Source: Streptomonospora nanhaiensis (GTDB lineage Bacteria > Actinomycetota > Actinomycetes > Streptosporangiales > Streptosporangiaceae). From it: a stretch of DNA of 64,000 bases. Shown one piece after another: positions 1-64,000 of this stretch. Numbering within the stretch: position 1 is the stretch's first letter; every line of letters starts with the position of its first letter. Under the pieces are notes generated by a model that was not told the DNA's origin, searched no databases, and saw nothing but the letters and a program-made list of their open reading frames with translations. The stretch spans positions 2,790,001 through 2,854,000 of the forward strand of contig NZ_JACCFO010000001.1 in NCBI RefSeq assembly GCF_013410565.1. The letters run 5' to 3'. The position numbers and the translations under genes are program-made.

Positions 1-1
1 G

Positions 2-388
2 TGGTGGCGGGAGCACCGCCGCATCTGGGTCACCTTCCCCACGCCCGACGCCCTGCACCTGCTCGCCGGCGAGGACGTCCGCCACGCCCACCACCCCACC
101 ACGCGCAACCTCGCCAACCTGGTGCGCAACACCCTGCTGGCGGTGCGCACCCTGGCCCGCACCCGCCCGGCGGCGGTGGTCACCACCGGCGCGGGCGTGG
201 CCCTGCCGTTCTTCGTGCTGGCCTGGCTGCTGCGGATCCCCACCGTCTACGTCGAGGTCTACGACCGCATCGACACCCCGACCCTGACCACCCGGCTCTG
301 CCGCCCCTTCACCCGGCTGCACCTCACCCAGTGGGAGGAGCAGCGGGCCTTCCTGCCGACCGCCATCACCGTGGGACCGCTGCTGTGA
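2..388 (+). CDS. PssD/Alg14-like glycosyltransferase subunit, 5' end outside window
   Basis: The reading frame is open from base 2 and ends with TGA at 386-388, so only the last 128 residues are visible. They contain a short hydrophobic segment (AGVALPFFVLAWLLRIPTVY) followed by a YVEVYDRID-like stretch and a C-terminal TQWEEQ motif, as in PssD/Cps14F/Alg14 proteins. In this family the membrane subunit anchors the catalytic PssE/Alg13 partner and the pair adds the second sugar to a polyprenyl-PP-linked sugar during exopolysaccharide assembly. The next gene starts at GTG 385 inside this stop codon region (GTGA overlap), which implies translational coupling with its PssE-type partner. The frame starting at base 1 is open over the same bases but gives low-complexity Arg/Pro/His-rich sequence and is not the gene. 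Confidence 0.82.
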   Translation, partial: WWREHRRIWVTFPTPDALHLLAGEDVRHAHHPTTRNLANLVRNTLLAVRTLARTRPAAVVTTGAGVALPFFVLAWLLRIPTVYVEVYDRIDTPTLTTRLCRPFTRLHLTQWEEQRAFLPTAITVGPLL

Positions 389-1902
389 CCGACCGCCGCG
401 CCGACTCCGGCGCCGCCGCCGACCCCGCCGACCCGCGCCCGCTGGTGCTGGTGGCGGTGGGCACCGACCACCACCCGTTCACCCGGCTGATCGACTGGGC
501 CGACACCTACGCCGCCGAACGCCCCGAGGTCCGTGTGCTGGTGCAGCACGGCGCCACGCCCGCGCCCGGCACCGCCGAGGGCGTCGGCCTCATCGACCGC
601 GACCGGCTCGGCGCGGCCATGCGCGCGGCCGCCGCCGTCGTCACCCACGGCGGCCCGGCCACCATCAGCGAGGCCCGCGCGGCCGGCCGCCTGCCGATCG
701 CCGTGGCGCGCGACCCCGAACTCGGCGAGCACGTCGACGACCACCAGCTCCGGTTCGTCGCCCGGCTCGACTCCGCCCGGATGGTGCGCTCCTGCTCCAG
801 CTACCAGCAGTTCGCGGCCACCGTCGACAAGGCGCTGGCCCAGCCCGCCGACTTCCGGGTCGCCGAGGAGCCCGGCGAGGGCCCCGAGGCCGTGGCCCTG
901 CGCGCCGGCCGGCTGATCGACCTGCTCATCCGCGACACCCGCGCCGACCGCCCGCTCCCCGCCGCGCCGCCGCCGGGGGCGCCGGACACGCCCGAGTGGC
1001 CCGACGTCACCGTGGTCGTGCCCACCCGCGACCGCCCCGACCTGCTGCGCCGCACGCTGCGCCACATCGCCGGGCAGGACTACCCGGGCACCGTGCGCAC
1101 CCTGGTCGTCTACGACCAGGAGGAGCCCGACCCCGCTCTGGCCCGCACCGGCGGGTCCCGCCCGGTGGGCGTCCTGCGCAACACCGGGCGCCCCGGCCTG
1201 GCCGGGGCGCGCAACACCGGCGTCCTGGCCGCCGGCACCGAACTCGTGGCCTTCTGCGACGACGACGACACCTGGCTGCCGGGCAAGCTGCGCGCCCAGG
1301 TCGAGGTCATGCGCGCCGAGCCCGAGACCGAACTCGTGTGCTGCGGCATCCGGGTGGTCTACGGGCACGCCGAGGCCGAGCGGGTGCTCGACCGCACCTG
1401 TGTGGAGTTCGGCGACCTGCTGCGGTCGCGGCTGACCGAACTCCACCCCTCCACGTTCCTGCTGCGCCGCTCCGCGCTGGTCGAGGGCGCCGGCGGGGTC
1501 AACGAGGAGATCCCCGGCAGCTACGCCGAGGACTACGAACTCCTGCTGCGCCTGGCCCGGCGCGGCCCCATCCGCAACGTCCCCGCCGCGCACGTGCGCG
1601 TGCTGTGGCACGCCCGGTCCCACTTCGGCGGCCGGTGGCAGACGATCTCGACGGCGCTGCGCTGGCTGCTGGCGGCCTACCCGGAGTTCCGGCTGGTGCC
1701 GCGCGGGTTCGCCCGGGTGGCCGGGCAGATCGCGTTCGCCGAGGCCGCCGCCGGCCGGCGCGCCGCCGCCCTGGAGTGGGCGGTGGCGGCGCTGCGCGCG
1801 CACCCGGGCGAGGCCCGCGCCTACCTGGCGGCCGCGGTGACCTGCGGGCTGCCGCCGGGCGTGGTGCTGCGCGCCCTGCACCGCCGCGGCCGGGGCCTGT
1901 AG
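385..1902 (+). CDS. PssE/Alg13-like domain fused to a GT2 glycosyltransferase
   Basis: This 505-residue protein starts at GTG 385, overlapping the stop of the PssD-like gene. Residues 1 to about 190 are a GT28 C-terminal/PssE-like domain: a VLVAVGTDHHPFTRLIDW start and a VTHGGPATISEARAAGRLPIAV nucleotide-sugar binding loop. A Pro/Ala linker follows. From about residue 205 there is a GT2 (GT-A) domain: DVTVVVPTRDRPDLLRRTL, GLAGARNTGVLAA and the metal-binding acidic run CDDDDTW near residue 290. PssE proteins are normally about 160 residues and free-standing, so one polypeptide probably adds two consecutive sugars of the repeat unit. The call of two domains is firm; sugar specificity cannot be read from sequence. 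Confidence 0.8.
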   Translation: MTDRRADSGAAADPADPRPLVLVAVGTDHHPFTRLIDWADTYAAERPEVRVLVQHGATPAPGTAEGVGLIDRDRLGAAMRAAAAVVTHGGPATISEARAAGRLPIAVARDPELGEHVDDHQLRFVARLDSARMVRSCSSYQQFAATVDKALAQPADFRVAEEPGEGPEAVALRAGRLIDLLIRDTRADRPLPAAPPPGAPDTPEWPDVTVVVPTRDRPDLLRRTLRHIAGQDYPGTVRTLVVYDQEEPDPALARTGGSRPVGVLRNTGRPGLAGARNTGVLAAGTELVAFCDDDDTWLPGKLRAQVEVMRAEPETELVCCGIRVVYGHAEAERVLDRTCVEFGDLLRSRLTELHPSTFLLRRSALVEGAGGVNEEIPGSYAEDYELLLRLARRGPIRNVPAAHVRVLWHARSHFGGRWQTISTALRWLLAAYPEFRLVPRGFARVAGQIAFAEAAAGRRAAALEWAVAALRAHPGEARAYLAAAVTCGLPPGVVLRALHRRGRGL

Positions 1903-1927
1903 CCGCGCCGCGGGGCGGGGGCGCGCG

Positions 1928-2512
1928 TCAGCGACCGCTCAGCAGCGGGAGCAGGACGTGGTCGACGATCCGCTCCAGCGCGGCGGGGTCGAGCGGACGG
2001 TCCAGCAGGAAGCGTTCGCGCAGCAGCTGGGCGGGGAGGTCCAGGAGGGGTTCGGCGGGGTCGGCCGCCGCGGCCTCGCCGCGCGCGGCCGCGCGCGCGA
2101 CGATCTCGGCGATCTGGCGGCGGTCGTCGGGCCGGGCGAGGTCGCCGCGGATCTCGGCGAGGAGCGCGGGGTCGGCGGCGCTCTCGGCGAGCAGGCCCCA
2201 CAGGGTGTCGGCGGACCAGCGCCGCGCCAGGGCGGCGCGGTCGGCCAGCCACTCCAGGAGGTCGCCGCGCAGCGATCCGGTGTCGGGCACGGGGCCGGGG
2301 CGGCGGTGGCCGTGGGACACGGCGGCGTAGACCAGGTGGGCGCGGCTGGGCCAGCGGCGGTACAGCACCGGCTTGCTGGTGCCGGCGCGGTCGGCGACCG
2401 CGGTGACCGTGAGGCGGGTGTAGCCGACCTCGGCGAGTTCGGCCGCGACGGCGGCGAAGATCGCGTCCTCCAGCACCGAGCCGCGCCGCCGGGTGGCGGG
2501 TTCCCTCTCCAT
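1928..2512 (-). CDS. TetR family transcriptional regulator
   Basis: This 194-residue repressor has an N-terminal TetR helix-turn-helix (IFAAVAAELAEVGYTRLTVTAVADRAGTSKPVLYRRW) and a C-terminal ligand domain with no recognisable ligand signature. The frame extends to a GTG at 2530, but that codon lies inside a predicted operator (2524-2542), so ATG 2512 is preferred. The gene is divergent from the DUF385 reductase at 2665, and two matching 19-bp dyads lie between them, so it probably represses that gene and itself. It is convergent with the glycosyltransferase fusion, with only 25 bp between the stops. Confidence 0.85.
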   Translation of the reverse strand: MEREPATRRRGSVLEDAIFAAVAAELAEVGYTRLTVTAVADRAGTSKPVLYRRWPSRAHLVYAAVSHGHRRPGPVPDTGSLRGDLLEWLADRAALARRWSADTLWGLLAESAADPALLAEIRGDLARPDDRRQIAEIVARAAARGEAAAADPAEPLLDLPAQLLRERFLLDRPLDPAALERIVDHVLLPLLSGR

Positions 2513-2523
2513 GCACCCAGCAT

Positions 2524-2542
2524 AAGACACGTTGCGTTTCTT
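2524..2542. promoter_or_regulatory. Predicted TetR operator copy 1
   Basis: Imperfect 19-bp dyad AAGACAC-GTTGC-GTTTCTT: 7-bp arms with one mismatch and a 5-bp spacer. It lies just upstream of the TetR start at 2512. It matches the perfect copy at 2562-2580 in arm sequence and spacing. Confidence 0.6.
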
Positions 2543-2561
2543 AACGACCCCGGATACAGTG

Positions 2562-2580
2562 AAGAAACGGCGGGTTTCTT
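2562..2580. promoter_or_regulatory. Predicted TetR operator copy 2
   Basis: Perfect 19-bp dyad AAGAAAC-GGCGG-GTTTCTT. It begins 38 bp after the start of the first copy. It lies in the tetR/DUF385 intergenic region and is the stronger candidate for the reductase promoter. Repetition of the same arms and spacing within a divergent regulator promoter is the evidence; binding is inferred. Confidence 0.65.
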
Positions 2581-2664
2581 ATTGGTGCGGGCCGGGTCGC
2601 GGCTCGCACGCCGTGCGCACCCACCGCCGCCCTCTACCCCTCACCCCCTGTTCCGGAGGCCGCC

Positions 2665-3042
2665 ATGCCCATGCCCCGTGCGTTCCGCTCCCTCTCGCGC
2701 GTCCTCAACCCGGTGGTCCGCCCCCTGGCCGGCCGCCTGCCGCCGCTCGCGCTGGTGCACCACACGGGCCGGCGCACCGGCCGCGCCTACTCCACCCCGG
2801 TCATGGCGTTCCCCACCGGGGCGGGGTGGGTGATCGCCCTGGCCTACGGCTCCGACGTCCAGTGGCTGCGCAACGCCGAACACGCGGGCGGCGCCGACCT
2901 CACCCGGGCGGGCCGCCGCCACCGGGCGGCAGCGCTGCGCCGGGTCCCCGCGGCCGAGGCCGCCGGGCTGCTGCCCGCCTGGGCCCGCGCTGTCATGCGG
3001 CTGGCCGACGTCCGCGACTACCTCGTGCTCACCCCCGCGTGA
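2665..3042 (+). CDS. Nitroreductase/DUF385 family (Ddn-like, probably F420-dependent) protein
   Basis: This 125-residue protein starts at ATG 2665 behind a GGAGG site. The core PLALVHHTGRRTGRAYSTPVMAFPTGAGWVIALAYGSDVQWLRNAEHAG matches the small split-barrel deazaflavin-dependent nitroreductase family (DUF385), which uses F420 or flavin to reduce quinones, nitro compounds or unknown substrates. Length is normal for the family. It is divergent from the TetR gene and probably under its control through the dyads at 2524-2580. The natural substrate is unknown. Confidence 0.85.
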   Translation: MPMPRAFRSLSRVLNPVVRPLAGRLPPLALVHHTGRRTGRAYSTPVMAFPTGAGWVIALAYGSDVQWLRNAEHAGGADLTRAGRRHRAAALRRVPAAEAAGLLPAWARAVMRLADVRDYLVLTPA

Positions 3043-3070
3043 GCGGGCGCGGCCCGGCGCGCCGCCGGCC

Positions 3071-4735
3071 CTACTTCCGCAGCCCCCGCTCGCTGAGCCG
3101 CTCCGCGTGGCGCCGCGCCTGCTCGGCGAGCGCCAGCGCGTCCTCGATCGTCTCGCGGGCCCGCTCGGGCACGTTGACATAGGGGTCCCTGGCGGCCCTG
3201 CTGTAGCCGTGGGCGGCGTGGGCGTCGCGCAGCACCCGGAAGTCGCAGGTGGGCGCGGTCATGCCGTCCCACAGCTTGACCGCCCGCACCCGCTCGTACT
3301 TGCGCAGGGTCTCGGGGATCTCGGCGTACCACGCGGCGGTGGCCCGGGGGTCCCGCAGCGGCACCGTGCCCATCTCGCCGACCATCACCGGCTTGCCGGG
3401 GTCGATCCCGTGCTTCTCGCCCTCGGTCTGGATCCACTCGTAGGTGGGCCGCAGCGCGTCCTCGAAAGACTCCACGTGCTCCCAGTGGGGCTGCAGCTCG
3501 CACCCGGTCATGTTGTAGGCCTCCCAGCTGATCCAGTCGACGTAGGAGTTGCCGGGCCACAGGCCGGGCAGGCGGTCGAGGTTGTCGGGCCAGCCGGTGA
3601 CGTTCCAGACGAAGATCGCGTTGTCGGCGCCGTTGGCGCGGTAGAGGTCCACGATGTGCCGCCAGGCGGCCACGAACTCCTCGGGCGTGCCGCGGGTGTT
3701 GTAGCGCCTCTTGGCGTCGGCCTCGTGGTCGAAGGTGACGAAGAACGGCATGCCCAACTCGGCGATGTTGCGGGCCTGGGCGGTCAGGGAGTCGTCCAGC
3801 TCACCCTCGATGATCTGCCGGTAGCTGAGATCCGGGTGGCCGGGTTCCTCGAACCGCCGGGCCTCGATGTTGGCGTGCAGCATGCGGCCCTCGCGCGCCA
3901 GCGCGACCTCGCGGTCGGTGGGCACCTGGTGCTGGTCGACACCGTGCCAGGTGTAGACGATGTCCATCGGGCGGCCGGTGACCTTCTCCAGCGGCCGGGG
4001 ATCGCCCTCCCAGGGGGAGGCGCCCCACCACACCGCGCACGAGGGCTCCATGATGGCGCTCACCGTGCAGCGGTGCTGGTCCGGCGAAGGGCTGGGTGAG
4101 GAGGCGGCCGAAGGGCTGGGCGAGGCGCTCGGCGGCGCCGGCTCCGGAGCGGGGTCGCCGCCCGAGGGCGCGGCCGAGGGCTCCGCGCCGGCGGGCGCCG
4201 CCGACGGGTCGCCGCTGGGCTCGGCGGCGGCGGGCGAGGGAGCGGCCGCCGCGGACGCCGGGGCGCTGGGCGACTCCTGCGCCGCGGCGCCGCCCGAGGC
4301 CGGCGCGCTCGCCGAGGGCGAGGCGGCCGGCGAGGCACCCGCACCTTCCGAGGCGGCCGGCGAGGGCCCCGCCGAGGTACTGGTGGTGGTCGCCGGCGAC
4401 GGAACCCCGCCGTACTCGCTGACCGCGCCGTCAGGGCCCGCGGACGAGTAGTGGGTGGCAGTCGCCGACCCGGTGGCCGCGGGGCCGCTGCCGTACCCGC
4501 TGGACGCGCCCTGCGGCCCGGCCGACGCGTAGTCCGTGGCGGGCTGATGGCCGCCGTCCACGAACCGCGCCGCCGTGCCGCCCACGGCCACCGGCGCGCA
4601 GGCCACGGCCATCAGTGTCACCGCGATCGCCGCACCGCCGCGGCGCCCCGGTGTGCAGCGCTCCAGCAGCCGCGCCACCCGCCGGGTCGCGCGGTCGCCC
4701 TGCTCGGACCTGTGGACTCCCCCGGAAACACGCAT
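3071..4735 (-). CDS. Secreted GH26-like glycoside hydrolase with long Ala/Ser/Pro linker
   Basis: The 554-residue product has an Arg-rich N-terminus, one hydrophobic segment (about residues 34-55) acting as signal peptide or anchor, and two related 14-16 residue units of the pattern YxSAGPxGAxSxYG. A roughly 140-residue Ala/Ser/Pro/Glu linker and a catalytic domain from about residue 240 follow. The catalytic part resembles GH26 (endo-mannanase-like) enzymes: a Glu in FDHEAD (about 336) as acid/base and a Glu in VGEMGT (about 452) as nucleophile, with WISWEAYN between. ATG 4735 is preferred to the in-frame TTG 4741. In an exopolysaccharide locus such an enzyme may trim or release the polymer. 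Its exact bond specificity cannot be seen. Confidence 0.72.
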   Translation of the reverse strand: MRVSGGVHRSEQGDRATRRVARLLERCTPGRRGGAAIAVTLMAVACAPVAVGGTAARFVDGGHQPATDYASAGPQGASSGYGSGPAATGSATATHYSSAGPDGAVSEYGGVPSPATTTSTSAGPSPAASEGAGASPAASPSASAPASGGAAAQESPSAPASAAAAPSPAAAEPSGDPSAAPAGAEPSAAPSGGDPAPEPAPPSASPSPSAASSPSPSPDQHRCTVSAIMEPSCAVWWGASPWEGDPRPLEKVTGRPMDIVYTWHGVDQHQVPTDREVALAREGRMLHANIEARRFEEPGHPDLSYRQIIEGELDDSLTAQARNIAELGMPFFVTFDHEADAKRRYNTRGTPEEFVAAWRHIVDLYRANGADNAIFVWNVTGWPDNLDRLPGLWPGNSYVDWISWEAYNMTGCELQPHWEHVESFEDALRPTYEWIQTEGEKHGIDPGKPVMVGEMGTVPLRDPRATAAWYAEIPETLRKYERVRAVKLWDGMTAPTCDFRVLRDAHAAHGYSRAARDPYVNVPERARETIEDALALAEQARRHAERLSERGLRK

Positions 4736-4877
4736 GCACAATTAGTTACCACACATGCACGTAGAGCAACATAAGTATGCATTTTCGGGCGCGTCGCATT
4801 GCCGATAAGTCCGACACCGCCCGCGACGGCCCTTCCGCGCCGCGCCGCGGCCCGTACGCAGCCGGACGCCGCCGTGC

Positions 4878-5804
4878 TCAGTACCCGAACCGCCGCCGGC
4901 TCGCGCATGTCAGCGCCGACACCGCCACCCGGTTCAGCGGGGCCAGCCCGGACCGCCACGAGAGGTCGGCGCGCACCCGCACCGCGCCGGTGGAGAACCG
5001 CATCGGGTTGCCCGAGACCGTGTGTGCGGGCGACAGCCGCGCCGTGCCGTCGGCCGCCACCGGCAGGGAGCCGCCGCGGTGCCCGGCGAACGCCGCGATC
5101 CCCCGGAACTCCGCCACCGGGTCGGCCGTGAAGTCCTCGTAGCGCACCCGCCGCGTGGGCACGCCGTCGCGCGTCAGCCAGGCCAGGATCTCGTTCTGCG
5201 CCGTCCACTGCAGGGCCGCCCGCCCCGCCGAGTAGCGCGCCATCTCCTGCTCGGGACTGGTGGCGGTGGCGTCGGGCCGGGGCACCCGCTTGGCCCAGGC
5301 GTGCGCCACCGCGCGGGGGTCGCGCAGCACGTGCAGCAGCCGCAGCCCGCGGCCGTAGCGGTGGCGCAGGCACGCAGCGAGCGAGGCGTGCTTGCTGGAG
5401 TCCACGACCACCCGGCACCCGCTCACGCGGGCCACGGCCCCGTAGAGCCGGTCGTAGAGGTCGGTGTAGCGGCCCACCCGCTCGGCCAGCGCCGCCGGGG
5501 GCCGGCCGCGCAGCAGCGCGGGTACGTACCGGGTGCGGTCCACGGCGTCCTTGAGCGCCAGGACCTCGCGGGGGTCGACCCGCTCCCAGCCGCCGAAGGC
5601 CGCGCGGCCCACGGCGGTCCAGAAGCCGCACTCGGCGAACGGGGAGCCGCAGCCGCACAGCTCGCCGTCGACGAGCGCCCGGCGCCACATGTGCACGACC
5701 TCGCCCACGGAGCACACCCCGGGCAGCTCGCCCAGCAGCCGCTCGATCAGGGTCGAGCCCGAGCGGCCCATGCCGCCCACGAACAGCAGTTGAAAGTCCT
5801 CCAC
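4878..5804 (-). CDS. PAPS-dependent sulfotransferase
   Basis: This 308-residue protein starts at GTG 5804. It has the 5'-phosphosulfate loop GGMGRSGSTLIERLL at its N-terminus and the 3'-phosphate motif LLHVLRDPRAVAHAW mid-protein, together with VVDSSKHASLA and YEDFTADP. These define a sulfotransferase of the carbohydrate/Stf type that moves sulfate from PAPS to an acceptor. It lies directly downstream of cysN on the same strand, with cysD and cysQ further upstream, so donor synthesis and transfer appear to be co-located. The acceptor is inferred to be the polysaccharide made by the neighbouring glycosyltransferases. A perfect 14-bp inverted repeat covers the start codon. TACTAG at 5813-5818 could be a -10 box giving a leaderless transcript. 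Confidence 0.85.
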   Translation of the reverse strand: MEDFQLLFVGGMGRSGSTLIERLLGELPGVCSVGEVVHMWRRALVDGELCGCGSPFAECGFWTAVGRAAFGGWERVDPREVLALKDAVDRTRYVPALLRGRPPAALAERVGRYTDLYDRLYGAVARVSGCRVVVDSSKHASLAACLRHRYGRGLRLLHVLRDPRAVAHAWAKRVPRPDATATSPEQEMARYSAGRAALQWTAQNEILAWLTRDGVPTRRVRYEDFTADPVAEFRGIAAFAGHRGGSLPVAADGTARLSPAHTVSGNPMRFSTGAVRVRADLSWRSGLAPLNRVAVSALTCASRRRFGY

Positions 5805-5837
5805 ACCGGCACACTAGTACGCCGTGTGCCGGTGTGG
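5801..5837. promoter_or_regulatory. Perfect 14-bp inverted repeat over the sulfotransferase start codon
   Basis: The left arm CCACACCGGCACAC (5801-5814) and the right arm GTGTGCCGGTGTGG (5824-5837) are exact reverse complements separated by 9 bp. The GTG start of the sulfotransferase (5802-5804) is inside the left arm. In mRNA the start would be buried in a stable hairpin; as DNA it could be an operator. It lies in the 89-bp cysN-sulfotransferase gap. Confidence 0.7.
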
Positions 5838-5893
5838 TCACGCTGCGGTCGCACCCGGCCCGCCGCGACGGCCGGGCAAGCCCGCGCGGCCGC

Positions 5894-7162
5894 CTAGTCG
5901 GCGTGGACGATCATGCCCGCGCCGACCGTGGCGTTGGTGCCCTCGTCGATGAGGATGAACCCGCCGGTGAGCCGGTTCTCCTTGTACTCGTCGGCGAACA
6001 GCGGCTGGGTCGAGCGCAGGCTCACCCGGCCGATCTCGTTGAGGGAGAGGTCGGTGGCGTCCTCGTCGCGGTGCAGCGTGTTGACGTCGAGCCGGTAGAG
6101 CAGGTCGCGCACCAGCACCTTGGCGGTGCGGGTGGTGTGCTTGATCAGCAGCCGCGAGCGCGGGGTGAGCTTGCGGGCCTCCGACATCCAGCACACCATC
6201 GCGTCGATGTCCTGGGACACCTCGGGCTGGTTGTTGTGCCGGCACAGCATGTCGCCGCGCGAGATGTCGATCTCGTCCTCGAGCAGCATGGTCACCGACA
6301 TGGGCGGGAACGCCTCGTCCAGCTCGCCGTCGGGGGTGAGGATCTTGGCCACCCGGGTGGTCAGGCCCGAGGGCAGGTGCATGATCTCGTCGCCGCGCTT
6401 GAACACCCCGCCGGCCACCTGCCCGGCGTAGCCGCGGTAGTCGTGCAGCTCGGGGTCTGCCGCGCGGTGCGGGCGGATCACGTACTGCACCGGGAACCGC
6501 GCGTCGATGAGGTTGCGGTCGGAGGCGATGTGCACGTGCTCCAGGTGGTGCAGCAGCGAGGGGCCGTCGTACCAGGGCATGTTGATGGAGCGGTCCACGA
6601 CGTTGTCGCCGTGCAGCGCCGACATCGGGATGAAGGTGAGGTCGCTGACGTCCAGCTTGGTGGCGAACGCCGAGAACTCCTGCTTGATCTCCTCGAACCG
6701 CTCCTGGGAGTAGTCGACGAGGTCCATCTTGTTGACCGCCAGCACCAGGTGCGGCACCTGCAGCAGCGTGGTCAGGAACGCGTGGCGGCGGCTCTGCTCC
6801 TGCAGGCCCTTGCGGGCGTCGACCAGGATGATCGCCAGGTCGGAGGTGGAGGCCCCGGTGACCATGTTGCGGGTGTACTGGATGTGTCCGGGGGTGTCGG
6901 CGATGATGAAGGTCCGCCGCGGGGTCGCGAAGTAGCGGTAGGCCACGTCGATGGTGATGCCCTGCTCGCGCTCGGCGCGCAGGCCGTCGGTGAGCAGCGC
7001 GAGGTTGGTCTGCTCCTCGCCGCGCCCCCGGCTCGTGCGCTCGACCGCGTCGAGCTGGTCCTCGAAGATCGACTTGGAGTCGAAGAGGAGCCGGCCGATC
7101 AGGGTGCTCTTGCCGTCGTCGACCGACCCGGCCGTGGCGAACCGCAGGATGTCTGTACTCAT
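5894..7162 (-). CDS. cysN: Sulfate adenylyltransferase subunit 1 (GTPase)
   Basis: This 422-residue EF-Tu-like GTPase drives ATP sulfurylase (CysDN), which makes adenosine 5'-phosphosulfate from ATP and sulfate. Visible motifs are the P-loop GSVDDGKST (residues 12-20), DTPGH (89-93) and NKMD, followed by beta-barrel domains. There is no C-terminal APS-kinase (CysC) domain, so the kinase needed to reach PAPS must lie elsewhere. ATG 7162 is chosen over TTG 7177 because it gives the normal MSTDILRFATAGSVDDGKST start. It follows cysD by 38 bp in the same operon and leads into the sulfotransferase. Confidence 0.95.
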   Translation of the reverse strand: MSTDILRFATAGSVDDGKSTLIGRLLFDSKSIFEDQLDAVERTSRGRGEEQTNLALLTDGLRAEREQGITIDVAYRYFATPRRTFIIADTPGHIQYTRNMVTGASTSDLAIILVDARKGLQEQSRRHAFLTTLLQVPHLVLAVNKMDLVDYSQERFEEIKQEFSAFATKLDVSDLTFIPMSALHGDNVVDRSINMPWYDGPSLLHHLEHVHIASDRNLIDARFPVQYVIRPHRAADPELHDYRGYAGQVAGGVFKRGDEIMHLPSGLTTRVAKILTPDGELDEAFPPMSVTMLLEDEIDISRGDMLCRHNNQPEVSQDIDAMVCWMSEARKLTPRSRLLIKHTTRTAKVLVRDLLYRLDVNTLHRDEDATDLSLNEIGRVSLRSTQPLFADEYKENRLTGGFILIDEGTNATVGAGMIVHAD

Positions 7163-7200
7163 GTGCACACGTTCCAAAGGGGTGGGGTCAGGGCCGGGGT

Positions 7201-8133
7201 CTAGAAGTAGCCCTCGCGCTTGCGGTCTTCCATGGCCGCCTCGCTGGAGCGGTCGTCGGCGCGGGTCTGGCCGCGCTCGGTGATCCGGGTCGCGGCGATC
7301 TCGGCCATGATCTCGTCCAGCTCCACCGCCGTGGAGCGCACGGCCCCGGTGCAGGTCATGTCACCGACGGTGCGGTAGCGCACGGTGGCCTCGAACAGCT
7401 CCTCGTCCTCGCCCCGCGTGATGTAGGGGTTGTCGGAGAGCAGGATGCCGTCGCGCTCGAAGACCTGGCGCTTGTGCGAGAAGTAGATGGAGGGGAGTTC
7501 CAGCCTCTCGCGCGCGATGTAGCCCCATACGTCCAGCTCGGTCCAGTTGGACAGCGGGAAGACCCGAATGTGCTCGCCCATGTTGATGCGGGTGTTGTAC
7601 ACGTTCCACAGCTCGGGGCGCTGGGCCTTGGGGTCCCACTGGCCGAACTCGTCGCGGAAGGAGAACACGCGCTCCTTGGCGCGGGCCTTCTCCTCGTCGC
7701 GGCGGGCGCCGCCGAACGCGGCGTCGAACCGGTACTTCTCGATGGCCTCCAGCAGCGCCGCGGTCTGCAGCCGGTTGCGGCTGGCCCAGCGGCCGGTGGG
7801 CTCCACGACCTTGCCGGCGTCGATCTGCTCCTGCACCGAGGCCACGATCAGCTCCACGCCGGCCTCGGCCACCCGGCGGTCGCGGAACTCCATGACCTCG
7901 GGGAAGTTGTGGCCGGTGTCGACGTGCATCACCGGGAACGGAACGGCCCCCGGCCAGAACGCCTTCTCGGCGAGCCGCAGCATGACGATGGAGTCCTTGC
8001 CGCCCGAGAACAGCAGGACCGGCCGCTCGAACTCGGCGGCCACCTCGCGCATGATGTAGATCGCCTCGGCCTCAAGGAAGTCCAACTGGGAGAGCTGGTA
8101 TCTGCCGAGCGGCGCCGTATTGGCCTGACTCAT
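7201..8133 (-). CDS. cysD: Sulfate adenylyltransferase subunit 2
   Basis: This 310-residue protein is the catalytic PP-loop subunit of ATP sulfurylase and carries the pyrophosphatase-type motif LLFSGGKDSIVML (SGGKDS at 43-48). ATG 8133 gives the normal family length; the open frame upstream to 8331 has no family similarity. It is followed by cysN. No cysH, sulfite reductase or sulfate-transport gene is adjacent, which separates this pair from an ordinary assimilation operon and supports a role in PAPS supply for polysaccharide sulfation. Confidence 0.95.
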   Translation of the reverse strand: MSQANTAPLGRYQLSQLDFLEAEAIYIMREVAAEFERPVLLFSGGKDSIVMLRLAEKAFWPGAVPFPVMHVDTGHNFPEVMEFRDRRVAEAGVELIVASVQEQIDAGKVVEPTGRWASRNRLQTAALLEAIEKYRFDAAFGGARRDEEKARAKERVFSFRDEFGQWDPKAQRPELWNVYNTRINMGEHIRVFPLSNWTELDVWGYIARERLELPSIYFSHKRQVFERDGILLSDNPYITRGEDEELFEATVRYRTVGDMTCTGAVRSTAVELDEIMAEIAATRITERGQTRADDRSSEAAMEDRKREGYF

Positions 8134-8194
8134 GAACCCGCCTAACGCTTTGTTGCCGCACGCCTGGACTGCCGGTGGTGGAGTGGCTGGGCAC

Positions 8195-8986
8195 TCATCC
8201 CGCGGCGTGCGGGTCCGCGCTGTCGCGCTCGGCGACGCCACGGATACTCGCCAACAACATATTCGACAATTCGGGACGGCAGACAAGGATATCCGGCAGG
8301 GAGGGGTTGGTCCGGTTGTAGCGCAGCTCACTGCCGTCGATGCGCGAGGCGTGCAGCCCCGCCGCCCGTGCGACCGCGACCGGTGCCGCGCTGTCCCATT
8401 CGTACTGCCCGCCGGCGTGCACGTAGATGTCGGCGATGCCCAGCAGCACGGCGCAGATCTTGGCCCCGGCCGATCCCATGGGCACGATCTCGGCGCCCAA
8501 CTGGGTGGCCAGGCGCTGCACGAACTCCGGCGGCCGGGTGCGGCTGGTGGTGATGCGCAGCCGCTGCTCGGTGGGCCGCTCCGGCGGCAGCCAGGGCGGG
8601 TCGACGGTGGAGACCGTGCTGCCCTGGGCGGGCAGCGCGACCGCGCCGGCCGCGAGTTCGCCGTTCTCCCACAGCGCCACGTGGACCGCCCAGTCGGTGC
8701 GGCCGGACTCGGAGAACTCGCGCGTGCCGTCGAGCGGGTCGATGATCCACACCCGCCGCGCGGTCAGCCGCGCCTTGTCGTCGATGCCCTCCTCGGAGAG
8801 GACGGCGTCGCTGGGGCGCAGCCGGCCCAGCGCCGAGAAGAGGAACTCGTGCGACGTGCGGTCGCCGAGTGTGCGCAATACCTCGGGCTCGTCGAACCCC
8901 TGCCGGGCCCGGAGGCGCAGCAACTGCTGCCCCGCCTCGGTCGCCAGGTCTCGCGCCACTTCGTGATCGTTTCGGATGCTGCTCAC
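8195..8986 (-). CDS. cysQ: 3'(2'),5'-bisphosphate nucleotidase (PAP phosphatase)
   Basis: This 263-residue inositol-monophosphatase-fold enzyme carries the metal-binding motif IIDPLDGTREF and the second motif YEWDSAAPVAVA. It hydrolyses PAP, the inhibitory by-product of sulfotransferases, to AMP. The GTG start at 8986 is 5 bp from the stop of the upstream sugar transferase, so the two are very probably co-transcribed. Its position between the sugar transferase and cysDN ties sulfation by-product removal to the polysaccharide locus. Confidence 0.9.
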   Translation of the reverse strand: MSSIRNDHEVARDLATEAGQQLLRLRARQGFDEPEVLRTLGDRTSHEFLFSALGRLRPSDAVLSEEGIDDKARLTARRVWIIDPLDGTREFSESGRTDWAVHVALWENGELAAGAVALPAQGSTVSTVDPPWLPPERPTEQRLRITTSRTRPPEFVQRLATQLGAEIVPMGSAGAKICAVLLGIADIYVHAGGQYEWDSAAPVAVARAAGLHASRIDGSELRYNRTNPSLPDILVCRPELSNMLLASIRGVAERDSADPHAAG

Positions 8987-8991
8987 CGGCC

Positions 8992-10467
8992 TTAGTACGC
9001 TCCCGCTCCGCGGACAACTGCCGACCATGTCTTCCACAGGATCTGGACGTCCAGGGTCAACGACCAGTTTTCCACGTATCGCAGGTCCAGACGGACGGAT
9101 TCCTCCCACGAGAGGTCCGACCGGCCGCTGACCTGCCACAGCCCTGTCATGCCCGGCTTGACCACCAGGCGCCTGCGCACGTCGCAGCCGTACCGCGCCA
9201 CCTCGTCGGGCAGCGGGGGCCGCGGGCCCACAAGCGACATGTCGCCCCGCAGCACGTTGATGAGCTGCGGGAGCTCGTCCAGTGAGTACCGGCGCAGCCA
9301 GCCGCCGAACGAGGTGACCCGGGGGTCGCGACGCATCTTGAACAGTACGCCGTCGTGGTCGTTGGCGAAGCTCAGCCCCCCTTTGAGGGATTCCGCCTCG
9401 ACCACCATGGTACGGAACTTGTAGAGCGTGAACTCGACACCGTCCTTGCCCACCCGCGTCTGGCGGAAGAGCGCGGGCCCGGGGTCGCTGAGGCGCACGC
9501 ACAGCGCCAGCACGAGGAAGAAGGGGCCCAGCAGCACCAGGGCCAGCGCGGCGGCCGCCCGGTCGAACAGGCCCTTGACCACGCGGCGGGCCCCCACCAG
9601 TTCGGGGTGCTCCACGTGCAGCAGCGGCAGCCCGGCCACCGCGCGGATGGTGGTGCGCGGTCCGGCGACGTCCATCAGGGCAGGCGCGACGGTGAGGTCG
9701 GTGCCGCTCTTCTCCAGCCGCCACGCCAGGCGGCGCAGCTCCACCCCGTCCATCTCGGGGCAGGACAGCACCGCCACGGTGTCGGCGCCCGAGGCCGCGA
9801 CGGCGTCGGCCGCGGTCGAGAAGTCGCCCAGCACGGGGCAGTCGTCGACCTCGCCGGCGGCCGCGTACACCTGGTGCGGGGGCAGGCACACGCCCATGAC
9901 GCGCATGCCGTGGTAGGGCTCGCGGCGGAACTGCCGGATGAGGTCGCGCACCTGTTCGAGGTAGCCCACGGCCACCACGCCGCGCATGCACCGGCCCGAG
10001 CGGCGCAGCCGGTGCAGCCGCTTGCGCCAGGCGTAGCGCAGGACCAGGCACGACAGCACGACCGTGGGCAGCGCGAGCAGCACGTAGCCGCGGGCGACGT
10101 CGACCTTGGCCGCGTAGGCGGTGATGGCCACCCCCGCGGTCAGCACCAGGCCGGCCCGCAGCACGCGGCGGAACTCCTCGGTGCCCTGCCCCACGAACCG
10201 CCGCGCGTAGCCGCCCGACACCGCCACGACCAGCACCCACAGCGGCGGCAGCGCCAGCGACAGCAGCGGGTACCACGGCCCGCCGGCGGACAGCGGGCTG
10301 CCGAACCGGACCTGGAGGGCGAAGGCGCCCGCAGCGGCGCCCGCCGCCAGATCGATCCACAGCAGCCCCCGGACATAGGACCGAATCCACCGGGGCGCGG
10401 TGCGCGGGGCCGGCGCCCCCGCGGCCGGTAGTGGCGCGACTGTCGTGACACGATCGACGACGACCAT
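8992..10467 (-). CDS. Polyprenyl glycosylphosphotransferase (initiating sugar-phosphate transferase)
   Basis: This 491-residue membrane protein has about four N-terminal transmembrane helices, a Rossmann-like middle domain and a C-terminal bacterial sugar transferase domain. The last has a further helix (ALALVLLGPFFLVLALCV), LYKFRTMV, and the catalytic block DELPQLINVLRGDMSLVGPRPPLPDE. This is the WbaP/CpsE/WcaJ family that moves a sugar-1-phosphate to undecaprenyl phosphate to start exopolysaccharide repeat units. It starts at ATG 10467 and heads the run cysQ-cysD-cysN-sulfotransferase on the minus strand. Confidence 0.92.
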   Translation of the reverse strand: MVVVDRVTTVAPLPAAGAPAPRTAPRWIRSYVRGLLWIDLAAGAAAGAFALQVRFGSPLSAGGPWYPLLSLALPPLWVLVVAVSGGYARRFVGQGTEEFRRVLRAGLVLTAGVAITAYAAKVDVARGYVLLALPTVVLSCLVLRYAWRKRLHRLRRSGRCMRGVVAVGYLEQVRDLIRQFRREPYHGMRVMGVCLPPHQVYAAAGEVDDCPVLGDFSTAADAVAASGADTVAVLSCPEMDGVELRRLAWRLEKSGTDLTVAPALMDVAGPRTTIRAVAGLPLLHVEHPELVGARRVVKGLFDRAAAALALVLLGPFFLVLALCVRLSDPGPALFRQTRVGKDGVEFTLYKFRTMVVEAESLKGGLSFANDHDGVLFKMRRDPRVTSFGGWLRRYSLDELPQLINVLRGDMSLVGPRPPLPDEVARYGCDVRRRLVVKPGMTGLWQVSGRSDLSWEESVRLDLRYVENWSLTLDVQILWKTWSAVVRGAGAY

Positions 10468-10774
10468 GAATCCCTACCCTTGGCACGGTTCCCCTGTGGT
10501 CGCGGGCGGCTCGCCGCCCGCTCCGCGGCGCGGCACGGCGGCGCGGCCGTGTTCCGGACACGGCGGCGTCGGCGGGGCGGGGCCCGCGCGCGGCGACAAG
10601 GGGTACGGAACGCGAACTGACGTGGGAACTCTAGCTAAACGTGGTCACATAGTCGCGGCCCGTGACGGAATGCAGCCGGAAAAAGACCGAAGGCGTTACC
10701 GATTGGGGATCTCCGCAATGCCGAGGCGAGGGGCAGGCGAAAACGCCCCCGCCCGGGGCCGTGCGGGGCGCGGC
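10468..10774. promoter_or_regulatory. Intergenic region upstream of the sugar transferase, candidate promoter
   Basis: No gene is seen in these 307 bp. On the minus strand a candidate sigma-70-type promoter has GCGACT (10651-10656) and TAGAGT (10628-10633) with a 17-bp spacer. It would give a leader of about 155 nt before the sugar transferase. The right end holds the pth terminator. Confidence 0.4.
10741..10771 (-). terminator. Intrinsic terminator after pth
   Basis: On the minus strand a GC-rich hairpin (stem about CGCCCCGC/GCGGGGGCG, 10745-10771) is followed by a short T run (AAAA at 10741-10744 on the plus strand). It lies directly after the pth stop codon. Confidence 0.55.
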
Positions 10775-11455
10775 TCAGGCGGAGGCGTGGAAGGTGTTCT
10801 GGGCCTTCTCCAGGCCCTCGGTCAGGACGGTCTCGACGGCGTCGGCGGCGCGCTCCAGGACCACGCCCAGGTCCTTGCGCTCGGTGCCGGAGAAGTCCTT
10901 CAGGACGTAGGCCGCGGCGTCCATGCGGCCGGGCGGGCGGCCCACGCCCACGCGTACGCGCAGGTAGTCGGGGGCGCCCAGCGAGGACGTGAGGGAGCGC
11001 AGGCCGTTGTGTCCGCCGGCGCCACCGCCGCGCTTGAGCCGCAGCGCGGCGAAGGGGATGTCCAGCTCGTCGTGCACGACGAGGATGCGCTCCAGCGGGA
11101 TCTTGTAGAACCGGCTCAGGGCCGCCACCGGCCCGCCGGAGAGGTTCATGTAGGAGCGGGGCTTGGCCAGCACGGCCGGGACCCCCGCGACGCGGGTCTC
11201 GGCGGTCTCGGCGCGGGCCTTGTGGGCCTTGAAGCGCGCGCCGCCGCGCTCGGCCAGGAGGTCGGCCACCATGAACCCGACGTTGTGCCGGTTCCCGGCG
11301 TAGGTCGGACCGGGGTTGCCCAGGCCCACGACCAGCCAGCGCTCGGCCTCCACGGCCGCCTCCTCACCGCTTGCCTCACCCGCGGGCGCGGCGGCGGCCG
11401 CGCCCGGAGACGCCGATGCGCGGCCCGCCCGCGCCCAGCGCAGCAGACCACGCAT
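10775..11455 (-). CDS. pth: Peptidyl-tRNA hydrolase
   Basis: The enzyme recycles peptidyl-tRNAs by cleaving the ester bond. The 226-residue product has [26 protein letters not shown], with the catalytic His and Asn, then [10 protein letters not shown] and [27 protein letters not shown]. About 38 N-terminal residues (Ala/Gly/Glu-rich) precede the conserved domain, so it is longer than the usual 185-200 residues. The true start could be downstream, though no good in-frame ATG is near the domain. It follows rplY by 48 bp, the standard actinobacterial order. Confidence 0.93.
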
Positions 11456-11503
11456 CGGTTCCGCCTGTTCGTTGTCGGCGGGCGCCCGCCCGCGTCCGGT
11501 GTC

Positions 11504-12157
11504 CTACTCGGCGGACTCCGCCGGGGCGGACTCGCCGGACTCCGCGGCGGCCTCGGCCGCGGGCTCGCCCTCGGCCGGGGCGGCCTCGCCGGTCTCGTCG
11601 GCGGCCAGCTCCTCGTCGGTGCGCTCGGCCGTGACGGTGGCGACGATGGTCTCGGGGTCGGTGACCAGCTCGACGCCGGCCGGCAGCTTGAGGTCGCCGG
11701 CGGTGACCTGCGCGCCGACCTCCAGGCCCTCGATGTCGTGGTCGACACCCTCGGGGATGTGGGTGGCCTCGGTCAGGACCTCGACGGTCACCAGCTCCTG
11801 GGTGAGGACGCCGCCCGCGGCGATGTCGCCGGTGAGGTTCACCGAGACCTCGACGTTGACCTTCTCGCCCTTCTTGACGACCAGCAGGTCGACGTGCTCA
11901 AGGAAGCCCTTGATGGGGTCGCGCTGGACGCTCTTGGGCAGGGCGAGGTTGTCGGACCCGGGAATCCCGTCCACGCGCAGCAGGACGTTGGGGGTCTTCA
12001 GCGCGAGCATGAGGTCATGCCCGGGCAGGGTGATGTGGCGAGGCTCGGTGCCGTGGCCGTAGAGGACGGCCGGCACCTTACCCGCGCGGCGGACGCGCCG
12101 TGCGGCGCCCTTGCCGAACTCCGTGCGCGGCTCGGCAGCGATGCGTACCTCGGACAC
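11504..12157 (-). CDS. rplY: 50S ribosomal protein L25/Ctc family
   Basis: This 217-residue protein has an N-terminal 5S-rRNA-binding L25 domain (EPRTEFGKGAARRVRRAGKVPAVLYGHG) and a C-terminal TL5/Ctc domain. It ends in an Ala/Glu-rich acidic tail of about 40 residues. The GTG start at 12157 is fixed by a GAGGAG site 8 bp upstream. It is followed by pth on the same strand. Confidence 0.93.
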   Translation of the reverse strand: MSEVRIAAEPRTEFGKGAARRVRRAGKVPAVLYGHGTEPRHITLPGHDLMLALKTPNVLLRVDGIPGSDNLALPKSVQRDPIKGFLEHVDLLVVKKGEKVNVEVSVNLTGDIAAGGVLTQELVTVEVLTEATHIPEGVDHDIEGLEVGAQVTAGDLKLPAGVELVTDPETIVATVTAERTDEELAADETGEAAPAEGEPAAEAAAESGESAPAESAE

Positions 12158-12477
12158 GACAAAACTCCTCGGGATCGTCCCCGTGCGGCACGGGGAACAC
12201 GACTTCTGCTGAAACGGCTCCCGCGTAGACGGCCGCGTCGTCCAGGGCCATCGTCGGCCGTAGCCTGCGAAGGCGGGCCGGTGGCGACCGCCCGGGCCGG
12301 ACACCGTCCGTGCACGCGCGCGCCCTTGGGCGCCGCCGCGCGAAGCGGTGAGACCACGATCCCCAACGCGTCCCAGCGGGAGCTGGGGACACTCAATCCA
12401 GTCTACTGCCTTGCCCGACGACTCCGGACACACCGGGAGGCGGCCCCGAGGGGCCGCGTCCCGGGCGCGCCGGGCGG
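12158..12477. other. Gene-free region between prs and rplY
   Basis: No coding frame with actinobacterial character and no tRNA or known riboswitch is recognised in these 320 bp. The only structure noted is a 14-bp palindrome GCGCCCTTGGGCGC at 12320-12333. It probably holds the rplY promoter and leader. Confidence 0.5.
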
Positions 12478-13449
12478 TCAGCTCTCGAACAGGCTGGTGA
12501 CCGAGCCGTCGCTGAAGACCTCGCTGATGGCGCGCGCGATCAGCGGCGCGATGGACAGCTGGGTCAGCTTGTCGAACTGCCGGTCCTTGGGGACCGGGAG
12601 CGAGTTGGTGATGACCACCTCGGAGATGCGGGAGTTCTGCAGCCGCTCGGCGGCCGGGCCCGAGAGCACGCCGTGGGTGGCGGCCGCGATGACCTCGCGG
12701 GCGCCCTGCTCGAACAGGGCGTCGGCGGCCTTCACGATCGTGCCGGCGGTGTCGATCATGTCGTCGACCAGCACGCAGGTGCGCCCGCGCACCTGGCCGA
12801 CGACCTCGTGCACCTTGACCTCGTTGGCGACGTCGGGGTCGCGCCGCTTGTGGATGATGGCCAGCGGCGTGCCCATGCGGTCGGCCCAGCGGTCGGCGGT
12901 GCGGACCCGGCCGCTGTCGGGCGAGACGATGGTGGCCTCGGCGATGTCGACGCGGGACTGGACGTAGTCGGCCAGCAGCGGCAGCGCGAAGAGGTGGTCG
13001 ACGGGGCCGTCGAAGAAGCCCTGGATCTGGTCGGTGTGCAGGTCGACCGACATCAGCCGGTTGGCGCCCGCGGTGCGGAAGAGGTCGGTCATCAGGCGGG
13101 CCGAGATCGGCTCGCGCCCGCGGTGCTTCTTGTCCTGGCGGGCGTAGCCCAGGAACGGGGTCACCACGGTGATGCGCTTGGCCGAAGCGCGCTTGAGCGC
13201 GTCGACCATGATCAGCTGCTCCATGATCGACTCGTTGATGGGGTCGGAGTGGCACTGCAGCACGAAGGCGTCGCAGCCGCGCACTGACTCCAGGTACCGC
13301 ACGAAGATCTCGCCGTTGGCGAAGTCCTGGAACTTCGTCGGCGCGACCTCGATGCCGAGCTGGTCGGCCACCTGCTCCGCCAACTCCGGGTGGGTACGCC
13401 CGGAGAACAGCATCAACTTCTTCTGACCCGCGGCCTTCATGCCGGTCAC
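12478..13449 (-). CDS. prs: Ribose-phosphate pyrophosphokinase
   Basis: The 323-residue enzyme makes PRPP from ribose-5-phosphate and ATP. It has FSGRTHPELAEQVADQLG, the RQDKKHRGREPISARL catalytic stretch, HTDQIQGFFDGPVDHL and the PRPP loop CVLVDDMIDTAGT. GTG 13449 is chosen because VTGMKAAGQKK aligns with the usual MTGIK-type start. ATG 13440 or GTG 13467 are alternatives. It lies 34 bp after glmU on the same strand, the conserved glmU-prs pair. Confidence 0.94.
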   Translation of the reverse strand: MTGMKAAGQKKLMLFSGRTHPELAEQVADQLGIEVAPTKFQDFANGEIFVRYLESVRGCDAFVLQCHSDPINESIMEQLIMVDALKRASAKRITVVTPFLGYARQDKKHRGREPISARLMTDLFRTAGANRLMSVDLHTDQIQGFFDGPVDHLFALPLLADYVQSRVDIAEATIVSPDSGRVRTADRWADRMGTPLAIIHKRRDPDVANEVKVHEVVGQVRGRTCVLVDDMIDTAGTIVKAADALFEQGAREVIAAATHGVLSGPAAERLQNSRISEVVITNSLPVPKDRQFDKLTQLSIAPLIARAISEVFSDGSVTSLFES

Positions 13450-13483
13450 TTTACTTAAGCCCCCCACAACACAGACGCGATTG

Positions 13484-14947
13484 TCATGAATCTTCGCCGC
13501 GGCGCTCGGCGGTGTTCTCCGCCCGTTCGGCGGCCTCGGCCGCCGGGGTCCCCGGGCGCTTGCGCCGCACCCAGCCCTCGATGTTGCGCTGGCTCCCGGC
13601 GGAGACCGCGAGCGCGCCGGGCGGGACGTCTTCGCGCACCACGGTCCCCGCGCCGGTGTAGGCGCCGTCGCCGATGTGGACGGGCGCGACGAAGGTGTTG
13701 TCGCTGCCGGTGCGGGCGTGGTCGCCCACGGTGGTGCGGTGCTTGTCGACCCCGTCGTAGTTGACGAACACCGACGAGGCGCCGATGTTGGCGCCCACGC
13801 CGATGGTGGCGTCGCCGACGTAGGTCAGGTGCGGGACCTTGGAGCCCTCGCCGATCTGGGAGTTCTTCACCTCGACGAAGGTGCCGATCTTGGCGCGGGG
13901 GCCGATCGAGGCGCCCGGCCGCAGGTAGGCGTAGGGGCCGACGTTGGCGCCGGCGGCGATCTCGGCGCTGTCGGCGACCACGTGGCGCACCTTGGCGTCG
14001 TCGCCCACGCGGGTGTCGGTGAGCTGGGTGCAGGGGCCCACGAGCGCGCCCTCGCCGATGACGGTGCGCCCGCGCAGCTGGGTCTGGGGCTCCACGACGG
14101 TGTCGCGGCCGATGCTGACCTCGGCGTCGACCCACGTGGTGGCGGGGTCGACGACGGTGACCCCGGCGCGCATGTGCTCGGTGAGCAGGCGGTCGTTGAG
14201 CAGGCGGCGCGCCTCGGCGAGCTGCACGCGGTCGTTGACGCCCTGGATCTCGGTCCACTCGCGGGCGAGCGCGGCGCCGACCCGGTGGCCGTCGCCGCGC
14301 AGGATCGCCACGGCGTCGGTGATGTACTCCTCGCCCTTGGCGTTGTCGGTGGACAGCCGCTGGACGACGGAGGTCAGCAGCGCGCCGTCGAAGGCGTACA
14401 TGCCGGAGTTGATCTCGTCCAGCGCGCGCTGCTCGGGGGTGGCGTCGGCGTGCTCGACGATGGCGGTGAACGCGCCGGAGGGGTCGCGCACCACGCGGCC
14501 GTAGCCGGCGGGGTCGGGCACCCGCGCCGAGAGCACGGTGACGGCATTGCCGGCGGACTCGTGGGCCTCGACCAGGTCGGCCAGGGTGCGGCCGCGCAGC
14601 AGCGGGGTGTCGCCGTAGGCCAGCACGACGGTGCCGCTGAGGGCCACGCCCTCGGCGGCGAGCGCCTCGACGGCCATGCGCACGGCGTGGCCGGTGCCGT
14701 TCTGCTCGTCCTGGACGGCGGTGCCCACCGCGGGCGCGGTGTCCTTGAGGTGCTGGACGACCTGCTCGCGCGCGTGGCCCACGACCACCACGGTGCGTTC
14801 GGGGTCGAGTTCGCCGGCGGCGGCCAGCACGTGGCCGAGCATGCTGCGGCCGCAGATCTCGTGCAGCACCTTGGGCAGCCGGGACTTCATTCGGGTGCCC
14901 TCACCCGCCGCTAGGACGATGACGGCAGCCGGACGGCTCACGCTCAC
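13484..14947 (-). CDS. glmU: Bifunctional N-acetylglucosamine-1-phosphate uridyltransferase/glucosamine-1-phosphate acetyltransferase
   Basis: The 487-residue enzyme makes UDP-GlcNAc for peptidoglycan and other glycans. The N-terminal uridyltransferase has VIVLAAGEGTRMKSRLPKVLHEICGRSML and the YGDTPLL metal site. The C-terminal half is a left-handed beta-helix of hexapeptide repeats (VGPYAYLRPGASIGPRAKIGTFVEVKNS) carrying the acetyltransferase site. GTG 14947 has an AAGGAG site 9 bp upstream; a second in-frame GTG lies at 14941. The Ala/Glu-rich C-terminal tail after VRRKRPG is common in actinobacteria. Confidence 0.95.
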   Translation of the reverse strand: MSVSRPAAVIVLAAGEGTRMKSRLPKVLHEICGRSMLGHVLAAAGELDPERTVVVVGHAREQVVQHLKDTAPAVGTAVQDEQNGTGHAVRMAVEALAAEGVALSGTVVLAYGDTPLLRGRTLADLVEAHESAGNAVTVLSARVPDPAGYGRVVRDPSGAFTAIVEHADATPEQRALDEINSGMYAFDGALLTSVVQRLSTDNAKGEEYITDAVAILRGDGHRVGAALAREWTEIQGVNDRVQLAEARRLLNDRLLTEHMRAGVTVVDPATTWVDAEVSIGRDTVVEPQTQLRGRTVIGEGALVGPCTQLTDTRVGDDAKVRHVVADSAEIAAGANVGPYAYLRPGASIGPRAKIGTFVEVKNSQIGEGSKVPHLTYVGDATIGVGANIGASSVFVNYDGVDKHRTTVGDHARTGSDNTFVAPVHIGDGAYTGAGTVVREDVPPGALAVSAGSQRNIEGWVRRKRPGTPAAEAAERAENTAERRGEDS

Positions 14948-15452
14948 TGGCGGAGGCTCCTTGGGTCGCTGGCGGATGCGATGTCGGGATTTCCGTCCCC
15001 CGCGCGGGGCGCGGCCGGGGCGGGACGCGGCGTTCGGCGGGGTTTCCCCGCGGGGTCGACGCGACGTGTCTGCGTGGCTGACGGCGCCTGGCGGGCACGC
15101 GAACACCGGCCGCCGGTCGCCGACATGGGAAGGATACATGCGCCCTTGCCCGGGTTGCGGCTGCGGCCGACCTGGGGCCTGACCCGGGGCGCAACACCGC
15201 CGAAACACGCGTACCGGGCGCGGCGGCGGCCCGGCGGGCGGGGCGTGGGACGCCCTCCGGGCGCTGCCCCAAGGGCATCCGGAGAGCACCGGCAAGGCGC
15301 GGAGGAGGCGCCGGGAGAGCGCCGGGCCGGCGGGGAGGGGCGTTTCACCGCACGGGGCGGGGGCAGCGGCCCGGAAAAAGGGCCGGATGTGAGATTCGCG
15401 ATGGCCGGACCGCCGCGGCGGCCGGCGCGGCGCGCGCGCCCGGCGGGGAGGG
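14948..15452. other. Gene-free region between glmU and tRNA-Gln
   Basis: These 505 bp hold no convincing gene. Two hairpins lie just downstream of tRNA-Gln on the minus strand: an inverted repeat at 15404-15426 and a 6-bp stem with a GGAAAAA loop at 15367-15385. They may end the tRNA transcript. The glmU promoter should be here, but no box stands out. Confidence 0.5.
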
Positions 15453-15524
15453 CTCCCGGGGAAGGATTCGAACCCTCACCTCAAGGCACCAAAAGCCTGC
15501 GTCCTGCCATTAGACCACCCGGGA
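15453..15524 (-). tRNA. tRNA-Gln (UUG)
   Basis: The cloverleaf folds on the minus strand. The acceptor TCCCGGG pairs with CCCGGGA, the D arm is GTCTAATGGCAGGAC, the anticodon loop TTTTGGT gives anticodon TTG, and the T arm carries GGTTCGAATCC. The discriminator base is G. CCA is not encoded. Confidence 0.95.
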
Positions 15525-15723
15525 AGACGGTGCGTCCGCCGTGGTGGGCGGCGCGATCCGACTGCCAACGATAGCGGCTCGCCGGGATATCGGCACCTTC
15601 GTTCCGCGGCGCCCGGGACCGCCCGGAAACGGGGAAACGGGGAAACACCGCAACCCCGGACCCGGGGGCACCGCACCGCCCCCCGGCGGGGCCGCTCCCG
15701 AAGTTCATCGCCAACCCTTTACA

Positions 15724-15743
15724 AACCTACGGCAGCGTAGGTT
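15724..15743. promoter_or_regulatory. Predicted operator of the desaturase promoter
   Basis: Perfect 8-bp inverted repeat AACCTACG-GCAG-CGTAGGTT. It directly follows a possible -35 TTTACA (15718-15723). Further CGTAGGT/ATAGGTT half-sites continue to about 15767. It lies about 95 bp upstream of the desaturase and is a likely target of the TetR gene at 16830. The rest of the 15525-15835 gap shows no gene. Confidence 0.6.
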
Positions 15744-15835
15744 ACGGTTACGTAGGTATAGGTTACGACGACCGCCGACGAGCGGGGCACCGCGCCCCGC
15801 GCCGCCTCGGCGGCCGCCACAAGCAAGGTGGACAT

Positions 15836-16801
15836 ATGACCGCAGCACCCGAACTGACAGTCGACCAGACCGGCAAGCGGGCCCCCGAGCCCGAACTCGA
15901 CCCCGAGGGCCGCGGCAAGGCCGAGCGCTACACCGTCTTCGCGTTCGTGTTCATCCCGCTGCTGGCCCTGGCCGCCGCCGTGCCGTTCGCGTGGGGCTGG
16001 GGCCTCACCGTGACCGACATCGTCATCGGCGCGGTCTTCTACCTCGTCAGCGGCCTGGGGATCACGGTCGGCTTCCACCGGCACTTCACCCACGGCTCGT
16101 TCAAGGCCAACCGCCCGCTGCGCATCGCGCTGGCCGTGGCCGGCAGCCTCGCCATCGAGGGCTCGGTGATCAAGTGGGTGGCCGACCACCGCCGCCACCA
16201 CAAGTACGCCGACCACGAGGGCGACCCGCACTCCCCGTGGCGCTTCGGCGACGACTGGCGCTCGGTGGCCAAGGGCCTCTACTACGCGCACATGGCCTGG
16301 CTGTACCTGGACGAGGAGAAGACCTCGCCCAAGCGCTTCGCCCCCGACCTGCTCAAGGACCCCGACGTCCGCAGGGTCGACCGGTTCTTCGGCCTGATCG
16401 TGCTCTTCTCGCTGCTGGCCCCGGCCGTCATCGGCGGCCTGGTGACCATGTCCTGGTGGGGCGCCCTGACCGCCTTCTTCTGGGGCAGCCTGGTGCGCGT
16501 GGCGCTGCTGCACCACGTCACCTGGTCCATCAACTCCATCTGCCACACCATCGGCGAGGAGAACTTCGAGGTCCGCGACCGCTCGCGCAACGTGTGGTGG
16601 CTGGCCATCCCCTCCTTCGGGGAGTCCTGGCACAATCTGCACCACGCCGACCCCACCTGCGCCCGCCACGGCGTGCTCAAGGGGCAGGTCGATATTTCCG
16701 CGCGCGTCATCTGGATGTTTGAGAAGCTTGGCTGGGCGAGCAAGGTCCGCTGGCCCAACGCCGAGCGCCTCGCTGCCAAGCGCGTCAACGCCGTGAACTG
16801 A
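15836..16801 (+). CDS. Acyl-CoA/fatty acid delta-9 desaturase
   Basis: This 321-residue membrane di-iron enzyme introduces a cis double bond into saturated acyl chains. All three histidine boxes are present: HRHFTH, HRRHHKY and HNLHH. They lie among four hydrophobic segments, as in stearoyl-CoA desaturases. ATG 15836 follows an AAGGTGG site. A TetR gene follows 28 bp downstream on the same strand and a strong dyad lies in the promoter. This points to membrane-fluidity control by an acyl-responsive repressor, which is inference. Confidence 0.93.
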   Translation: MTAAPELTVDQTGKRAPEPELDPEGRGKAERYTVFAFVFIPLLALAAAVPFAWGWGLTVTDIVIGAVFYLVSGLGITVGFHRHFTHGSFKANRPLRIALAVAGSLAIEGSVIKWVADHRRHHKYADHEGDPHSPWRFGDDWRSVAKGLYYAHMAWLYLDEEKTSPKRFAPDLLKDPDVRRVDRFFGLIVLFSLLAPAVIGGLVTMSWWGALTAFFWGSLVRVALLHHVTWSINSICHTIGEENFEVRDRSRNVWWLAIPSFGESWHNLHHADPTCARHGVLKGQVDISARVIWMFEKLGWASKVRWPNAERLAAKRVNAVN

Positions 16802-16829
16802 TCCGTGACTAAGGTGAGTGGCAGCCATC

Positions 16830-17489
16830 ATGGAAGCCGTGAGCGAGCAGCAGCCCCGGTCGCGCCGCAAGCGCATGACCGGCAAGGAACGCCGGGAACA
16901 GCTCCTGCGGATCGGGCGTGAGCTCTTCGCGGAGCGCGGCTTCGATGGCACGTCCGTCGAGGAGATCGCGGCCCGGGCCGGCGTGTCCAAGCCCGTGGTC
17001 TACGAGCACTTCGGCGGCAAGGAGGGCGTCTACGCGGTCGTCGTCGACCGCGAGATGCAGACCCTGCTCTCCATGGTCGGCGAGTCGCTGACCGCCGACA
17101 CCCCGCGCGGACAGATCGAGAACGCCGCCATGGCGCTGCTGCGCTACGTCGAGGAGTGCAGCCAGGGCTTCCGCATCCTGGCCCGCGACTCCCACGCGGC
17201 GTCGGGCACGGGCAGCTTCGCCAGCCTCATCAGCGACATCGCCACCCAGGTCGAGCACATCCTGGCCGAGGAGTTCAAGGCCCGGGGCTACGACCCCAAG
17301 ATGGCGCCGATGTACGCGCAGTCGCTGGTGGGCATGGTGGCGCTGACCGGCCAGTGGTGGCTGGAGGTCCGCAAGCCCAAGCGCGAGGTCGTGGCCGCCC
17401 ACCTGGTCAACCTCGCCTGGAACGGCCTGTCCAACCTGGAGGCCCGGCCGGTCCTGGAGACCCTGCGCCGCGGCCGCGCGGCCGACTAG
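16830..17489 (+). CDS. TetR family regulator, probable regulator of the desaturase
   Basis: This 219-residue protein has a basic N-terminus (RSRRKRMTGKERREQLL) and a TetR DNA-binding domain (GFDGTSVEEIAARAGVSKPVVYEHFGGKEGVYAVVVDRE). The all-alpha C-terminal domain belongs to the type found next to lipid genes in actinobacteria. The start is ambiguous: GTG 16818, ATG 16830 and GTG 16839 are all in frame, and ATG 16830 is preferred. It follows the desaturase closely and is probably co-transcribed, giving feedback control through the dyad at 15724-15743. Confidence 0.85.
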   Translation: MEAVSEQQPRSRRKRMTGKERREQLLRIGRELFAERGFDGTSVEEIAARAGVSKPVVYEHFGGKEGVYAVVVDREMQTLLSMVGESLTADTPRGQIENAAMALLRYVEECSQGFRILARDSHAASGTGSFASLISDIATQVEHILAEEFKARGYDPKMAPMYAQSLVGMVALTGQWWLEVRKPKREVVAAHLVNLAWNGLSNLEARPVLETLRRGRAAD

Positions 17490-17508
17490 CACCCGGGGAG
17501 ACGCGCTT

Positions 17509-17534
17509 GGCGGCCCGTTCGCGGGCGGGCCGCC
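17509..17534 (+). terminator. Hairpin terminator after the TetR gene
   Basis: Inverted repeat with 9-bp arms GGCGGCCCG/CGGGCCGCC and an 8-nt loop, 20 bp after the stop codon. There is no T run, as is common in high-GC actinomycetes. Confidence 0.55.
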
Positions 17535-17627
17535 GGAGCGGTCCCCCGCGCCCCGCGGCCGTGTTCCGGCGGACCGGACGCGACCGCCCGGGGCGGACCG
17601 CGCACGACCGCCGGGGCGGACCGCGAC

Positions 17628-17647
17628 TATCTTGATATCAAGAGATA
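17628..17647. promoter_or_regulatory. MarR-type operator over the marR promoter
   Basis: TATCTTGATATCAAGAGATA contains the perfect 14-bp palindrome TCTTGATATCAAGA (17630-17643), the classic MarR-family dyad with TTGA half-sites. It ends 12 bp before the start codon at 17659, so transcription may be leaderless and autorepressed. Confidence 0.7.
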
Positions 17648-17658
17648 GGCTGTCGGCT

Positions 17659-18147
17659 ATGCGCGATGAGGTCGACGGCCTGGTCGAGGCGTGGCGCGCC
17701 GAGCGCCCCGACCTCGACATCGAACCCCTGCAGGTGCTCAGCCGGGTGTCCCGGCTGGCCCGGCACCTGGACCGCGCCCGGCGCACCGTCTTCACCGCGC
17801 ACGACCTGGAGCCGTGGGAGTTCGACGTGCTGGCCGAACTCCGCCGCTCGGGCCCGCCCTACGAACTGAGTCCGGGCCGCCTGCTGCGCGCCACGCTCGT
17901 CACCTCGGGGACCATGACCAACCGCATCGACCGCCTGGCGGCGGCCGGGCTGGTGCGCCGCGGCCCCGACCCCGCCGACCGGCGCGGGGTGCTGGTGCGG
18001 CTCACCGACGAGGGCCGTGAGCGGGTCGACGCCGCACTGGCCGACCTGCTCAGCTACGAGGAGTCGCTGCTGTCGGGGGTCAGCCGCGAGGACCGCGCCC
18101 GGCTGGCCGCGCTGCTGCGCGCGGTGCTCTCGCCGCTGGACGAATGA
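17659..18147 (+). CDS. MarR family transcriptional regulator
   Basis: This 162-residue winged-helix protein has a typical MarR core: LSPGRLLRATLVTSGTMTNRIDRLAAAGLVRRGPDPADRRGVLVRLTDEGRE. The frame opens upstream at TTG 17632, which is inside the palindromic operator, so ATG 17659 is the start. No target gene other than itself is evident; the lipoprotein gene downstream starts 91 bp away and might be co-regulated. The inducer is unknown. Confidence 0.88.
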   Translation: MRDEVDGLVEAWRAERPDLDIEPLQVLSRVSRLARHLDRARRTVFTAHDLEPWEFDVLAELRRSGPPYELSPGRLLRATLVTSGTMTNRIDRLAAAGLVRRGPDPADRRGVLVRLTDEGRERVDAALADLLSYEESLLSGVSREDRARLAALLRAVLSPLDE

Positions 18148-18238
18148 TCGCCCCATCGGCCACCCTGGTCTGCGCGGCGTCCCCCGCCCCGCCGCCGGCG
18201 CGCCACCGGGCGCGCCGCGCTGGAGGAGGACGCCCACG

Positions 18239-19279
18239 ATGGGGAGGGTCGACGTGAACAACCGCCTGCGCGCCGCCGCGGCGGCCGCGGCCGCCGCCGC
18301 CCTGGCGGCGGGCCTGGCCGCCTGCTCGCCCGAGGAGCCGGACGGCCACGACCGCTCCGGCAAGCACTACTACGTCTCGCTGGGCGACTCCCTGGCCGTG
18401 GGGGTGCAGCCCACCGCCGACGGCGGGCTGGAGGAGACCCGCGACGGCTACACCGACGTCCTGTACCGCCGGCTGTACGACCGCGACTCCACCCTGGAGC
18501 ACCGCCGGATGGGCTGCGGCGGCGAGGACACCACCACCTTCGTCGAGGGCGGCACTGACCTGTGCGAGGGGCGCTACGCCGAGGAGTCGCAACTGGCCGC
18601 CGCCGAGCGGTTCCTCGGCCGGCACCGCGACCGGGTCGACCTGGTGACCGTGGGGATCGGCGCCAACAACTTCACCGGGTGCGTGCTGGACGCGGTCGAG
18701 GGCGCCGAAGGTACCGAGGGCGCGGGCGCCGAGCCGTCGGCGGGCTCGGGGGTGGTCACCGGCCTGGACGGGATCGACCGCGACTGCGTGGCCGACGGCC
18801 TGGAGCGGCTGGAGGCCGAACTTCCGGTCATCGCCCGGCGCCTGCGCGGCGCGGCGGGCCCGGACACCCGGATCGTCGGCATGACCTATTACAACCCCTT
18901 CCTGGCGGCCCTGCTGCTGGAGGACGCGGGCGCGGCGGGGGCCGGGCCGGGCACGGGCGGCGCGGACGGGGCTGCGGGCGCCGAGCCGCGGCGAAGTGAG
19001 GCGGTCGACTACGCCACCGGCGTCTTCGAGGACATGAACCGGGTCATCACCGACGCCTACACCGCCGAGGACATCGCCGTGGCCGACGTCGCCGGCGCCT
19101 TCGCGTCCGGCGACACCTCGGTGCCCGCCGGCAGCGAGACCGGCATGCCCGCCAACGTGGAGCGGGTCTGCGACCACACCTGGATGTGCAACCTGGCGGT
19201 GGGCCCCGACATCCACACCAACCCCGCGGGCGCCGCCCTGATCGCCGACGCCTTCGAGGCCGAGCTCGGCCGCCCCTAG
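18239..19279 (+). CDS. SGNH/GDSL-type esterase lipoprotein
   Basis: This 346-residue lipoprotein has a signal peptide with a poly-Ala core and a lipobox (LAAC) near residue 24. The GDS block YYVSLGDSLAVG carries the nucleophile Ser51, and the GIGANNF block gives the Asn oxyanion residue. PDIHTNPAG near residues 323-330 supplies the catalytic Asp/His. Ala/Gly-rich low-complexity inserts lie around residues 160-175 and 225-245. A GGAGGAGG site precedes ATG 18239. It probably acts at the cell surface on an ester substrate that cannot be named. Confidence 0.87.
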   Translation: MGRVDVNNRLRAAAAAAAAAALAAGLAACSPEEPDGHDRSGKHYYVSLGDSLAVGVQPTADGGLEETRDGYTDVLYRRLYDRDSTLEHRRMGCGGEDTTTFVEGGTDLCEGRYAEESQLAAAERFLGRHRDRVDLVTVGIGANNFTGCVLDAVEGAEGTEGAGAEPSAGSGVVTGLDGIDRDCVADGLERLEAELPVIARRLRGAAGPDTRIVGMTYYNPFLAALLLEDAGAAGAGPGTGGADGAAGAEPRRSEAVDYATGVFEDMNRVITDAYTAEDIAVADVAGAFASGDTSVPAGSETGMPANVERVCDHTWMCNLAVGPDIHTNPAGAALIADAFEAELGRP

Positions 19280-19290
19280 GGTCCCGCCGG

Positions 19291-19325
19291 CGCCGGCCGG
19301 CCGAGGGCTCCCCGGCCGGCCGGCG
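19291..19325. terminator. Bidirectional hairpin terminator
   Basis: 12-bp arms CGCCGGCCGGCC/GGCCGGCCGGCG with an 11-nt loop. It lies between the convergent lipoprotein and ABC-F genes, so it can serve both. Confidence 0.6.
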
Positions 19326-19331
19326 CGGTGG

Positions 19332-21113
19332 TCAGCCGTTGAGCTTCTCGGCCTCGGCGAGCCAGATCTCCTCCAGTTCGGCCTTCTCGGCCGCAAGTGT
19401 CTTCAGCTCGCTGTCGAGTTCGGCCAGGCGGACGTAGTCCTCGGCGGCCCGGGCCATCTGCTCGTGGAGTTCGGCCTCGCGCGCGGCGATGCGGTCCAGG
19501 CGGCGTTCGACGCGCTGGACCTCTTTCTGCACCGCGCGGCGCTCGGCCGCCGACAGGGCGGGCGCGGCGGCGGCCGGCGCGGCCTCGGACTCCTCGGAAC
19601 GGCGCGACGGCACCGCCGAGGCGCCCGCCTCGGCCTCGGCGCGGCGGCTCAGGTACTCGTCCACCCCGCCGGGCAGGAACAGCAGGCGGCCGTCGCCCAT
19701 CAGCGCCAGCACGCGGTCGGTGATGCGCTCCAGGAAGTACCGGTCGTGGCTGACCAGCACCAGCGACCCCGGCCAGCCGTCGAGCAGGTCCTCCAGCTCG
19801 GTCAGCGTCTCGATGTCGAGGTCGTTGGTGGGCTCGTCCAGCAGCAGCACGTTGGGCTCGTTCATCAGCAGCCGCAGCAGCTGGAGCCGCCGCCGCTCAC
19901 CGCCCGACAGCTCCCCCACCGGGGTCCACTGGCGCTCGCCGCGGAACCCGAACCGCTCCAGCATCTGGCTGGCCGTGAACTCCCGGTCGCCGATGGTGAC
20001 GTGCCGGCGGACCTCCTCGACCGCCTGCAGCGGGCGGCTGTCGGGCGCCAGCTCGGCCAGGTTCTGCGACAGGTGCGCGAGGTTGACGGTCTTGCCGTGG
20101 CGCACCCGGCCGGCGTCGGGCTCGCGCTCGCCGGCCAGCGCGCGCAGCAGGGTGGTCTTGCCCGAGCCGTTCACGCCCACCAGGCCGATGCGGTCGCCGG
20201 GGCCCAGCTGCCAGGTGAGCCGGTCGATCAGCGTGGTCGGGCCGGCCGTGAGGGTGAGGTCGGTGGCGTCGATCACCGTCTTGCCCAGGCGCGAACTGGC
20301 GAAGCGCACCAGCTCCACGGTGTCGCGCACCGGCGGGACGTCGGCGATCAGGCTGTTGGCCGCGTCGATGCGGAACTTCGGCTTGGAGGTGCGGGCGGGC
20401 GGGCCGCGCCGCAGCCAGGCGAGTTCCTTGCGCATGAGGTTCTGCCGCCGCTCCTCGGCCGCCGCGGCGAGCCGGGCGCGCTCGGCCTTGGCCAGGACGT
20501 AGGCGGCGTACCCGCCCTCGTAGCGCTCGACCCGGCCGTCGACCACCTCCCAGGTGCGGTTGGTGACCGCGTCGAGGAACCACCGGTCGTGGGTGACCAC
20601 GGCCAGCGCCTCGCGGCGCCGGCGCAGGTGCTCGGCCAGCCAGGCGATGGCCTCGATGTCGAGGTGGTTGGTGGGCTCGTCCAGGACGATGAGGTCGTGG
20701 CTGTCGATCAGCAGCCGGGCCAGGGCGGCGCGGCGCCGCTCGCCGCCGGAGAGGGTGGACATCGGGGCGTCGAGGTCCCAGCCGCTGAGCAGGCCGCGCA
20801 GCACGTCGCGCACGCGGGCGTCGCCGGCCCACTCGTGCTCGGCGCGCTCGCCCAGCACGAAGGCGGCCACGCTGGCGTCGGGGAAGGCGTCGCGCTGGGC
20901 CAGGAACCCGATGCGCAGGCCCCGGTTGTGCACGACCCGGCCGGAGTCGGGCGCGGTGCGTCCGGCCAGCACCGCCATCAGCGTGGACTTGCCGCCGCCG
21001 TTGCGCCCGACGACACCGATCCGGTCGCCCTCATCGATCCCCAGGGACACGGAGTCGAGCAGCACCAGCGGGCCGTAGGCCAGGGACACGTCTTGCAGAT
21101 TGACGAGGTTCAT
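19332..21113 (-). CDS. ABC-F family ATP-binding protein, Uup-like
   Basis: This 593-residue soluble protein has two ABC domains and no membrane segment. Domain 1 has GRNGGGKSTL, LSGGERRRAALARLL and LIVLDEPTNHLD. Domain 2 has GVNGSGKTTLL, LSGGERRRLQLLRLL and VLLLDEPTNDLD. Between them is a charged arm/linker, and the C-terminal 90 residues form a coiled coil (ERRAVQKEVQRVERRLDRI), which points to Uup rather than EttA. ABC-F proteins act on ribosomes. ATG 21113 has GGAA about 7 bp upstream; ATG 21125 is an alternative. Confidence 0.9.
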   Translation of the reverse strand: MNLVNLQDVSLAYGPLVLLDSVSLGIDEGDRIGVVGRNGGGKSTLMAVLAGRTAPDSGRVVHNRGLRIGFLAQRDAFPDASVAAFVLGERAEHEWAGDARVRDVLRGLLSGWDLDAPMSTLSGGERRRAALARLLIDSHDLIVLDEPTNHLDIEAIAWLAEHLRRRREALAVVTHDRWFLDAVTNRTWEVVDGRVERYEGGYAAYVLAKAERARLAAAAEERRQNLMRKELAWLRRGPPARTSKPKFRIDAANSLIADVPPVRDTVELVRFASSRLGKTVIDATDLTLTAGPTTLIDRLTWQLGPGDRIGLVGVNGSGKTTLLRALAGEREPDAGRVRHGKTVNLAHLSQNLAELAPDSRPLQAVEEVRRHVTIGDREFTASQMLERFGFRGERQWTPVGELSGGERRRLQLLRLLMNEPNVLLLDEPTNDLDIETLTELEDLLDGWPGSLVLVSHDRYFLERITDRVLALMGDGRLLFLPGGVDEYLSRRAEAEAGASAVPSRRSEESEAAPAAAAPALSAAERRAVQKEVQRVERRLDRIAAREAELHEQMARAAEDYVRLAELDSELKTLAAEKAELEEIWLAEAEKLNG

Positions 21114-21212
21114 CGTGTGTTCCATTGTGCTGGCCCGCGGGCACCGCGGCGAACGCGGCCGCGCCCGGCGGGTCCGGCCGCGCCGCAGCCCGCCCCGGGG
21201 CCGGCGGCACGC

Positions 21213-22166
21213 TCACACGAGGAAGAAGTCGCGGGCGGCCTTGGCGATCCCCTCGGTGTCCAGGCCGTGGGCGCGGTCGTGGTCGGCGGGGGTGCCGTAG
21301 CCGCGCACCTCGGTGTCGCGCCGCACGCCCAGCGAGCGCTGGCGGTGGCGGCGGTCGCCCAGCGCTTCGGCGACCTCGTGGGCGGAGGTCCCGGCCAGGT
21401 AGGGCTCGACCACGAGGACGTCGGCGTGGCCCGCCTGGGCCACCAGCCGGTTCAGTCCCTCGCGGTCGAAGGGCCGCACGGTGGCGGTGTAGGCCACGGT
21501 GACGTCGAGGTCCTCGGTGGCCGCCAGCACCCGGTCGAGCATGGGGCCGACCGCCACCACCACCCCGGCCGACCGCCGCGAGCCCGCGCGGACGGTGACC
21601 AGGCCCGCGCCCACGGGCCGGGCGGCGGCGTTGCCGCGCTCGGTCAGGCGCACGTAGACGTTGCCCTCGCCGGCCAGGGCGTCGCGCAGCAGCCGCTCGA
21701 CCTCGGTGGCGTGGCCGGGCACGTGCACGGTCCAGTCGGGCAGGGTGTCCAGCAGCGCGACGTCGCCGGGGGCCATGTGGGTGCGCCCGTAGTGGGCGCC
21801 GTCGTAGGAGGCGCCGATGCTCACCAGCACGGCGCCGACGCCCTGGTGGCCCAGGTCCAGCTTGACCTGCTCGAAGGGCCGCTCGATGAGGAAGGGCGCG
21901 AAGGTGTGGGCGACGGGGCGCATGCCGGCCAGGGCCAGCCCGCCGGCGGCGCCGATCAGCAGCTGCTCGCGGATTCCGAGGTTGATAACCCGGTCGGGGT
22001 GGCGCTGGGCCGCGCGGGCGAAGCGGTCGGCCGAGATGTCGGCGAGCACGACCGCCAGCCGGGGGTCGGTGTCCAGCGCGGCGCTGACGGTCTCGGCGAA
22101 GGTGTCGCGCATGGGCTGGGCGGTGACGTGCTGGGGCTCGGGTGCGGCGATGGTCATGGTCGTCAT
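21213..22166 (-). CDS. Transketolase-like C-terminal subunit
   Basis: This 317-residue protein carries the pyrimidine-binding and C-terminal domains of a two-part transketolase. It has MRDTFAETVSAAL, VINLGIREQLLIGAAGGLALAG (with the cofactor-activating Glu in IREQ), and the C-terminal GGHADVLVVEPY-like region. Its start (ATG 22166) overlaps the stop of the upstream subunit (ATGA), so the two are translated together. Split transketolases occur in several pathways, and the substrates of this pair are not evident. Confidence 0.88.
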   Translation of the reverse strand: MTTMTIAAPEPQHVTAQPMRDTFAETVSAALDTDPRLAVVLADISADRFARAAQRHPDRVINLGIREQLLIGAAGGLALAGMRPVAHTFAPFLIERPFEQVKLDLGHQGVGAVLVSIGASYDGAHYGRTHMAPGDVALLDTLPDWTVHVPGHATEVERLLRDALAGEGNVYVRLTERGNAAARPVGAGLVTVRAGSRRSAGVVVAVGPMLDRVLAATEDLDVTVAYTATVRPFDREGLNRLVAQAGHADVLVVEPYLAGTSAHEVAEALGDRRHRQRSLGVRRDTEVRGYGTPADHDRAHGLDTEGIAKAARDFFLV

Positions 22167-22858
22167 CCCTTCGGTCGCACGCGGGCGACCACGGCGAGTG
22201 GCCGGCGGCCGTGCGGTGCGGTGAGCGCGTCGTAAAGGGCGTCCTGGTCGCGGCCGGAGACGGTGCGGGCGGTCCACCCCTCACGGGCGAAGCGCTCGCC
22301 GATCCCGCCGGGCCAGCCGTGGGTGGCCGACCCGTTGTCGACCACGACGGCGGTGAGGCGGTCCAGGCCCAGCCGCCCGGCGGCGGCGATGGCCTCGTGG
22401 TTGCTGCCCTCGTCGAGTTCGCCGTCGCCCAGGAGCACGACGACGCGCGGGCGGTGGCGGCCCTGGGCGCGCAGGCCCAGCGCGGTGCCCACGCCCAGGC
22501 CCAGGCCGTGGCCCAGGGAGCCGCTGCTGATCTCGGCGCCGGGCACCAGGGTGCGGTCGGGGTGGTGGCCCAGGGGCGAGTCGAAGGCGGCCCAGCGGCG
22601 CAGGGCCGCGACGTCGAGGAAGCCCTTGGCGGCGAGGACCGCGTAGTAGGTCATGGGGCCGTGTCCCTTGGACAGCAGGAAGCGGTCGCGGTCGGGGTCG
22701 TCGGCGGTCTCGGGCGAGACGTTGAGGACCCGGTCGTAGAGCACCCACAGGACCTCGCGGGTGGACTCGGCGGCGATCCGGTGCTTCTCGTCGCCGGTCA
22801 TCAGACCGATGAGGGCCGGCAGGTCGGCGTATCTGGTCAGAGCCGGTGCGGTGGACAT
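22163..22858 (-). CDS. Transketolase-like N-terminal (thiamine diphosphate) subunit
   Basis: This 231-residue subunit carries the thiamine-diphosphate motif GDGELDEGSNHEAIAAAGRLGLDRLTAVVVDN and the KGHGPMTYYAVLA and GSLGHGLGLGVG loops of transketolase N-terminal subunits. Both halves together are about 548 residues, shorter than the 650-700 of a one-chain transketolase. It is divergent from the SoxR-type regulator at 22928. A 19-bp-spaced promoter with a dyad in the spacer ends only 6 bp before ATG 22858, so the mRNA is probably leaderless and SoxR-controlled. Confidence 0.88.
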   Translation of the reverse strand: MSTAPALTRYADLPALIGLMTGDEKHRIAAESTREVLWVLYDRVLNVSPETADDPDRDRFLLSKGHGPMTYYAVLAAKGFLDVAALRRWAAFDSPLGHHPDRTLVPGAEISSGSLGHGLGLGVGTALGLRAQGRHRPRVVVLLGDGELDEGSNHEAIAAAGRLGLDRLTAVVVDNGSATHGWPGGIGERFAREGWTARTVSGRDQDALYDALTAPHGRRPLAVVARVRPKG

Positions 22859-22864
22859 GGCGCC

Positions 22865-22896
22865 AGTCTCAAACCTCGACTTAAATGGAAGTCAAG
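22865..22896 (-). promoter_or_regulatory. MerR-type promoter (19-bp spacer) with central dyad for the split transketolase
   Basis: On the minus strand TTGACT (22890-22895) and GAGACT (22865-22870) are separated by 19 bp, the long spacing typical of promoters activated by MerR/SoxR proteins. The arms CTCGACTT (22875-22882) and AAGTCAAG (22889-22896) match at 7 of 8 positions around a 6-bp centre. The predicted start site is at or next to ATG 22858. Confidence 0.6.
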
Positions 22897-22927
22897 CCCC
22901 GCACCCGCGACCACGACCGGATGTGAC

Positions 22928-23389
22928 ATGTCTCACCTGCCCGTACGCCTCACGATCGGACAGCTCGCCGAGCGCAGCGGGGTGCCGCCCACCACACTGC
23001 GCTTCTACGAGGAGCGCGGCCTGATCACCGCCGAGCGCACCCCGGGCAACCAGCGCCGCTACCACCGCAACACGCTGCGCCGGCTCGCGTTCGTCTCGGC
23101 GGCCCAGCGGGTGGGGCTCACCCTGAACCAGATCCACGAGGCGCTGGCCACCCTGCCCGACAACCGCACGCCCACGGTCGAGGACTGGGCGCGGCTGTCG
23201 GAGCAGTGGCAGGCCGAGCTGGACACCCGCATCGACGCCCTCCAGCGGCTGCGCGACCGGCTGGCCTCGTGCATCGGCTGCGGCTGCCTGTCGCTGAAGT
23301 CGTGCAACCTGCAGAACGCCGACGACGAACTGGCCGCCGCCGGGCCGGGCGCGCCGCTGCTCAAGCCCGCGCGCGAGGGCGGGATCTAA
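22928..23389 (+). CDS. soxR: Redox-sensing MerR-family regulator, SoxR type
   Basis: This 153-residue protein has an N-terminal MerR HTH (LTIGQLAERSGVPPTTLRFYEERGLITAERTPGNQRRYHR), a dimerisation coiled coil and the complete [2Fe-2S] cysteine motif C115-x2-C118-x-C120-x5-C126. In actinobacteria SoxR responds mainly to redox-active metabolites. Its start is 70 bp from the divergent transketolase pair, and a SoxR-compatible promoter lies between, so that pair is its likely regulon here. Confidence 0.93.
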   Translation: MSHLPVRLTIGQLAERSGVPPTTLRFYEERGLITAERTPGNQRRYHRNTLRRLAFVSAAQRVGLTLNQIHEALATLPDNRTPTVEDWARLSEQWQAELDTRIDALQRLRDRLASCIGCGCLSLKSCNLQNADDELAAAGPGAPLLKPAREGGI

Positions 23390-23423
23390 GGGCGGGCCGC
23401 ACCCGCCCGCGGGCCCGCGGCGG

Positions 23424-24371
23424 CTACAGCAGGGTCGCGCCGGGGACGTCGCCGTGGGCGGTCACCGCGCGCTCGCAGCGGCCCGACTCCTCCAGGGCCC
23501 CGGCAACGGCCGCCGCGTGGTCGGCGGAGGCCGCCAGGAACGCGCACGTGGGGCCCGAGCCCGACACGAACGCGCCCAGTGCGCCCGCCGCGCGCCCGCA
23601 CTCCAGCACCGCGCCCAGTTCGGGGCGCAGCTCCAGCGCGGCGGGCTGCAGGTCGTTACTCAGCGCCGCGCCCAGCCGGCGGGCGTCGCCCGCCGCCAGC
23701 GCGGCCATCAGCTCGGGGTCGCCCGCCGGGGCCGGCGCCTCGGGCCGCAGCCGGTCGTAGGCGGCGAACACCTCGGGCGTGGACAGCCCGCCCTCGGCCA
23801 GCGCGAACACCCAGTGGTAGCGCCCCGGGCTCTCCACGGGGGTCAGCACCTCGCCGCGCCCGGTGCCCACGGCCGTGCCGCCCAGCAGCGGGAACGCGAC
23901 GTCGCTGCCCAGCCGGGCGGCGAGCGCCAGCAGGTCCTCGCGCGTGAGCCCGGCGTCCCACCAGGCGTTGCACGCCACCAGCGCGGCGGCGGCGTCGGCA
24001 CTGCCCCCGGCCATGCCCCCGGCGACCGGGATCGCCTTGCGCAGCAGCAGCCGTACCGGCGCCACCGCGCCCGGCCCGCCGCAGGCTTCGGCCACCAGCT
24101 CGGCGGCGCGCGCCGCGAGGTTGGTGCCGTCCACGGGCACCCGGGCCACGTGCCCGGCCAGACCGCCGCCGGTGGCGTCCTCGACACCGAGCCCGGCGCA
24201 CGCGCCTTCTGCGCGCGAGTCCGCGCCGGTAACGGTAACCTCGTCGAACAGCGCTACAGCGTGGAAGACATTGACCAGATCGTGGTATCCATCTTCGCGC
24301 GCCGGCCCCACCGCCAACTGAAGGTTCACCTTCGCGGGGACCCGCACGGTCACGGCGGTCTTAGTGGTCAC
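23424..24371 (-). CDS. ispE: 4-diphosphocytidyl-2-C-methyl-D-erythritol kinase
   Basis: This GHMP kinase of the MEP isoprenoid pathway phosphorylates CDP-ME. The 315-residue product has VRVPAKVNLQLAVGPAREDGYHDLVNVFHAV, the ATP loop KAIPVAGGMAGGSADAAAALVACN, and the C-terminal FVSGSGPTCAFL. GTG 24371 gives the normal N-terminus. It belongs to the conserved rpf-ksgA-ispE order but is separated from ksgA by an oppositely oriented kinase gene. Confidence 0.94.
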   Translation of the reverse strand: MTTKTAVTVRVPAKVNLQLAVGPAREDGYHDLVNVFHAVALFDEVTVTGADSRAEGACAGLGVEDATGGGLAGHVARVPVDGTNLAARAAELVAEACGGPGAVAPVRLLLRKAIPVAGGMAGGSADAAAALVACNAWWDAGLTREDLLALAARLGSDVAFPLLGGTAVGTGRGEVLTPVESPGRYHWVFALAEGGLSTPEVFAAYDRLRPEAPAPAGDPELMAALAAGDARRLGAALSNDLQPAALELRPELGAVLECGRAAGALGAFVSGSGPTCAFLAASADHAAAVAGALEESGRCERAVTAHGDVPGATLL

Positions 24372-24609
24372 GAGTCCTAGATCGTAAAGGAACCCCCACC
24401 CCCGTGAACCCGCATTCCCGACTCGGGACTCTTGTGCGGTCCACGCATCTTCCTGATGATGGTGGGAGTCACCGGCACGGTCCCACCCGCCCTCGGGCCC
24501 TCCCGGCTGTCCGGATCCGGGCGCCGTGGCCTGCACGGGTGGGTATCGGGACACAATCACCGCTACCTTGGGGGCCAGGCGGAGTTAGGACACCGTCGGG
24601 GAGGGTCGC

Positions 24610-26532
<1,923 letters not shown>

Positions 26533-26599
26533 CCCTCCGCCCGCCGCGTCCCCGCGGGCGGCGCGTGGCCGGGTGCGGGGCGATGGCGGGGCGGGGCCC

Positions 26600-27535
26600 T
26601 CAGCCCGTGTCGGCGCCGGGTTGGGGCGCCGCCGCCCCGGCGCCCGCGCCGCCCGCGCCGCCCGATGTGGCCGCGCCGGCGGCGGCGATGCGGGTGAAGT
26701 CCGCGATGCCCAGCGCCTCGCCGCGCGCGCCCGGGTCGACCCCGGCCGCGCGCAGGACGCGCTCGGCGGCCGGCGCCGACCCCGCCCACCCGGCCAGTGC
26801 CGCGCGCAGGGTCTTGCGGCGCTGCGCGAACGCGGCGTCGATGACGGCGAACACCTCGCGCCGGTCCGCCTCGGCACCGGGCGCGGGCCGGCGGCGCAGC
26901 GCCACCAGGCCGGAGTCGACGTTGGGCGCGGGCCAGAACACGCTGCGGCCCACCGCGCCGGCCCGGCGGACCTCGGCGTACCAGGCGGCCTTGGCCGAGG
27001 GCGCGCCGTAGGTCCGGCTGCCCGGCGGGGCGGCGAGCCGGTCGGCGACCTCGGCCTGCACCATCACCAGCCCGCGCCGCAGGGAGGGCAGCAGCTCCAG
27101 CAGGTGCAGCAGGACGGGCACGGCGACGTTGTAGGGCAGGTTGGCGACCAGCGCGGTGGGCGCGGGGCCGGGGATCTCGGTGACCCGCATGGCGTCGGCG
27201 GTGACGACCCGCAGGCGGTCGGCGTGGCCGGGGGCGTGCTCGGCGACCGTCTCCGGCAGGGCCTCGGCCAGGCGCGGGTCGATCTCGACGGCGGTGACGG
27301 CGCGGGCGTGGGGCAGCAGCGCCAGCGTGAGCGACCCCAGGCCGGGCCCCACCTCCAGCACCACGTCGTGCTCGGTGACCTCGGAGGTGCGCACGATGCG
27401 GCGCACGGTGCCGCCGTCGATGACGAAGTTCTGCCCGAGGGTCTTGGTCGGCCGGACGCCGGTGCGCTCGGCCAGCCGCCGCACGTCGGCGGGGGTGAGC
27501 AGCCGAGCGTCGCCGGCGGAGTCGGAAGGGGTCAC
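26600..27535 (-). CDS. rsmA: 16S rRNA (adenine1518-N6/adenine1519-N6)-dimethyltransferase
   Basis: KsgA dimethylates two adenines in helix 45 of 16S rRNA during 30S assembly. The 311-residue product has [18 protein letters not shown], the SAM loop [15 protein letters not shown], the catalytic [11 protein letters not shown] and [15 protein letters not shown] 27535 is the start. The C-terminus has a roughly 25-residue Ala/Gly extension. It sits after rpf in the usual actinobacterial order. Confidence 0.95.
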
Positions 27536-27616
27536 GGGGCCATTCTGCCAGCGCCGGGCGCCGGTGCCGCGCCGGCCGCGTCCGGGGCGGCGCTGCGGGC
27601 CCCTGTCCCACGACGC

Positions 27617-27652
27617 GTGTGGGCGCCGCCCCGGGCGGGGCGGCGCCCACAC
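27617..27652. terminator. Strong hairpin between rpf and ksgA
   Basis: Perfect 17-bp arms (GTGTGGGCGCCGCCCCG and its complement) with a 2-bp centre. It lies downstream of the rpf stop (27688) and upstream of ksgA, so it most likely ends the rpf transcript. No T run follows. Confidence 0.65.
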
Positions 27653-27687
27653 GTCGCGGGTGCCCGCAAAGGCGGTGTGCGCCCGGG

Positions 27688-29055
27688 TCAGTCGAAGAGG
27701 TGGACCCCGCACTCCGGCCACTGGCTCTGCCAGTTGCCGCCGACCATGTCGTAGAGCTTCTGGGCGCGCATGGTCTGCTCCTCGGGGCTGGCCTCGGCCG
27801 GGGACCCGGTGCCGCCGGCCGACTGCCAGGTGGCCATGGAGAACTGGTAGAGGCCGTAGTAGCCGCCCGCGGAGTTGACCGCCGTGGGGTCGCCGCCGGA
27901 CTCGCACTCGGCCAGGGCCGCCCAGTTCAGGCTGCCGGCCTCGGCGGAGGCGTCGATCTCGGGCTCCTCCTTGGTGCCGATCTCGGTGATGCCGTTGACC
28001 GGCTCCTCGACGACCTCCTCCTTGATGACGTACTCGGTCTCCTCGCCCTCCTGCATGACCATGGCCGTGGTGATCTCGCGCACGCCGTCCTTGGGCTCCT
28101 GGACGACGTTCTCCTCACCGGCGGGGAGGTCGGGGTTCTCCCGCTCCTCCATCTCGGCCTCGATCGGCACCTCCTCGGTCTTGGGCTCGGTGAGCAGCTC
28201 CATGACGTCGATGACCATGCCGTCCTTCGGCTTGGTGTCGAGCTTGGGCTTGACGATGTCGTGCTCGCCCGGGGTGATGCCGTTGTCCTTGAGGACCTGC
28301 TCGACGGTGCCGGCGGTGGTGGCGGTCTCGACACGGACCTGGTCGCGCAGGATGACCACCTGGAGGGCCTCCTTGGCCTCGACCTCCAGGCCGCTTTCGG
28401 GGATCTCGGCGCCGCGCTCGACCGACAGCTCCAGCGGCTCGCCGCTCAGCCCCAGCTGGTCCATTGCCTCGCCCACGGTCAGCGCGGTCACCCAGTGGGG
28501 CTCGGACTCCCCGTCGACGGTCAGGGTGAACTCCCGGCCCGAGCGCACCAGCACGCTGTCGCCCTGGCCCAGTTCGGTGTCGAGGTCGGGTGCCACGGCG
28601 TCGTGTTCGCCGAGGGTCACCCCGGCGGAGTCGAGCACGTCCTGCACGGTGGCGCCGTAGGTGTGCACGGTGCGCTCGTCGCCGTCGACGTTGAGGGTGA
28701 TGCGCTGGTCCATGGCGAACGCCGTGCCGCCGCCGATCAGCAGCAGCGCCGCCGCGGCGGCGCCGATCACGGCCGCGCGGGAGCGCAGCACGGCGGGCAG
28801 CCCGCCCCGGCCCTGCCGCCGCGCCTTGCGCCCGGCGCGGGGGGCGCCGGGGGCGGCCGCGGCGAACTGGGCGGTGGCGGCGGTCCCGGGGTGGCCGTTG
28901 TTGGGGGGCGGCGCTGCCGGGCCGGGGTGTCCCTGCGCGTGCTGCCGCCCGGCCGCTCCGGTGGGCTCGGTGGCGCCTCGGCGGGGCTGGCGGCCAGGCT
29001 TGCTCGGTGCCCTGCGGCTGCCGCGGTGGGATCCGCGGTTGGACGAACTACGCAC
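27688..29055 (-). CDS. Resuscitation-promoting factor, RpfB type
   Basis: This 455-residue secreted or membrane-anchored cell-wall hydrolase starts at GTG 29055. It has an 85-residue basic, Gly/Pro-rich cytoplasmic N-terminus and a transmembrane segment (about 92-113). Three DUF348 repeats (each ending [21 protein letters not shown]), a G5 domain and a C-terminal transglycosylase-like Rpf domain ([30 protein letters not shown], catalytic Glu in ECESGG) follow. Rpf proteins cleave peptidoglycan and promote regrowth of dormant cells or spores. Unlike the standard order, tatD is separated from it by a CoA-transferase gene. Confidence 0.94.
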
Positions 29056-29484
29056 GTTGGTCTCGGCCTTCGCGATCGCTCACGGATGAGGGGGGAACTC
29101 GAAAAAGGGGGGCGCGCCGGCGAGAGGGCGCACGGCTCGCGGTGGGTCGGGGGCAGATGCGCCGCATCCGACCGCTGCTGTGTTCCGGAAGCTATCACAC
29201 CACCTCGGGCATCGGTTAGGTCTTGTCCGAATCCTCCGGGTAACGACGCCCTTACCGGGACCGGCCCCCGTCTTTGGGGGCCGCAACCCCGGTGGCGGCG
29301 GCAGACCCGGTCACCCGGTCGCGGCCGCGCGCCCGCGCCCCGGCGTCGGCGCTGGTTGTGGCCGCACCCCAAGGGCCCCGAGAATGGGAGCCGAAAACCG
29401 AACCGAACGACATTCGAACCGCGGCGGGCGCCCCGGTCCCTCCGGCGCCGAACGGGTCCGCCCACGGGCACGGAAAGGGCGCTG
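29056..29484. promoter_or_regulatory. Divergent promoter region and structured rpf leader
   Basis: No gene is seen. On the minus strand a possible extended -10 TGTGATAGCT (about 29189-29198) would give an rpf leader of roughly 125 nt. That leader can fold GGTCGG against CCGACC and holds other GC-rich stems. A second small inverted repeat (GGTAA/TTACC) lies near 29240-29257. The conserved blocks of a c-di-AMP riboswitch are not found. Confidence 0.35.
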
Positions 29485-30597
29485 ATGGGGCCTCTGCACG
29501 GAATCCGGGTCGTGGAGTTCACCGGGATCGGTCCCGGCCCGATGGCGGCGATGCTGCTCGCCGACCTGGGGGCGAGCGTCCTGCGGCTGGACCGCCCCGC
29601 GGCGGCCGAGGCCGCCCGCCAGGGCGCCCGGCCGCACATGACCACCGGCCGGCCGGTCCTGGGGGTGGACCTGAAGTCGGAGGCCGGCGCGGCCACCGCC
29701 CTGCGCCTCGTCGACGCCGCCGACGTGCTGCTGGAGGGCTTCCGGCCCGGGGTGCTGGAACGGCTGGGCCTGGGCCCCGACGTCTGCCTGGAGCGCAACC
29801 CGCGGCTGGTCTACGCGCGCATGACCGGGTGGGGCCAGGACGGCCCGCTGGCGCGCGCCGCCGGGCACGACATGAACTACATCTCCCTCAACGGCGCCCT
29901 GCACAGCATCGGCCGGCGCGGCGAGGCGCCCGTGCCGCCGGTCAACCTGCTCGGCGACTTCGGCGGCGGCACGATGTTCGTGGTCACCGGGATCCTCAGC
30001 GCGCTGGTCGAGCGGCAGACGTCGGGACGCGGCCAGGTGGTGGACGCCGCGATGGTCGACGGCAGCGCGCTGCTGATGTCGATGGTCTACGAGGACCGCG
30101 CCCGGGGCGCCTGGTCCGACGAGCGGGGCACCAACTACCTCGACACCGGGGCGCCCTGGTACGACGTCTACACCTGCGCCGACGGCCGCCATGTGTCGGT
30201 GGGCTGCATCGAGCCGCAGTTCTACGCCGCGTTCCTGGCGGGTGTCGGCCTGGCCGGCGATCCGGACCTGCCCGACCAGTGGGACCGGGAGCGCTGGCCG
30301 GAGCTGCGCGCGCGGTTCGCCGCCGTCCTGGCCACGCGCACCCGCGACGAGTGGGCGGCGGTGTTCGAGGGCACCGACGCCTGCGTGCAGCCGGTGCTGT
30401 CCATGCCGGAGGCCGCGGCCCACCCCCACGTGCGCGCCCGCGGCTCGGTGGTCGAGAAGGACGGCCGCCTCTACCCCGGCCCCGCGCCGAGGTTCGGCCG
30501 CACCCCGGGCCGGTGCACCCGCGACCCCGACTTCCCCGAGCCGTCCGCGGCCGAGACCCTGAAGGCGTGGGGCCTGCCCGACGTGGACCCGGCCTAG
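29485..30597 (+). CDS. CaiB/BaiF family III CoA transferase, alpha-methylacyl-CoA racemase type
   Basis: This 370-residue protein starts at ATG 29485. The N-terminus GPLHGIRVVEFTGIGPGPMAAMLLADLGA and the three racemase residues in context (His in AAGHDMNYISLNG, Asp in LLGDFGGGTMF, Glu in VGCIEPQFYAAF) fit alpha-methylacyl-CoA racemase, which epimerises 2-methylacyl-CoAs in branched-chain fatty acid or sterol breakdown. It is inserted between rpf and tatD against the local strand, and its TAG stop shares the bases CTAG with the convergent tatD stop. Confidence 0.9.
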   Translation: MGPLHGIRVVEFTGIGPGPMAAMLLADLGASVLRLDRPAAAEAARQGARPHMTTGRPVLGVDLKSEAGAATALRLVDAADVLLEGFRPGVLERLGLGPDVCLERNPRLVYARMTGWGQDGPLARAAGHDMNYISLNGALHSIGRRGEAPVPPVNLLGDFGGGTMFVVTGILSALVERQTSGRGQVVDAAMVDGSALLMSMVYEDRARGAWSDERGTNYLDTGAPWYDVYTCADGRHVSVGCIEPQFYAAFLAGVGLAGDPDLPDQWDRERWPELRARFAAVLATRTRDEWAAVFEGTDACVQPVLSMPEAAAHPHVRARGSVVEKDGRLYPGPAPRFGRTPGRCTRDPDFPEPSAAETLKAWGLPDVDPA

Positions 30598-31535
30598 CCC
30601 GGCTCCTCGGTGTCCAGCCGGAAGGCGCGGCGGCCGTTGGCCGCCACGGCGGCGGCCAGGTCGTCCTCGGCCATGCCCTTGACCTCGGCCAGCGCGCGCA
30701 GGGTGTAGGGGATGAGGTAGGGGGCGTTGGGGCGGCCGCGGTAGGGCTTGGGGGTGAGGAAGGGGGCGTCGGTCTCGACGAGGATCAGCTCCGGCGGGGC
30801 CGCGGCCGCCGCCTGGCGCAGCGGTTCGGCGCTGGCGAACGTGACGTTCCCGGCGAAGCTCATGTAGTAGCCGTGCTCGGCGCAGACCTTGGCCATGTCG
30901 GCGTCGCCGGAGAAGCAGTGGAACACCACCGTCTCGGGCGCGCCCTCCTCGGCCAGGACGCGCAGGACGTCGTCGTGGGCGTCGCGGTCGTGGATCATCA
31001 GCGCGCGGCCGTGCCGCTTGGCGATGTCGATGTGCCGGCGGAACGACTCCTGCTGGGCGCGCACGCCCTCCTCGCCGGTGCGGAAGTAGTCCAGGCCGGT
31101 CTCGCCGACGGCGCGCACGCGGGGCAGGGCGGCCAGGCGGTCGATCTCGGCCAGGGCCTCGGCCAGCCCGGCCTCGCCGCCGGGCGGGCGGACCTTGCCC
31201 GCCCAGTCGGTGTCGTCGACCTCGACCCCCGGTGCGCCGTCGCCGTGCACGATCCGCGGGGCCTCGTTGGGGTGCAGCGCCACGGCCGCCCACACCCGCC
31301 CCGGGTGGCGGTCGGCGACCTCGGCGGCCCACCGCGACGACGGCACGTCCACGCCCACCTGCATCAGCGGCGTGACCCCCACCGCCTCGGCGGCGGCGAT
31401 GATCTCGGCGACCTCGGGGGTCTGCATGTCCATGTGGGTGTGGCTGTCGCCCACGGCGACGCGCAGGGGCTCGGGCGGCTCCGGCGGCGTCTGCGCGTTG
31501 CGGTTGCGGACGGCCTGGCCGCTTCGCTTGCCCAT
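30594..31535 (-). CDS. tatD: TatD family metal-dependent hydrolase (DNase)
   Basis: This 313-residue TIM-barrel enzyme has the metal ligands in DSHTHMD, the Glu in VGETGLDYFRT, IHDRDAHDD, FHCFSGD and ETDAPFLTP. TatD proteins are 3'-5' exonucleases or AP-type nucleases in DNA repair or turnover. ATG 31535 is used. An N-terminal extension of about 28 residues precedes the conserved domain. It sits after metG, the usual order. Confidence 0.92.
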   Translation of the reverse strand: MGKRSGQAVRNRNAQTPPEPPEPLRVAVGDSHTHMDMQTPEVAEIIAAAEAVGVTPLMQVGVDVPSSRWAAEVADRHPGRVWAAVALHPNEAPRIVHGDGAPGVEVDDTDWAGKVRPPGGEAGLAEALAEIDRLAALPRVRAVGETGLDYFRTGEEGVRAQQESFRRHIDIAKRHGRALMIHDRDAHDDVLRVLAEEGAPETVVFHCFSGDADMAKVCAEHGYYMSFAGNVTFASAEPLRQAAAAAPPELILVETDAPFLTPKPYRGRPNAPYLIPYTLRALAEVKGMAEDDLAAAVAANGRRAFRLDTEEPG

Positions 31536-31737
31536 GGCGGATCCCCCCGTGGTCGTGGTGAGTGGTGCGTGGACCTGCGCGCGCCGCGCGCGGGCGCAGT
31601 ACGTGGCGGGCGCTCCGGCACTGCCAACCGGCCGCGCGGCCCCGGAATTCCCCCCGGGGCCGCCGCCCGGAGCGTGGCGTTTGCGACGCCGGTTCCGCGA
31701 CCGGGCCCCGGGGCGCACCGCCCCGGGGCCCGGCGCG

Positions 31738-33555
31738 CTACTTCGCGGCGTCCTCGAGCCGGGCGACCTCTTCGTCGGCCACGGCGGGGTCGAGCTTGGT
31801 GAACAGCGGCGTGGGGGCCGCCAGCGGGGTGCCCGGCCGCACCGGCACGGACTCCCAGCGGGCCTGGCTGGCGGCGTAGTCGCCGGTGATCACCTGGTAG
31901 GTGGTGGGTTCGCCGCTGCCGCCGATGGTGTCCACGGCGTCCTCGACGTGCGGCATGGCCGACCACACCCCCGTGCCGCCCAGCATGGCGTGGACCTTGT
32001 TGGACGACGCCGGCAGGAACGGCGTGAGCAGGGTCTTGGCGTCGTCGACCAGCTGCAGCGCGACGTGCAGGACGGTGCGCATGCGGTCGGGGTCGGTCTT
32101 GCGCAGGGCCCAGGGCGCCTGGTCGGAGATGTACTTGTTGGCCTCGGCGACGGTGCGCATGGCCTCCTGGAGCCCGGCCTTGAACCGCGAGCGGTCCAGG
32201 TGCCCGCCCACGGCGGCGAAGGCCGCCCGGGAGTGGTCGAGGACCCGGCGGTCGTCGTCGGTGAGGTCGCCGGCCTCGGGGATCTCGCCGACGTACTTGG
32301 CGGCCATGGAGATCGTGCGGTTGACCAGGTTGCCCCAGGCGGCCACGAGTTCGTCGTTGTTGCGGCGGACGAACTCGGCCCAGGTGAAGTCGGTGTCCTG
32401 GGTCTCGGGGCCGGCCGCGATGATGTAGTACCGCAGGGCGTCGGCGGAGTAGCGCTCCAGGAAGTCGCGGACGTAGATGGCCACGCGCCGCGACGAGGAG
32501 AACTTGCGGCCCTCCATGGTCAGGAACTCGCTGGAGACGACCTCGGTGGGCAGGTTCAGCGCGCCCAGCGAGCCGGGGTCGCCGTCGCGGTCGCCGATGC
32601 CGCTGTAGCCCATGAGCATGGCCGGCCAGATCTCGGCGTGGAAGACGATGTTGTCCTTGCCCATGAAGTAGTAGGACTCGGCCTGGGGGTCCTGCCACCA
32701 CCGCCGCCAGGCGTCGGGGTCGCCGGTGCGCTTGGCCCACTCCACCGCCGCCGACAGGTAGCCCACGACGGCGTCGAACCAGACGTAGAGCCGCTTGTTG
32801 GCGTTGTCGCTCCAGCCCTCCAGCGGGATCGGCACGCCCCAGTTGAGGTCGCGGGTGACCGCGCGCGGCTGGAGGTCGTCGAGGAGGTTCAGCGAGAACT
32901 TCAGGACGTTGGGCCGCCACTGGCCGGACTTGGCCGTGAGGTAGGTGCCCAGGGCCTCGGCGAACGCGGGCAGGTCGAGCATGAAGTGCTCGGTGTCGAC
33001 GAACTCGGGGACCTCGCCGTTGACCTTGGAGCGGGGCTCGATGAGGTCGATGGGGTCGAGCTGGTTGCCGCAGTTGTCGCACTGGTCGCCGCGCGCGCTG
33101 TCGTAGCCGCAGATGGGGCAGGTGCCCTCGATGTAGCGGTCGGGCAGCGTGCGGCCGGTGGAGGGCGAGATGGCGCCCTTGGTGGTGCGGGTGAAGATGT
33201 AGCCGTTGTCGTAGAGCCCGGTGAACAGCTCCTGGGCCACGGCGTAGTGGTTGCCGGTGGCGGTGCGGGTGAACAGGTCGTAGGACAGGCCGAGGGCGAC
33301 CAGGTCCTCGACGATGACCCGGTTGTAGCGGTCGGCCAGCTCGCGCGGGGTGACACCCTCCTGGTCGGCGAGGACCTGCACGGGGGTGCCGTGCTCGTCG
33401 GTGCCGCTGACCATCAGGACGTCGTGCCCGGACATTCGCTGGAAGCGCGCGAAGACGTCGGAGGGGACCCCGAAGCCGGAGACGTGTCCGATGTGGCGGG
33501 GGCCGTTGGCGTAAGGCCAGGCCACCGCGGTCAGGATGTGGCGTTTCGACGACAT
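31738..33555 (-). CDS. metG: Methionyl-tRNA synthetase
   Basis: This 605-residue class I synthetase charges tRNA-Met. It shows [18 protein letters not shown] (HIGH motif), a zinc knuckle [18 protein letters not shown] and the KMSKS-equivalent GRKFSSSR with substitutions at the second and fourth positions. The C-terminal anticodon domain is present; there is no appended EMAP-like domain. ATG 33555 is the start. It is upstream of tatD, about 200 bp away. Confidence 0.95.
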
Positions 33556-33731
33556 GCCACAAGCCTAAAGCCGCCTGGCCCCCGATTCACCCGCGTTTCG
33601 CGGGCCTGTGGACACCGGCGCCGGCCGCGCGGCGCCCCGGGGCCGGTCCGCCGGCCGCCCCGGCGCCCGGCCGGACGCCCCGGTCAGCGTTCGCCGACCG
33701 GCGCGGCACGCCGAGTCGGTAAGGTGTCTCC

Positions 33732-34220
33732 TTGAGCTCGTCTGCCGAGACAGGCGTCCGCGCCCACGCGCCCCTCAAGCCCAGCGGACACGGCCGGCAC
33801 GGCCCAGGATCGACGAAGGCGGTGGTCACCGTGGTCACCCGCGCCTTCGCCGTGCTCGTGGCGCTGGCCCTGCTGGTGCTCGGCGCGCCCGTCGCCCCCA
33901 CGGCCCTCGCCGTGCCGCCGCCCGCCGCGCGGGCCGACGGCGCCCGCCCGGCCGTCCCGGCCGACCGCGACCTCCCCGCCGCCCTGTGGGCCGAGCGCGA
34001 CTCCGGCGCGGTGGCCCTGGCCATCCCCGGCTGGAGCGGCGACCACCGCCCGCAGGTGCGCGACCTGCCCGACGCCTACAGCCCCGAACTCCCCTGGGCC
34101 CCGCCGCTGGACGGCCCATGGGGCCGGGTGCCGCCGCCGGTGTCGGTGCCGGCGCCCGACACCGCCGACGCGTTCGCGCTGCCTCCCGGCCGGGCGCCGC
34201 CTCTCACCGCGCGCGTGTGA
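33732..34220 (+). CDS. Small Pro/Ala-rich secreted protein, unknown function
   Basis: The frame starts at TTG 33732 behind AAGGTGT and encodes 162 residues. There is a polar basic N-terminus of about 35 residues, one hydrophobic segment (FAVLVALALLVLGAPVAPTALA) ending at a possible signal-peptidase site, and a Pro/Asp-rich tail. No known domain is recognised. It lies 97 bp upstream of secDF on the same strand. Antisense frames are open over the same bases, so expression is less certain than for neighbours. Confidence 0.5.
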   Translation: MSSSAETGVRAHAPLKPSGHGRHGPGSTKAVVTVVTRAFAVLVALALLVLGAPVAPTALAVPPPAARADGARPAVPADRDLPAALWAERDSGAVALAIPGWSGDHRPQVRDLPDAYSPELPWAPPLDGPWGRVPPPVSVPAPDTADAFALPPGRAPPLTARV

Positions 34221-34316
34221 ACCATCCCCCGCCGCACCCCGCGGCAGCCGCGGCACCCATGGCGCTGTGCGCCGGTGCCGCCACGGTCGCATGAAGAGTT
34301 CGTGAGAGGTAGTCCA

Positions 34317-36959
34317 TTGTCCACACAATCGGGAGCCGGGACGCGCTGGCTGCGCGGCCTCGTCTCCCTCGCCATCGTGATCGGTGCCTTCGGCGCCGCG
34401 TGGTTCATCCCGCCGCAGCTGGGGCTCGACCTGAGCGGCGGCACCCAGATCGTCCTGGAGACCCAGGACGCCCCCAACGGCACCGAGGCCAACGCCGAGA
34501 ACACCGACCAGGTGATCGAGGTGCTGCGCGAGCGCATCGACAGCCTCGGCGTCAGCGAGGCGACGATGTCGCGCTCGGGCGAGAACCGCATCATCGTCGA
34601 GCTGCCCGGTGTGCAGGACCCCACCGAGGCGGCCGAGATCCTGGGCCAGACCGCCCAGCTCACCTTCCACCCCGTTCTGGGGGTGGCGCCCGCCCAGGGC
34701 AGCGGCGTGCAGGCGCCCACCGGCGACTTCGCCAACGCCCCGGCTGACGAGGCCAACGCCCCGGCCGACGGCCAGGACACCGGCGGCGACGGTGGCGGCG
34801 GTGGAGACGGCGGCGGCGAGGGCGGCGGCTCCGAGATGAGCCAGGAGGAGCTGGAGCAGCTCCTCCAGGGCCAGGGCGGCACGGGCGCCGGGGGCGGCGG
34901 ACAGCCCGCCGAGAACCCCGACGACGTCGCCCGCACGCTGCCCGACGAGCAGGGCAACCAGCTCCAGCTGGGCGCGTCCCAGATCCAGGGCGCCCAGGTC
35001 GCCAACGCCGAGGCCGTCCTCGACCCCACGACCAACACCCAGTGGCAGGTCAACGTCGAGTTCCGCGGCGAGGGCCAGGACGCCTGGGCCGAGCTGACCG
35101 GCCAGGCCGCCTGCGCCCCGCAGGGCGACGCCACGCGTCGCATCGCGATCGTGCTGGACGACGAGGTCATCTCCTCGCCCGAGGTCAACGCCGACACCGC
35201 CTGCGACGTCGGCCAGACCGGCGGCAGCACCACCATCACCAGCTCCACCTTCACCCAGGAGAGCGCCCAGGACCTCGCCGTGCTGATCGAGGGCGGCTCC
35301 CTGCCGCTGCCGGTCACCGAGGTGCAGCGCCAGACGGTCGGCCCGACCCTGGGCGCCGACGCCATCGAGGCCAGCTTCATCGCCGGCGCGGTGGGCATCC
35401 TGCTCACCGCGATCTACATCTGCGTGGCCTACCGGCTGGTCGGCTTCATGGCCGCCGTCGCCCTGGCCTGCTACACGCTGATCTCCTACGCCGCCCTGGT
35501 GGTGCTCAGCGCGACGCTCACCCTGCCCGGCCTGGCCGGGTTCGTGCTCGCGATCGGCATGGCGATCGACGCCAACGTGCTGATCTTCGAGCGGGCGCGC
35601 GAGGAGTACCAGCAGCAGGAGAAGGTCTACCAGGCCAACAAGTCGGCCGGCATGGCCGACGCCACCGAGGCCGAGACCCGGCAGGCCGAGTCCGGCGTGC
35701 TGTCGCGGCGCCGTCGCCGGGCGATCCCGCCGAACCTGCAGAAGGCGTTCGTCGCCGGTACGCAGAAGGCGTGGAGCGCGGTCGTCGACACCAACATCAC
35801 CACGCTCATCGCCGCCGTCCTGCTGTTCTTCTTCGCCTCGGGCACCGTGCGCGGCTTCGGTGTCACCCTGGGCCTGGGCACCGTGGCGTCGATGGTCTCG
35901 GCGCTGGTCATCGCCCGCGTGCTGGTGGAGTGGACCGTGCGGCGCAAGATCGTGCGCAAGCGCCCCGCCCTCAGCGGCATCTCCAAGATCAGCCGGGTGC
36001 GCGAGTGGCTCATCACCCGCAACCCCGACCTGATGTCGCGCGGGCGGCTGTGGCTGGGCATCGCCGGCCTGATCACCGTGGTGGCCGTCGTCGGCATCGT
36101 CGTGCGCCCGCCGAACTTCGGTGTGGAGTTCACCGGCGGCCGGGTCATGGACTTCACCACCCAGGAGAGCATCAGCGTCAGCGAGGCGCGCCAGGCGGTC
36201 TCCGAGGCCGGGTTCCCCACCGCCGTGGTGCAGGAGTCCGGCGACGGCGACGTGTCGGTGCGCACCGGGCCCATCAACGACGACGAGGCCGCCGACATCC
36301 AGGAGGCCCTGGAGGCCGAGGCCGGAGCGGCCGAGCGGATCTCCGACGAGCGGATCGGCCCGAGCATGGGCGACGAACTGCGCAACCGCGCGCTCATCGC
36401 GCTCGTCGCGGCGCTGGCCCTGCAGATGGTCTACCTGGGCTGGCGGTTCCGCTGGTCGTTCGGGCTGTCCACCATGCTGGCGCTGGCGTTCGACATCGTC
36501 CTGGTGATCGGCCTGTTCTGCTGGCTGGGCCGGCCCATCGACGGCGTGTTCCTGGCGGCCATCCTGAGCGTCATCGGCTTCTCGGTGAACGACTCGGTGG
36601 TGGTGTTCGACCGGGTGCGCGACGAGTGGGCGCAGGACAGCAAGTCCGGGTTCGCCAGGATCGCCAACACCGCGATCCTGCACACCCTGCCGCGGACGGT
36701 GAACACCACCATCGGCGGGCTGTTCATCCTCGCCACGCTCGCGATCTTCGGCGGGTCCTCGCTGCGGGACTTCTCGGTGGCCATGCTCGTCGGCCTGGTC
36801 TCGGGCGTGTTCTCCACGATGCTGGTGGCCGCGCCGCTGGCCGCCTGGCTGCAGCGGTGGGACAAGACCCCGCCGCCGCACGTCATCCGCGAGAAGCGCA
36901 CCAAGCAGCGCCGCGAACTGCGCGCCGCCCGCGAGGCCAGCGACGGCGCGGTGGTCTAG
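34317..36959 (+). CDS. secDF: SecDF fusion protein, protein translocase accessory subunit
   Basis: This 880-residue membrane protein fuses SecD and SecF, which use proton motive force to pull exported proteins through SecYEG. The SecD half shows WFIPPQLGLDLSGGTQIVLE, a P1 domain, and IGMAIDANVLIFERAREE. The SecF half shows PPNFGVEFTGGRVMDF and SVIGFSVNDSVVVFDRVRDEW. TTG 34317 follows GAGAGGT and gives a normal N-terminus. The P1 domain holds an unusual Gly/Asp/Gln-rich insertion of about 70 residues (near 145-215). Such fusions in actinobacteria usually coexist with separate secD/secF, which are not in this window. Confidence 0.92.
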   Translation: MSTQSGAGTRWLRGLVSLAIVIGAFGAAWFIPPQLGLDLSGGTQIVLETQDAPNGTEANAENTDQVIEVLRERIDSLGVSEATMSRSGENRIIVELPGVQDPTEAAEILGQTAQLTFHPVLGVAPAQGSGVQAPTGDFANAPADEANAPADGQDTGGDGGGGGDGGGEGGGSEMSQEELEQLLQGQGGTGAGGGGQPAENPDDVARTLPDEQGNQLQLGASQIQGAQVANAEAVLDPTTNTQWQVNVEFRGEGQDAWAELTGQAACAPQGDATRRIAIVLDDEVISSPEVNADTACDVGQTGGSTTITSSTFTQESAQDLAVLIEGGSLPLPVTEVQRQTVGPTLGADAIEASFIAGAVGILLTAIYICVAYRLVGFMAAVALACYTLISYAALVVLSATLTLPGLAGFVLAIGMAIDANVLIFERAREEYQQQEKVYQANKSAGMADATEAETRQAESGVLSRRRRRAIPPNLQKAFVAGTQKAWSAVVDTNITTLIAAVLLFFFASGTVRGFGVTLGLGTVASMVSALVIARVLVEWTVRRKIVRKRPALSGISKISRVREWLITRNPDLMSRGRLWLGIAGLITVVAVVGIVVRPPNFGVEFTGGRVMDFTTQESISVSEARQAVSEAGFPTAVVQESGDGDVSVRTGPINDDEAADIQEALEAEAGAAERISDERIGPSMGDELRNRALIALVAALALQMVYLGWRFRWSFGLSTMLALAFDIVLVIGLFCWLGRPIDGVFLAAILSVIGFSVNDSVVVFDRVRDEWAQDSKSGFARIANTAILHTLPRTVNTTIGGLFILATLAIFGGSSLRDFSVAMLVGLVSGVFSTMLVAAPLAAWLQRWDKTPPPHVIREKRTKQRRELRAAREASDGAVV

Positions 36960-36990
36960 CGCCGCCGCCCGCCGGCGGGTGCGGGACAAC

Positions 36991-37023
36991 GGAGGGGCCG
37001 GGCGCCGTGCGCCCGGCCCCTCC
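36991..37023. terminator. Bidirectional hairpin terminator between secDF and rsmI
   Basis: Perfect 15-bp arms GGAGGGGCCGGGCGC/GCGCCCGGCCCCTCC with a 3-nt loop between convergent stop codons. GTTTCC follows closely on the plus strand. Confidence 0.75.
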
Positions 37024-37081
37024 GCCGTTTCCACTAGGCCCTGGGCGGCCGTGTGCGGCCCGGAGCGTCCCGCGCCGGCCC

Positions 37082-38014
37082 TCAGCGGTGCACGGCGTCG
37101 TAGACCTCGCGCTTGGGCACGCCCAGCTCGCGGGCGACGTCGCGGATGGCGTCCTTGCGCGTGGCGCCCTCGGCCTCGTGCGCCGCCACGGCCGCCACGA
37201 GGTCCTCGGGCTCGCGCGGCGCGTCCTCGGGCACGGCCCCGGCCACCACCAGGGTGATCTCGCCGCGCACCTCGCCCCGCGCCCACTGCGCCAGCTCGCC
37301 CAGCGGCGCCCGGCGGACCTCCTCGTAGGTCTTGGTCAGCTCGCGGCACACCGCCGCGCGGCGGTCGGCGCCGAAGGCCTCCGCCATCGCCGCCAGGGTG
37401 GCCGCCAGCCGGTGCGGGCTTTCGAAGAACACCATGGTGCGGCGCTCCCCGGCCAGCCCCGCGAAGTGCGCGGCCTGCCCCTTGCGGGGGGCGAACCCCT
37501 CGAAGCAGAAGCGGTCGGTGGGCAGCCCGGAGAGCACCAGGGCGGTCGTGACGGCCGTGGGGCCGGGCACCGAGGTGACGGGAACCCCCGCGGCCGCGCA
37601 GGCCGCCACGAGGCGGTAGCCGGGGTCGGAGACCCCGGGCATGCCGGCGTCGGTCACCACCAGGACGTCGCGCCCGGCCCGCAGCTCCGCCAGCAGCTCG
37701 TCGGCGCGCCGCGCCTCGTTGGCGTCGTAGTAGGAGACCACGCGGGCGCCGGAGTCTCCCCCCAGGCGCAGCCCGGCGCGGGAGGCGAACTGGCGCAGCC
37801 GCCGGGTGTCCTCGGCGGCGATGATGTCGGCCGCCTCCAGGGCGCGCAGCAGGCGCGGCGGCGCGTCGTCCAGGTTGCCGATCGGGAGTCCGGCCAGGGT
37901 GAGCGTGCCCGCGCCCGCGGCGCCGCCCGGCGCGCCGCCGGCCGCTTCCCGGGCCCGCGCCGAATCCGCGGCGCCCTGCTCCTGCCCGCCCGCCTTTCGC
38001 GCCCCTGCGGTCAC
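37082..38014 (-). CDS. rsmI: 16S rRNA (cytidine1402-2'-O)-methyltransferase
   Basis: This 310-residue tetrapyrrole-methylase-fold enzyme modifies the P-site region of 16S rRNA. It has TLTLAGLPIGNLDDAPPRLLRALEAADIIAAEDTR, VVTDAGMPGVSDPG and the C-terminal HTH-like GATRKDAIRDVARELGVPKREVYDAVH. GTG 38014 is the start. About 35 N-terminal residues are an Ala/Gly-rich extension before the domain. It is divergent from the O-mannosyltransferase, a common actinobacterial pairing. Confidence 0.94.
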   Translation of the reverse strand: MTAGARKAGGQEQGAADSARAREAAGGAPGGAAGAGTLTLAGLPIGNLDDAPPRLLRALEAADIIAAEDTRRLRQFASRAGLRLGGDSGARVVSYYDANEARRADELLAELRAGRDVLVVTDAGMPGVSDPGYRLVAACAAAGVPVTSVPGPTAVTTALVLSGLPTDRFCFEGFAPRKGQAAHFAGLAGERRTMVFFESPHRLAATLAAMAEAFGADRRAAVCRELTKTYEEVRRAPLGELAQWARGEVRGEITLVVAGAVPEDAPREPEDLVAAVAAHEAEGATRKDAIRDVARELGVPKREVYDAVHR

Positions 38015-38119
38015 GTTCTCCCCGTTCTCCAGACGCTACGGTTAGCTCATAATCCCCGCCGAGTGGCAGCCGAAGCCGGCCGCTGACCGTCCACCCGTGC
38101 CCCAACCTTAAGAGCCGAT

Positions 38120-39751
38120 ATGACCAGCACCGCACCCCACGCCACCACCGAGCCGGAACCCACCTGGCGCGCCACGGTCCGCGCGCGCCTGGTCCCGCCC
38201 TCCCCGTACCCGGCGTGGGTGGGGTGGATCAGCGCCCTGGCGGTGGCCCTGTTCGCCGGAGCGCTGCGGTTCATCGGCCTGGGGCGGCCCGACGAGATCT
38301 ACTTCGACGAGACCTACTACGCCAAGAACGCGCTGGCGCTGTGGGTCTTCGGCTACGAGCACGAGACCGTCGAGGACGCCGACGGCCGGCTGGCCACCGG
38401 CAACGGCGACATCTGGTCGGGCGGCGCCGACTTCGTGGTGCACCCCCCGCTGGCCAAGTGGATGATCGCGGCGGGCGACTGGCTGTGGGGCCTGCTGCCG
38501 CTGACCGAGCCGGTCGAGCCGGCCGGCTGGCGCATGGCGGCGGCGGTGTTCGGCACGCTGTCGGTGCTGCTGCTGGCGCGCATCGCCCAGCGGATGACCC
38601 GATCCTGGCTGCTGGGCAGCGCGGCGGGGCTGATCATGGCGCTGGACGGCCTGCACTTCACGCTCAGCCGCATCGCCATGGTCGACGTGTTCCTGACGTT
38701 CTGGCTGCTGGCCGGGTTCGGCTGCCTGGTGATCGACCGCGACCGCACCCGCGCCCGGCTGGCGCGGCTGGCCGAGCAGGGGTCCAGCGGCGCCAACTGG
38801 CTGGGCGTGCGGTGGTGGCGGCTCGCGGCGGGGGTGTGCCTGGGCGCGGCCGTGGGCTGCAAGTGGTCGGCGCTGTTCTACCTGGCGGCGTTCGGGCTGC
38901 TGACCGTGGCCTGGGACTACGGGGCGCGGCGCAGCGCCGGGCACGACCGCACGGTGCTGCGCTGGTTCGGCTTCGACGCGGTGCCGGCGTTCTTCCAGAT
39001 GGTGGGGGTCGCGGCGGTGACCTACCTCGCCACCTGGAGCGGGTGGCTGGCGACCTCGGGCGGCTACGGCCGCACCTGGGGCGCCCAGCACATGCCCGGC
39101 TGGCTGGCCGACCTGCCGGGCTGGCTGCAGGGACCCGTCAACGCGCTGCGCAGCCTGGCCTACTACCACCAGCAGATGTACACGTTCCACAGCGGGCTGT
39201 CCAAGCCGCACGACTACGCGTCGCAGCCCTGGGAGTGGATCATCATGCGCACCCCGGTGGCGTTCTACTACAACGACCAGCCCTCCACGTGCGGCGAGCC
39301 GGAGTGCTCCACCACCATCCTCAGCGTCGGCACGCCGGCCGTGTGGTGGCTGGGCATCGCCGCGCTGCTGGTGATGCTGGGGTGGTGGCTGACCTACCGC
39401 GACTGGCGCGCGGGCGCGGTGCTGCTGGGGGTCGCGGCCGGGTGGCTGCCGTGGTTCGCCTACCCCGACCGCACCATGTTCGTGTTCTACGCGCTGCCGA
39501 TGCTGCCGTTCCTGGTGCTGGCCATCACCCTGGCGATCGGCCTGGCCATGGGCTCGGGCGAGGGGCGGCCGGAGTTCGCGCCGTGGAGCCGGGTGGCCGG
39601 GGGCGTGGTGTTCGGCGTGGTGCTGCTGCTGGTGATCGCCAACTTCGCCTACCTCTACCCGGTGCTCAGCGCCGAGACCATCCCCTACGAGGCGTGGGCC
39701 GACCGCATGTGGTTCCAGACCTGGATCTACGGCAACGGCGGCGAGGGCTAG
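38120..39751 (+). CDS. Protein O-mannosyltransferase (polyprenol-phosphate-mannose type)
   Basis: This 543-residue GT39 integral membrane enzyme transfers mannose from polyprenyl-phosphate-mannose to Ser/Thr of proteins emerging from the Sec machinery. The catalytic acidic pair is in RPDEIYFDETYYAKNA, in the first extracellular loop. FVVHPPLAKWMIAAGD and about ten transmembrane helices follow, with YLYPVLSAETIPYEAWADRMWFQTWIYG at the C-terminus. Length is normal for the actinobacterial Pmt. It lies near secDF, with which the family is functionally linked. Confidence 0.93.
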   Translation: MTSTAPHATTEPEPTWRATVRARLVPPSPYPAWVGWISALAVALFAGALRFIGLGRPDEIYFDETYYAKNALALWVFGYEHETVEDADGRLATGNGDIWSGGADFVVHPPLAKWMIAAGDWLWGLLPLTEPVEPAGWRMAAAVFGTLSVLLLARIAQRMTRSWLLGSAAGLIMALDGLHFTLSRIAMVDVFLTFWLLAGFGCLVIDRDRTRARLARLAEQGSSGANWLGVRWWRLAAGVCLGAAVGCKWSALFYLAAFGLLTVAWDYGARRSAGHDRTVLRWFGFDAVPAFFQMVGVAAVTYLATWSGWLATSGGYGRTWGAQHMPGWLADLPGWLQGPVNALRSLAYYHQQMYTFHSGLSKPHDYASQPWEWIIMRTPVAFYYNDQPSTCGEPECSTTILSVGTPAVWWLGIAALLVMLGWWLTYRDWRAGAVLLGVAAGWLPWFAYPDRTMFVFYALPMLPFLVLAITLAIGLAMGSGEGRPEFAPWSRVAGGVVFGVVLLLVIANFAYLYPVLSAETIPYEAWADRMWFQTWIYGNGGEG

Positions 39752-40051
39752 CGCCCCCGCCGCACTCTTTCCGCCGTTCACCTCCCCCGCCACCGGAGAA
39801 ATCAACAGCAACCGCACCGCCGAATGACGGGTTTTTGAACACTGATTTTCGTCCGGATAAGTCTCGGCAACGCCCGTATACGGCTGGTAGTCTCATGGAT
39901 CGGTTGCGGTTGTAGTTTCCATGGATGGCCCAGGCGCCTCACGGAACTTCACGTGGGCGCTTGTCATTTGGGCGGGAACTCCCGGGGACGGGCGCTCGGC
40001 AACCCGGGGCCAGCAGGGTGCGGCCCCGATGTAGTCCCCAAGGGAGAGCAG
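39752..40051 (+). promoter_or_regulatory. Cold-shock gene promoter and leader region
   Basis: This 300-bp gap holds no gene but includes one of the most AT-rich stretches nearby (39825-39875). A TTGAAC near 39836 with TAAGTC 17 bp later, or TAGTCT near 39889, could be promoter boxes. Either leaves a leader of over 100 nt before the cold-shock gene, as is common for csp genes. Confidence 0.4.
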
Positions 40052-40255
40052 ATGGCTCAGGGCACCGTGAAGTGGTTCAACTCTGAGAAGGGTTTCGGTT
40101 TCATCGCCGTTGAGGGCGGTGGACCGGACGTGTTCGTTCACTACTCGGCGATCGCGGGTACCGGCTTCCGGAACCTGGAAGAGGACCAGTCGGTCGAGTT
40201 CGAGATCACCCAGGGCCCGAAGGGTCCGCAGGCGTCCAACGTGCGCGCGCTCTGA
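40052..40255 (+). CDS. Cold-shock domain protein
   Basis: This 67-residue OB-fold RNA chaperone has intact RNP motifs KGFGFI and VFVHYSAI, starting [17 protein letters not shown] 40052 follows AGGGAGAG. The sequence fits CspA/CspB/ScoF-type proteins that melt mRNA structure at low temperature. It is monocistronic, with a hairpin terminator close behind. Confidence 0.95.
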
Positions 40256-40277
40256 CGTCGCCTGAATTCGTTACTCG

Positions 40278-40306
40278 GCCCTTCGCTCGGTCTCCGGGCG
40301 AAGGGC
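40278..40306 (+). terminator. Terminator after the cold-shock gene
   Basis: 9-bp arms GCCCTTCGC/GCGAAGGGC with an 11-nt loop, 22 bp after the stop codon. It may also serve the convergent ion channel gene at 40311. Confidence 0.65.
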
Positions 40307-40310
40307 TGTC

Positions 40311-41243
40311 TCATTCCCGGGGCATCCGCGGCTCGCCGTCGGCGCCCGCACCGGCCTGCCGCGCCGTGTCCCCGTCCGGCCCCGCGGCCGCCGCGGCGCC
40401 GGGCCCGCCCAGCGCACGCACCTGCTCGGTGAGGTGGGCCACCTGGGCGGTGAGCGCCTCCAGTTGCGTCATGACCGACTGGTGCTGGGCGAGTTCCAGC
40501 GCCTGGTCCTCCTGCCAGCGGTGGGCGTTGACCTCCTGCTCCAGGGCCGTGACGATCACGCCGATGACCAGGTTGAGCAGGATGAACGCGGTCACCACGA
40601 TGTAGCCGACGAAGAACACCCACGCCATCGGCTGGCGCTCCATGGCCGGCTGGGCGACGTCGGGCCAGTCCTCCATGGTGAGCAGCATGAACATGCTGTA
40701 GAGGGTGGCGCCGAGGTCGCCGAAGTGCTCGGGGTCGATGTCGTGGAACAGCCGTTCGCCCAGGACGGCGGCGGTGTAGACGACGATCAGCAGCAGCCCG
40801 ATCACGGTGCCCATGCCCGGCACGGCGTGGAACAGCGCCGAGACGATGGTGCGCAGCTGCGGCAGCACACTGACCAGGCGCAGGATGCGCAGCATCCGCA
40901 GCACGCCGAACCCGGTGGAGGCCGGCACCACGGCCACGCCGACGACCACCATGTCGAACCAGTTCCAGGGGTCGCGGAAGAACGCGCGGCCCTGGGCGAC
41001 ACCCTTGATCAGCAGTTCGACGGTGAAGACCGCGATGAAGACCACCTCGGCGGCGTCGAAGAACGGCCCGGCCTCGGCCAGCGGCCCGTCCTCGTAGGTC
41101 TCCAGGCCCAGGGTGACGGAGTTGAGCAGGATGGCGGCGACGATCGCGACCTGGAACCAGCCGCTCGCGACGATCGCCCGCGCTCGGCTGCGCAGCCCTG
41201 ACTCGGCCACCGATCCACTCCCCCGCCCCACGGCCCCTGACAT
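40311..41243 (-). CDS. Voltage-gated cation channel (one-domain, NaChBac-like)
   Basis: This 310-residue protein has a six-helix voltage-gated channel domain. The S4 segment is VLRMLRILRLVSVLPQLR, with Arg every third residue. A pore helix carries filter LTMEDWPDV, then S6 (WVFFVGYIVVTAFILLNLVIGVIVTAL) and a C-terminal coiled coil that would assemble tetramers. The length fits single-domain bacterial Nav/Cav channels. ATG 41243 is preferred to TTG 41252. The filter differs from the sodium-type TLESWS and is more acidic. Confidence 0.88.
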   Translation of the reverse strand: MSGAVGRGSGSVAESGLRSRARAIVASGWFQVAIVAAILLNSVTLGLETYEDGPLAEAGPFFDAAEVVFIAVFTVELLIKGVAQGRAFFRDPWNWFDMVVVGVAVVPASTGFGVLRMLRILRLVSVLPQLRTIVSALFHAVPGMGTVIGLLLIVVYTAAVLGERLFHDIDPEHFGDLGATLYSMFMLLTMEDWPDVAQPAMERQPMAWVFFVGYIVVTAFILLNLVIGVIVTALEQEVNAHRWQEDQALELAQHQSVMTQLEALTAQVAHLTEQVRALGGPGAAAAAGPDGDTARQAGAGADGEPRMPRE

Positions 41244-41466
41244 CACCGGCAAACGGGACCAACCCTAGCGTTTGCCGTGCCACGGCCCGGCGGTCCGGTC
41301 GGGCTCCCGCTCCGCCCCGACGGGGCGCGGCGGGGCCGGCGCGCGGGCCGCCGGGGCGCATGATGGACACGCGCCGGTCACCCCTGCGGTGTCTCCGCCA
41401 GGAACAACACCGGCTAATCTGCTAGAAGGCCGGAGCAATCACCACGGTCAATCGGAGGAACCCGGC

Positions 41467-41787
41467 ATGTTCAACATCGGGGGCGGCGAGTTCGTCCTCC
41501 TGGGCCTGCTCGCGCTGCTGATCTTCGGCCCCGACCAGCTGCCGAAGGCCGCGGCCCAGGTCGGCCGGGTGCTGCGCCAGTTGCGCACCATGGCCGACAG
41601 CGCGCGCTCCGACATCCAGAAGGGCCTGGGCCCCGAGTTCAAGGACTTCGACGTCGAGGACCTCAACCCGCGCCGGTTCGTCCAGAAGCACTTCTGGGAG
41701 GCCGGCGAGAACGACTCCTCCCGGCGCCGCCGCCCGGCCTCGCAGCTCAACGGCAAGCGCCCGCCCTTCGACAGCGAGGCCACCTGA
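41467..41787 (+). CDS. tatB: Sec-independent protein translocase TatB
   Basis: This 106-residue protein has a short periplasmic N-terminus (MFNIGGGEF), one transmembrane helix with the FGPDQLPK hinge, an amphipathic helix and GPEFKDFDVEDLNPRRFVQKHFWE. These are typical of actinobacterial TatB, which with TatC recognises twin-arginine signal peptides. ATG 41467 follows GGAGGA by 7 bp. tatA/tatC are not adjacent, which is normal for the phylum. Confidence 0.88.
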   Translation: MFNIGGGEFVLLGLLALLIFGPDQLPKAAAQVGRVLRQLRTMADSARSDIQKGLGPEFKDFDVEDLNPRRFVQKHFWEAGENDSSRRRRPASQLNGKRPPFDSEAT

Positions 41788-41815
41788 GCGCTGCGGCGCG
41801 CCCCGCCCGGCGGGG

Positions 41816-42409
41816 TCAGCCGAACAGCATGACCAGGACCAGGCCGATCCCCATGACCACGGCCGACCCCGCGATCACCGCCGGGGAGTCCAGCAGCGCC
41901 ACCAGCACCTCCGCGCCGATCGTGCCGATCACCGCCGCCGCCGGCCAGGGCCAGCGCGCGGCCGGCTCCCAGCCGTTGCGGCGCTCGCGGTAGACCTCGG
42001 TGAGCGCGGCCCCGGCCAGCAGCCCCCAGAACAGCACGTGCCACACCGCGCGGGTGCCCACCTCGATGTAGTCGGCCGCGCCCGCCGCCGCCATCACGAA
42101 CAGCGCGGTGCTGATCCCCAGCCGCCAGTGGCCCCGGCCGCGCATGGGCGGGATGGCCTTGCGGCGGGCGGGGGTGTCGCAGCGGAACCGCTCGGCGGCC
42201 ACGGGGGCGGGATCGGGGTCGTCGACCGGCGCGGGTTCGGGCGGCGGGGGCGGCGGCTCGGCGTAGTGGTAGCCCCCGGGGGCGCGGTCGCCGATCGGGT
42301 ACTCGGTGCCGCCGGGGAAGTTCGCGCCGCCGCTGTCGGCGGGGTCGGGCGGGGTCGGCCGGTGCGGTGGCGCGGGCTCCGGTCGGGGGTGCTCCGGGGA
42401 GTCGGGCAC
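41816..42409 (-). CDS. Membrane protein of unknown function
   Basis: The 197-residue product has a roughly 85-residue Pro/Asp-rich cytoplasmic region. Four hydrophobic segments follow (LGISTALFVMAAAGAADYI, AVWHVLFWGLLAGAAL, WPWPAAAVIGTIGAEVLVALL and VIAGSAVVMGIGLVLVMLFG). No family is recognised. It is convergent with tatB, with 28 bp between stops, which only places it and does not assign a role. Confidence 0.72.
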   Translation of the reverse strand: MPDSPEHPRPEPAPPHRPTPPDPADSGGANFPGGTEYPIGDRAPGGYHYAEPPPPPPEPAPVDDPDPAPVAAERFRCDTPARRKAIPPMRGRGHWRLGISTALFVMAAAGAADYIEVGTRAVWHVLFWGLLAGAALTEVYRERRNGWEPAARWPWPAAAVIGTIGAEVLVALLDSPAVIAGSAVVMGIGLVLVMLFG

Positions 42410-42757
42410 GGGGTCTCGCCGCCCTTCTGCGTCCGACGGGCTTCCACGCTCCGTAGCTACCCGCTCCGCCGCGCGCCGGAACGCGCGGGGACGCCACCGG
42501 AGGGGCGGAGTTGGCCCACCGGGTGGCCCGGTGCCGCCCCGGCGGGCGCGCGGCGCCGGGAGGCGGCGGGCCGGGCGGACACGGACGCGGGGATCAGCCG
42601 ACCGGGCGGCGGGTGCGCCGCGGGAGGCGGTGGGGACGCGGGAAGGTGCGGGAAAGGTGCGCCGGGCGGGAGGGGCGGATGCACACCGGTCTCCGGCCCG
42701 GGGGCACGGGCCGGAGACCGGTTCGTTCCGAACGGATGCCGGAAGAGGGATGACGGC
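42410..42757. other. Gene-free region upstream of the membrane protein
   Basis: No gene is recognised in these 348 bp. CCGGTCTCCGGCCC and GGGCACGGGCCGGAGACCGG (about 42690-42722) form a possible hairpin downstream of the small peptide gene on the minus strand, which could end its transcript. Confidence 0.4.
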
Positions 42758-42877
42758 CTAGTACCAACCCCAGTTGGCCTCGGCCGCCACGGCCTGGTCG
42801 GCGGTGGCCGCCGGAACCGAAGGCGCCAGAATCGCGGTGACCGCGAGGGCCACAACAGCGCACAGCTTCTTTAACAC
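42758..42877 (-). CDS. Small secreted peptide gene with TTA codon (39 aa)
   Basis: This gene is too short for ordinary gene callers. GTG 42877 is preceded by GGAAGG with a 6-nt gap. An in-frame ATG at 42892 would add five residues but would place the ribosome site inside the gene. The product has Lys-Lys at positions 3-4, a hydrophobic core, and ATA at residues 24-26 as a plausible signal-peptidase site. Cleavage there would leave the 13-residue mature peptide DQAVAAEANWGWY. The second codon is TTA, which is very rare in this genome and in streptomycetes makes a gene depend on the bldA leucyl-tRNA. No homologue is recalled. A secreted signal or a small antimicrobial are guesses. Confidence 0.68.
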   Translation of the reverse strand: MLKKLCAVVALAVTAILAPSVPAATADQAVAAEANWGWY

Positions 42878-42892
42878 AGCACACCTTCCCAT

Positions 42893-43522
42893 TGCATCGT
42901 CATCCATCCCCACATACAAGATGGCCTAACGGACACACTTACGCAAGACCCCAAGTTGTAATATTAACGCACTTCTACCGAAAACTGATGCTTATCGTGC
43001 AGAAACCCGCATAAATAATGATGCGCCGCGCAGTACGGCCTGTGCGGTCTCCGCTCCGACCTGATTCACTCCCGCCGCGCGGTTCGCACGGGGGCCGCGC
43101 CGCCTGCGCCCGCTCGGCGCCTCCGGGTGCGCCGCGCGCCCGGACGGCGGCGGGCGCGGACGGAGGCGAACACCGCCCTACCAGGCCACCTGCCGAAACG
43201 ACCAGCCAAAACACGGCACCCGGCATTCCCGTGGCGCAGCGTGATCATGAGGCGCGGGTCGCGATGGCGACAATCCGCGGACGGCACGGCCGGTCATTAC
43301 GCACCGCAAGCATGCCGGATTGGCGGACACCGCGATTTTATCGCGTTATGAGCGGCACAATGCGCACCTGTGCCACTCCCGCCATTGCGGTGGTTGTCGG
43401 AGGAGGGCCCAACGCCGCCTCCGACGCGGGGATACCGGCGCGCATTACCGCCGTCCGCCCCGGATTCGGGCGCCTTCACACACCGTGGCCGAGAATGGCG
43501 GCAGACGCCCGGCGAGGCGGGT
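42893..43522. other. Gene-poor stretch with AT-rich segment
   Basis: These 630 bp show no frame with actinobacterial codon use. Positions 42895-43020 are clearly AT-richer than the surroundings and form the upstream region of the small peptide gene. A weak TTGCGT (near 42942-42947 on the minus strand) with CATCTT 17 bp on is possible as its promoter. The rest looks like degraded or non-coding sequence. Confidence 0.45.
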
Positions 43523-43555
43523 GGAAAAGGAAAAGGAGGCCGCCTGGCGGCCTCC
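43523..43555 (-). terminator. Intrinsic terminator of tRNA-Ala
   Basis: Perfect arms GGAGGCCGCC/GGCGGCCTCC (43535-43555, 1-nt centre) are followed on the minus strand by TTTTCCTTTTCC. It lies 122 bp downstream of the tRNA and is the clearest rho-independent terminator in the window. Confidence 0.8.
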
Positions 43556-43676
43556 GCGAATCTCACAGCCGGTGATTGCCCGCGGTACGCTCCCGCGGTG
43601 TGGACACCGTCGGTTTGCGCGCAATCACCGACCGCGCACAGAACGGCCCGGGATTTCCCGAACCGCCCTGGATAAG

Positions 43677-43750
43677 TGGAGCTGAGGGGATTTGAACCCC
43701 TGACCCCCTCGATGCGAACGAGGTGCGCTACCGGACTGCGCTACAGCCCC
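43677..43750 (-). tRNA. tRNA-Ala (CGC)
   Basis: On the minus strand the acceptor GGGGCTG pairs with CAGCTCC (one G-U). The D arm is AGCGCAGTCCGGTAGCGC, and the stem CCTCG/CGAGG closes the loop TTCGCAT, giving anticodon CGC. The T arm carries GGTTCAAATCC. The discriminator is A. Confidence 0.93.
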
Positions 43751-43860
43751 AAGGACGCTTCAAATGCTAGCAGCTTCCGCCCGGTGCTCCGAACCGATAA
43801 CCGGTTCCCCCCGCGGCCCGCGCCGCGGGCGGGTGGCGGGCGGCCCGGTGCGGGCCGCCC

Positions 43861-44532
43861 TCAGTCGCCCGCGGCGCGCAGCTGGGCGTCGGTGTACTGG
43901 TCGTAGACCTGGTTGCGCCGCTCCATCAGCTCGATCACCTCGGCCTCGCGCGCGGCCTCGGCGCGGGCCCGGCGGATCCGCTCCAGGCGCCGGCGGCGGC
44001 GCTCCTCGGCGGCCCGGCGCTCGGCGTCGGCCTTGGCCGCCTCGCGCAGCAGCACCAGGTGGCCCAGCAGCAGCACGGTCGGCGGCACCAGCACCCACCA
44101 GGGGCCCAGGCCGGCGGCCACCCCGGCGCCGCTCAGCCCCAGCAGCGCCACCAGCACGGTGGTGCGGCGGCGCCGGCGGGCGATGACCCGGGCGCGGCGG
44201 GCGCGCGGGGGCGGGAGCGGCTCGCGGCCCACGGCGGGCTCGGGCAGCGGACCGGAGGCGTGGTGGGCCTCCACGTCGGTGTCGAAGACCGCCCCGGTGT
44301 CCTCGGCGGCGGGTGCGCGGTCGTCGGCGTCCTCGCCCGGGTGCGCCGCCTCGGGCGCGCTGTCCTCGGCGGGCGCCTCGGCGCCGTCTTGCGCACCGGC
44401 CTCGCCGCCGACCGGCTCGTCGTACTCGACCTGGTCGTCGTGGTCGGGCGCGGGGTCGCGGCGCAGGAGCATCGGCACCAGCACGATCAGCCAGACGACG
44501 ACGATGGCGAGATACAGAGGAGAGCTGCTCAT
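43861..44532 (-). CDS. glpR: GlpR-like membrane receptor of the gephyrin-like division protein
   Basis: This 223-residue protein starts with SSSPLYLAIVVVWLIVLVPMLLRR, a single N-terminal transmembrane helix. A long acidic Ala/Glu/Asp-rich cytoplasmic stretch, an Arg-rich segment, a hydrophobic hairpin (TTVLVALLGLSGAGVAAGLGPWWVLVPPTVLLLGHLVLL) and a charged coiled coil follow. Architecture and neighbourhood (next to the rimJ, moaC and Glp/MoeA genes) match the actinobacterial GlpR, the membrane partner of the MoeA-like Glp in divisome assembly. ATG 44532 follows GAGGAG. Confidence 0.75.
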   Translation of the reverse strand: MSSSPLYLAIVVVWLIVLVPMLLRRDPAPDHDDQVEYDEPVGGEAGAQDGAEAPAEDSAPEAAHPGEDADDRAPAAEDTGAVFDTDVEAHHASGPLPEPAVGREPLPPPRARRARVIARRRRRTTVLVALLGLSGAGVAAGLGPWWVLVPPTVLLLGHLVLLREAAKADAERRAAEERRRRRLERIRRARAEAAREAEVIELMERRNQVYDQYTDAQLRAAGD

Positions 44533-45015
44533 GACTCCTCCTCGCACCGCCGGTCACCGGACACTCTCAGACGCTCCGGCGACGAGGCTGGTTCATGGCC
44601 CATGGCGACCCGCGGCCCGGTGGGCCGCTCCGAGGTCACGATGCGGCGCTGGAGCCGTCCATCGCGCCACTCGTCATTCGCCGTCTCCCATGCGCCATAT
44701 GCACGTGTTGCCTGCATCGTTGGTACGTCTACGTTCCGCACCGTACGACCAGGTGTCCATAAATGCGCAGTATTCGGCCCGGAGTGTCGTGAGATTACAG
44801 TCTTTCCTCTTTCCCCGCCGCCCCATATTGCCGCAGGACACCCAGGTCACGGCGCGGCGGCCCGGGGGGATAGGCGTGATCGCGCGACGCGACCCAGTCC
44901 GGTGCCGACAGGTCCCGGCCGGGTACCGGCGATTATCCCGCGAACGGACGGGTGCCGACACCGGTTTAGGGGCGAAGTCCTTACTCTCGGCGATCACCGG
45001 GGGCCGCGGGCGGCC
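44533..45015. other. Gene-free region upstream of glpR
   Basis: These 483 bp hold no convincing gene. The motif GGTGCCGACA occurs twice about 50 bp apart (near 44900-44960). A 70-codon minus-strand frame ending at 44529 overlaps the glpR start but lacks protein character. The region presumably holds the glpR promoter. Confidence 0.45.
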
Positions 45016-45720
45016 TCACGGCCATCCGGGCCGGGGCGCCGCCCCGGGCGCCGCTCCCCCTCCGCCCGGGGCGTCGGGGCTGCCGGGGTCGCCGCCGGTC
45101 GCCCCGCCGGCGCCGCTGCCCCGCCGCCGCCAGCGCGCCAGCAGGCCGCCGGGGACGTCCTCGGTGGTCAGCGCGTAGGCGAGGTGGTCGCGCCACGCGC
45201 CGTCGATGTGCAACTGGCGGCGGCGCAGGCCCTCCTCGCGGAACCCCAGCTTCTCGACGACCCGCCGGCTGGCGCGGTTCTCGGGGCGGATGCTGGCCTC
45301 GATCCGGTGCAGGCCCACCGTGAAGAACGCGTGGTCCACCGCCAGCGCGACCGCCGTCGGGGTGGCGCCGCGGCCGGCGTAGGCCCGGTCGATCCAGTAG
45401 CCGACCTGGGCCGAGCGCGCCGACCCCCACACGATGGCGCTGATGGTGAGCTGCCCGGCGAAGACGCCGTCGTAGGTGATGGCCCAGGGCATCGAGATGC
45501 CCTGCCGGGCCTCGCGGCGGATCGCCTGGAGCATGGCCACGTAGGGGGACAGCCCGGTGCTCTGCAGCGGCATCTCGGGGTGCGTGGGCTCCCAGGGCCG
45601 CAGCCACTCGGCGTTGCGGACGCGGGTCTCGCGCAGCGCGCCGGCGTCGCGCAGCCGCAGCGGGCGCAGGCCGACCGGACCCTCCGCGAGGGTGATCGGC
45701 CAGCCGCGAATCCGGTTCAC
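45016..45720 (-). CDS. GNAT N-acetyltransferase, RimJ/RimL type
   Basis: This 234-residue protein starts at GTG 45720. The N-terminal 190 residues are a RimJ-like GNAT domain: VGLRPLRLRDAGALRETRVRNAEWLRPWEPTHPE, the acetyl-CoA loop AYAGRGATPTAVALAVDHAF, and RIEASIRPENRASRRVVEKLGFREEG. A Gly/Pro/Ala tail of about 40 residues follows. The family acetylates N-termini of ribosomal or other proteins. It is conserved between glpR and the molybdenum-cofactor genes in actinobacteria. Confidence 0.87.
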   Translation of the reverse strand: MNRIRGWPITLAEGPVGLRPLRLRDAGALRETRVRNAEWLRPWEPTHPEMPLQSTGLSPYVAMLQAIRREARQGISMPWAITYDGVFAGQLTISAIVWGSARSAQVGYWIDRAYAGRGATPTAVALAVDHAFFTVGLHRIEASIRPENRASRRVVEKLGFREEGLRRRQLHIDGAWRDHLAYALTTEDVPGGLLARWRRRGSGAGGATGGDPGSPDAPGGGGAAPGAAPRPGWP

Positions 45721-45864
45721 GTCGCGTCCTTCCGCCGCCTCCGGCCCCGCGGGCGGACGGCGGCCCGAGTAGGGGTGTGTGGCGCGCGGTCGCGCGGCAG
45801 CGGCCGGGGGGCACCTGGTGCCCCGGTCGCCGACCTCCAGTATCCCACCATGGCGGGCGGCCCG

Positions 45865-46425
45865 TCAGGCGCCGGGGCGGGGGTGGTCGCCCCCGCGCAG
45901 CTGGTCGAGGGCGTGGGCGAGGATCGGGCCGAGCACGGCCATGCCGTCGCGGACGCCGCCGCGGGAACCGGGCAGGTTGACCACCAGCATCCGGTGCCCG
46001 CCGCGCTCGGCGACCCCCGCCAGCCCGCGCGAGAGCACGGCCGAGGCCACGCCCTTCTCGCGGCCCGCGGCGCGCAGCGCCTCGGCGATCCCGGGGATCT
46101 CGTAGGCCAGCAGCGGACGGGTGGCCTCGGGGGTGGCGTCGGTGGGGCTCAGGCCGGTGCCTCCGGTGGTCACGGCGGCGTCGCAGCCCGCCTCCAGGGC
46201 GCGCGCCAGGGCCTCGGCCACGGGCGGGCCGTCGGGCACCACCCACGGGCCCTCGACGGCGACCCCGGGCAGCGCCGCAAGTTCGGCGCGCAGCACCTCG
46301 CCCGAGGCGTCGGCGTAGACCCCGGCCGCGGCGCGGTTGGAGGCCGTGATGGCGGCGACGCGGTAGCGGGCGGCGCCCTCGGCGGGCGCGGCGCCGGGTG
46401 CTCCTGGGGTTTCCGGGGCGCTCAC
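45865..46425 (-). CDS. MogA/MoaB family molybdopterin adenylyltransferase-like protein
   Basis: This 186-residue protein has RYRVAAITASNRAAAGVYADASGEVL, the substrate loop AAVTTGGTGLSPTDATPEAT and VVNLPGSRGGVRDGMAVL, the MoCF_biosynth domain. Members adenylylate molybdopterin before metal insertion. GTG 46425 overlaps the moaC stop (GTGA), implying coupled translation. An N-terminal Ala/Pro extension of about 18 residues precedes the domain. Confidence 0.88.
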   Translation of the reverse strand: MSAPETPGAPGAAPAEGAARYRVAAITASNRAAAGVYADASGEVLRAELAALPGVAVEGPWVVPDGPPVAEALARALEAGCDAAVTTGGTGLSPTDATPEATRPLLAYEIPGIAEALRAAGREKGVASAVLSRGLAGVAERGGHRMLVVNLPGSRGGVRDGMAVLGPILAHALDQLRGGDHPRPGA

Positions 46426-46910
46426 CGGGACCGCCGCCAGTGCCCGGTCTTGCCGCCGGTCTTCTCCTCGACCCGGACGTCGGTGACGACCGCCTCGGGG
46501 TCGATGGCCTTGACCATGTCGATGAGCGCCAGCGCGGCGGACATGACGCAGGTCAGGGCCTCCATCTCCACACCGGTGCGGTCGGCGGTGCGCACGGTGG
46601 CGGTGATGCCCACGCCGCCGTCGTCCACGGCCAGGCCGAGGTCGACCCCGTGCACGGCGATGGGGTGGCACAGCGGCACGAGGTCGGGGGTGCGCTTGGC
46701 GCCCTGGATGCCCGCGATGCGGGCCACGGCCAGGGCGTCGCCCTTGGGCACGCCTCCCCCGCGCAGGGCGGCGACGGTGTCGGGGCGCAGCAGCACCCGC
46801 CCGGTGGCGGTGGCCGTGCGCGCGGTGACGTCCTTGGCGGAGACGTCGACCATGCGCGCCGCGCCCGAGGAGTCGAGGTGGCTCATCCCGGATGGATGGG
46901 CGTCGGGCAT
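46422..46910 (-). CDS. moaC: Cyclic pyranopterin monophosphate synthase
   Basis: This 162-residue enzyme acts with MoaA in the first step of molybdenum-cofactor synthesis. It shows LDSSGAARMVDVSAKDVTARTATATGRV, the active-site LVPLCHPIAVHGVDLG, TGVEMEALTCVMSAALALIDMVKAID and EEKTGGKTGHW. ATG 46910 follows AGAAGGAAG. It is overlapped at its 3' end by the MogA/MoaB gene. Confidence 0.95.
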   Translation of the reverse strand: MPDAHPSGMSHLDSSGAARMVDVSAKDVTARTATATGRVLLRPDTVAALRGGGVPKGDALAVARIAGIQGAKRTPDLVPLCHPIAVHGVDLGLAVDDGGVGITATVRTADRTGVEMEALTCVMSAALALIDMVKAIDPEAVVTDVRVEEKTGGKTGHWRRSR

Positions 46911-46978
46911 GGTGGGCTTCCTTCTGGGGTGTGGGACGGGGGCGCCGCGCGGACCGGGCGGCGGGTCCGCGGCGCCGC

Positions 46979-48214
46979 TCAGGCTCCGGTGGGCAGCTGC
47001 AGGACCTCCACCACACTGCCCTCGGGCAGCTCCGTGGTGTTCTCGGGGACCACCACCAGGGCGTTGACCTCGGCGAGCGCGGAGAGCTGGTGGGAGCCCT
47101 GCCGCGAGACCGGGGCCGCGGTGTAGCCGGTGCCGCCGGCGGCGTGGTCGTACTCCAGCACGGCGCGCAGGTAGGAGCGGCGGCCCGGCGGCGAGTGCCG
47201 GACGGGGGCGGCCAGGCGGGCGTGCACCGAGGGCAGGGGGTCGGGCGGCAGGCCGCGCAGCCGGCGCAGGGCGGGCAGTACGAACAGGTAGAAGGACACG
47301 AACGAGCTGACGGGGTTGCCGGGCAGGGTGAGGATGGGGGTGGCCGGGTCGCCGACGGTGCCCAGGCCCTGGGGCTTGCCGGGCTGCACGGCCACCTGCT
47401 CGAACCGCACGGTGCCCAGGCCCGAGAGCACCTCCTTGACCACGTCGTAGGCGCCCATGCTGACGCCGCCGGTGGTCAGCACGATGTCGGCCTGCACCAG
47501 GACGTCCTCGATGGTGCGCAGCACGGTGGCGGGGTCGTCGCCGACGAACCCGTGCCGGTAGGCGGCGCAGCCGGCGTCCAGGGCGGCCGCGGTCAGCATG
47601 TAGCTGTTGGACTCCCAGATCTGGCCGGGGCCGATCGGGTTGCCCGGCTCCACCAGTTCGGCGCCGGTGGAGAGCACGACCACGCGCGGGCGGGGGTGCA
47701 CGCGGACCGCGCGGCGGCCCACGGCGGCCAGCACGGCGAGTTCGGCGCCGCCCACCCGGGCGCCCCGGTGCACGACCGTGGTGCCCTTCTCGACGTCCTC
47801 GCCGACGCGGCGCACGGCGTTGCCCGGGCGCACCGGCCGGCTGATGGCGACCTCGGCCTGGCCGCCGTCGGTCCACTCCACCGGAACGACCGCGTCGGCG
47901 CCCCGCGGCAGGGGCGCGCCGGTCATGATGCGGGCGCAGTGGCCGCGCCGCACCGCGGTGGCCGAGGGGTCTCCGGCGGGGATGTCGGCCACCACGGGCA
48001 GCCGGACGGGCGCTTGCGCCGTGGCCTGGGCGACGTCGGCGGCCGCCACGGCGTAGCCGTCCATCGAGGAGTTGTCGAAGGCGGGCAGGGAGACCGGAGA
48101 GGCGACCGGCTCGGCGAGCACCCCGCCGTGCGCGCGGAGCAGGTCCAGCTCGATGGGGTCGAGCGGGCGGACCAGATCCAGGACGTCGGAGATGTGCTGC
48201 TCGACGGTCTTCAT
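46979..48214 (-). CDS. glp: Gephyrin-like molybdotransferase Glp (MoeA family)
   Basis: This 411-residue protein has the MoeA N-terminal region (PVSLPAFDNSSMDGYAVAA), the central MoCF domain (VVLSTGAELVEPGNPIGPGQIWESNSYMLTAAALDAG, TTGGVSMGAYDVV, GKPQGLG, LPGNPVSSFVSFYLFVLPALRRL) and domain IV. MoeA inserts molybdate into adenylyl-molybdopterin. The actinobacterial orthologue in this galU-glp-moaC-rimJ-glpR order acts with FtsZ/SepF and GlpR in division. Whether it keeps the Moco activity cannot be told from sequence. ATG 48214. Confidence 0.88.
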   Translation of the reverse strand: MKTVEQHISDVLDLVRPLDPIELDLLRAHGGVLAEPVASPVSLPAFDNSSMDGYAVAAADVAQATAQAPVRLPVVADIPAGDPSATAVRRGHCARIMTGAPLPRGADAVVPVEWTDGGQAEVAISRPVRPGNAVRRVGEDVEKGTTVVHRGARVGGAELAVLAAVGRRAVRVHPRPRVVVLSTGAELVEPGNPIGPGQIWESNSYMLTAAALDAGCAAYRHGFVGDDPATVLRTIEDVLVQADIVLTTGGVSMGAYDVVKEVLSGLGTVRFEQVAVQPGKPQGLGTVGDPATPILTLPGNPVSSFVSFYLFVLPALRRLRGLPPDPLPSVHARLAAPVRHSPPGRRSYLRAVLEYDHAAGGTGYTAAPVSRQGSHQLSALAEVNALVVVPENTTELPEGSVVEVLQLPTGA

Positions 48215-48295
48215 CGAAGGCTCCCTCAGCCATACCCGGTTGGCGGCGCGGCGAGTGCCGCGGCGGTGCGGCGCGTGACGGCCCGGCGCGGGGTC

Positions 48296-49228
48296 TCAGT
48301 CGTCGGCGCGCGGGGTGTCGTGGGCGGCCACGAACTCCCGCAGCCACGGCAGGAAGTCCGCGGCGAGGTCGGGGCGCTCACACGCGAATTCCACCACAGT
48401 GCGGAGGTAGTCGGCCTTGTTGCCGGTGTCGTAGCGCTGGCCGCGGAACAGGACGCCGTGCACGGGGCCGCCGTCCTCGGGCTTGCGGCGGGCCAGCTCG
48501 CGCAGGGCGTCGGTGAGCTGGATCTCGCCGCCGCGGCCGGGGCCGGTCTCGCGCAGCACGTCGAAGACGGCGGGGTCGCAGATGTAGCGGCCGATGATGG
48601 CCCAGCGGCTGGGCGCCTGGTCGGCCGGGGGCTTCTCGACGAGGTCGGTCACCACGACGACGTCGTCCTCGTCGGTGGCCTCGATCGCGGCGCAGCCGTA
48701 GAGGGAGACCTGCTCGGGCTCGACCTCCATGAGCGCCACGACGCTGCCGCCGTAGGTGTCGCGGACCTCGATCATGCGCTGCAGCAGGGCCTCGCGCTGG
48801 CCGATGAGGTCGTCGCCGAGGAGGACGGCGAACGGCTCGTCGCCCACGTGGGAGGCGGCGCACAGCACGGCGTGGCCCAGGCCCCGGGGCTCGCCCTGGC
48901 GGACGTAGTGGACCTGCGCCAGTTCGCTGGACTCGCGCACGGAATGCAGGCGCTGGGTGTCGTTCTTGGCCCGCAGCGCCTCCTCCAGTTCGTAGGCGCG
49001 GTCGAAGTGGTCCTCGATGGAGCGCTTGCTGCGGCCGGTGATCATCAGGACGTCCTGGAGGCCGGCGGCGACCGCCTCCTCCACCACGTACTGGATCGCC
49101 GGCTTGTCGACGATCGGCAGCATCTCCTTGGGCGTGGCCTTGGTCGCGGGCAGGAACCGGGTGCCCAGTCCGGCCGCCGGTACGACGGCCTTGGCCACTC
49201 CGGGCGGGCGGCGGTGCGTATCTGTCAT
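48296..49228 (-). CDS. galU: UTP-glucose-1-phosphate uridylyltransferase
   Basis: This 310-residue nucleotidyltransferase makes UDP-glucose. It has KAVVPAAGLGTRFLPATKATPKEMLPIVDKPAIQYVVEEAVAAG, the metal-binding LLGDDLI, LVEKPP and FRGQRYDTGNKADYL. Length is normal. ATG 49228. UDP-glucose feeds glycans including, potentially, the exopolysaccharide of region 1, but the gene is placed in the conserved ygfA-galU-glp group. Confidence 0.95.
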   Translation of the reverse strand: MTDTHRRPPGVAKAVVPAAGLGTRFLPATKATPKEMLPIVDKPAIQYVVEEAVAAGLQDVLMITGRSKRSIEDHFDRAYELEEALRAKNDTQRLHSVRESSELAQVHYVRQGEPRGLGHAVLCAASHVGDEPFAVLLGDDLIGQREALLQRMIEVRDTYGGSVVALMEVEPEQVSLYGCAAIEATDEDDVVVVTDLVEKPPADQAPSRWAIIGRYICDPAVFDVLRETGPGRGGEIQLTDALRELARRKPEDGGPVHGVLFRGQRYDTGNKADYLRTVVEFACERPDLAADFLPWLREFVAAHDTPRADD

Positions 49229-49364
49229 GTCGGCACTTTAGGCCAGTCGCGCCGCCCGTGCGGCCCAGCCCCGCCGCCGCGCGCGCCGCCCGGCCGGGCG
49301 CGGGGGCGGGGCGGTCCGGCGAAGGGCTGCCGGGGCGCGGGGCGAACTGCCAGACTGCTGTGCC

Positions 49365-49943
49365 GTGACCACGGTTGAGACGAAGCGGGAGATGCGGCGC
49401 CGGATCCTGGCCGCCCGGCGGGCCATGCCCGAGGCCGAGCGCGCGGCGGCGGGCCCGGCGCTGCGCGATGCGCTGGCCGAGGTCCCGCTGCTGACCACGG
49501 GCGGCACGGTGGCGCTGTACTACTCGGTGGGCACCGAGCCGGACACCCGCAAGCTGCTCGCGGCCCTGTGGAAGCACGGGACCTACGTGCTGCTGCCGGT
49601 GCTGCTGCCCGGCGGCGAACTGGACTGGGCGGCCTACGAGGGCCCGGACAGCCTGGCGCCGGCCGGGCGCGGGCTGGTGGAGCCGCTGGGCCGGCGCTAC
49701 GGCACCGACGCGCTGCGCCGGGCGGCGGCGGTGCTGTGCCCGGCGCTGGCCGTGGACGGCGCGGGGCGCCGCCTGGGGCGCGGCGCGGGCTGCTACGACC
49801 GCGCGCTGGCGCACGTGGGCCCGCACACCCTGACACTGGCGGTGATATACGACACAGAACTGGTGGCGGAGGTCCCGGCCGAGCCCCACGACCGGGCGGT
49901 CGACGGCGTGGTGACACCCGGCCGGGGGCTGCTCCGGTTCTAA
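49365..49943 (+). CDS. 5-formyltetrahydrofolate cyclo-ligase
   Basis: This 192-residue enzyme converts 5-formyl-THF to 5,10-methenyl-THF with ATP. It has KREMRRRILAARRAMPE, YYSVGTEPDT, VLLPVLLPGGELDWAAYEG and the C-terminal GRRLGRGAGCYDRALAH and DRAVDGVVTP motifs. GTG 49365 has no clear ribosome site, so a leaderless mRNA is possible. It is divergent from galU. Confidence 0.93.
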   Translation: MTTVETKREMRRRILAARRAMPEAERAAAGPALRDALAEVPLLTTGGTVALYYSVGTEPDTRKLLAALWKHGTYVLLPVLLPGGELDWAAYEGPDSLAPAGRGLVEPLGRRYGTDALRRAAAVLCPALAVDGAGRRLGRGAGCYDRALAHVGPHTLTLAVIYDTELVAEVPAEPHDRAVDGVVTPGRGLLRF

Positions 49944-50144
49944 AGCCGGTCGCGGCACGCGGCGGCGGCGCGGGCGCGGGGGCCCGGCCGGGCGGCCGAC
50001 GTGGAACAGGGGGGCGGCGGGCGGCGTTGCACGGTATCGGCAGCGCCACCGTGAAGGCGCTCCGCCCCCGATGTCGCGGCTGTGCTGCCCGACCGCGTAA
50101 TATTTGGCAGTCGACGGGTGAGAGTGCCAGCAAGGAGGACCCCA

Positions 50145-50501
50145 GTGCCGACGTACCAGTACGCATGCACCGAGTGCGGCTCCCAGTTGGAGGCCGTGCA
50201 GAGCTTCAGCGACGACCCGCTGACCGTCTGCCCCGAGTGCCAGGGGCGGCTGCGCAAGGTGTACTCCGCCGTGGGCATCGTGTTCAAGGGCTCCGGCTTC
50301 TACCGCACCGACAGCAACTCCTCGTCCAACCGCTCGGTGATGGCGGGGTCGAGCAAGAACGGTGCCAAGGACGACTCCTCGGGCGGCGCCAAGAGCGAGT
50401 CCTCGGGCTCGGACTCCGGGTCGGCGTCCTCGGGCTCCGACTCCGCCTCGACGGCCACGACCGGCTCCTCCTCCAGCGCCGCCGCGACCGCCGCGAAGTA
50501 G
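50145..50501 (+). CDS. FmdB family zinc ribbon protein
   Basis: This 118-residue protein has an N-terminal FmdB domain: PTYQYACTECGSQLEAVQSFSDDPLTVCPECQGRLRKVYSAVGIVFKGSGFYRTD, with two CxxC pairs for zinc. A roughly 60-residue Ser/Gly/Ala/Asp-rich tail follows. GTG 50145 is set by a full AGGAGG site. FmdB proteins are of unclear role, first linked to formamidase regulation. The position after ygfA is conserved in actinobacteria. Confidence 0.9.
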   Translation: MPTYQYACTECGSQLEAVQSFSDDPLTVCPECQGRLRKVYSAVGIVFKGSGFYRTDSNSSSNRSVMAGSSKNGAKDDSSGGAKSESSGSDSGSASSGSDSASTATTGSSSSAAATAAK

Positions 50502-50765
50502 CCTTCACCCGCCCGCGCCCCCTGGGGTGGACGGGCGAAGCGCCGCTCGGCGCACCGTACTCTCGCATCCGGGCGGGCCCCGCCCGCCCGTCGTCTTGGC
50601 GTCCCCGCACCGGCCCGGCACAGCCCGTCGACCGTGCGGGGCGTTCGCAACCGACGAACCGTGCGCGCCGGCCGGAGCCGTGCGCACGCCGGCGCCGCCG
50701 CCGGCGCTCACGGCCCACCGACTCCCCGGGCCTCCGCGACCGCCTGAGCCGCGCTCCCGTGGCGG

Positions 50766-50826
50766 CCCCTGTGGACAACCGCGACACGCCACCCCGCCAC
50801 CCGCCTACCGTGCGGCCATGGACACC
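50766..50826 (+). repeat. Direct repeat unit 1
   Basis: A 61-bp unit beginning CCCCTGTGGACAAC and ending with CCGCCTACCGTGCGGCCATG plus GACACC. It recurs exactly 150 bp downstream at 50916-50976 with only a few differences at the ends and more in the middle. The flanks to the right of both copies also look related. Confidence 0.65.
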
Positions 50827-50915
50827 ACCCGGCACACCACCCCGTTCGCACGGCCGCGCCCCTCCCCCGCCCGCGCTCGCGCCCGTCCGCACCCGGCGCC
50901 CGGACCGCCGCTGCG

Positions 50916-50976
50916 CCCCTGTGGACAACGGCGGCATCCCCCGCCGCCCGCCGCCTACCGTGCGGGCATGGACACC
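50916..50976 (+). repeat. Direct repeat unit 2
   Basis: Second copy of the unit at 50766-50826 (CCCCTGTGGACAAC at the start, CCGCCTACCGTGCGGGCATG plus GACACC at the end). It ends 98 bp upstream of the SAF-domain gene. Confidence 0.65.
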
Positions 50977-51074
50977 GCGCGCACCGCCCGCCACCCGTTC
51001 CCGGGAGCCCGTGCCCGCGCCGCCGCCGCGCGGCGGCGGCGGGCGGCCGCCCAACCGCGTCCCGAGGCCGCGCC

Positions 51075-51740
51075 GTGAACGCCGGCCTGCGGGCCTTCCG
51101 CCTCCTGGCGCGGTGGCGCCGGGCGCTCGGCGCCGCCTGCGCGGCACTGGCCCTCACCGGGGCCGTGCTCCTCCTGCGCCCGACTCCCGCGCCCACCGCC
51201 GAGGTCTGGGTGGCGGCGCGGCCGCTGACCGCCCTGGAGCCCATCGCCCCCGGCGACCTCATCCTCCGCGCCCTGCCCGCCGGCGCCGTTCCCGACGGCG
51301 CCCTGGAGCCGTCCCACCGCGCCGAGGGGCGTTCGCTCTCCGGCCCCGTCGGCCGGGGCGAGGTCATCACCCGGGCGCGGCTGGCCGATCCCCCCGCGCG
51401 GGGCCACGGCCCCGGCATGGTGGCGGCGCCGCTGCGGGTGCCCGACCCCGGCGTGGTGGACCTCCTGCACCCCGGCAGCCGGGTCGACGTCCTCGCCGCC
51501 CCGGCCGACCCCGCCGTCGCCACGGCCGCGGACTTCGGCGGCACTGGCGGTCCGGCGGCGGCGCCGGCCGTGACCGTCGTCGAGGACCGCCCGGTCATCG
51601 CCGTGCCCGATCCCGGATCCGGCGGCGGACTGGGCGGCGGATCGCCGGGCGGGCTCGTGCTGCTGGCCGTCCGCCCCGACGAGGCCCGCGCGCTCGCCGG
51701 CCACGCCGCCGGCCTCCTGTCCATCACCATCCGCGGTTGA
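51075..51740 (+). CDS. SAF-domain protein, CpaB/RcpC-like
   Basis: This 221-residue protein has one N-terminal transmembrane helix (ALGAACAALALTGAVLLL). A SAF domain follows (EVWVAARPLTALEPIAPGDLILRALPAGAVPDGAL...GRSLSGPVGRGEVITRARL), then a beta-rich region with a Gly/Ala-rich insert. CpaB/RcpC proteins stabilise Flp pilus secretins. In actinobacteria this orphan form sits near mscL and FmdB and its role is unknown. GTG 51075 lacks a strong ribosome site. Confidence 0.78.
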   Translation: MNAGLRAFRLLARWRRALGAACAALALTGAVLLLRPTPAPTAEVWVAARPLTALEPIAPGDLILRALPAGAVPDGALEPSHRAEGRSLSGPVGRGEVITRARLADPPARGHGPGMVAAPLRVPDPGVVDLLHPGSRVDVLAAPADPAVATAADFGGTGGPAAAPAVTVVEDRPVIAVPDPGSGGGLGGGSPGGLVLLAVRPDEARALAGHAAGLLSITIRG

Positions 51741-51840
51741 CCTCTCACCCGGGGTGGTGGATGCTGTCCGGCGTTCCACACCCCCGCAAACGGGCACGTG
51801 GACCGGCGAGAATCCGACCCACTGCGTTTTATGAGGAGAG

Positions 51841-52281
51841 ATGAGCGGTTTCCGGCAGTTCCTGATGCAGGGCAACCTCGTGCAGCTCGCGGTGGCGGTG
51901 GTGATCGGCGCGGTGTTCGCCGATCTCGTCACCGCCTTCACCGAGGGCTTCATCACCCCACTGATCGGCGTCTTCGGCGGGGTTCCGACCTTCGGCGAGC
52001 TGTACTTCGAGGTCAACGGCAGCCGTTTCCTGTACGGCCGGTTCATCGACGCCGCCGTGAGCTTCCTGCTCACGGCGGCCATCGTGTACTTCTTCGTGGT
52101 CCTGCCCATGACCAAGGTCCTGGAGCGCTTCACCAAGAAGGAGGAGGCCGCCAACCGCGAGTGCCCGCACTGCCGCAGCGAGATCAGCAAGGCGGCGTCC
52201 CGGTGCGCCCACTGCACCTCCGAGGTCACCCCCGAGACCGTCCCGGAGGCCGTCTCCGACGTCTCCGAGCCCGTGTCCTGA
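51841..52281 (+). CDS. mscL: Large-conductance mechanosensitive channel with C-terminal zinc ribbon
   Basis: This 146-residue osmotic safety valve has the MscL N-terminus (GFRQFLMQGNLVQLAVAVVIGAVFADLVTAFTEGFITPLIG) and TM2 (AAVSFLLTAAIVYFFVVLPM). Instead of a plain helical tail, residues about 107-130 carry two CPHC/CAHC knuckles (CPHCRSEISKAASRCAHC) able to bind zinc. ATG 51841 has GAGGAG directly upstream. Confidence 0.93.
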   Translation: MSGFRQFLMQGNLVQLAVAVVIGAVFADLVTAFTEGFITPLIGVFGGVPTFGELYFEVNGSRFLYGRFIDAAVSFLLTAAIVYFFVVLPMTKVLERFTKKEEAANRECPHCRSEISKAASRCAHCTSEVTPETVPEAVSDVSEPVS

Positions 52282-52349
52282 CCACCGCCGCCGCCCGCGT
52301 CCGGCCGGTCCCCCGGGCCGGGCGCGAGCGGCGCGCGGTCCGCCGCGGC

Positions 52350-53462
52350 CTATCCGTGGGGCGCGTCGTACTCCCAGTGCCAGGGCTCGTAGGGGCTGGA
52401 GTACGCCCACTGCGGGTGGAACCAGCCCCACTGCGTGGAGTTCGCCTCAAGCCACGCGAACTGCGGGGTGCCCTCGGTCTGCACGCCGCCGCACATGTCG
52501 ACCGCCAGGCCCCAGCCGTGGTTGCTGGTACCGGGCACGGCGGCGTTGCCGGGCGGCTGCTCCTGGTAGACGCGGTGCTGGTTGGGCAGGTCGCGGTAGG
52601 AGCTGGTGAGGCAGATGGGGGTGCCGAACTCCTCGGTGTAGGCCTGGTTCATCTCCAGGAAGTCCACGGCCGCGTCGGCGCGCAGGAAGTGGCCGCCCTC
52701 GTGCAGCTCGCACAGCGCGCCCTGGGGCAGCAGGCCGTTGGGGTAGCCCGACGCCTCCTGGCCGGCGGTGGGGTCGCACTCAACCCCGGCCATGTAGGCG
52801 TCGGGGTCCAGACCGCGGTTCTCCAGCTCCTCCGTCAGCTCGCGGGTGCTCTCCTCGGACTGCTCCCGCAGCGCGGCGAGGTCGTCCTCCAGCTCCACCC
52901 GCTCCAGCTGGGTCTCGGCCTGGAGGTCCTGGGCCTTGCCCGCGAGGTCGGCCTGCCGGTCGCGCAGGTCGTTGGCCTCCTCCAGCAGCGCCTCCTTGTC
53001 GTCGGCGAGCTTGAGGACGTGCGACTCCACCTGGAGGTCCTGGTCGAGGTTGCCCGAGGTCATCACACCGAGGATGCCGCCGTCGGGCTGCTGGTAGAGC
53101 GTGCTGCCGAGCTGGGCCAGCGGCACCCGCATCTCCGACAGCCGCAACTCGGTCTGCTGGAGGTCGTGCAGCGTGGAGATCAGCTCGTCCTGGGCGTCCT
53201 CCAGGTTCTCCTCACGCTCGGTGTACTCCTCGGTGGCCTCCTCCAGTTCGGCCTTGGCCTCGTCGGCCTGCTGCTTGAGCTGGTCGAGGTCGGAGTCGGC
53301 GGAGGCGGAGCCGCTGGGCACCAGGAAGAGCGCCACGAGGATGACCAGCAGCGCGGACACGCCACCGTGCCGCTGAACGCGCGGAGATAGCATCAGCGGC
53401 GAGAAGGACCCGATTCGCGGCACGCGGCGCACGGGCCGCGTGGAATCGAGGGTGAACGGCAC
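52350..53462 (-). CDS. Secreted coiled-coil M15 family D-Ala-D-Ala carboxypeptidase-like protein
   Basis: The 370-residue product starts at GTG 53462 behind GGAGGA. It has a signal/anchor segment (GGVSALLVILVALFLVPSGSASA) and a roughly 150-residue coiled coil (LDQLKQQADEAKAELEEATEEYTEREENLEDAQDEL onward). The C-terminal M15/VanY peptidase domain has SSYRDLPNQHRVYQEQ, SNHGWGLAVDMCGG and PWHWEYD, which supply His/Asp/His zinc ligands. It probably trims peptidoglycan stem peptides. The coiled coil resembles those that tether wall hydrolases to FtsEX-type or Nlp/RipA-like systems, which is inference. Confidence 0.88.
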   Translation of the reverse strand: MPFTLDSTRPVRRVPRIGSFSPLMLSPRVQRHGGVSALLVILVALFLVPSGSASADSDLDQLKQQADEAKAELEEATEEYTEREENLEDAQDELISTLHDLQQTELRLSEMRVPLAQLGSTLYQQPDGGILGVMTSGNLDQDLQVESHVLKLADDKEALLEEANDLRDRQADLAGKAQDLQAETQLERVELEDDLAALREQSEESTRELTEELENRGLDPDAYMAGVECDPTAGQEASGYPNGLLPQGALCELHEGGHFLRADAAVDFLEMNQAYTEEFGTPICLTSSYRDLPNQHRVYQEQPPGNAAVPGTSNHGWGLAVDMCGGVQTEGTPQFAWLEANSTQWGWFHPQWAYSSPYEPWHWEYDAPHG

Positions 53463-53806
53463 GAGGGTCCTCCGCTGAGTGTCCGGTGGTTCACGTGGCC
53501 GAACCGCAAGTTACTACATGTCCGCTATGGGACGGTCCCGATCGGCCAGGGGGGTATGCCGCCCGCTCCGCACCCACCGGCACCGGTCCGAAACTGCCGG
53601 TCACCAGCGGTGCGCTCGTCCGGAAGGGGCCGCAACGCCCTCGGCGCCGGGCCCGTGGCCGCAACCGCGGCCCGCACCGGTGAGCAAGATCACCGGGCGG
53701 CGGTGGCAACCATACCGGCAGAAGCCTACTCAACCGACGCCCTCACCCGCCGCAACCCGCCGAGACCACGGGCCCGCGGTTCTCCGCTACCCTTGGGGAC
53801 TGTTCC
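53463..53806. other. Gene-free region between the M15 gene and tRNA-Arg
   Basis: No gene is recognised in these 344 bp. They should hold the M15-gene promoter on the minus strand and the tRNA promoter on the plus strand, but no box is clear. Confidence 0.4.
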
Positions 53807-53879
53807 GGCCTCATAGCTCAGGGGACAGAGCACCACTCTCCTAAAGTGGGTGTCGCAGGTTCGAATCCTGCTGGGGCCA
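53807..53879 (+). tRNA. tRNA-Arg (CCU)
   Basis: The acceptor GGCCTCA pairs with TGGGGCC (one G-U), the D arm is TAGCTCAGGGGACAGAGCA, the stem CCACT/AGTGG closes CTCCTAA with anticodon CCT, and the T arm has GGTTCGAATCC. The discriminator is A. The genes directly downstream look like an integrated segment, so the 3' end may be an attachment site. Confidence 0.94.
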
Positions 53880-53932
53880 CCACGCCTGACCAGGCGGCGG
53901 GCACGCCACGGCGGACCCTGCGGCGGCGCTGA

Positions 53933-54367
53933 GTCGGACGCGCCGGGCAGGCGTGGCGCTACTGGGACCGCGCCGACGACGCCGCGCGGCGGCTCGGCGA
54001 CACCTACGCGCACCCCTATCTCATCTTCGGCCGCGGCATGGTCGGCGCCTACGCCATCACCATCCACGTCGACCTGATGCGGGGAGGTGACGCCATCGAC
54101 GTCGCCGGCCAGGTCGACCTGGCGCAGGTGCCGTCGGCCACCCGCCGCAGCTTCCACATCATCGAGTTGGCGCGCGCCCACGCTCTGCGGAGTGAGGACG
54201 TGGCCGTGGTGCACCTGCTCGCCAAGGCGCACAAGGCCTCTCCCGACACGGCCCGTTACAACCCTTGCACCCGGTCCACGGTGGAACAGCTCGCCACGTC
54301 GGGACCGGCGCTCGTCCGCGACGATGCCCGGGCGCTGGCCGAGGCCATCGGCGTCATGACGGTGTAA
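53933..54367 (+). pseudogene. Truncated HTH (XRE-type) regulator remnant, C-terminal part only
   Basis: After an in-frame TGA at 53930 the frame reads as the C-terminal effector region of the large actinobacterial XRE-regulator family: WRYWDRADDAARRLGDTYAHPYLIFGRGMVGAYAITIHVDL, then RRSFHIIELARAHALRSEDVAVVHLLAKAHKASPDTARYNP. No helix-turn-helix and no plausible start precede it; homology starts about 70 bp after tRNA-Arg. An internal ATG at 54038 could yield 109 residues, but the domain would be incomplete. It is best read as a gene cut by insertion at the tRNA. Confidence 0.65.
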
Positions 54368-54446
54368 GGGGTACAACCTGTACCCCTAGGCGAGGGGGTG
54401 GCGACTCTACCCCCCGTCCTCAGCCGGACGTCCTACCGTCGTCTGC

Positions 54447-54647
54447 ATGGACGTCGTATCCCGGCGGGAACCTGATGCCGTCATGGTCGCCTTCGAGGTG
54501 CACGACAACGGCTCCAAGCTGACGATCACGGCCGACGGCCGGGATCTCACCGGCGTCCAGATCAACGACCTGCTACAGCGCCTCACCGGCGTGGCCACGA
54601 TCCTGAGCGGGAGATGGTCACGGCCTGGCCGGTCGGTATCCGGGTGA
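54447..54647 (+). CDS. Small hypothetical protein
   Basis: This 66-residue frame from ATG 54447 begins MDVVSRREPDAVMVAFEVHDNG. The stretch SKLTITADGRDLTGVQINDLLQRLTGVATILS looks like a small alpha/beta protein seen near XRE regulators in actinobacteria. The last ten residues may be altered, because the next frame (54614) overlaps. No ribosome site is strong. Function unknown. Confidence 0.5.
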   Translation: MDVVSRREPDAVMVAFEVHDNGSKLTITADGRDLTGVQINDLLQRLTGVATILSGRWSRPGRSVSG

Positions 54648-54826
54648 CCTCCGACCATCTGCCGCAGCCGGGCACCGTGGCAGGGCACTGCCGCGCGCCG
54701 GTCCCGATGGTCACGCCGACCTGCCACGAACTGAGCGTGCAGACCGCCGCGAAGCTGGTGCCGCTGGTGCTTGGACCTGCACGAGTCCACTCCGCCCCAG
54801 GCGCTGCACCGGCACCCGGCCGGTGA
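54614..54826 (+). CDS. Doubtful small hypothetical protein
   Basis: The 70-residue frame overlaps the end of the 54447 gene by 34 bp. GCGGGAG precedes ATG 54614. The stretch TAWPVGIRVTSDHLP is followed by CHELSVQTAAKLVPLVLG, and composition is less biased than a shadow frame. No family is recognised. It could instead be the frameshifted remainder of the preceding gene. Confidence 0.3.
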   Translation: MVTAWPVGIRVTSDHLPQPGTVAGHCRAPVPMVTPTCHELSVQTAAKLVPLVLGPARVHSAPGAAPAPGR

Positions 54827-54909
54827 CCCCGATTGCCGCCCAGTGGTCGGCCCCTCCCCCGCCCTGCCAGGGGCGGGGGCGCCTCTGCCCCGACGGGAAG
54901 GAAGCCTCT

Positions 54910-55038
54910 ATGGCGCAGTGCAAGATGTGCAACGGGACGGGCGTGGTGTTCACCACGTCGGACGGCGACGGGAAGAACCCATGGAAGTCCACCCACCCCG
55001 TCCCCTGCCCCAACTGCAAGGGAACGGGGAAGGTATGA
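54910..55038 (+). CDS. CxxCxGxG zinc mini-protein (42 aa)
   Basis: This tiny gene from ATG 54910 (GGAAGGAAG upstream) encodes two DnaJ-type cysteine knuckles, CKMCNGTG near the N-terminus and CPNCKGTG near the C-terminus, spaced by about 28 residues. Its stop overlaps the methyltransferase start (ATGA at 55035-55038), so the two are translationally coupled. The four Cys suggest one zinc ion. It may bind the methyltransferase or its peptide substrate, which is inference. Confidence 0.75.
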   Translation: MAQCKMCNGTGVVFTTSDGDGKNPWKSTHPVPCPNCKGTGKV

Positions 55039-56186
55039 GCGTCGACTGGGCGCGGGCCCGTGCGACTCTGGCCGCGTCCCTGGACACCACCCCCGACATC
55101 AAGGCGGCGTTCGGGCGGGTGCCTCGGCACGCGTTCATCCCGGACCGCGTGTGGCCGGCGGGCCTGGGTCCGCCCCTGGATCGCGGCTCCGAGCCCGAGC
55201 GCTGGGCCGATCTGGTGTACGCCGACGAGGCCGTCGTCACCCAGGTCGCCGACGGCCGCTCCGACATCGGGCTCCCCTCGTCCTCCTCCTCGATGCCGAC
55301 CATGATGGCCCGCATGATCGAGGCCGCCGATCTGCGGCCCGGGTCGCGGGTCCTGGAGATCGGCACCGGCACCGGCTACAACGCCGCGCTGCTGTGCGAA
55401 CTCGTCGGCCAGGAGAACGTGGTCACCGTCGAGGTCGATCCCGGGCTGGCCGCGCAGGCGCGCCGCCGACTGGACGCCCTGGGGTACGCGCCCACGGTGG
55501 TCGTCGGCGACGGGGCGGCGGCGTGGGCCGGCTTCGGGAAGTTCGACGCGGTGATCGCCACGTGCAGCGTGGTCGCGGTGCCGCCCGCGTGGATCGCGCA
55601 GGTGCGCACCGGCGGGATCGTGGTGACGCCGTGGGCACCGGCGCCCGACCTGCCCAGCGGGCTGCTGGCGCGCCTGGTCGTCGGCGGCGACCGGGCGGGC
55701 GGACGGTTCTGCGGCACCTCCAGCTTCATGCGGCTGCGGTCCCAGCGGTGGGCCGGGGGCGCCCCGCACGACCTGGACGCCGAGGCCGAGTCCGTCTCCC
55801 GGTGGGAGGGGGACCCGCGCGACGTGGTCCTGGGGGACGCCTGCCTGCAACTCGTCATGATGGCCGGCCCATGGCGGCTGGGACTGCGCTGGGCCGATGC
55901 CGCCGGGGAGCCATGGGCGTGGATGTCGGCCACCGACAGCCCGTCCTGGGCGCGGCTGCACCACGACGGCCGCATCGAGCAGGGCGGCCCGCGGCGGCTG
56001 TGGGACGAGGCCGAGGCGGCGTTCCGGTGGTGGACGGCCCGCGGCCGACCGCCGGTCACCGACTACGGCCTCACCGTCGACACCGACGGTCGGCAGCGAG
56101 TGTGGCTGGACAACCCCGACGGTGGCCCGTGGTGGCCCCACCCCGGCACCGGGGCGCTGGGCGCCGACCACCGGGCGCGCACTTGA
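55035..56186 (+). CDS. PCMT-like methyltransferase of the peptide-maturase (TgmC/FxLD-system) type
   Basis: This 383-residue protein starts at ATG 55035. The SAM-binding core is protein-isoaspartate-methyltransferase-like: SMPTMMARMIEAADLRPGSRVLEIGTGTGYNAALLCELVGQENVVTVEVDPGLAAQARRRL. A C-terminal half of about 150 residues has QGGPRRLWDEAEAAFRWWTARGRPPVTDYGLTVDTDGRQRVWLDNP. That layout is characteristic of methyltransferases linked to ATP-grasp-modified or FxLD lanthipeptide systems in actinobacteria. No precursor peptide or maturase is adjacent, so it is an orphan here; its only coupled partner is the zinc mini-protein. Confidence 0.8.
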   Translation: MSVDWARARATLAASLDTTPDIKAAFGRVPRHAFIPDRVWPAGLGPPLDRGSEPERWADLVYADEAVVTQVADGRSDIGLPSSSSSMPTMMARMIEAADLRPGSRVLEIGTGTGYNAALLCELVGQENVVTVEVDPGLAAQARRRLDALGYAPTVVVGDGAAAWAGFGKFDAVIATCSVVAVPPAWIAQVRTGGIVVTPWAPAPDLPSGLLARLVVGGDRAGGRFCGTSSFMRLRSQRWAGGAPHDLDAEAESVSRWEGDPRDVVLGDACLQLVMMAGPWRLGLRWADAAGEPWAWMSATDSPSWARLHHDGRIEQGGPRRLWDEAEAAFRWWTARGRPPVTDYGLTVDTDGRQRVWLDNPDGGPWWPHPGTGALGADHRART

Positions 56187-56256
56187 GGGGGCGCTCCCGG
56201 GGCGGCGCCCCGCCGACTGCACCGGGCAGCCGGTCCGCGCCTATGCCATGGCTCGG

Positions 56257-56487
56257 CTACGGGCGGGGCGGGGAGGTGCGGCGGAAGACCGGGTAGGCGA
56301 AGGTGTCGTCGCCGGCGGTGGTCACGGCCCAGTGTTCAAGGGTCCAGCCCATGGCCTCGATGTCGGCGATCACCTGGCCCCATACATGCCGGAAGGACTC
56401 GTGCAGCGCCGCGACGTGCACCGGTACGCCCTTGTCCAACGCGTCCCGCGCCGCGAGCACGGGGAACTCCGGGGGATAGTTGGTCAC
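56257..56487 (-). CDS. Small hypothetical protein
   Basis: This 76-residue product starts at GTG 56487 with a strong GAGGAGAGG site. TNYPPEFPVLAARDALDKGVPVHVAALHESFRHVWGQVIADIEAMGWTLEHWAV looks like a folded alpha/beta protein, but no family is recognised. It lies between the methyltransferase (convergent) and the acr3 gene on the same strand (about 120 bp upstream). Confidence 0.6.
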   Translation of the reverse strand: MTNYPPEFPVLAARDALDKGVPVHVAALHESFRHVWGQVIADIEAMGWTLEHWAVTTAGDDTFAYPVFRRTSPPRP

Positions 56488-56608
56488 TGCCTCTCCTCGC
56501 CGTATCGGTCGTATCGGGTCCTCATGCTGCCAGCCCCGAGCCGCCGCGCCCAGGGCCCCGGCCCGGGCCGCCGCCCAGCGCCCGCGTGCGCGGGGCGGCC
56601 GCCGCGGC

Positions 56609-57730
56609 TCAGGGTTCCGCCCTCGGCGAGGCGGCTCCGCCGAAGAACCGGCGGGACCACAGGGAGACGTAGACCAGGCCGACCAGGACGGGAACCTCGA
56701 TCAGGGGGCCGACCACTCCGGCCAGGGCCTGGCCCGATGCCGCGCCGAACACGCCGATCGCGACGGCGATCGCCAGTTCGAAGTTGTTGCCGGCCGCCGT
56801 GAACGCCAGGGTGGCCGACCGCTCGTAGCCGAGACCGATCCAGCGGCCCAGCAGCAGCGACACGCCCCACATGACCACGAAGTAGGCCAGCAGCGGCAGC
56901 GCGATCCGGGCGACGTCCAGGGGGCGCGACGTGATGGCCTCGCCCTGGAGGGCGAACAGCATCACGATGGTGAACAGCAGGCCGTACAGCGCCAGCGGGC
57001 CGACGCGCGGTAGGAAGCGGTCCTCGTACCAGGTGCGGCCGCGCGTGCGTTCGGCGGCGGCGCGGGTGGCGAACCCGGCGGCCAGCGGGACTCCGAGGAA
57101 CACCGCGACCATGGCCGCGATCTCCCACGGCGAGACGTCGATGCCGCTGGTGTCCAGCCCCAGCCGGCCCGGCAGCAGGTCGAGGTAGAACCAGCCCAGG
57201 GCGCCGAACGCCACCACCTGGAACAGGGAGTTGAGGGCCACGAGCACGGCGGCCGCCTCGCGGTCGCCGCAGGCGAGGTCGTTCCAGATGACCACCATCG
57301 CGATGCAGCGGGCCAGCCCCACGATGATCAGCCCGGTGCGGAACTCCGGCAGGTCCGGCAGCAGCAGCCAGGCCAGGGCGAACATCAGCGCGGGCCCCAC
57401 CACCCAGTTGAGCACCAGCGAGGCGGCCAGCGTCCGGGTGTCGCGGGCGACCGCGCCCAGGCGGTCGTAGCGGACCTTGGCCAGCACCGGGTACATCATC
57501 AGCAGCAGGCCCAGGGCGATGGGCACGGAGATCCCGCCGACCTCCACCGCCTCCAGGGCCGCCGGCACCCCCGGCACCCAGCGGCCCAGCAGCAGGCCCG
57601 CGCCCATCGCCAGGCCGATCCACACCGGCAGGTAGCGGTCCAGGCGCGGCAGCGCCGCCGCGACCGGGGTCCCGGCGGGTGCGGCCGGTGCGGCGGGCCC
57701 GGCGGCCTTCGCCGCCCGCGCGCGGGCCAT
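56609..57730 (-). CDS. acr3: ACR3-family arsenite efflux permease
   Basis: This 373-residue protein with ten transmembrane segments carries the ACR3 signature: GLIIVGLARCIAMVVIWNDLACGD with the essential Cys, and GNNFELAIAVAIGVFG. It exports As(III) using the proton gradient. Its ATG 57730 overlaps the arsR stop by one base (TGATG), so the two are translationally coupled. Length and topology are normal. Confidence 0.95.
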   Translation of the reverse strand: MARARAAKAAGPAAPAAPAGTPVAAALPRLDRYLPVWIGLAMGAGLLLGRWVPGVPAALEAVEVGGISVPIALGLLLMMYPVLAKVRYDRLGAVARDTRTLAASLVLNWVVGPALMFALAWLLLPDLPEFRTGLIIVGLARCIAMVVIWNDLACGDREAAAVLVALNSLFQVVAFGALGWFYLDLLPGRLGLDTSGIDVSPWEIAAMVAVFLGVPLAAGFATRAAAERTRGRTWYEDRFLPRVGPLALYGLLFTIVMLFALQGEAITSRPLDVARIALPLLAYFVVMWGVSLLLGRWIGLGYERSATLAFTAAGNNFELAIAVAIGVFGAASGQALAGVVGPLIEVPVLVGLVYVSLWSRRFFGGAASPRAEP

Positions 57731-58035
57731 CAGCAGGCCCTCCGCGCCCGGCCACTGGCGCGGGCGACGGCGGCGAGTTCGGCGAAGCCCTCCGCGACCG
57801 CCTCCAGGGCCTCCGGGCGCAGCCGGTAGTAGGTGAACCGGCCGCACGGCTCGGTGTCGACCAGCCCGGCCTCGCGCAGCACGCGCAGGTGGTTGGACAG
57901 GTTGGTCTGGCGCGCCCCGGTCTCGGCCATGAGGTGGGTCGTACACAGGGTCTCGCGCGCGAGCAGGGCGAGAATCCGCTGCCGCAGGGGATCGCCCAGG
58001 GCGCGGATCACATCAGTGTCGACTGACATCAGCAT
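57730..58035 (-). CDS. arsR: ArsR/SmtB family arsenic-responsive repressor
   Basis: This 101-residue winged-helix repressor has DVIRALGDPLRQRILALLARETLCTTHLMAETGARQTNLSNHLRVLREAGLVDTEPCGRFTYYRL. Cysteines at the first helix region (ETLC) and EPCG plus a C-terminal Cys are candidate As(III) ligands. ATG 58035 or 58029 can start it; both lie within an operator copy. It is divergent from arsC across three dyads at 58012-58067 and feeds into acr3. Confidence 0.92.
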   Translation of the reverse strand: MLMSVDTDVIRALGDPLRQRILALLARETLCTTHLMAETGARQTNLSNHLRVLREAGLVDTEPCGRFTYYRLRPEALEAVAEGFAELAAVARASGRARRAC

Positions 58036-58067
58036 GGACTGATACTATCACATCAGCCGACGCTGAT
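58012..58067. promoter_or_regulatory. Three ArsR operator copies at arsR/arsC
   Basis: Three 16-bp dyads share the pattern ATCAG-N6-CTGAT: 58012-58027 (ATCAG-TGTCGA-CTGAC, one mismatch), 58028-58043 (ATCAG-CATGGA-CTGAT) and 58052-58067 (ATCAG-CCGACG-CTGAT). The first two abut without a gap and cover the arsR start. They sit between divergent arsR and arsC. Confidence 0.75.
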
Positions 58068-58117
58068 GCCTTCGGCGCCGCGCACGCTGCCCGCGCAGCC
58101 TCGTGAAAGGCCCCGCC

Positions 58118-58540
58118 ATGACCGCCGCCCCGTCCGTCCCCTCCGTGCTGTTCGTGTGCGTCCACAACGCCGGCCGCTCGCAGATGGCCGCCGCCTGGCT
58201 CGCGCACCTGGCCGGGGACCGCGTCGAGGTCCGCTCCGCCGGCTCGGCGCCCGCCGACGAGGTCAACCCGGCCGTGGTAGAGGCCATGGCCGAGGTCGGC
58301 ATCGACATCTCCGCCCAGACCCCCAAGCGCCTCACCCCCGACACCGTCCGATCCTCCGACGTGTGCGTCACCATGGGCTGCGGCGACGCCTGCCCGGTCT
58401 TCCCCGGCAAGCGCTATCTCGACTGGGAGCTGCCCGACCCCGCCGGCAAGGGCGTCGACGCCGTGCGCCCCATCCGCGACGAGATCCGGCGGCGCGTCGA
58501 GGCGCTCATCGCCGAACTCGCGGCCGGCACCGGCCGGTAG
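58118..58540 (+). CDS. arsC: Low-molecular-weight phosphatase-type arsenate reductase
   Basis: This 140-residue enzyme reduces As(V) to As(III) for export by Acr3. It has the P-loop VLFVCVHNAGRSQMAAAWL (Cys-x5-Arg) and the redox region VCVTMGCGDACPVFPGKRYLDWELPDP with two further cysteines, as in thioredoxin- or mycothiol-coupled ArsC. ATG 58118 follows AAAGG by 7 bp; GTG 58103 is an unlikely alternative. It is divergent from arsR. Confidence 0.93.
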   Translation: MTAAPSVPSVLFVCVHNAGRSQMAAAWLAHLAGDRVEVRSAGSAPADEVNPAVVEAMAEVGIDISAQTPKRLTPDTVRSSDVCVTMGCGDACPVFPGKRYLDWELPDPAGKGVDAVRPIRDEIRRRVEALIAELAAGTGR

Positions 58541-58600
58541 TCCAGGGAGGGAGGGCGCCGGGGCCGGGCACCCGTCACGGCGGGTGCCCGGCCCCGGTAT

Positions 58601-59659
58601 TCACCTTCCCGCCCCCACCCGCAGCCGGCGCAGGACATGGCGGGCGTCGCGCCCCACGCCGCGCAGGGTGGCCGAGCCGAAGCCGCGCTGGAACTCCAGC
58701 CCCACGTACCCCAGGCCGGGCACGGTGGTCGACACCCCGCCGCGGTGCAGGGGCCGCCCCTGGCCGTCGAGCGCGCCCGTGTCCGCGAGGTAGTCCAGGG
58801 CGGGCCGGTAGCCGGTGGCCAGGACGAGGGTGTCGACCTCCTCCACGGTGCCGTCGGCCCACTCGGCCTTGCTCCCGGACAGGCGGGTGAACATCTCCCG
58901 GCGGTCGGGGTTGCCCGTGGCGAACGCGGCGCGGTGGCGGCCGTCGTCGTTGACCAGGGTGGGGCCCTTCTCCCACACCCGGCGCAGCGGCGCGGCGTCC
59001 AGGCCGCTGCGCACGAACCACCAGTGGAGGTCGCGGCCCAGCAGCCGCCGGTTCGCCCACGCGATCGGGGACCGCGACGCCAGGCTGACGCGGGCCACGG
59101 CCGCGAGTTCGGCGGCGATCTGCACGCCGGAGTTGCCCCCGCCCACGACCACCACGCGCTGCCCGGCGAACGGCTCGGGGCGGCGGTAGTCGGCGGTGTG
59201 CAGGACGGTCCCGGTGAAGGTGCCGAGGCCGGGCAGGGCCGGACGGTGCGGCCGGGAGAAGGCGCCGGTGGCGGCCACCAGCGCCGCTCCCGTGAAGCGC
59301 TCGCCCTCGGTGGTGGTGACCGTGAATCCGCCGGGACCGGCCTGGACGGCGGCGGCCTTCCTGCGGCAGCGGATGTCGGCGTCCAGGTCGGCGGCGTAGG
59401 CGCGCAGGTAGGCCGTGATCTCGTCGCGCAGCGGGTAGCGGTCGCCCTCGCCCGGCAGCGCCCGCCCGGGCAGGGCGGAGAACCGGGCCGGGGAGAACAG
59501 GGTGAGGCTGTCGTAGTAGTGCGGCCAGGAGCCGCCGACGTCGGCGGCGGCCTCCAGCACCAGGGCGCGGACGCCGCGCCGCGCGGCGGCGTGCGCGGTG
59601 GCGAGTCCGGCCTGGCCGGCGCCGACGACGATCAGCGGGTGTTCGGGCGTTTCGGGCAT
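58601..59659 (-). CDS. FAD-dependent monooxygenase-like oxidoreductase (ars island flavoprotein 1)
   Basis: This 352-residue two-dinucleotide-domain flavoprotein has the FAD site LIVVGAGQAGLATAHAAARRG at its N-terminus and an NADPH-type site VVVVGGGNSGVQIAAELA near residue 165. LVLATGYRPALDYL follows, as in Baeyer-Villiger/flavin monooxygenase-like proteins often found in ars clusters (ArsO-like). GAGGAG precedes ATG 59659. It is the last gene of the minus-strand run from 62299. The substrate, possibly an arsenical, is not proven. Confidence 0.82.
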   Translation of the reverse strand: MPETPEHPLIVVGAGQAGLATAHAAARRGVRALVLEAAADVGGSWPHYYDSLTLFSPARFSALPGRALPGEGDRYPLRDEITAYLRAYAADLDADIRCRRKAAAVQAGPGGFTVTTTEGERFTGAALVAATGAFSRPHRPALPGLGTFTGTVLHTADYRRPEPFAGQRVVVVGGGNSGVQIAAELAAVARVSLASRSPIAWANRRLLGRDLHWWFVRSGLDAAPLRRVWEKGPTLVNDDGRHRAAFATGNPDRREMFTRLSGSKAEWADGTVEEVDTLVLATGYRPALDYLADTGALDGQGRPLHRGGVSTTVPGLGYVGLEFQRGFGSATLRGVGRDARHVLRRLRVGAGR

Positions 59660-59735
59660 GGCGTCTCCTCAAAAGGGCGGTGGGGTGAGCGCGGGGCGGG
59701 TGGCGCGCGGGCGGGCCGCCGCGTTGGGCAGCCGA

Positions 59736-60950
59736 TCAGGCGGGGCGGGGGTCGCCCCGGCCGCCCGCGCCGGCCGGGCGGGTCAGCGGGGCCAGCAGCG
59801 CCCCCGCCGCGCCGATCGCGGCCAGGACCGCGAACATCGCGGGGTAGACGCCCAGCAGCCCGGCGAGCGCGGCGCCGGCCCAGGGCGCCAGGGCGATGGC
59901 CAGCATGAGGGGGCTGTGCAGGATCCCGTTGAGGGCGGCGTAGCGGGCGGTGCCCCAGCGGTCGGCGACGGCGGTGGCCTGGAGCAGCGTGAAGATCCCG
60001 CGCGCCATCCCCGCCAGCAGGGACACGGCCATGACCAGGGCGAGCGGGCCGGTCACCACGGTCAGCAGCGCGGTGGAGGCGGCGCACGCCGCCAGCACGG
60101 CCACCGCCCGCGCGACCGGCCCGGCGCGGCGCTCCAGCGGCGCGTAGGCCAGGCGCCCCAGCACCTGCCCCACGCCGCCGACCCCCAGCGCCCACGCCGC
60201 GACCGCCGTGTCGAAGCCGCGCTCCCCCAGCAGCGGCACGATGTTGACCACGACCGCGTACACGCCGAAGGCGCCCAGGGTCAGCGCGGCGGTCAGCGCG
60301 AGGAACGCCCGGTCGGCCACGACCTCCCGCAGCCCGACCGCGCGCCCGGCCCCCGCCGCCCCGCCCGCCCCGCCCGCGGGCCGCCAGGGCGGGGTGAGCG
60401 CCGCCGCGTGCAGCGGGAGCACCACGCACAGCAGCACCAGGGCCAGCACCCCGTAGGCGCCGCGCCAGCCCAGCGCCGCCTCCAGAGCGGCGGTGAGCGG
60501 CGCGAACACCGTGCTGGACAGCCCGGCCACCAGGGTGAGCGCCGTCAGCGCCCGCACCCGCCCCTCGCCGAACCACCCGGTGATCGCGGCGAACGCCGGC
60601 GGGTAGAACAGCCCGGCAGTGGCCGCACCCGCCGCCAGCCACGCCAGGAAGAACACGGGCAGGCCGGGCGCCAGGGCGATCCCCGCGACGGCCGGGACGG
60701 CCAGCGCGGCGGCGGTGGTCATGACCGCGCGCGGTCCCGCCCGCTCCAGCCACCGCCCGACCGCGGCCTGCGCCAGCGCCGAGGTGACCTGCGCGGCGGA
60801 GTAGGCCGCGGTCACCGTGCCCAGCGACCATCCGGTGTCGGCGCTGATGGCCGGGGCCAGCACCGGGAAGGCGTACAGCAGCACGCCGTAGCTGGTGGTC
60901 ACGGTGACGCACAGCGCCACCAGCGCGCGGCGGGCCCCGGGGGCGCTCAC
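59736..60950 (-). CDS. MFS transporter (ars island)
   Basis: This 404-residue protein has twelve hydrophobic segments and the MFS motif A-like QAAVGRWLERAGPRAVM between TM2 and TM3. It starts at GTG 60950, overlapping the stop of the upstream flavoprotein (GTGA). Association with two flavoproteins and an ArsR-ArsN fusion suggests export of an arsenical or of an oxidised or acetylated product. The family alone does not fix the substrate. Confidence 0.85.
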   Translation of the reverse strand: MSAPGARRALVALCVTVTTSYGVLLYAFPVLAPAISADTGWSLGTVTAAYSAAQVTSALAQAAVGRWLERAGPRAVMTTAAALAVPAVAGIALAPGLPVFFLAWLAAGAATAGLFYPPAFAAITGWFGEGRVRALTALTLVAGLSSTVFAPLTAALEAALGWRGAYGVLALVLLCVVLPLHAAALTPPWRPAGGAGGAAGAGRAVGLREVVADRAFLALTAALTLGAFGVYAVVVNIVPLLGERGFDTAVAAWALGVGGVGQVLGRLAYAPLERRAGPVARAVAVLAACAASTALLTVVTGPLALVMAVSLLAGMARGIFTLLQATAVADRWGTARYAALNGILHSPLMLAIALAPWAGAALAGLLGVYPAMFAVLAAIGAAGALLAPLTRPAGAGGRGDPRPA

Positions 60951-62299
60951 GCCGGGACGCGGCCGGCCGGGCGGGTCAGCTGGATCAGGTCGGGCCCGGC
61001 GGCTTGGCAGCACCCGCCCTCGTCCGGGGCGTCGGCGGCCTCGGCCGCCTCGGCGAGCCCCGATCCCTTGCACACGCCGGTCTCGGGCAGGGTCAGCTCC
61101 ACCCGCGCCGCCGCCTCGTGGTCGCCCGCCAGCGCGGCGGCGACGCTGCGCACCTGCTCGAACCCGGTCAGCGCCAGAAACGTCGGCGCGCGCCCGTAGG
61201 ACTTCATCCCGGCCAGGTAGAACCCGGGCTCGGGGTGGGCCAGCTCGGCGGCGCCGTGCGGGTAGACGGTGCCGCAGGAGTGCACGTTGGGGTCGATCAG
61301 CGGCGCCAGGGCGACCGGCGCCTGGAGGGCGGGGTCCAGGCCGAGCCGGATTTCCGACAGCGGCGCCAGGTCGGGCCGGAACCCGGTCAGGGCGACGACC
61401 TCGTCCACCGGGTCCAGGCGGCGCCCGCCTTCGTCGGCGAGCACGATCCGCCCGCCCGCGCGGCCCACCTCGGCGGTGCGGAACCCGGTGACGACCTCGA
61501 CGTGCCCGGCCTCCACCGCCTCCCGCGCCCGCCGCCCCAGGGCCCCGCGCGCGGCGAGCCGGTCGGCGGTTCCGCCGCCGAAGGCGTCGCCGACCTCGCC
61601 GCGGCGCAGCACCCACACCGCGCGGGTGCCGGGCGCCTCCTCGGCGAGTCCGGCCAGCGCGACCAGGGCGGTCAGCGCCGAGTGCCCGCTGCCCGCCACG
61701 GCGGTGCGGCGCCCCGCGTAGCGGGCGCGGACGTCGGGGTCGGCCAGGTCGGGCACCCGGTAGGCGACGCGGTCGGCCGCCTCGGCCTCGCCGAGCGCGG
61801 GCAGGCCGTCGGCGCCCAGCGGGTTGGGCGATCCCCACGTGCCCGAGGCGTCCACCACCGCGCGGGCGGTGATCCGTTCGACGCCGCCTGCGGCCGGGCG
61901 CACGCGCACGGTGAACGGCTCGTCCGCGCGGCCGGCGTCCACGACCCGGTCACGGCCGCGCCGGCTCACGCCGACGACCTCGGCGCCCAGGCGCACCCGT
62001 TCGCCGAGCGCGGCGGCCAGCGGCTCCAGGTAGGCGGCGGCCCACTCCCGCCCGGTGGGGTAGGCGCCGTCGTCGGGCCGCGTCCAGCCGGTCGGCGCGA
62101 GCAGCCGCCCGGCGGCCGGGGCGACCAGGTCGCGCCAGGCGGAGAACAGCCGCACGTGCCCCCACTCGCGCACCGCCGCCCCGGCCGCGGCGCCCTTCTC
62201 CAGGACGAGCACCGGCAGCCCGCGCTCCGCCAACTCCGCCGCCGCGGCCAGGCCGACCGGACCGGCACCGATCACCACGATCGGGGTCCCCTCGCTCAT
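60947..62299 (-). CDS. FAD-dependent oxidoreductase with C-terminal Cys-Cys (ars island flavoprotein 2)
   Basis: This 450-residue flavoprotein starts with PIVVIGAGPVGLAAAAELAERGLPVLVLEKG. A second dinucleotide region has RRTAVAGSGHSALTALVALA, and VVALTGFRPDLAPLSEIRLGLDPALQAPVALAPLIDPNVHSCGTVYPHGAAELAHPEPGFYLAGMKSYGRAPTFLALTG is a block typical of ars-cluster oxidoreductases. The tail has Cys410 and vicinal Cys430-Cys431, a potential As(III) site. ATG 62299 is divergent from the ArsR-ArsN gene across three dyads. It is the first gene of a three-gene operon. Confidence 0.85.
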   Translation of the reverse strand: MSEGTPIVVIGAGPVGLAAAAELAERGLPVLVLEKGAAAGAAVREWGHVRLFSAWRDLVAPAAGRLLAPTGWTRPDDGAYPTGREWAAAYLEPLAAALGERVRLGAEVVGVSRRGRDRVVDAGRADEPFTVRVRPAAGGVERITARAVVDASGTWGSPNPLGADGLPALGEAEAADRVAYRVPDLADPDVRARYAGRRTAVAGSGHSALTALVALAGLAEEAPGTRAVWVLRRGEVGDAFGGGTADRLAARGALGRRAREAVEAGHVEVVTGFRTAEVGRAGGRIVLADEGGRRLDPVDEVVALTGFRPDLAPLSEIRLGLDPALQAPVALAPLIDPNVHSCGTVYPHGAAELAHPEPGFYLAGMKSYGRAPTFLALTGFEQVRSVAAALAGDHEAAARVELTLPETGVCKGSGLAEAAEAADAPDEGGCCQAAGPDLIQLTRPAGRVPA

Positions 62300-62311
62300 G
62301 CCGCCCCTTTC

Positions 62312-62383
62312 ATCGATGTATGTCGATTTAGCGTGCACTTTATCGACAACCATCAATGGACGCAACCATCGATTGTCGTCGAT
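62312..62383. promoter_or_regulatory. Three ArsR-ArsN operator copies
   Basis: 16-bp dyads ATCGA-N6-TCGAT occur at 62312-62327 (N6 TGTATG) and 62368-62383 (N6 TTGTCG), with a one-mismatch copy ATCGA-CAACCA-TCAAT at 62342-62357. They fill the 93-bp gap between the divergent flavoprotein operon and the ArsR-ArsN gene. The architecture equals that of the arsR dyads at 58012-58067, but the arm sequence differs. Confidence 0.75.
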
Positions 62384-62392
62384 AATGACGTC

Positions 62393-63277
62393 ATGAGCGC
62401 ACCGCCTCTTACCGGCTCCCTGCCGACCCTGGACGCCGCCGACGCCGAGACCTACGCCGCCTGGTTCGCCTGCCTGGCCGAACCCGCCCGGGTGCGGCTG
62501 CTGCACACGGTCGCCACCGCCCCCGGAGCGGTGACGGTGGGCGAACTCGCCGACGCGCTCGGCCTGCGCCAGCCCACGGTCTCCCACCACCTCCGCAAGC
62601 TGGCCGAGGCCGGGTTCGTCACCCTGACCAAGTCCGGCACCTCCACCCGCGTCATGGTCAACCCCGACTGCTGCAGCGGCCTGCCGCACGCCGCCGACGC
62701 CGTGATGGGCCTGCTGGCCGCCCGGCCGTGCTGCCCCGCCGACCTGCCGGCCGACGTCGCGGTACGCGCCATGGCCGACACCGACTTCCCCGCCGTGCTG
62801 CGGATCTACGCCGAGGGCATCGCCACCGGCAACGCCACGTTCGAGACCGAGACCCCCTCGGCGGAGGCCCTCGACGCCAAGTGGCTGCCCGGCCACCGCT
62901 GGGTCGCCGAGATCGACGGCGAGGTCGTGGGCTGGGCCGCCGCCACCCCCGTCTCCAGCCGCCCCGTCTACGCGGGGGTGGCCGAGACCTCCATCTACGT
63001 CTCGTCCGCCGCGCGCGGGCGCGGCGTGGGCAAGGTCCTGCTCCACCGCCAGGTCACCGCCGCCGACTCCGGGGGCCTGTGGACCCTGCAGACCGCGATC
63101 TTCCCCGAGAACAAGGCCAGCCTCGCCCTCCACCACAGCGCGGGGTTCCGCACGCTGGGGGTGCGCGAGCGCATCGGGCGCCACCACGGGGTCTGGCGCG
63201 ACACCGTGATGCTGGAGCGCCGCCGCGACGACACCCGCGCCGCCGGCGACTCCGGCACCGCCGAGGGCGGGTGCTGA
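62393..63277 (+). CDS. ArsR-ArsN fusion: arsenic-responsive repressor joined to a PAT-like N-acetyltransferase
   Basis: This 294-residue protein has two domains. Residues 15-115 are ArsR-like: WFACLAEPARVRLLHTV, then GELADALGLRQPTVSHHLRKLAEAGFVTL. Vicinal cysteine pairs C93-C94 and C113-C114 suit trivalent arsenic sensing. Residues 120-280 are a GNAT of the phosphinothricin acetyltransferase/ArsN1 type: VRAMADTDFPAVLRIYAEGIATGNATFETETPS, AETSIYVSSAARGRGVGKVLLHRQV, IFPENKASLALHHSAGFRTLGVRERIGRHHGVWRDTVMLER. ArsN1 acetylates the organoarsenical antibiotic arsinothricin. The ATG at 62393 lies 9 bp after an operator, so the message may be leaderless. Confidence 0.9.
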   Translation: MSAPPLTGSLPTLDAADAETYAAWFACLAEPARVRLLHTVATAPGAVTVGELADALGLRQPTVSHHLRKLAEAGFVTLTKSGTSTRVMVNPDCCSGLPHAADAVMGLLAARPCCPADLPADVAVRAMADTDFPAVLRIYAEGIATGNATFETETPSAEALDAKWLPGHRWVAEIDGEVVGWAAATPVSSRPVYAGVAETSIYVSSAARGRGVGKVLLHRQVTAADSGGLWTLQTAIFPENKASLALHHSAGFRTLGVRERIGRHHGVWRDTVMLERRRDDTRAAGDSGTAEGGC

Positions 63278-63326
63278 CCCCGCCGCCCCGCCCGCCCGCG
63301 CGGCGGCGGGGCGGGCGTACCCGGGG

Positions 63327-63719
63327 TCACACCGAGACCAGGACGACGACCCCCGCGGCCAGCAGGAAGTCCAGCACGGCACAGAACTCCGCCAGCGGGC
63401 GGTGCACCACCCGGTCCGCCCGCCAGTGCACGACGTCCCAGGCCGCGTGGCCGAACAGCACCGCGGCCACCAGGTAGCCGGCGAAGGGCAGCCCGCCGTA
63501 CTCGGCGACCAGCACCACCGCCGCCACGGCCGCCGTCTGCGGCAACTGCCAGCGGTACAGGCCGGGGCGCAGCAGCCGCCCGTTGACGAGGCCGGCCACC
63601 GCCGTCACGGCGGCGAGCGGCCCCACCACCGCCGGGTAGCCGACGCCGAGGTACTCGGCGGCCTGCGCGAGGGCCAGCAGCACCAGCATGACCGGCCAGA
63701 CGGCGAGGGGCCGGCCCAC
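63327..63719 (-). CDS. Small membrane protein, unknown function, possibly 5'-truncated
   Basis: The 130-residue frame from GTG 63719 has four hydrophobic segments (WPVMLVLLALAQAAEYLGVGYPAVVG; VGPLAAVTAVAGLV; TAAVAAVVLVAEY; FCAVLDFLLAAGVVVLVSV). No family with known function is recognised. No ribosome site precedes the GTG, and the sequence upstream belongs to an apparently headless gene on the other strand. The start may therefore be lost at a junction near 63720. Confidence 0.62.
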   Translation of the reverse strand: MGRPLAVWPVMLVLLALAQAAEYLGVGYPAVVGPLAAVTAVAGLVNGRLLRPGLYRWQLPQTAAVAAVVLVAEYGGLPFAGYLVAAVLFGHAAWDVVHWRADRVVHRPLAEFCAVLDFLLAAGVVVLVSV

Positions 63720-63720
63720 G

Positions 63721-64000
63721 ACCGCCGAGCACCCCGCCGTCGCCGTGGACGCCGACCCGATCTACATCCGCGACGGCAACGTCGCCACCTCCGCCGGGGT
63801 CACCAGCGCCCTGGACCTGATGATCGCGTTCATCGAGGAGGACCACGGGCCGGAACTGGGGCGGCGGGTGGCGCGGGCGCTGGTGACCTATCTGCAGCGG
63901 CCCGGCAACCAGGCGCAGATCAGCATGTTCACCGCCCCCGCACCGGCCGGCCCCGACGTGGTGCGGCGGGTGACCGACCACGTCACCGCCAACATCGGGG
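63721..64000 (+). pseudogene. GlxA/AraC-type regulator fragment (DJ-1/PfpI domain), runs off the window
   Basis: From about 63724 the frame reads AEHPAVAVDADPIYIRDGNVATSAGVTSALDLMIAFIEEDHGPELGRRVARALVTYLQRPGNQAQ. This is the second half of the DJ-1/PfpI domain of GlxA-family AraC regulators, which precedes their C-terminal HTH. The first 120 or so residues expected upstream are absent; the bases there encode the opposite-strand membrane protein. In-frame ATG 63688 exists, but the extra residues do not resemble the family. The 3' end lies outside the window. Confidence 0.6.

Follow-up and report, generated by a model that had tools for sequence, protein, structure and literature searches.

In the window analysed here, a stretch of 64,000 nucleotides of Streptomonospora nanhaiensis (contig NZ_JACCFO010000001.1, positions 2,790,001 to 2,854,000), a gene joining an ArsR repressor to an ArsN-type acetyltransferase lies beside genes for two flavoproteins and an MFS exporter. 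The locus raises the question of which arsenic compounds such a module answers to. According to the initial annotation, the fusion is divergent from a flavoprotein-MFS-flavoprotein operon and forms with it a dedicated response to an organoarsenical antibiotic rather than to inorganic arsenic. ORF coordinates and domain matches agree on the divergent arrangement of operon (62299-58601, minus strand) and fusion (62393-63277, plus strand); the MFS start overlaps flavoprotein 1 by 4 nt (Table 1). We read the locus as a self-regulated organoarsenical resistance module, with a probability of about 0.58. Judged from the sequence, the module probably responds to trivalent (organo)arsenicals and has an ArsN1-like enzyme attached to its sensor; specificity for arsinothricin is not implied. 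The host is a soil actinobacterium, and the gene set is common to many relatives.

The component parts are known, the fusion is unusual. No description of an ArsR-ArsN fusion was found in the open-licence literature, a scope outside which most subscription papers lie. In PMC10190100 the string ArsR-ArsN occurs once, within the gene order arsH-arsR-arsN-arsB-arsC. The same paper describes ArsRM of Brevundimonas sp. M20, an ArsR fused to an As methyltransferase. There, repressor and arsenic enzyme likewise share one chain, and ArsRM binds its own promoter; enzyme, operator and operon differ from those of the present module.

Table 1 Features of the module, with position in the window, strand and remarks
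arsR-arsN fusion	62393..63277	+	294 aa, ATG 62393, stop 63277; ORF and profile matches
Fusion segments			winged-helix ArsR half about aa 12-90; hinge aa 91-120; GNAT half aa 122-276
Flavoprotein 1	60947..62299	-	ArsV-like by neighbourhood
MFS exporter	59736..60950	-	GTG start; best NCBIfam model ArsK
Flavoprotein 2	58601..59659	-	ArsO-like oxidoreductase
Operator dyad 1 (putative) ATCGATGTATGTCGAT	62312..62327	.	exact; just downstream of inferred flavoprotein 1 start site
Operator dyad 2 (putative) ATCGACAACCATCAAT	62342..62357	.	one mismatch; within inferred -35/-10 spacer of flavoprotein 1 promoter
Operator dyad 3 (putative) ATCGATTGTCGTCGAT	62368..62383	.	exact; in inferred spacer, overlaps -10 of fusion promoter
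Inferred fusion promoter	62357..62386	+	-35 TGGACG 62357-62362, 18-bp spacer, -10 GATAAT 62381-62386
Inferred flavoprotein 1 promoter	62337..62365	-	-35 TTGCGT 62365-62360, 17-bp spacer, -10 TAAAGT 62342-62337

Conservation was examined in 81 loci, namely the window and 80 relatives, the best 80 of 126 confirmed by patterns drawn from this fusion; owing to these patterns the 80 relatives lean towards close kin. In 71 of the 81 loci, flavoprotein 1 lies divergently within 200 bp of the fusion; its absence is uncertain in L112, which has only 959 bases upstream, and other flanks are also cut by contig ends. In 46 of these 71 loci the MFS gene adjoins flavoprotein 1 (undetected in 25), and flavoprotein 2 then follows in 17. 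The search for the same gene set, proposed in the initial annotation, thus recovered the divergent pair widely and the full order in 17/71; many loci depart from the order seen in the window. Six named families are represented among the fused sequences of the tree: Nocardiopsidaceae, Pseudonocardiaceae, Nocardiaceae, Nocardioidaceae, Glycomycetaceae and Promicromonosporaceae; the Promicromonosporaceae member L094 is without flavoprotein 1.

The ArsR half scores 62.8 bits against NF033788, above the cut-off of 55, which places it with the ArsR/SmtB metalloregulators; the model matches all 36 fusion members scanned (E 1e-10 or better). The two vicinal Cys pairs noted before are C93-C94 and C113-C114, 20 residues apart. 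All four residues are intact in 78 of the 81 fusions, as conserved cysteines of an ArsR/SmtB protein. In the AlphaFold2 model (mean pLDDT 84.0) they are located in a hinge of low confidence (block means 57, 49 and 59) that joins both domains. Broken Cys pairs occur only where flavoprotein 1 is absent, in 3/10 loci versus 0/71 (Fisher p 0.0014; Fisher tests ignore phylogeny, and L109 and L111 are both Saccharothrix).

Known ArsR sites are C32/34/37 of R773, C95/96/102 of AfArsR, C15/16/55 of CgArsR and C101-102 of SpArsR. The fusion resembles AfArsR and SpArsR as a winged-helix repressor with vicinal Cys at a C-terminal location. In contrast to the known types, it has two CC pairs in a hinge leading into an enzyme. 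The CgArsR-like N-terminal CC and CVC of unfused Streptomyces and Arthrobacter neighbours are absent; the fused sensor is without the N-terminal cysteine site of the Streptomyces relatives. A cysteine site would be expected to sense trivalent arsenicals, and the single ArsR tested in PMC11868830 gave no response to pentavalent species, whereas arsinothricin is pentavalent.

The GNAT half matches Pfam PF00583. Its best enzyme model is ArsN1 family A (NF040503), with 134.5 bits under the cut-off of 170. Two unfused neighbours (138.0 and 120.4 bits) also stay under this cut-off, and the model matches 36/36 fusion members scanned (E 1e-10 or better). The closest solved structure is a phosphinothricin acetyltransferase with 88 bits; 5jtf, which we take to be the PpArsN1 structure, reaches 35.2 bits. 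Both results agree with the earlier assignment to the ArsN/phosphinothricin acetyltransferase type, and the half appears ArsN1-like, nearest to family A but below its cut-off. With ArsN1 (PpArsN1, NF040503/NF040504) it shares the GNAT domain, the CoA motif (G211 and G213 kept in 81/81), Arg77/Tyr80-like residues and the ars context. It differs in being fused to ArsR, in scoring below the curated cut-offs and in carrying Ser at the position of PpArsN1 Arg75, the arsinothricin gate (80 of 81 fusions, alignment by motif).

A dedicated arsinothricin module would have arsinothricin or its reduced trivalent form as inducer and the GNAT half as main enzyme, and its operon would clear trivalent derivatives. 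The ArsN1a matches of all scanned members speak for this, as does the arsinothricin resistance conferred by ArsN1 in P. putida, reported in PMC6465285. We consider it unlikely: the GNAT half is below the ArsN1a cut-off, the Arg75 equivalent is not kept, and the cysteine site, going by the one ArsR above, would need a trivalent ligand. Furthermore, flavoprotein 1 and the MFS also occur as a pair with no arsN in the stretch shown, e.g. in Streptomyces FR-008, Afipia and Hydrogenophaga.

Alternatively, the GNAT half might acetylate another glutamate or sulfoximine analogue, or be a ligand- or CoA-sensing repressor domain, and not be an arsinothricin enzyme. This would fit the rank of phosphinothricin acetyltransferases well above 5jtf, the Ser at the gate position and the lineage of L146 and L147, where GNAT is retained beside a cysteine-free ArsR half; in view of this lineage, selection may act on the enzyme separately from the switch. 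Standalone relatives have ars-gene homologues within about 3 kb in 10 of 14 loci opened (2 of these via an ArsR-family match alone), which argues the other way, and we regard this alternative as quite improbable.

Flavoprotein 1 has two Rossmann motifs (GAGPVG, GSGHSA), conserved C342 and C410 and a C-terminal C430-C431; CC is missing from the tail in 7/71 (one a truncated ORF, L056). Its identification as ArsO (NF040505) was rejected, with 40.2 bits against a cut-off of 425. Flavoprotein 2 reaches 241.8 bits with the same model and is 38.6% identical to ArsO of Streptomyces FR-008, and 55-59% to a second ArsO-like gene adjoining flavoprotein 1 in Streptomyces. The MFS protein scores 139.7 bits against ArsK (NF033733, cut-off 400). 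None of the module's proteins reaches the curated cut-off for ArsN1a, ArsK or ArsO.

ArsV, a flavin monooxygenase, and the MFS exporters ArsW or ArsK oxidise and export trivalent organoarsenicals, giving methylarsenite resistance in Ensifer and Paracoccus. ArsV is recognised by sharing an operon with arsR and the gene of an MFS transporter, arsK-like or not; in ArsV-ArsW and ArsV-ArsK, an ArsK-like MFS comes immediately after the flavoprotein under arsR. Flavoprotein 1 shows 47-54% identity with a proteobacterial flavoprotein sited between arsR and an ArsK-like MFS. Five of seven proteobacterial plasmid loci opened contain such arsR-flavoprotein-MFS operons, those of Neotabrizicola, Afipia and Hydrogenophaga and, with annotated arsK, of Ensifer and Rhizobium; the three MFS not named ArsK have ArsK as best model, below cut-off. 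In the Roseomonas plasmid locus PadR replaces arsR, and the unannotated Sinorhizobium plasmid locus has the same gene order by tblastn. The operon context of ArsV is thus found for flavoprotein 1 homologues, and in actinobacteria the MFS stands next in the 46 loci given above. The Ensifer homologue beside arsK (47% identity) shares the Cys-rich tail. In contrast to these systems, the regulator is here GNAT-fused and divergent, and the MFS is only 27% identical to Ensifer ArsK.

In Cytobacillus and Paenibacillus, further homologues of flavoprotein 1 have ArsN1a nearby; no NCBIfam model matched the Cytobacillus MFS at E 1e-12. Neither MFS nor arsN was seen in the stretch shown for Mammaliicoccus. 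In the arsRBOCT region of Streptomyces FR-008 (pSSFR1) a flavoprotein 1 homologue (67%) and MFS adjoin the region, but its ArsR is unfused and CgArsR-like and the 12 kb shown contain no arsN. In Streptomyces the same genes also occur with arsR and arsN unfused, with MFS-flavoprotein 1 on one side and flavoprotein 2-arsR-arsN on the other. By neighbourhood, flavoprotein 1 and MFS look like an ArsV-ArsW/ArsK pair, and this likeness supports the organoarsenical flavour. Of the dedicated antibiotic response that had been suggested, this flavour therefore stands; dedication to one antibiotic does not follow, given the ArsN1a score below cut-off, the Ser at the Arg75 position and the pentavalent state of arsinothricin.

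Three ATCGA-N6-TCGAT dyads had been described in the divergent promoter; two were found to be exact and one to have a single mismatch. The genome of 6.28 Mb contains two exact copies, both in this promoter, and 16 further places with one mismatch elsewhere. With regard to a wider regulon, the one of these 16 examined, at 6006655, lies close to ORFs that look by eye like a TetR-like gene and a short-chain dehydrogenase gene. When up to two mismatches are allowed, the window as a whole shows no excess (6 found, 9.2 expected); the argument for the dyads therefore depends on their exactness, clustering and conservation. Within one mismatch, at least two dyads are present in 69 of 71 homologous promoters and at least three in 59, compared with at least two in 0 and one in 23 of 7100 mononucleotide shuffles, which preserve single-base content only. 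A chance origin was rejected on the genome-wide exact count and this control. The triple, sought with dyads 2 and 3 spaced 22-30 bp, is present in 65/71 promoters, 60 of these at exactly 26 bp. Both promoters were inferred from conserved columns across 61 aligned promoters; the CAA of a GCAACC block is kept in 61/61, a set chosen for the 26-bp spacing. From its promoter sequence the fusion transcript is predicted to start at or near the ATG and is probably leaderless.

The adjoining arsR-acr3 module has its own dyads, with starts at 58012, 58028 and 58052 (one of the three with one mismatch), compared with 62312, 62342 and 62368 here. The claim of a common layout therefore applies to the 5-6-5 form, but not to the spacing of the starts. 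An ATCAG-N6-CTGAT-like dyad lies upstream of the neighbouring arsR in all 19 relatives, window included (16 within one mismatch, three with two; no shuffle control), and the fusion-type dyad within one mismatch in none of these 19 upstream regions. The different operator arms support the separate control of both modules that had been proposed.

The neighbourhood also bears on a role as accessory module for inorganic arsenic, with As(III) as inducer and the flavoproteins and MFS helping with As(III)/Sb(III). Of the 71 loci with flavoprotein 1, 49 have acr3 or arsC within the examined flank, as does one of the 10 lacking flavoprotein 1, and the four Cys could provide the three ligands needed by As(III). 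Nevertheless, the adjoining arsR-acr3-arsC set already does so with a different operator, and the presence of arsN and of ArsK-like transporters argues for organic species; we judge this role fairly unlikely. The phrase "rather than inorganic arsenic" is accordingly upheld in part: the ArsV/ArsK-like pair points to organic compounds, but acr3 or arsC in these loci fits inorganic arsenic equally well, and As(III) may also act as inducer.

On the tree, the fused and unfused labels need three changes, at least two of them forced by starred branches. An AU test against one fused clade gave p 0.027 on a subset of 20/86 fused and 22/24 unfused rows; the group was picked after seeing the tree, and this evidence is therefore graded moderate. 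Together, both results speak with moderate strength against a single origin, and judging from these sequences the fusion probably arose more than once. A simple re-siting of the CgArsR-type site is not established, since a second, unfused ArsR type (L134, L144) already carries the hinge motif of the fused protein. More tentatively, the hinge might be a metalloid switch, in which R-As(III) on two Cys pairs orders the hinge, frees three operators and licenses the acetyltransferase. It would be a new ArsR site type with multiple fusion origins; we hold this extension to be doubtful.

As a self-regulated organoarsenical resistance module, the locus would function as follows. Fusion dimers would occupy the dyads, two in the spacers of the back-to-back promoters and one just past the operon start site, and shut off both promoters. 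The module would be induced by a trivalent arsenical; methylarsenite or another R-As(III) is the likeliest candidate and As(III) a possible one. Binding of the inducer to the hinge cysteine pairs would release the fusion. Arsenic methylation by the cell itself found no support: NF008823 (PRK11873.1), presumably the model for arsenite methyltransferase, had 24 hits across the genome, all of them below cut-off or at most equal to it. The ArsV-like flavoprotein 1 would oxidise the trivalent organoarsenical to a pentavalent product of lower toxicity, and the ArsK/ArsW-like MFS would export this product. The GNAT half would acetylate an arsinothricin-like amino acid at its alpha-amino group; for the ArsO-like flavoprotein 2 some oxidative role may be assumed. 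With sensor and enzyme in one polypeptide, the amount of enzyme would follow the derepression of the fusion gene itself, which is probably leaderless.

Cellular responses to organoarsenical warfare, and the part that ArsN plays in ars operons, are incompletely understood. The present actinobacterial module physically couples an arsenic switch to an ArsN-like enzyme, together with an ArsV-like oxidation and efflux pair. Its conserved promoter is sharply defined and hence readily testable, and a sensor with an unusual cysteine arrangement would be on offer for organoarsenical biosensing.

The ArsR-ArsN fusion gene and the divergent operon of flavoprotein 1, an MFS transporter and flavoprotein 2 form a module which is real, conserved and cleanly organised. 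The window lies within a single contig of the 6.28-Mb genome. Through their resemblance, though not through the curated cut-offs, the enzymes and the transporter can be placed in known families. Among the relatives listed, the closest named one of the window fusion is from Streptomonospora mangrovi (90% identical). The tight pair across loci is the fusion with flavoprotein 1, divergent and within 200 bp of each other in 71 of 81 loci (the window and the best 80 of 126 relatives). The MFS gene follows in 46 of these 71 loci, flavoprotein 2 behind it in 17. In Promicromonospora umidemergens the divergent neighbour of the fusion resembles flavoprotein 2 (56%) instead of flavoprotein 1; the three dyads are retained there. 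The small membrane-like protein adjoining the fusion has an 80% identical counterpart at the same position in S. mangrovi.

Features of the window and of two relatives' loci (L116, L155; own numbering)
Feature	Position	Strand	Remarks
arsR-arsN fusion	62393-63277	+	294 residues
Winged-helix ArsR half	fusion residues ~12-90		62.8 bits, cut-off 55
GNAT half	fusion residues 122-276		best curated model ArsN1 family A, 134.5 bits against a cut-off of 170
Flavoprotein 1	60947-62299	-	divergent from fusion
MFS transporter	59736-60950	-	4-nt overlap with preceding stop
Flavoprotein 2	58601-59659	-	third gene of divergent operon
acr3-arsR, first arsenic module	56609-58035	-	adjoins flavoprotein 2 side
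arsC, first arsenic module	end at 58540	+	
Three ATCAG-N6-CTGAT dyads	58012-58067		of arsR-acr3 module
Small membrane-like protein	63327-63719	-	weak DUF6010 match below cut-off
ArsR-phosphatase fusion, L116	5407-6081		
ArsR-phosphatase fusion, L155	5431-6105		

The initial annotation described a triple ATCGA-N6-TCGAT operator. Three dyads do fill the divergent gap, two of them exact and the third with a single mismatch. No further exact copy was found in the whole 6.28-Mb genome. Within one mismatch, at least three dyads were counted in 59 and at least two in 69 of the 71 promoters, whereas shuffled promoters (n = 7100) contained one dyad in 23 cases and two in none. A relaxed search (up to two mismatches per dyad; dyads 1 and 2 20-42 bp, dyads 2 and 3 22-30 bp apart) detected the triple in 65 of 71 promoters. 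Dyads 2 and 3 were spaced exactly 26 bp in 60 of these 65, dyads 1 and 2 24-37 bp.

Between dyads 2 and 3 a GCAACC block is conserved, with CAA in all 61 promoters picked for the 26-bp spacing. From the conservation we infer two overlapping, back-to-back -35 elements in this block. The promoter towards the fusion would comprise TTGAYG (TGGACG in the window), 18 bp and GATANT, the one towards flavoprotein 1 TTGCRT (TTGCGT in the window), 17 bp and TANAGT. Dyad 3 would occupy the spacer of the fusion promoter and touch its -10 element. Dyad 2 would occupy the corresponding spacer on the operon side, with dyad 1 located past the operon start site. This promoter geometry would set the fixed 26-bp spacing. 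The first in-frame start codon is located 25-29 nt from the start of dyad 3 in 49 of the 61 promoters, 6-10 nt past the putative -10 element, which suggests a leaderless fusion transcript.

One of the three ATCAG-N6-CTGAT dyads of the neighbouring module (with one mismatch) overlaps the coding start of arsR. Similar dyads were present 5' of all 19 relatives of this arsR, window included (at least 52% identity, match start within the first 15 residues), 16 with at most one mismatch and three with two, as raw counts. The dyad of the fusion, within one mismatch, was absent upstream of these 19 genes. The separate control of both modules proposed initially is well supported.

Catalysis by the GNAT half is plausible. 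The CoA-binding residues G211 and G213, and likewise E198 and W268, are present in 81/81 fusions, and the ArsN1a model matched all 36 members scanned. Among solved structures, phosphinothricin acetyltransferases come closest (88 bits), and 5jtf, presumably PpArsN1, reached 35.2 bits. An alignment by eye at the R-x-R-x-x-Y motif matches R190 with Arg77 and Y193 with Tyr80 of PpArsN1 and puts Ser at the position of its Arg75 in 80 of 81 fusions; the roles of these three PpArsN1 residues are described in PMC6465285. Of 14 loci examined for standalone GNAT relatives in the same family (53-60%), ten had homologues of ars genes within about 3 kb, two of these being counted by an ArsR-family match alone.

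Unfused ArsR proteins of Streptomyces F12 and FR-008 and of Arthrobacter D5-1 carry CC at the N-terminal end together with a CVC motif, resembling the CgArsR-type site (site types as described in PMC11868830 and PMC13236881). In contrast, the fused ArsR has neither and contains C93-C94 and C113-C114 instead. A second unfused type (L134, L144) has the hinge motif in common with the fusion (PTAADVVMG compared with PHAADAVMG), preceded by one or two Cys. Therefore, the fusion may have recruited this type of ArsR rather than rebuilt its site. The AlphaFold2 model is confident for the DNA-binding and GNAT domains and of low confidence for the hinge with all four cysteines (residues 91-120; block means 57, 49, 59). 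This conserved, low-confidence putative metalloid hinge recalls the binding region of AfArsR, which is reportedly ordered by As(III) (PMC11212059).

Of the 81 fusions, 78 retain all four cysteines; the other three, L085, L109 and L111, belong to the ten loci that lack flavoprotein 1 (Fisher p 0.0014, not corrected for phylogeny). Acr3 or arsC was found in 49 of the 71 loci that have flavoprotein 1, compared to one of the ten that lack it (p 0.0006). Two further fusions (L146, L147; genomes G192, G134) combine a Cys-free ArsR half with a retained GNAT half; no dyad within one mismatch was detected in 400 upstream bases and no flavoprotein 1 in the fetched stretch. Their repressor domain may no longer serve a function.

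Flavoprotein 1 has two Rossmann motifs. In its alignment (71 rows) C342 is present in all rows and C410 in 0.99 of them, and a vicinal CC occurs somewhere in the C-terminal tail in 64. LPETGVC (C410) and CC are kept in 44-50% identical homologues of Ensifer, Arthrobacter and Cytobacillus; proteobacterial plasmids encode homologues with 47-54% identity (tblastn). The order arsR-flavoprotein 1 homologue-MFS was observed in five of the seven proteobacterial plasmid loci opened (Neotabrizicola, Afipia, Hydrogenophaga, Ensifer, Rhizobium), the MFS gene being annotated as arsK in Ensifer and Rhizobium. This is presumably the layout of arsV with arsW or arsK. ArsV reportedly oxidises methylarsenite, and the product is then exported by the partner transporter. 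ArsK was the best model for the window MFS (139.7 bits) and for three operon MFS proteins not named ArsK (200.5, 219.7 and 228.2 bits), all below cut-off. Against an ArsV-ArsK-type reading, no model matched the MFS of the Cytobacillus locus, and no MFS adjoins the Mammaliicoccus homologue in the stretch shown. Flavoprotein 2 is ArsO-like, with 55-59% identity to the second ArsO-like protein that Streptomyces encodes next to flavoprotein 1, but only 38.6% to ArsO of FR-008.

The fusion is rare across the Actinomycetota sample, with matches in six of 396 genomes at E 1e-60; five are fused, window's included, whereas in G306 a stop codon separates the two halves. For flavoprotein 1, 21 of the 396 genomes gave a match at E 1e-70, again including the window's. 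Of 200 genomes from the same family, 33 including the window's gave a match to the fusion (at least 55% identity over at least 200 residues; counted by eye, two partial, a single open frame checked for part of them). Large Rhodococcus plasmids also carry the fusion (H61-H89 of a plasmid collection); in R. opacus B4, flavoprotein 1-MFS lies divergently next to it and the dyads number three, all exact. The same collection also gave 1051 Klebsiella plasmid records with a match to part of the fusion.

All five functions occur unfused in Streptomyces NBC_00984, where MFS-flavoprotein 1 and flavoprotein 2-arsR-arsN are arranged divergently. The arsR and arsN genes of Herbiconiux share a 4-nt overlap, and three like dyads lie in the gap to flavoprotein 1. 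In the GNAT tree 84 fused rows fall on one side, with support (90/49) that is not strong. The fusions L148 and L149 (G029, G013), with another ArsR half, fall among unfused rows (24-row fork, support 98/93), and the AU test on a subset of rows gave p 0.027 against a single fused clade, with the group chosen after inspection of the tree. Thus, the fusion probably had two or more origins. L148 and L149 apparently represent a second, independent fusion; their ArsR half has a Cys where the hinge begins, lacks a CC pair and has a linker rich in Pro and Ala. An ArsR-phosphatase fusion, ArsR-ArsC-like, lies close to unfused arsR-arsN in Arthrobacter and Paenarthrobacter (L116, L155).

No description of an ArsR-ArsN fusion was found in a search of openly licensed papers. 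The module is best read as a response to trivalent (organo)arsenicals which would combine oxidation, export and ArsN-like acetylation; arsinothricin is a possible dedicated target. Fusion of ArsR to arsenic enzymes recurs, and here the acetyltransferase would be carried on its own repressor within the arsenical response.
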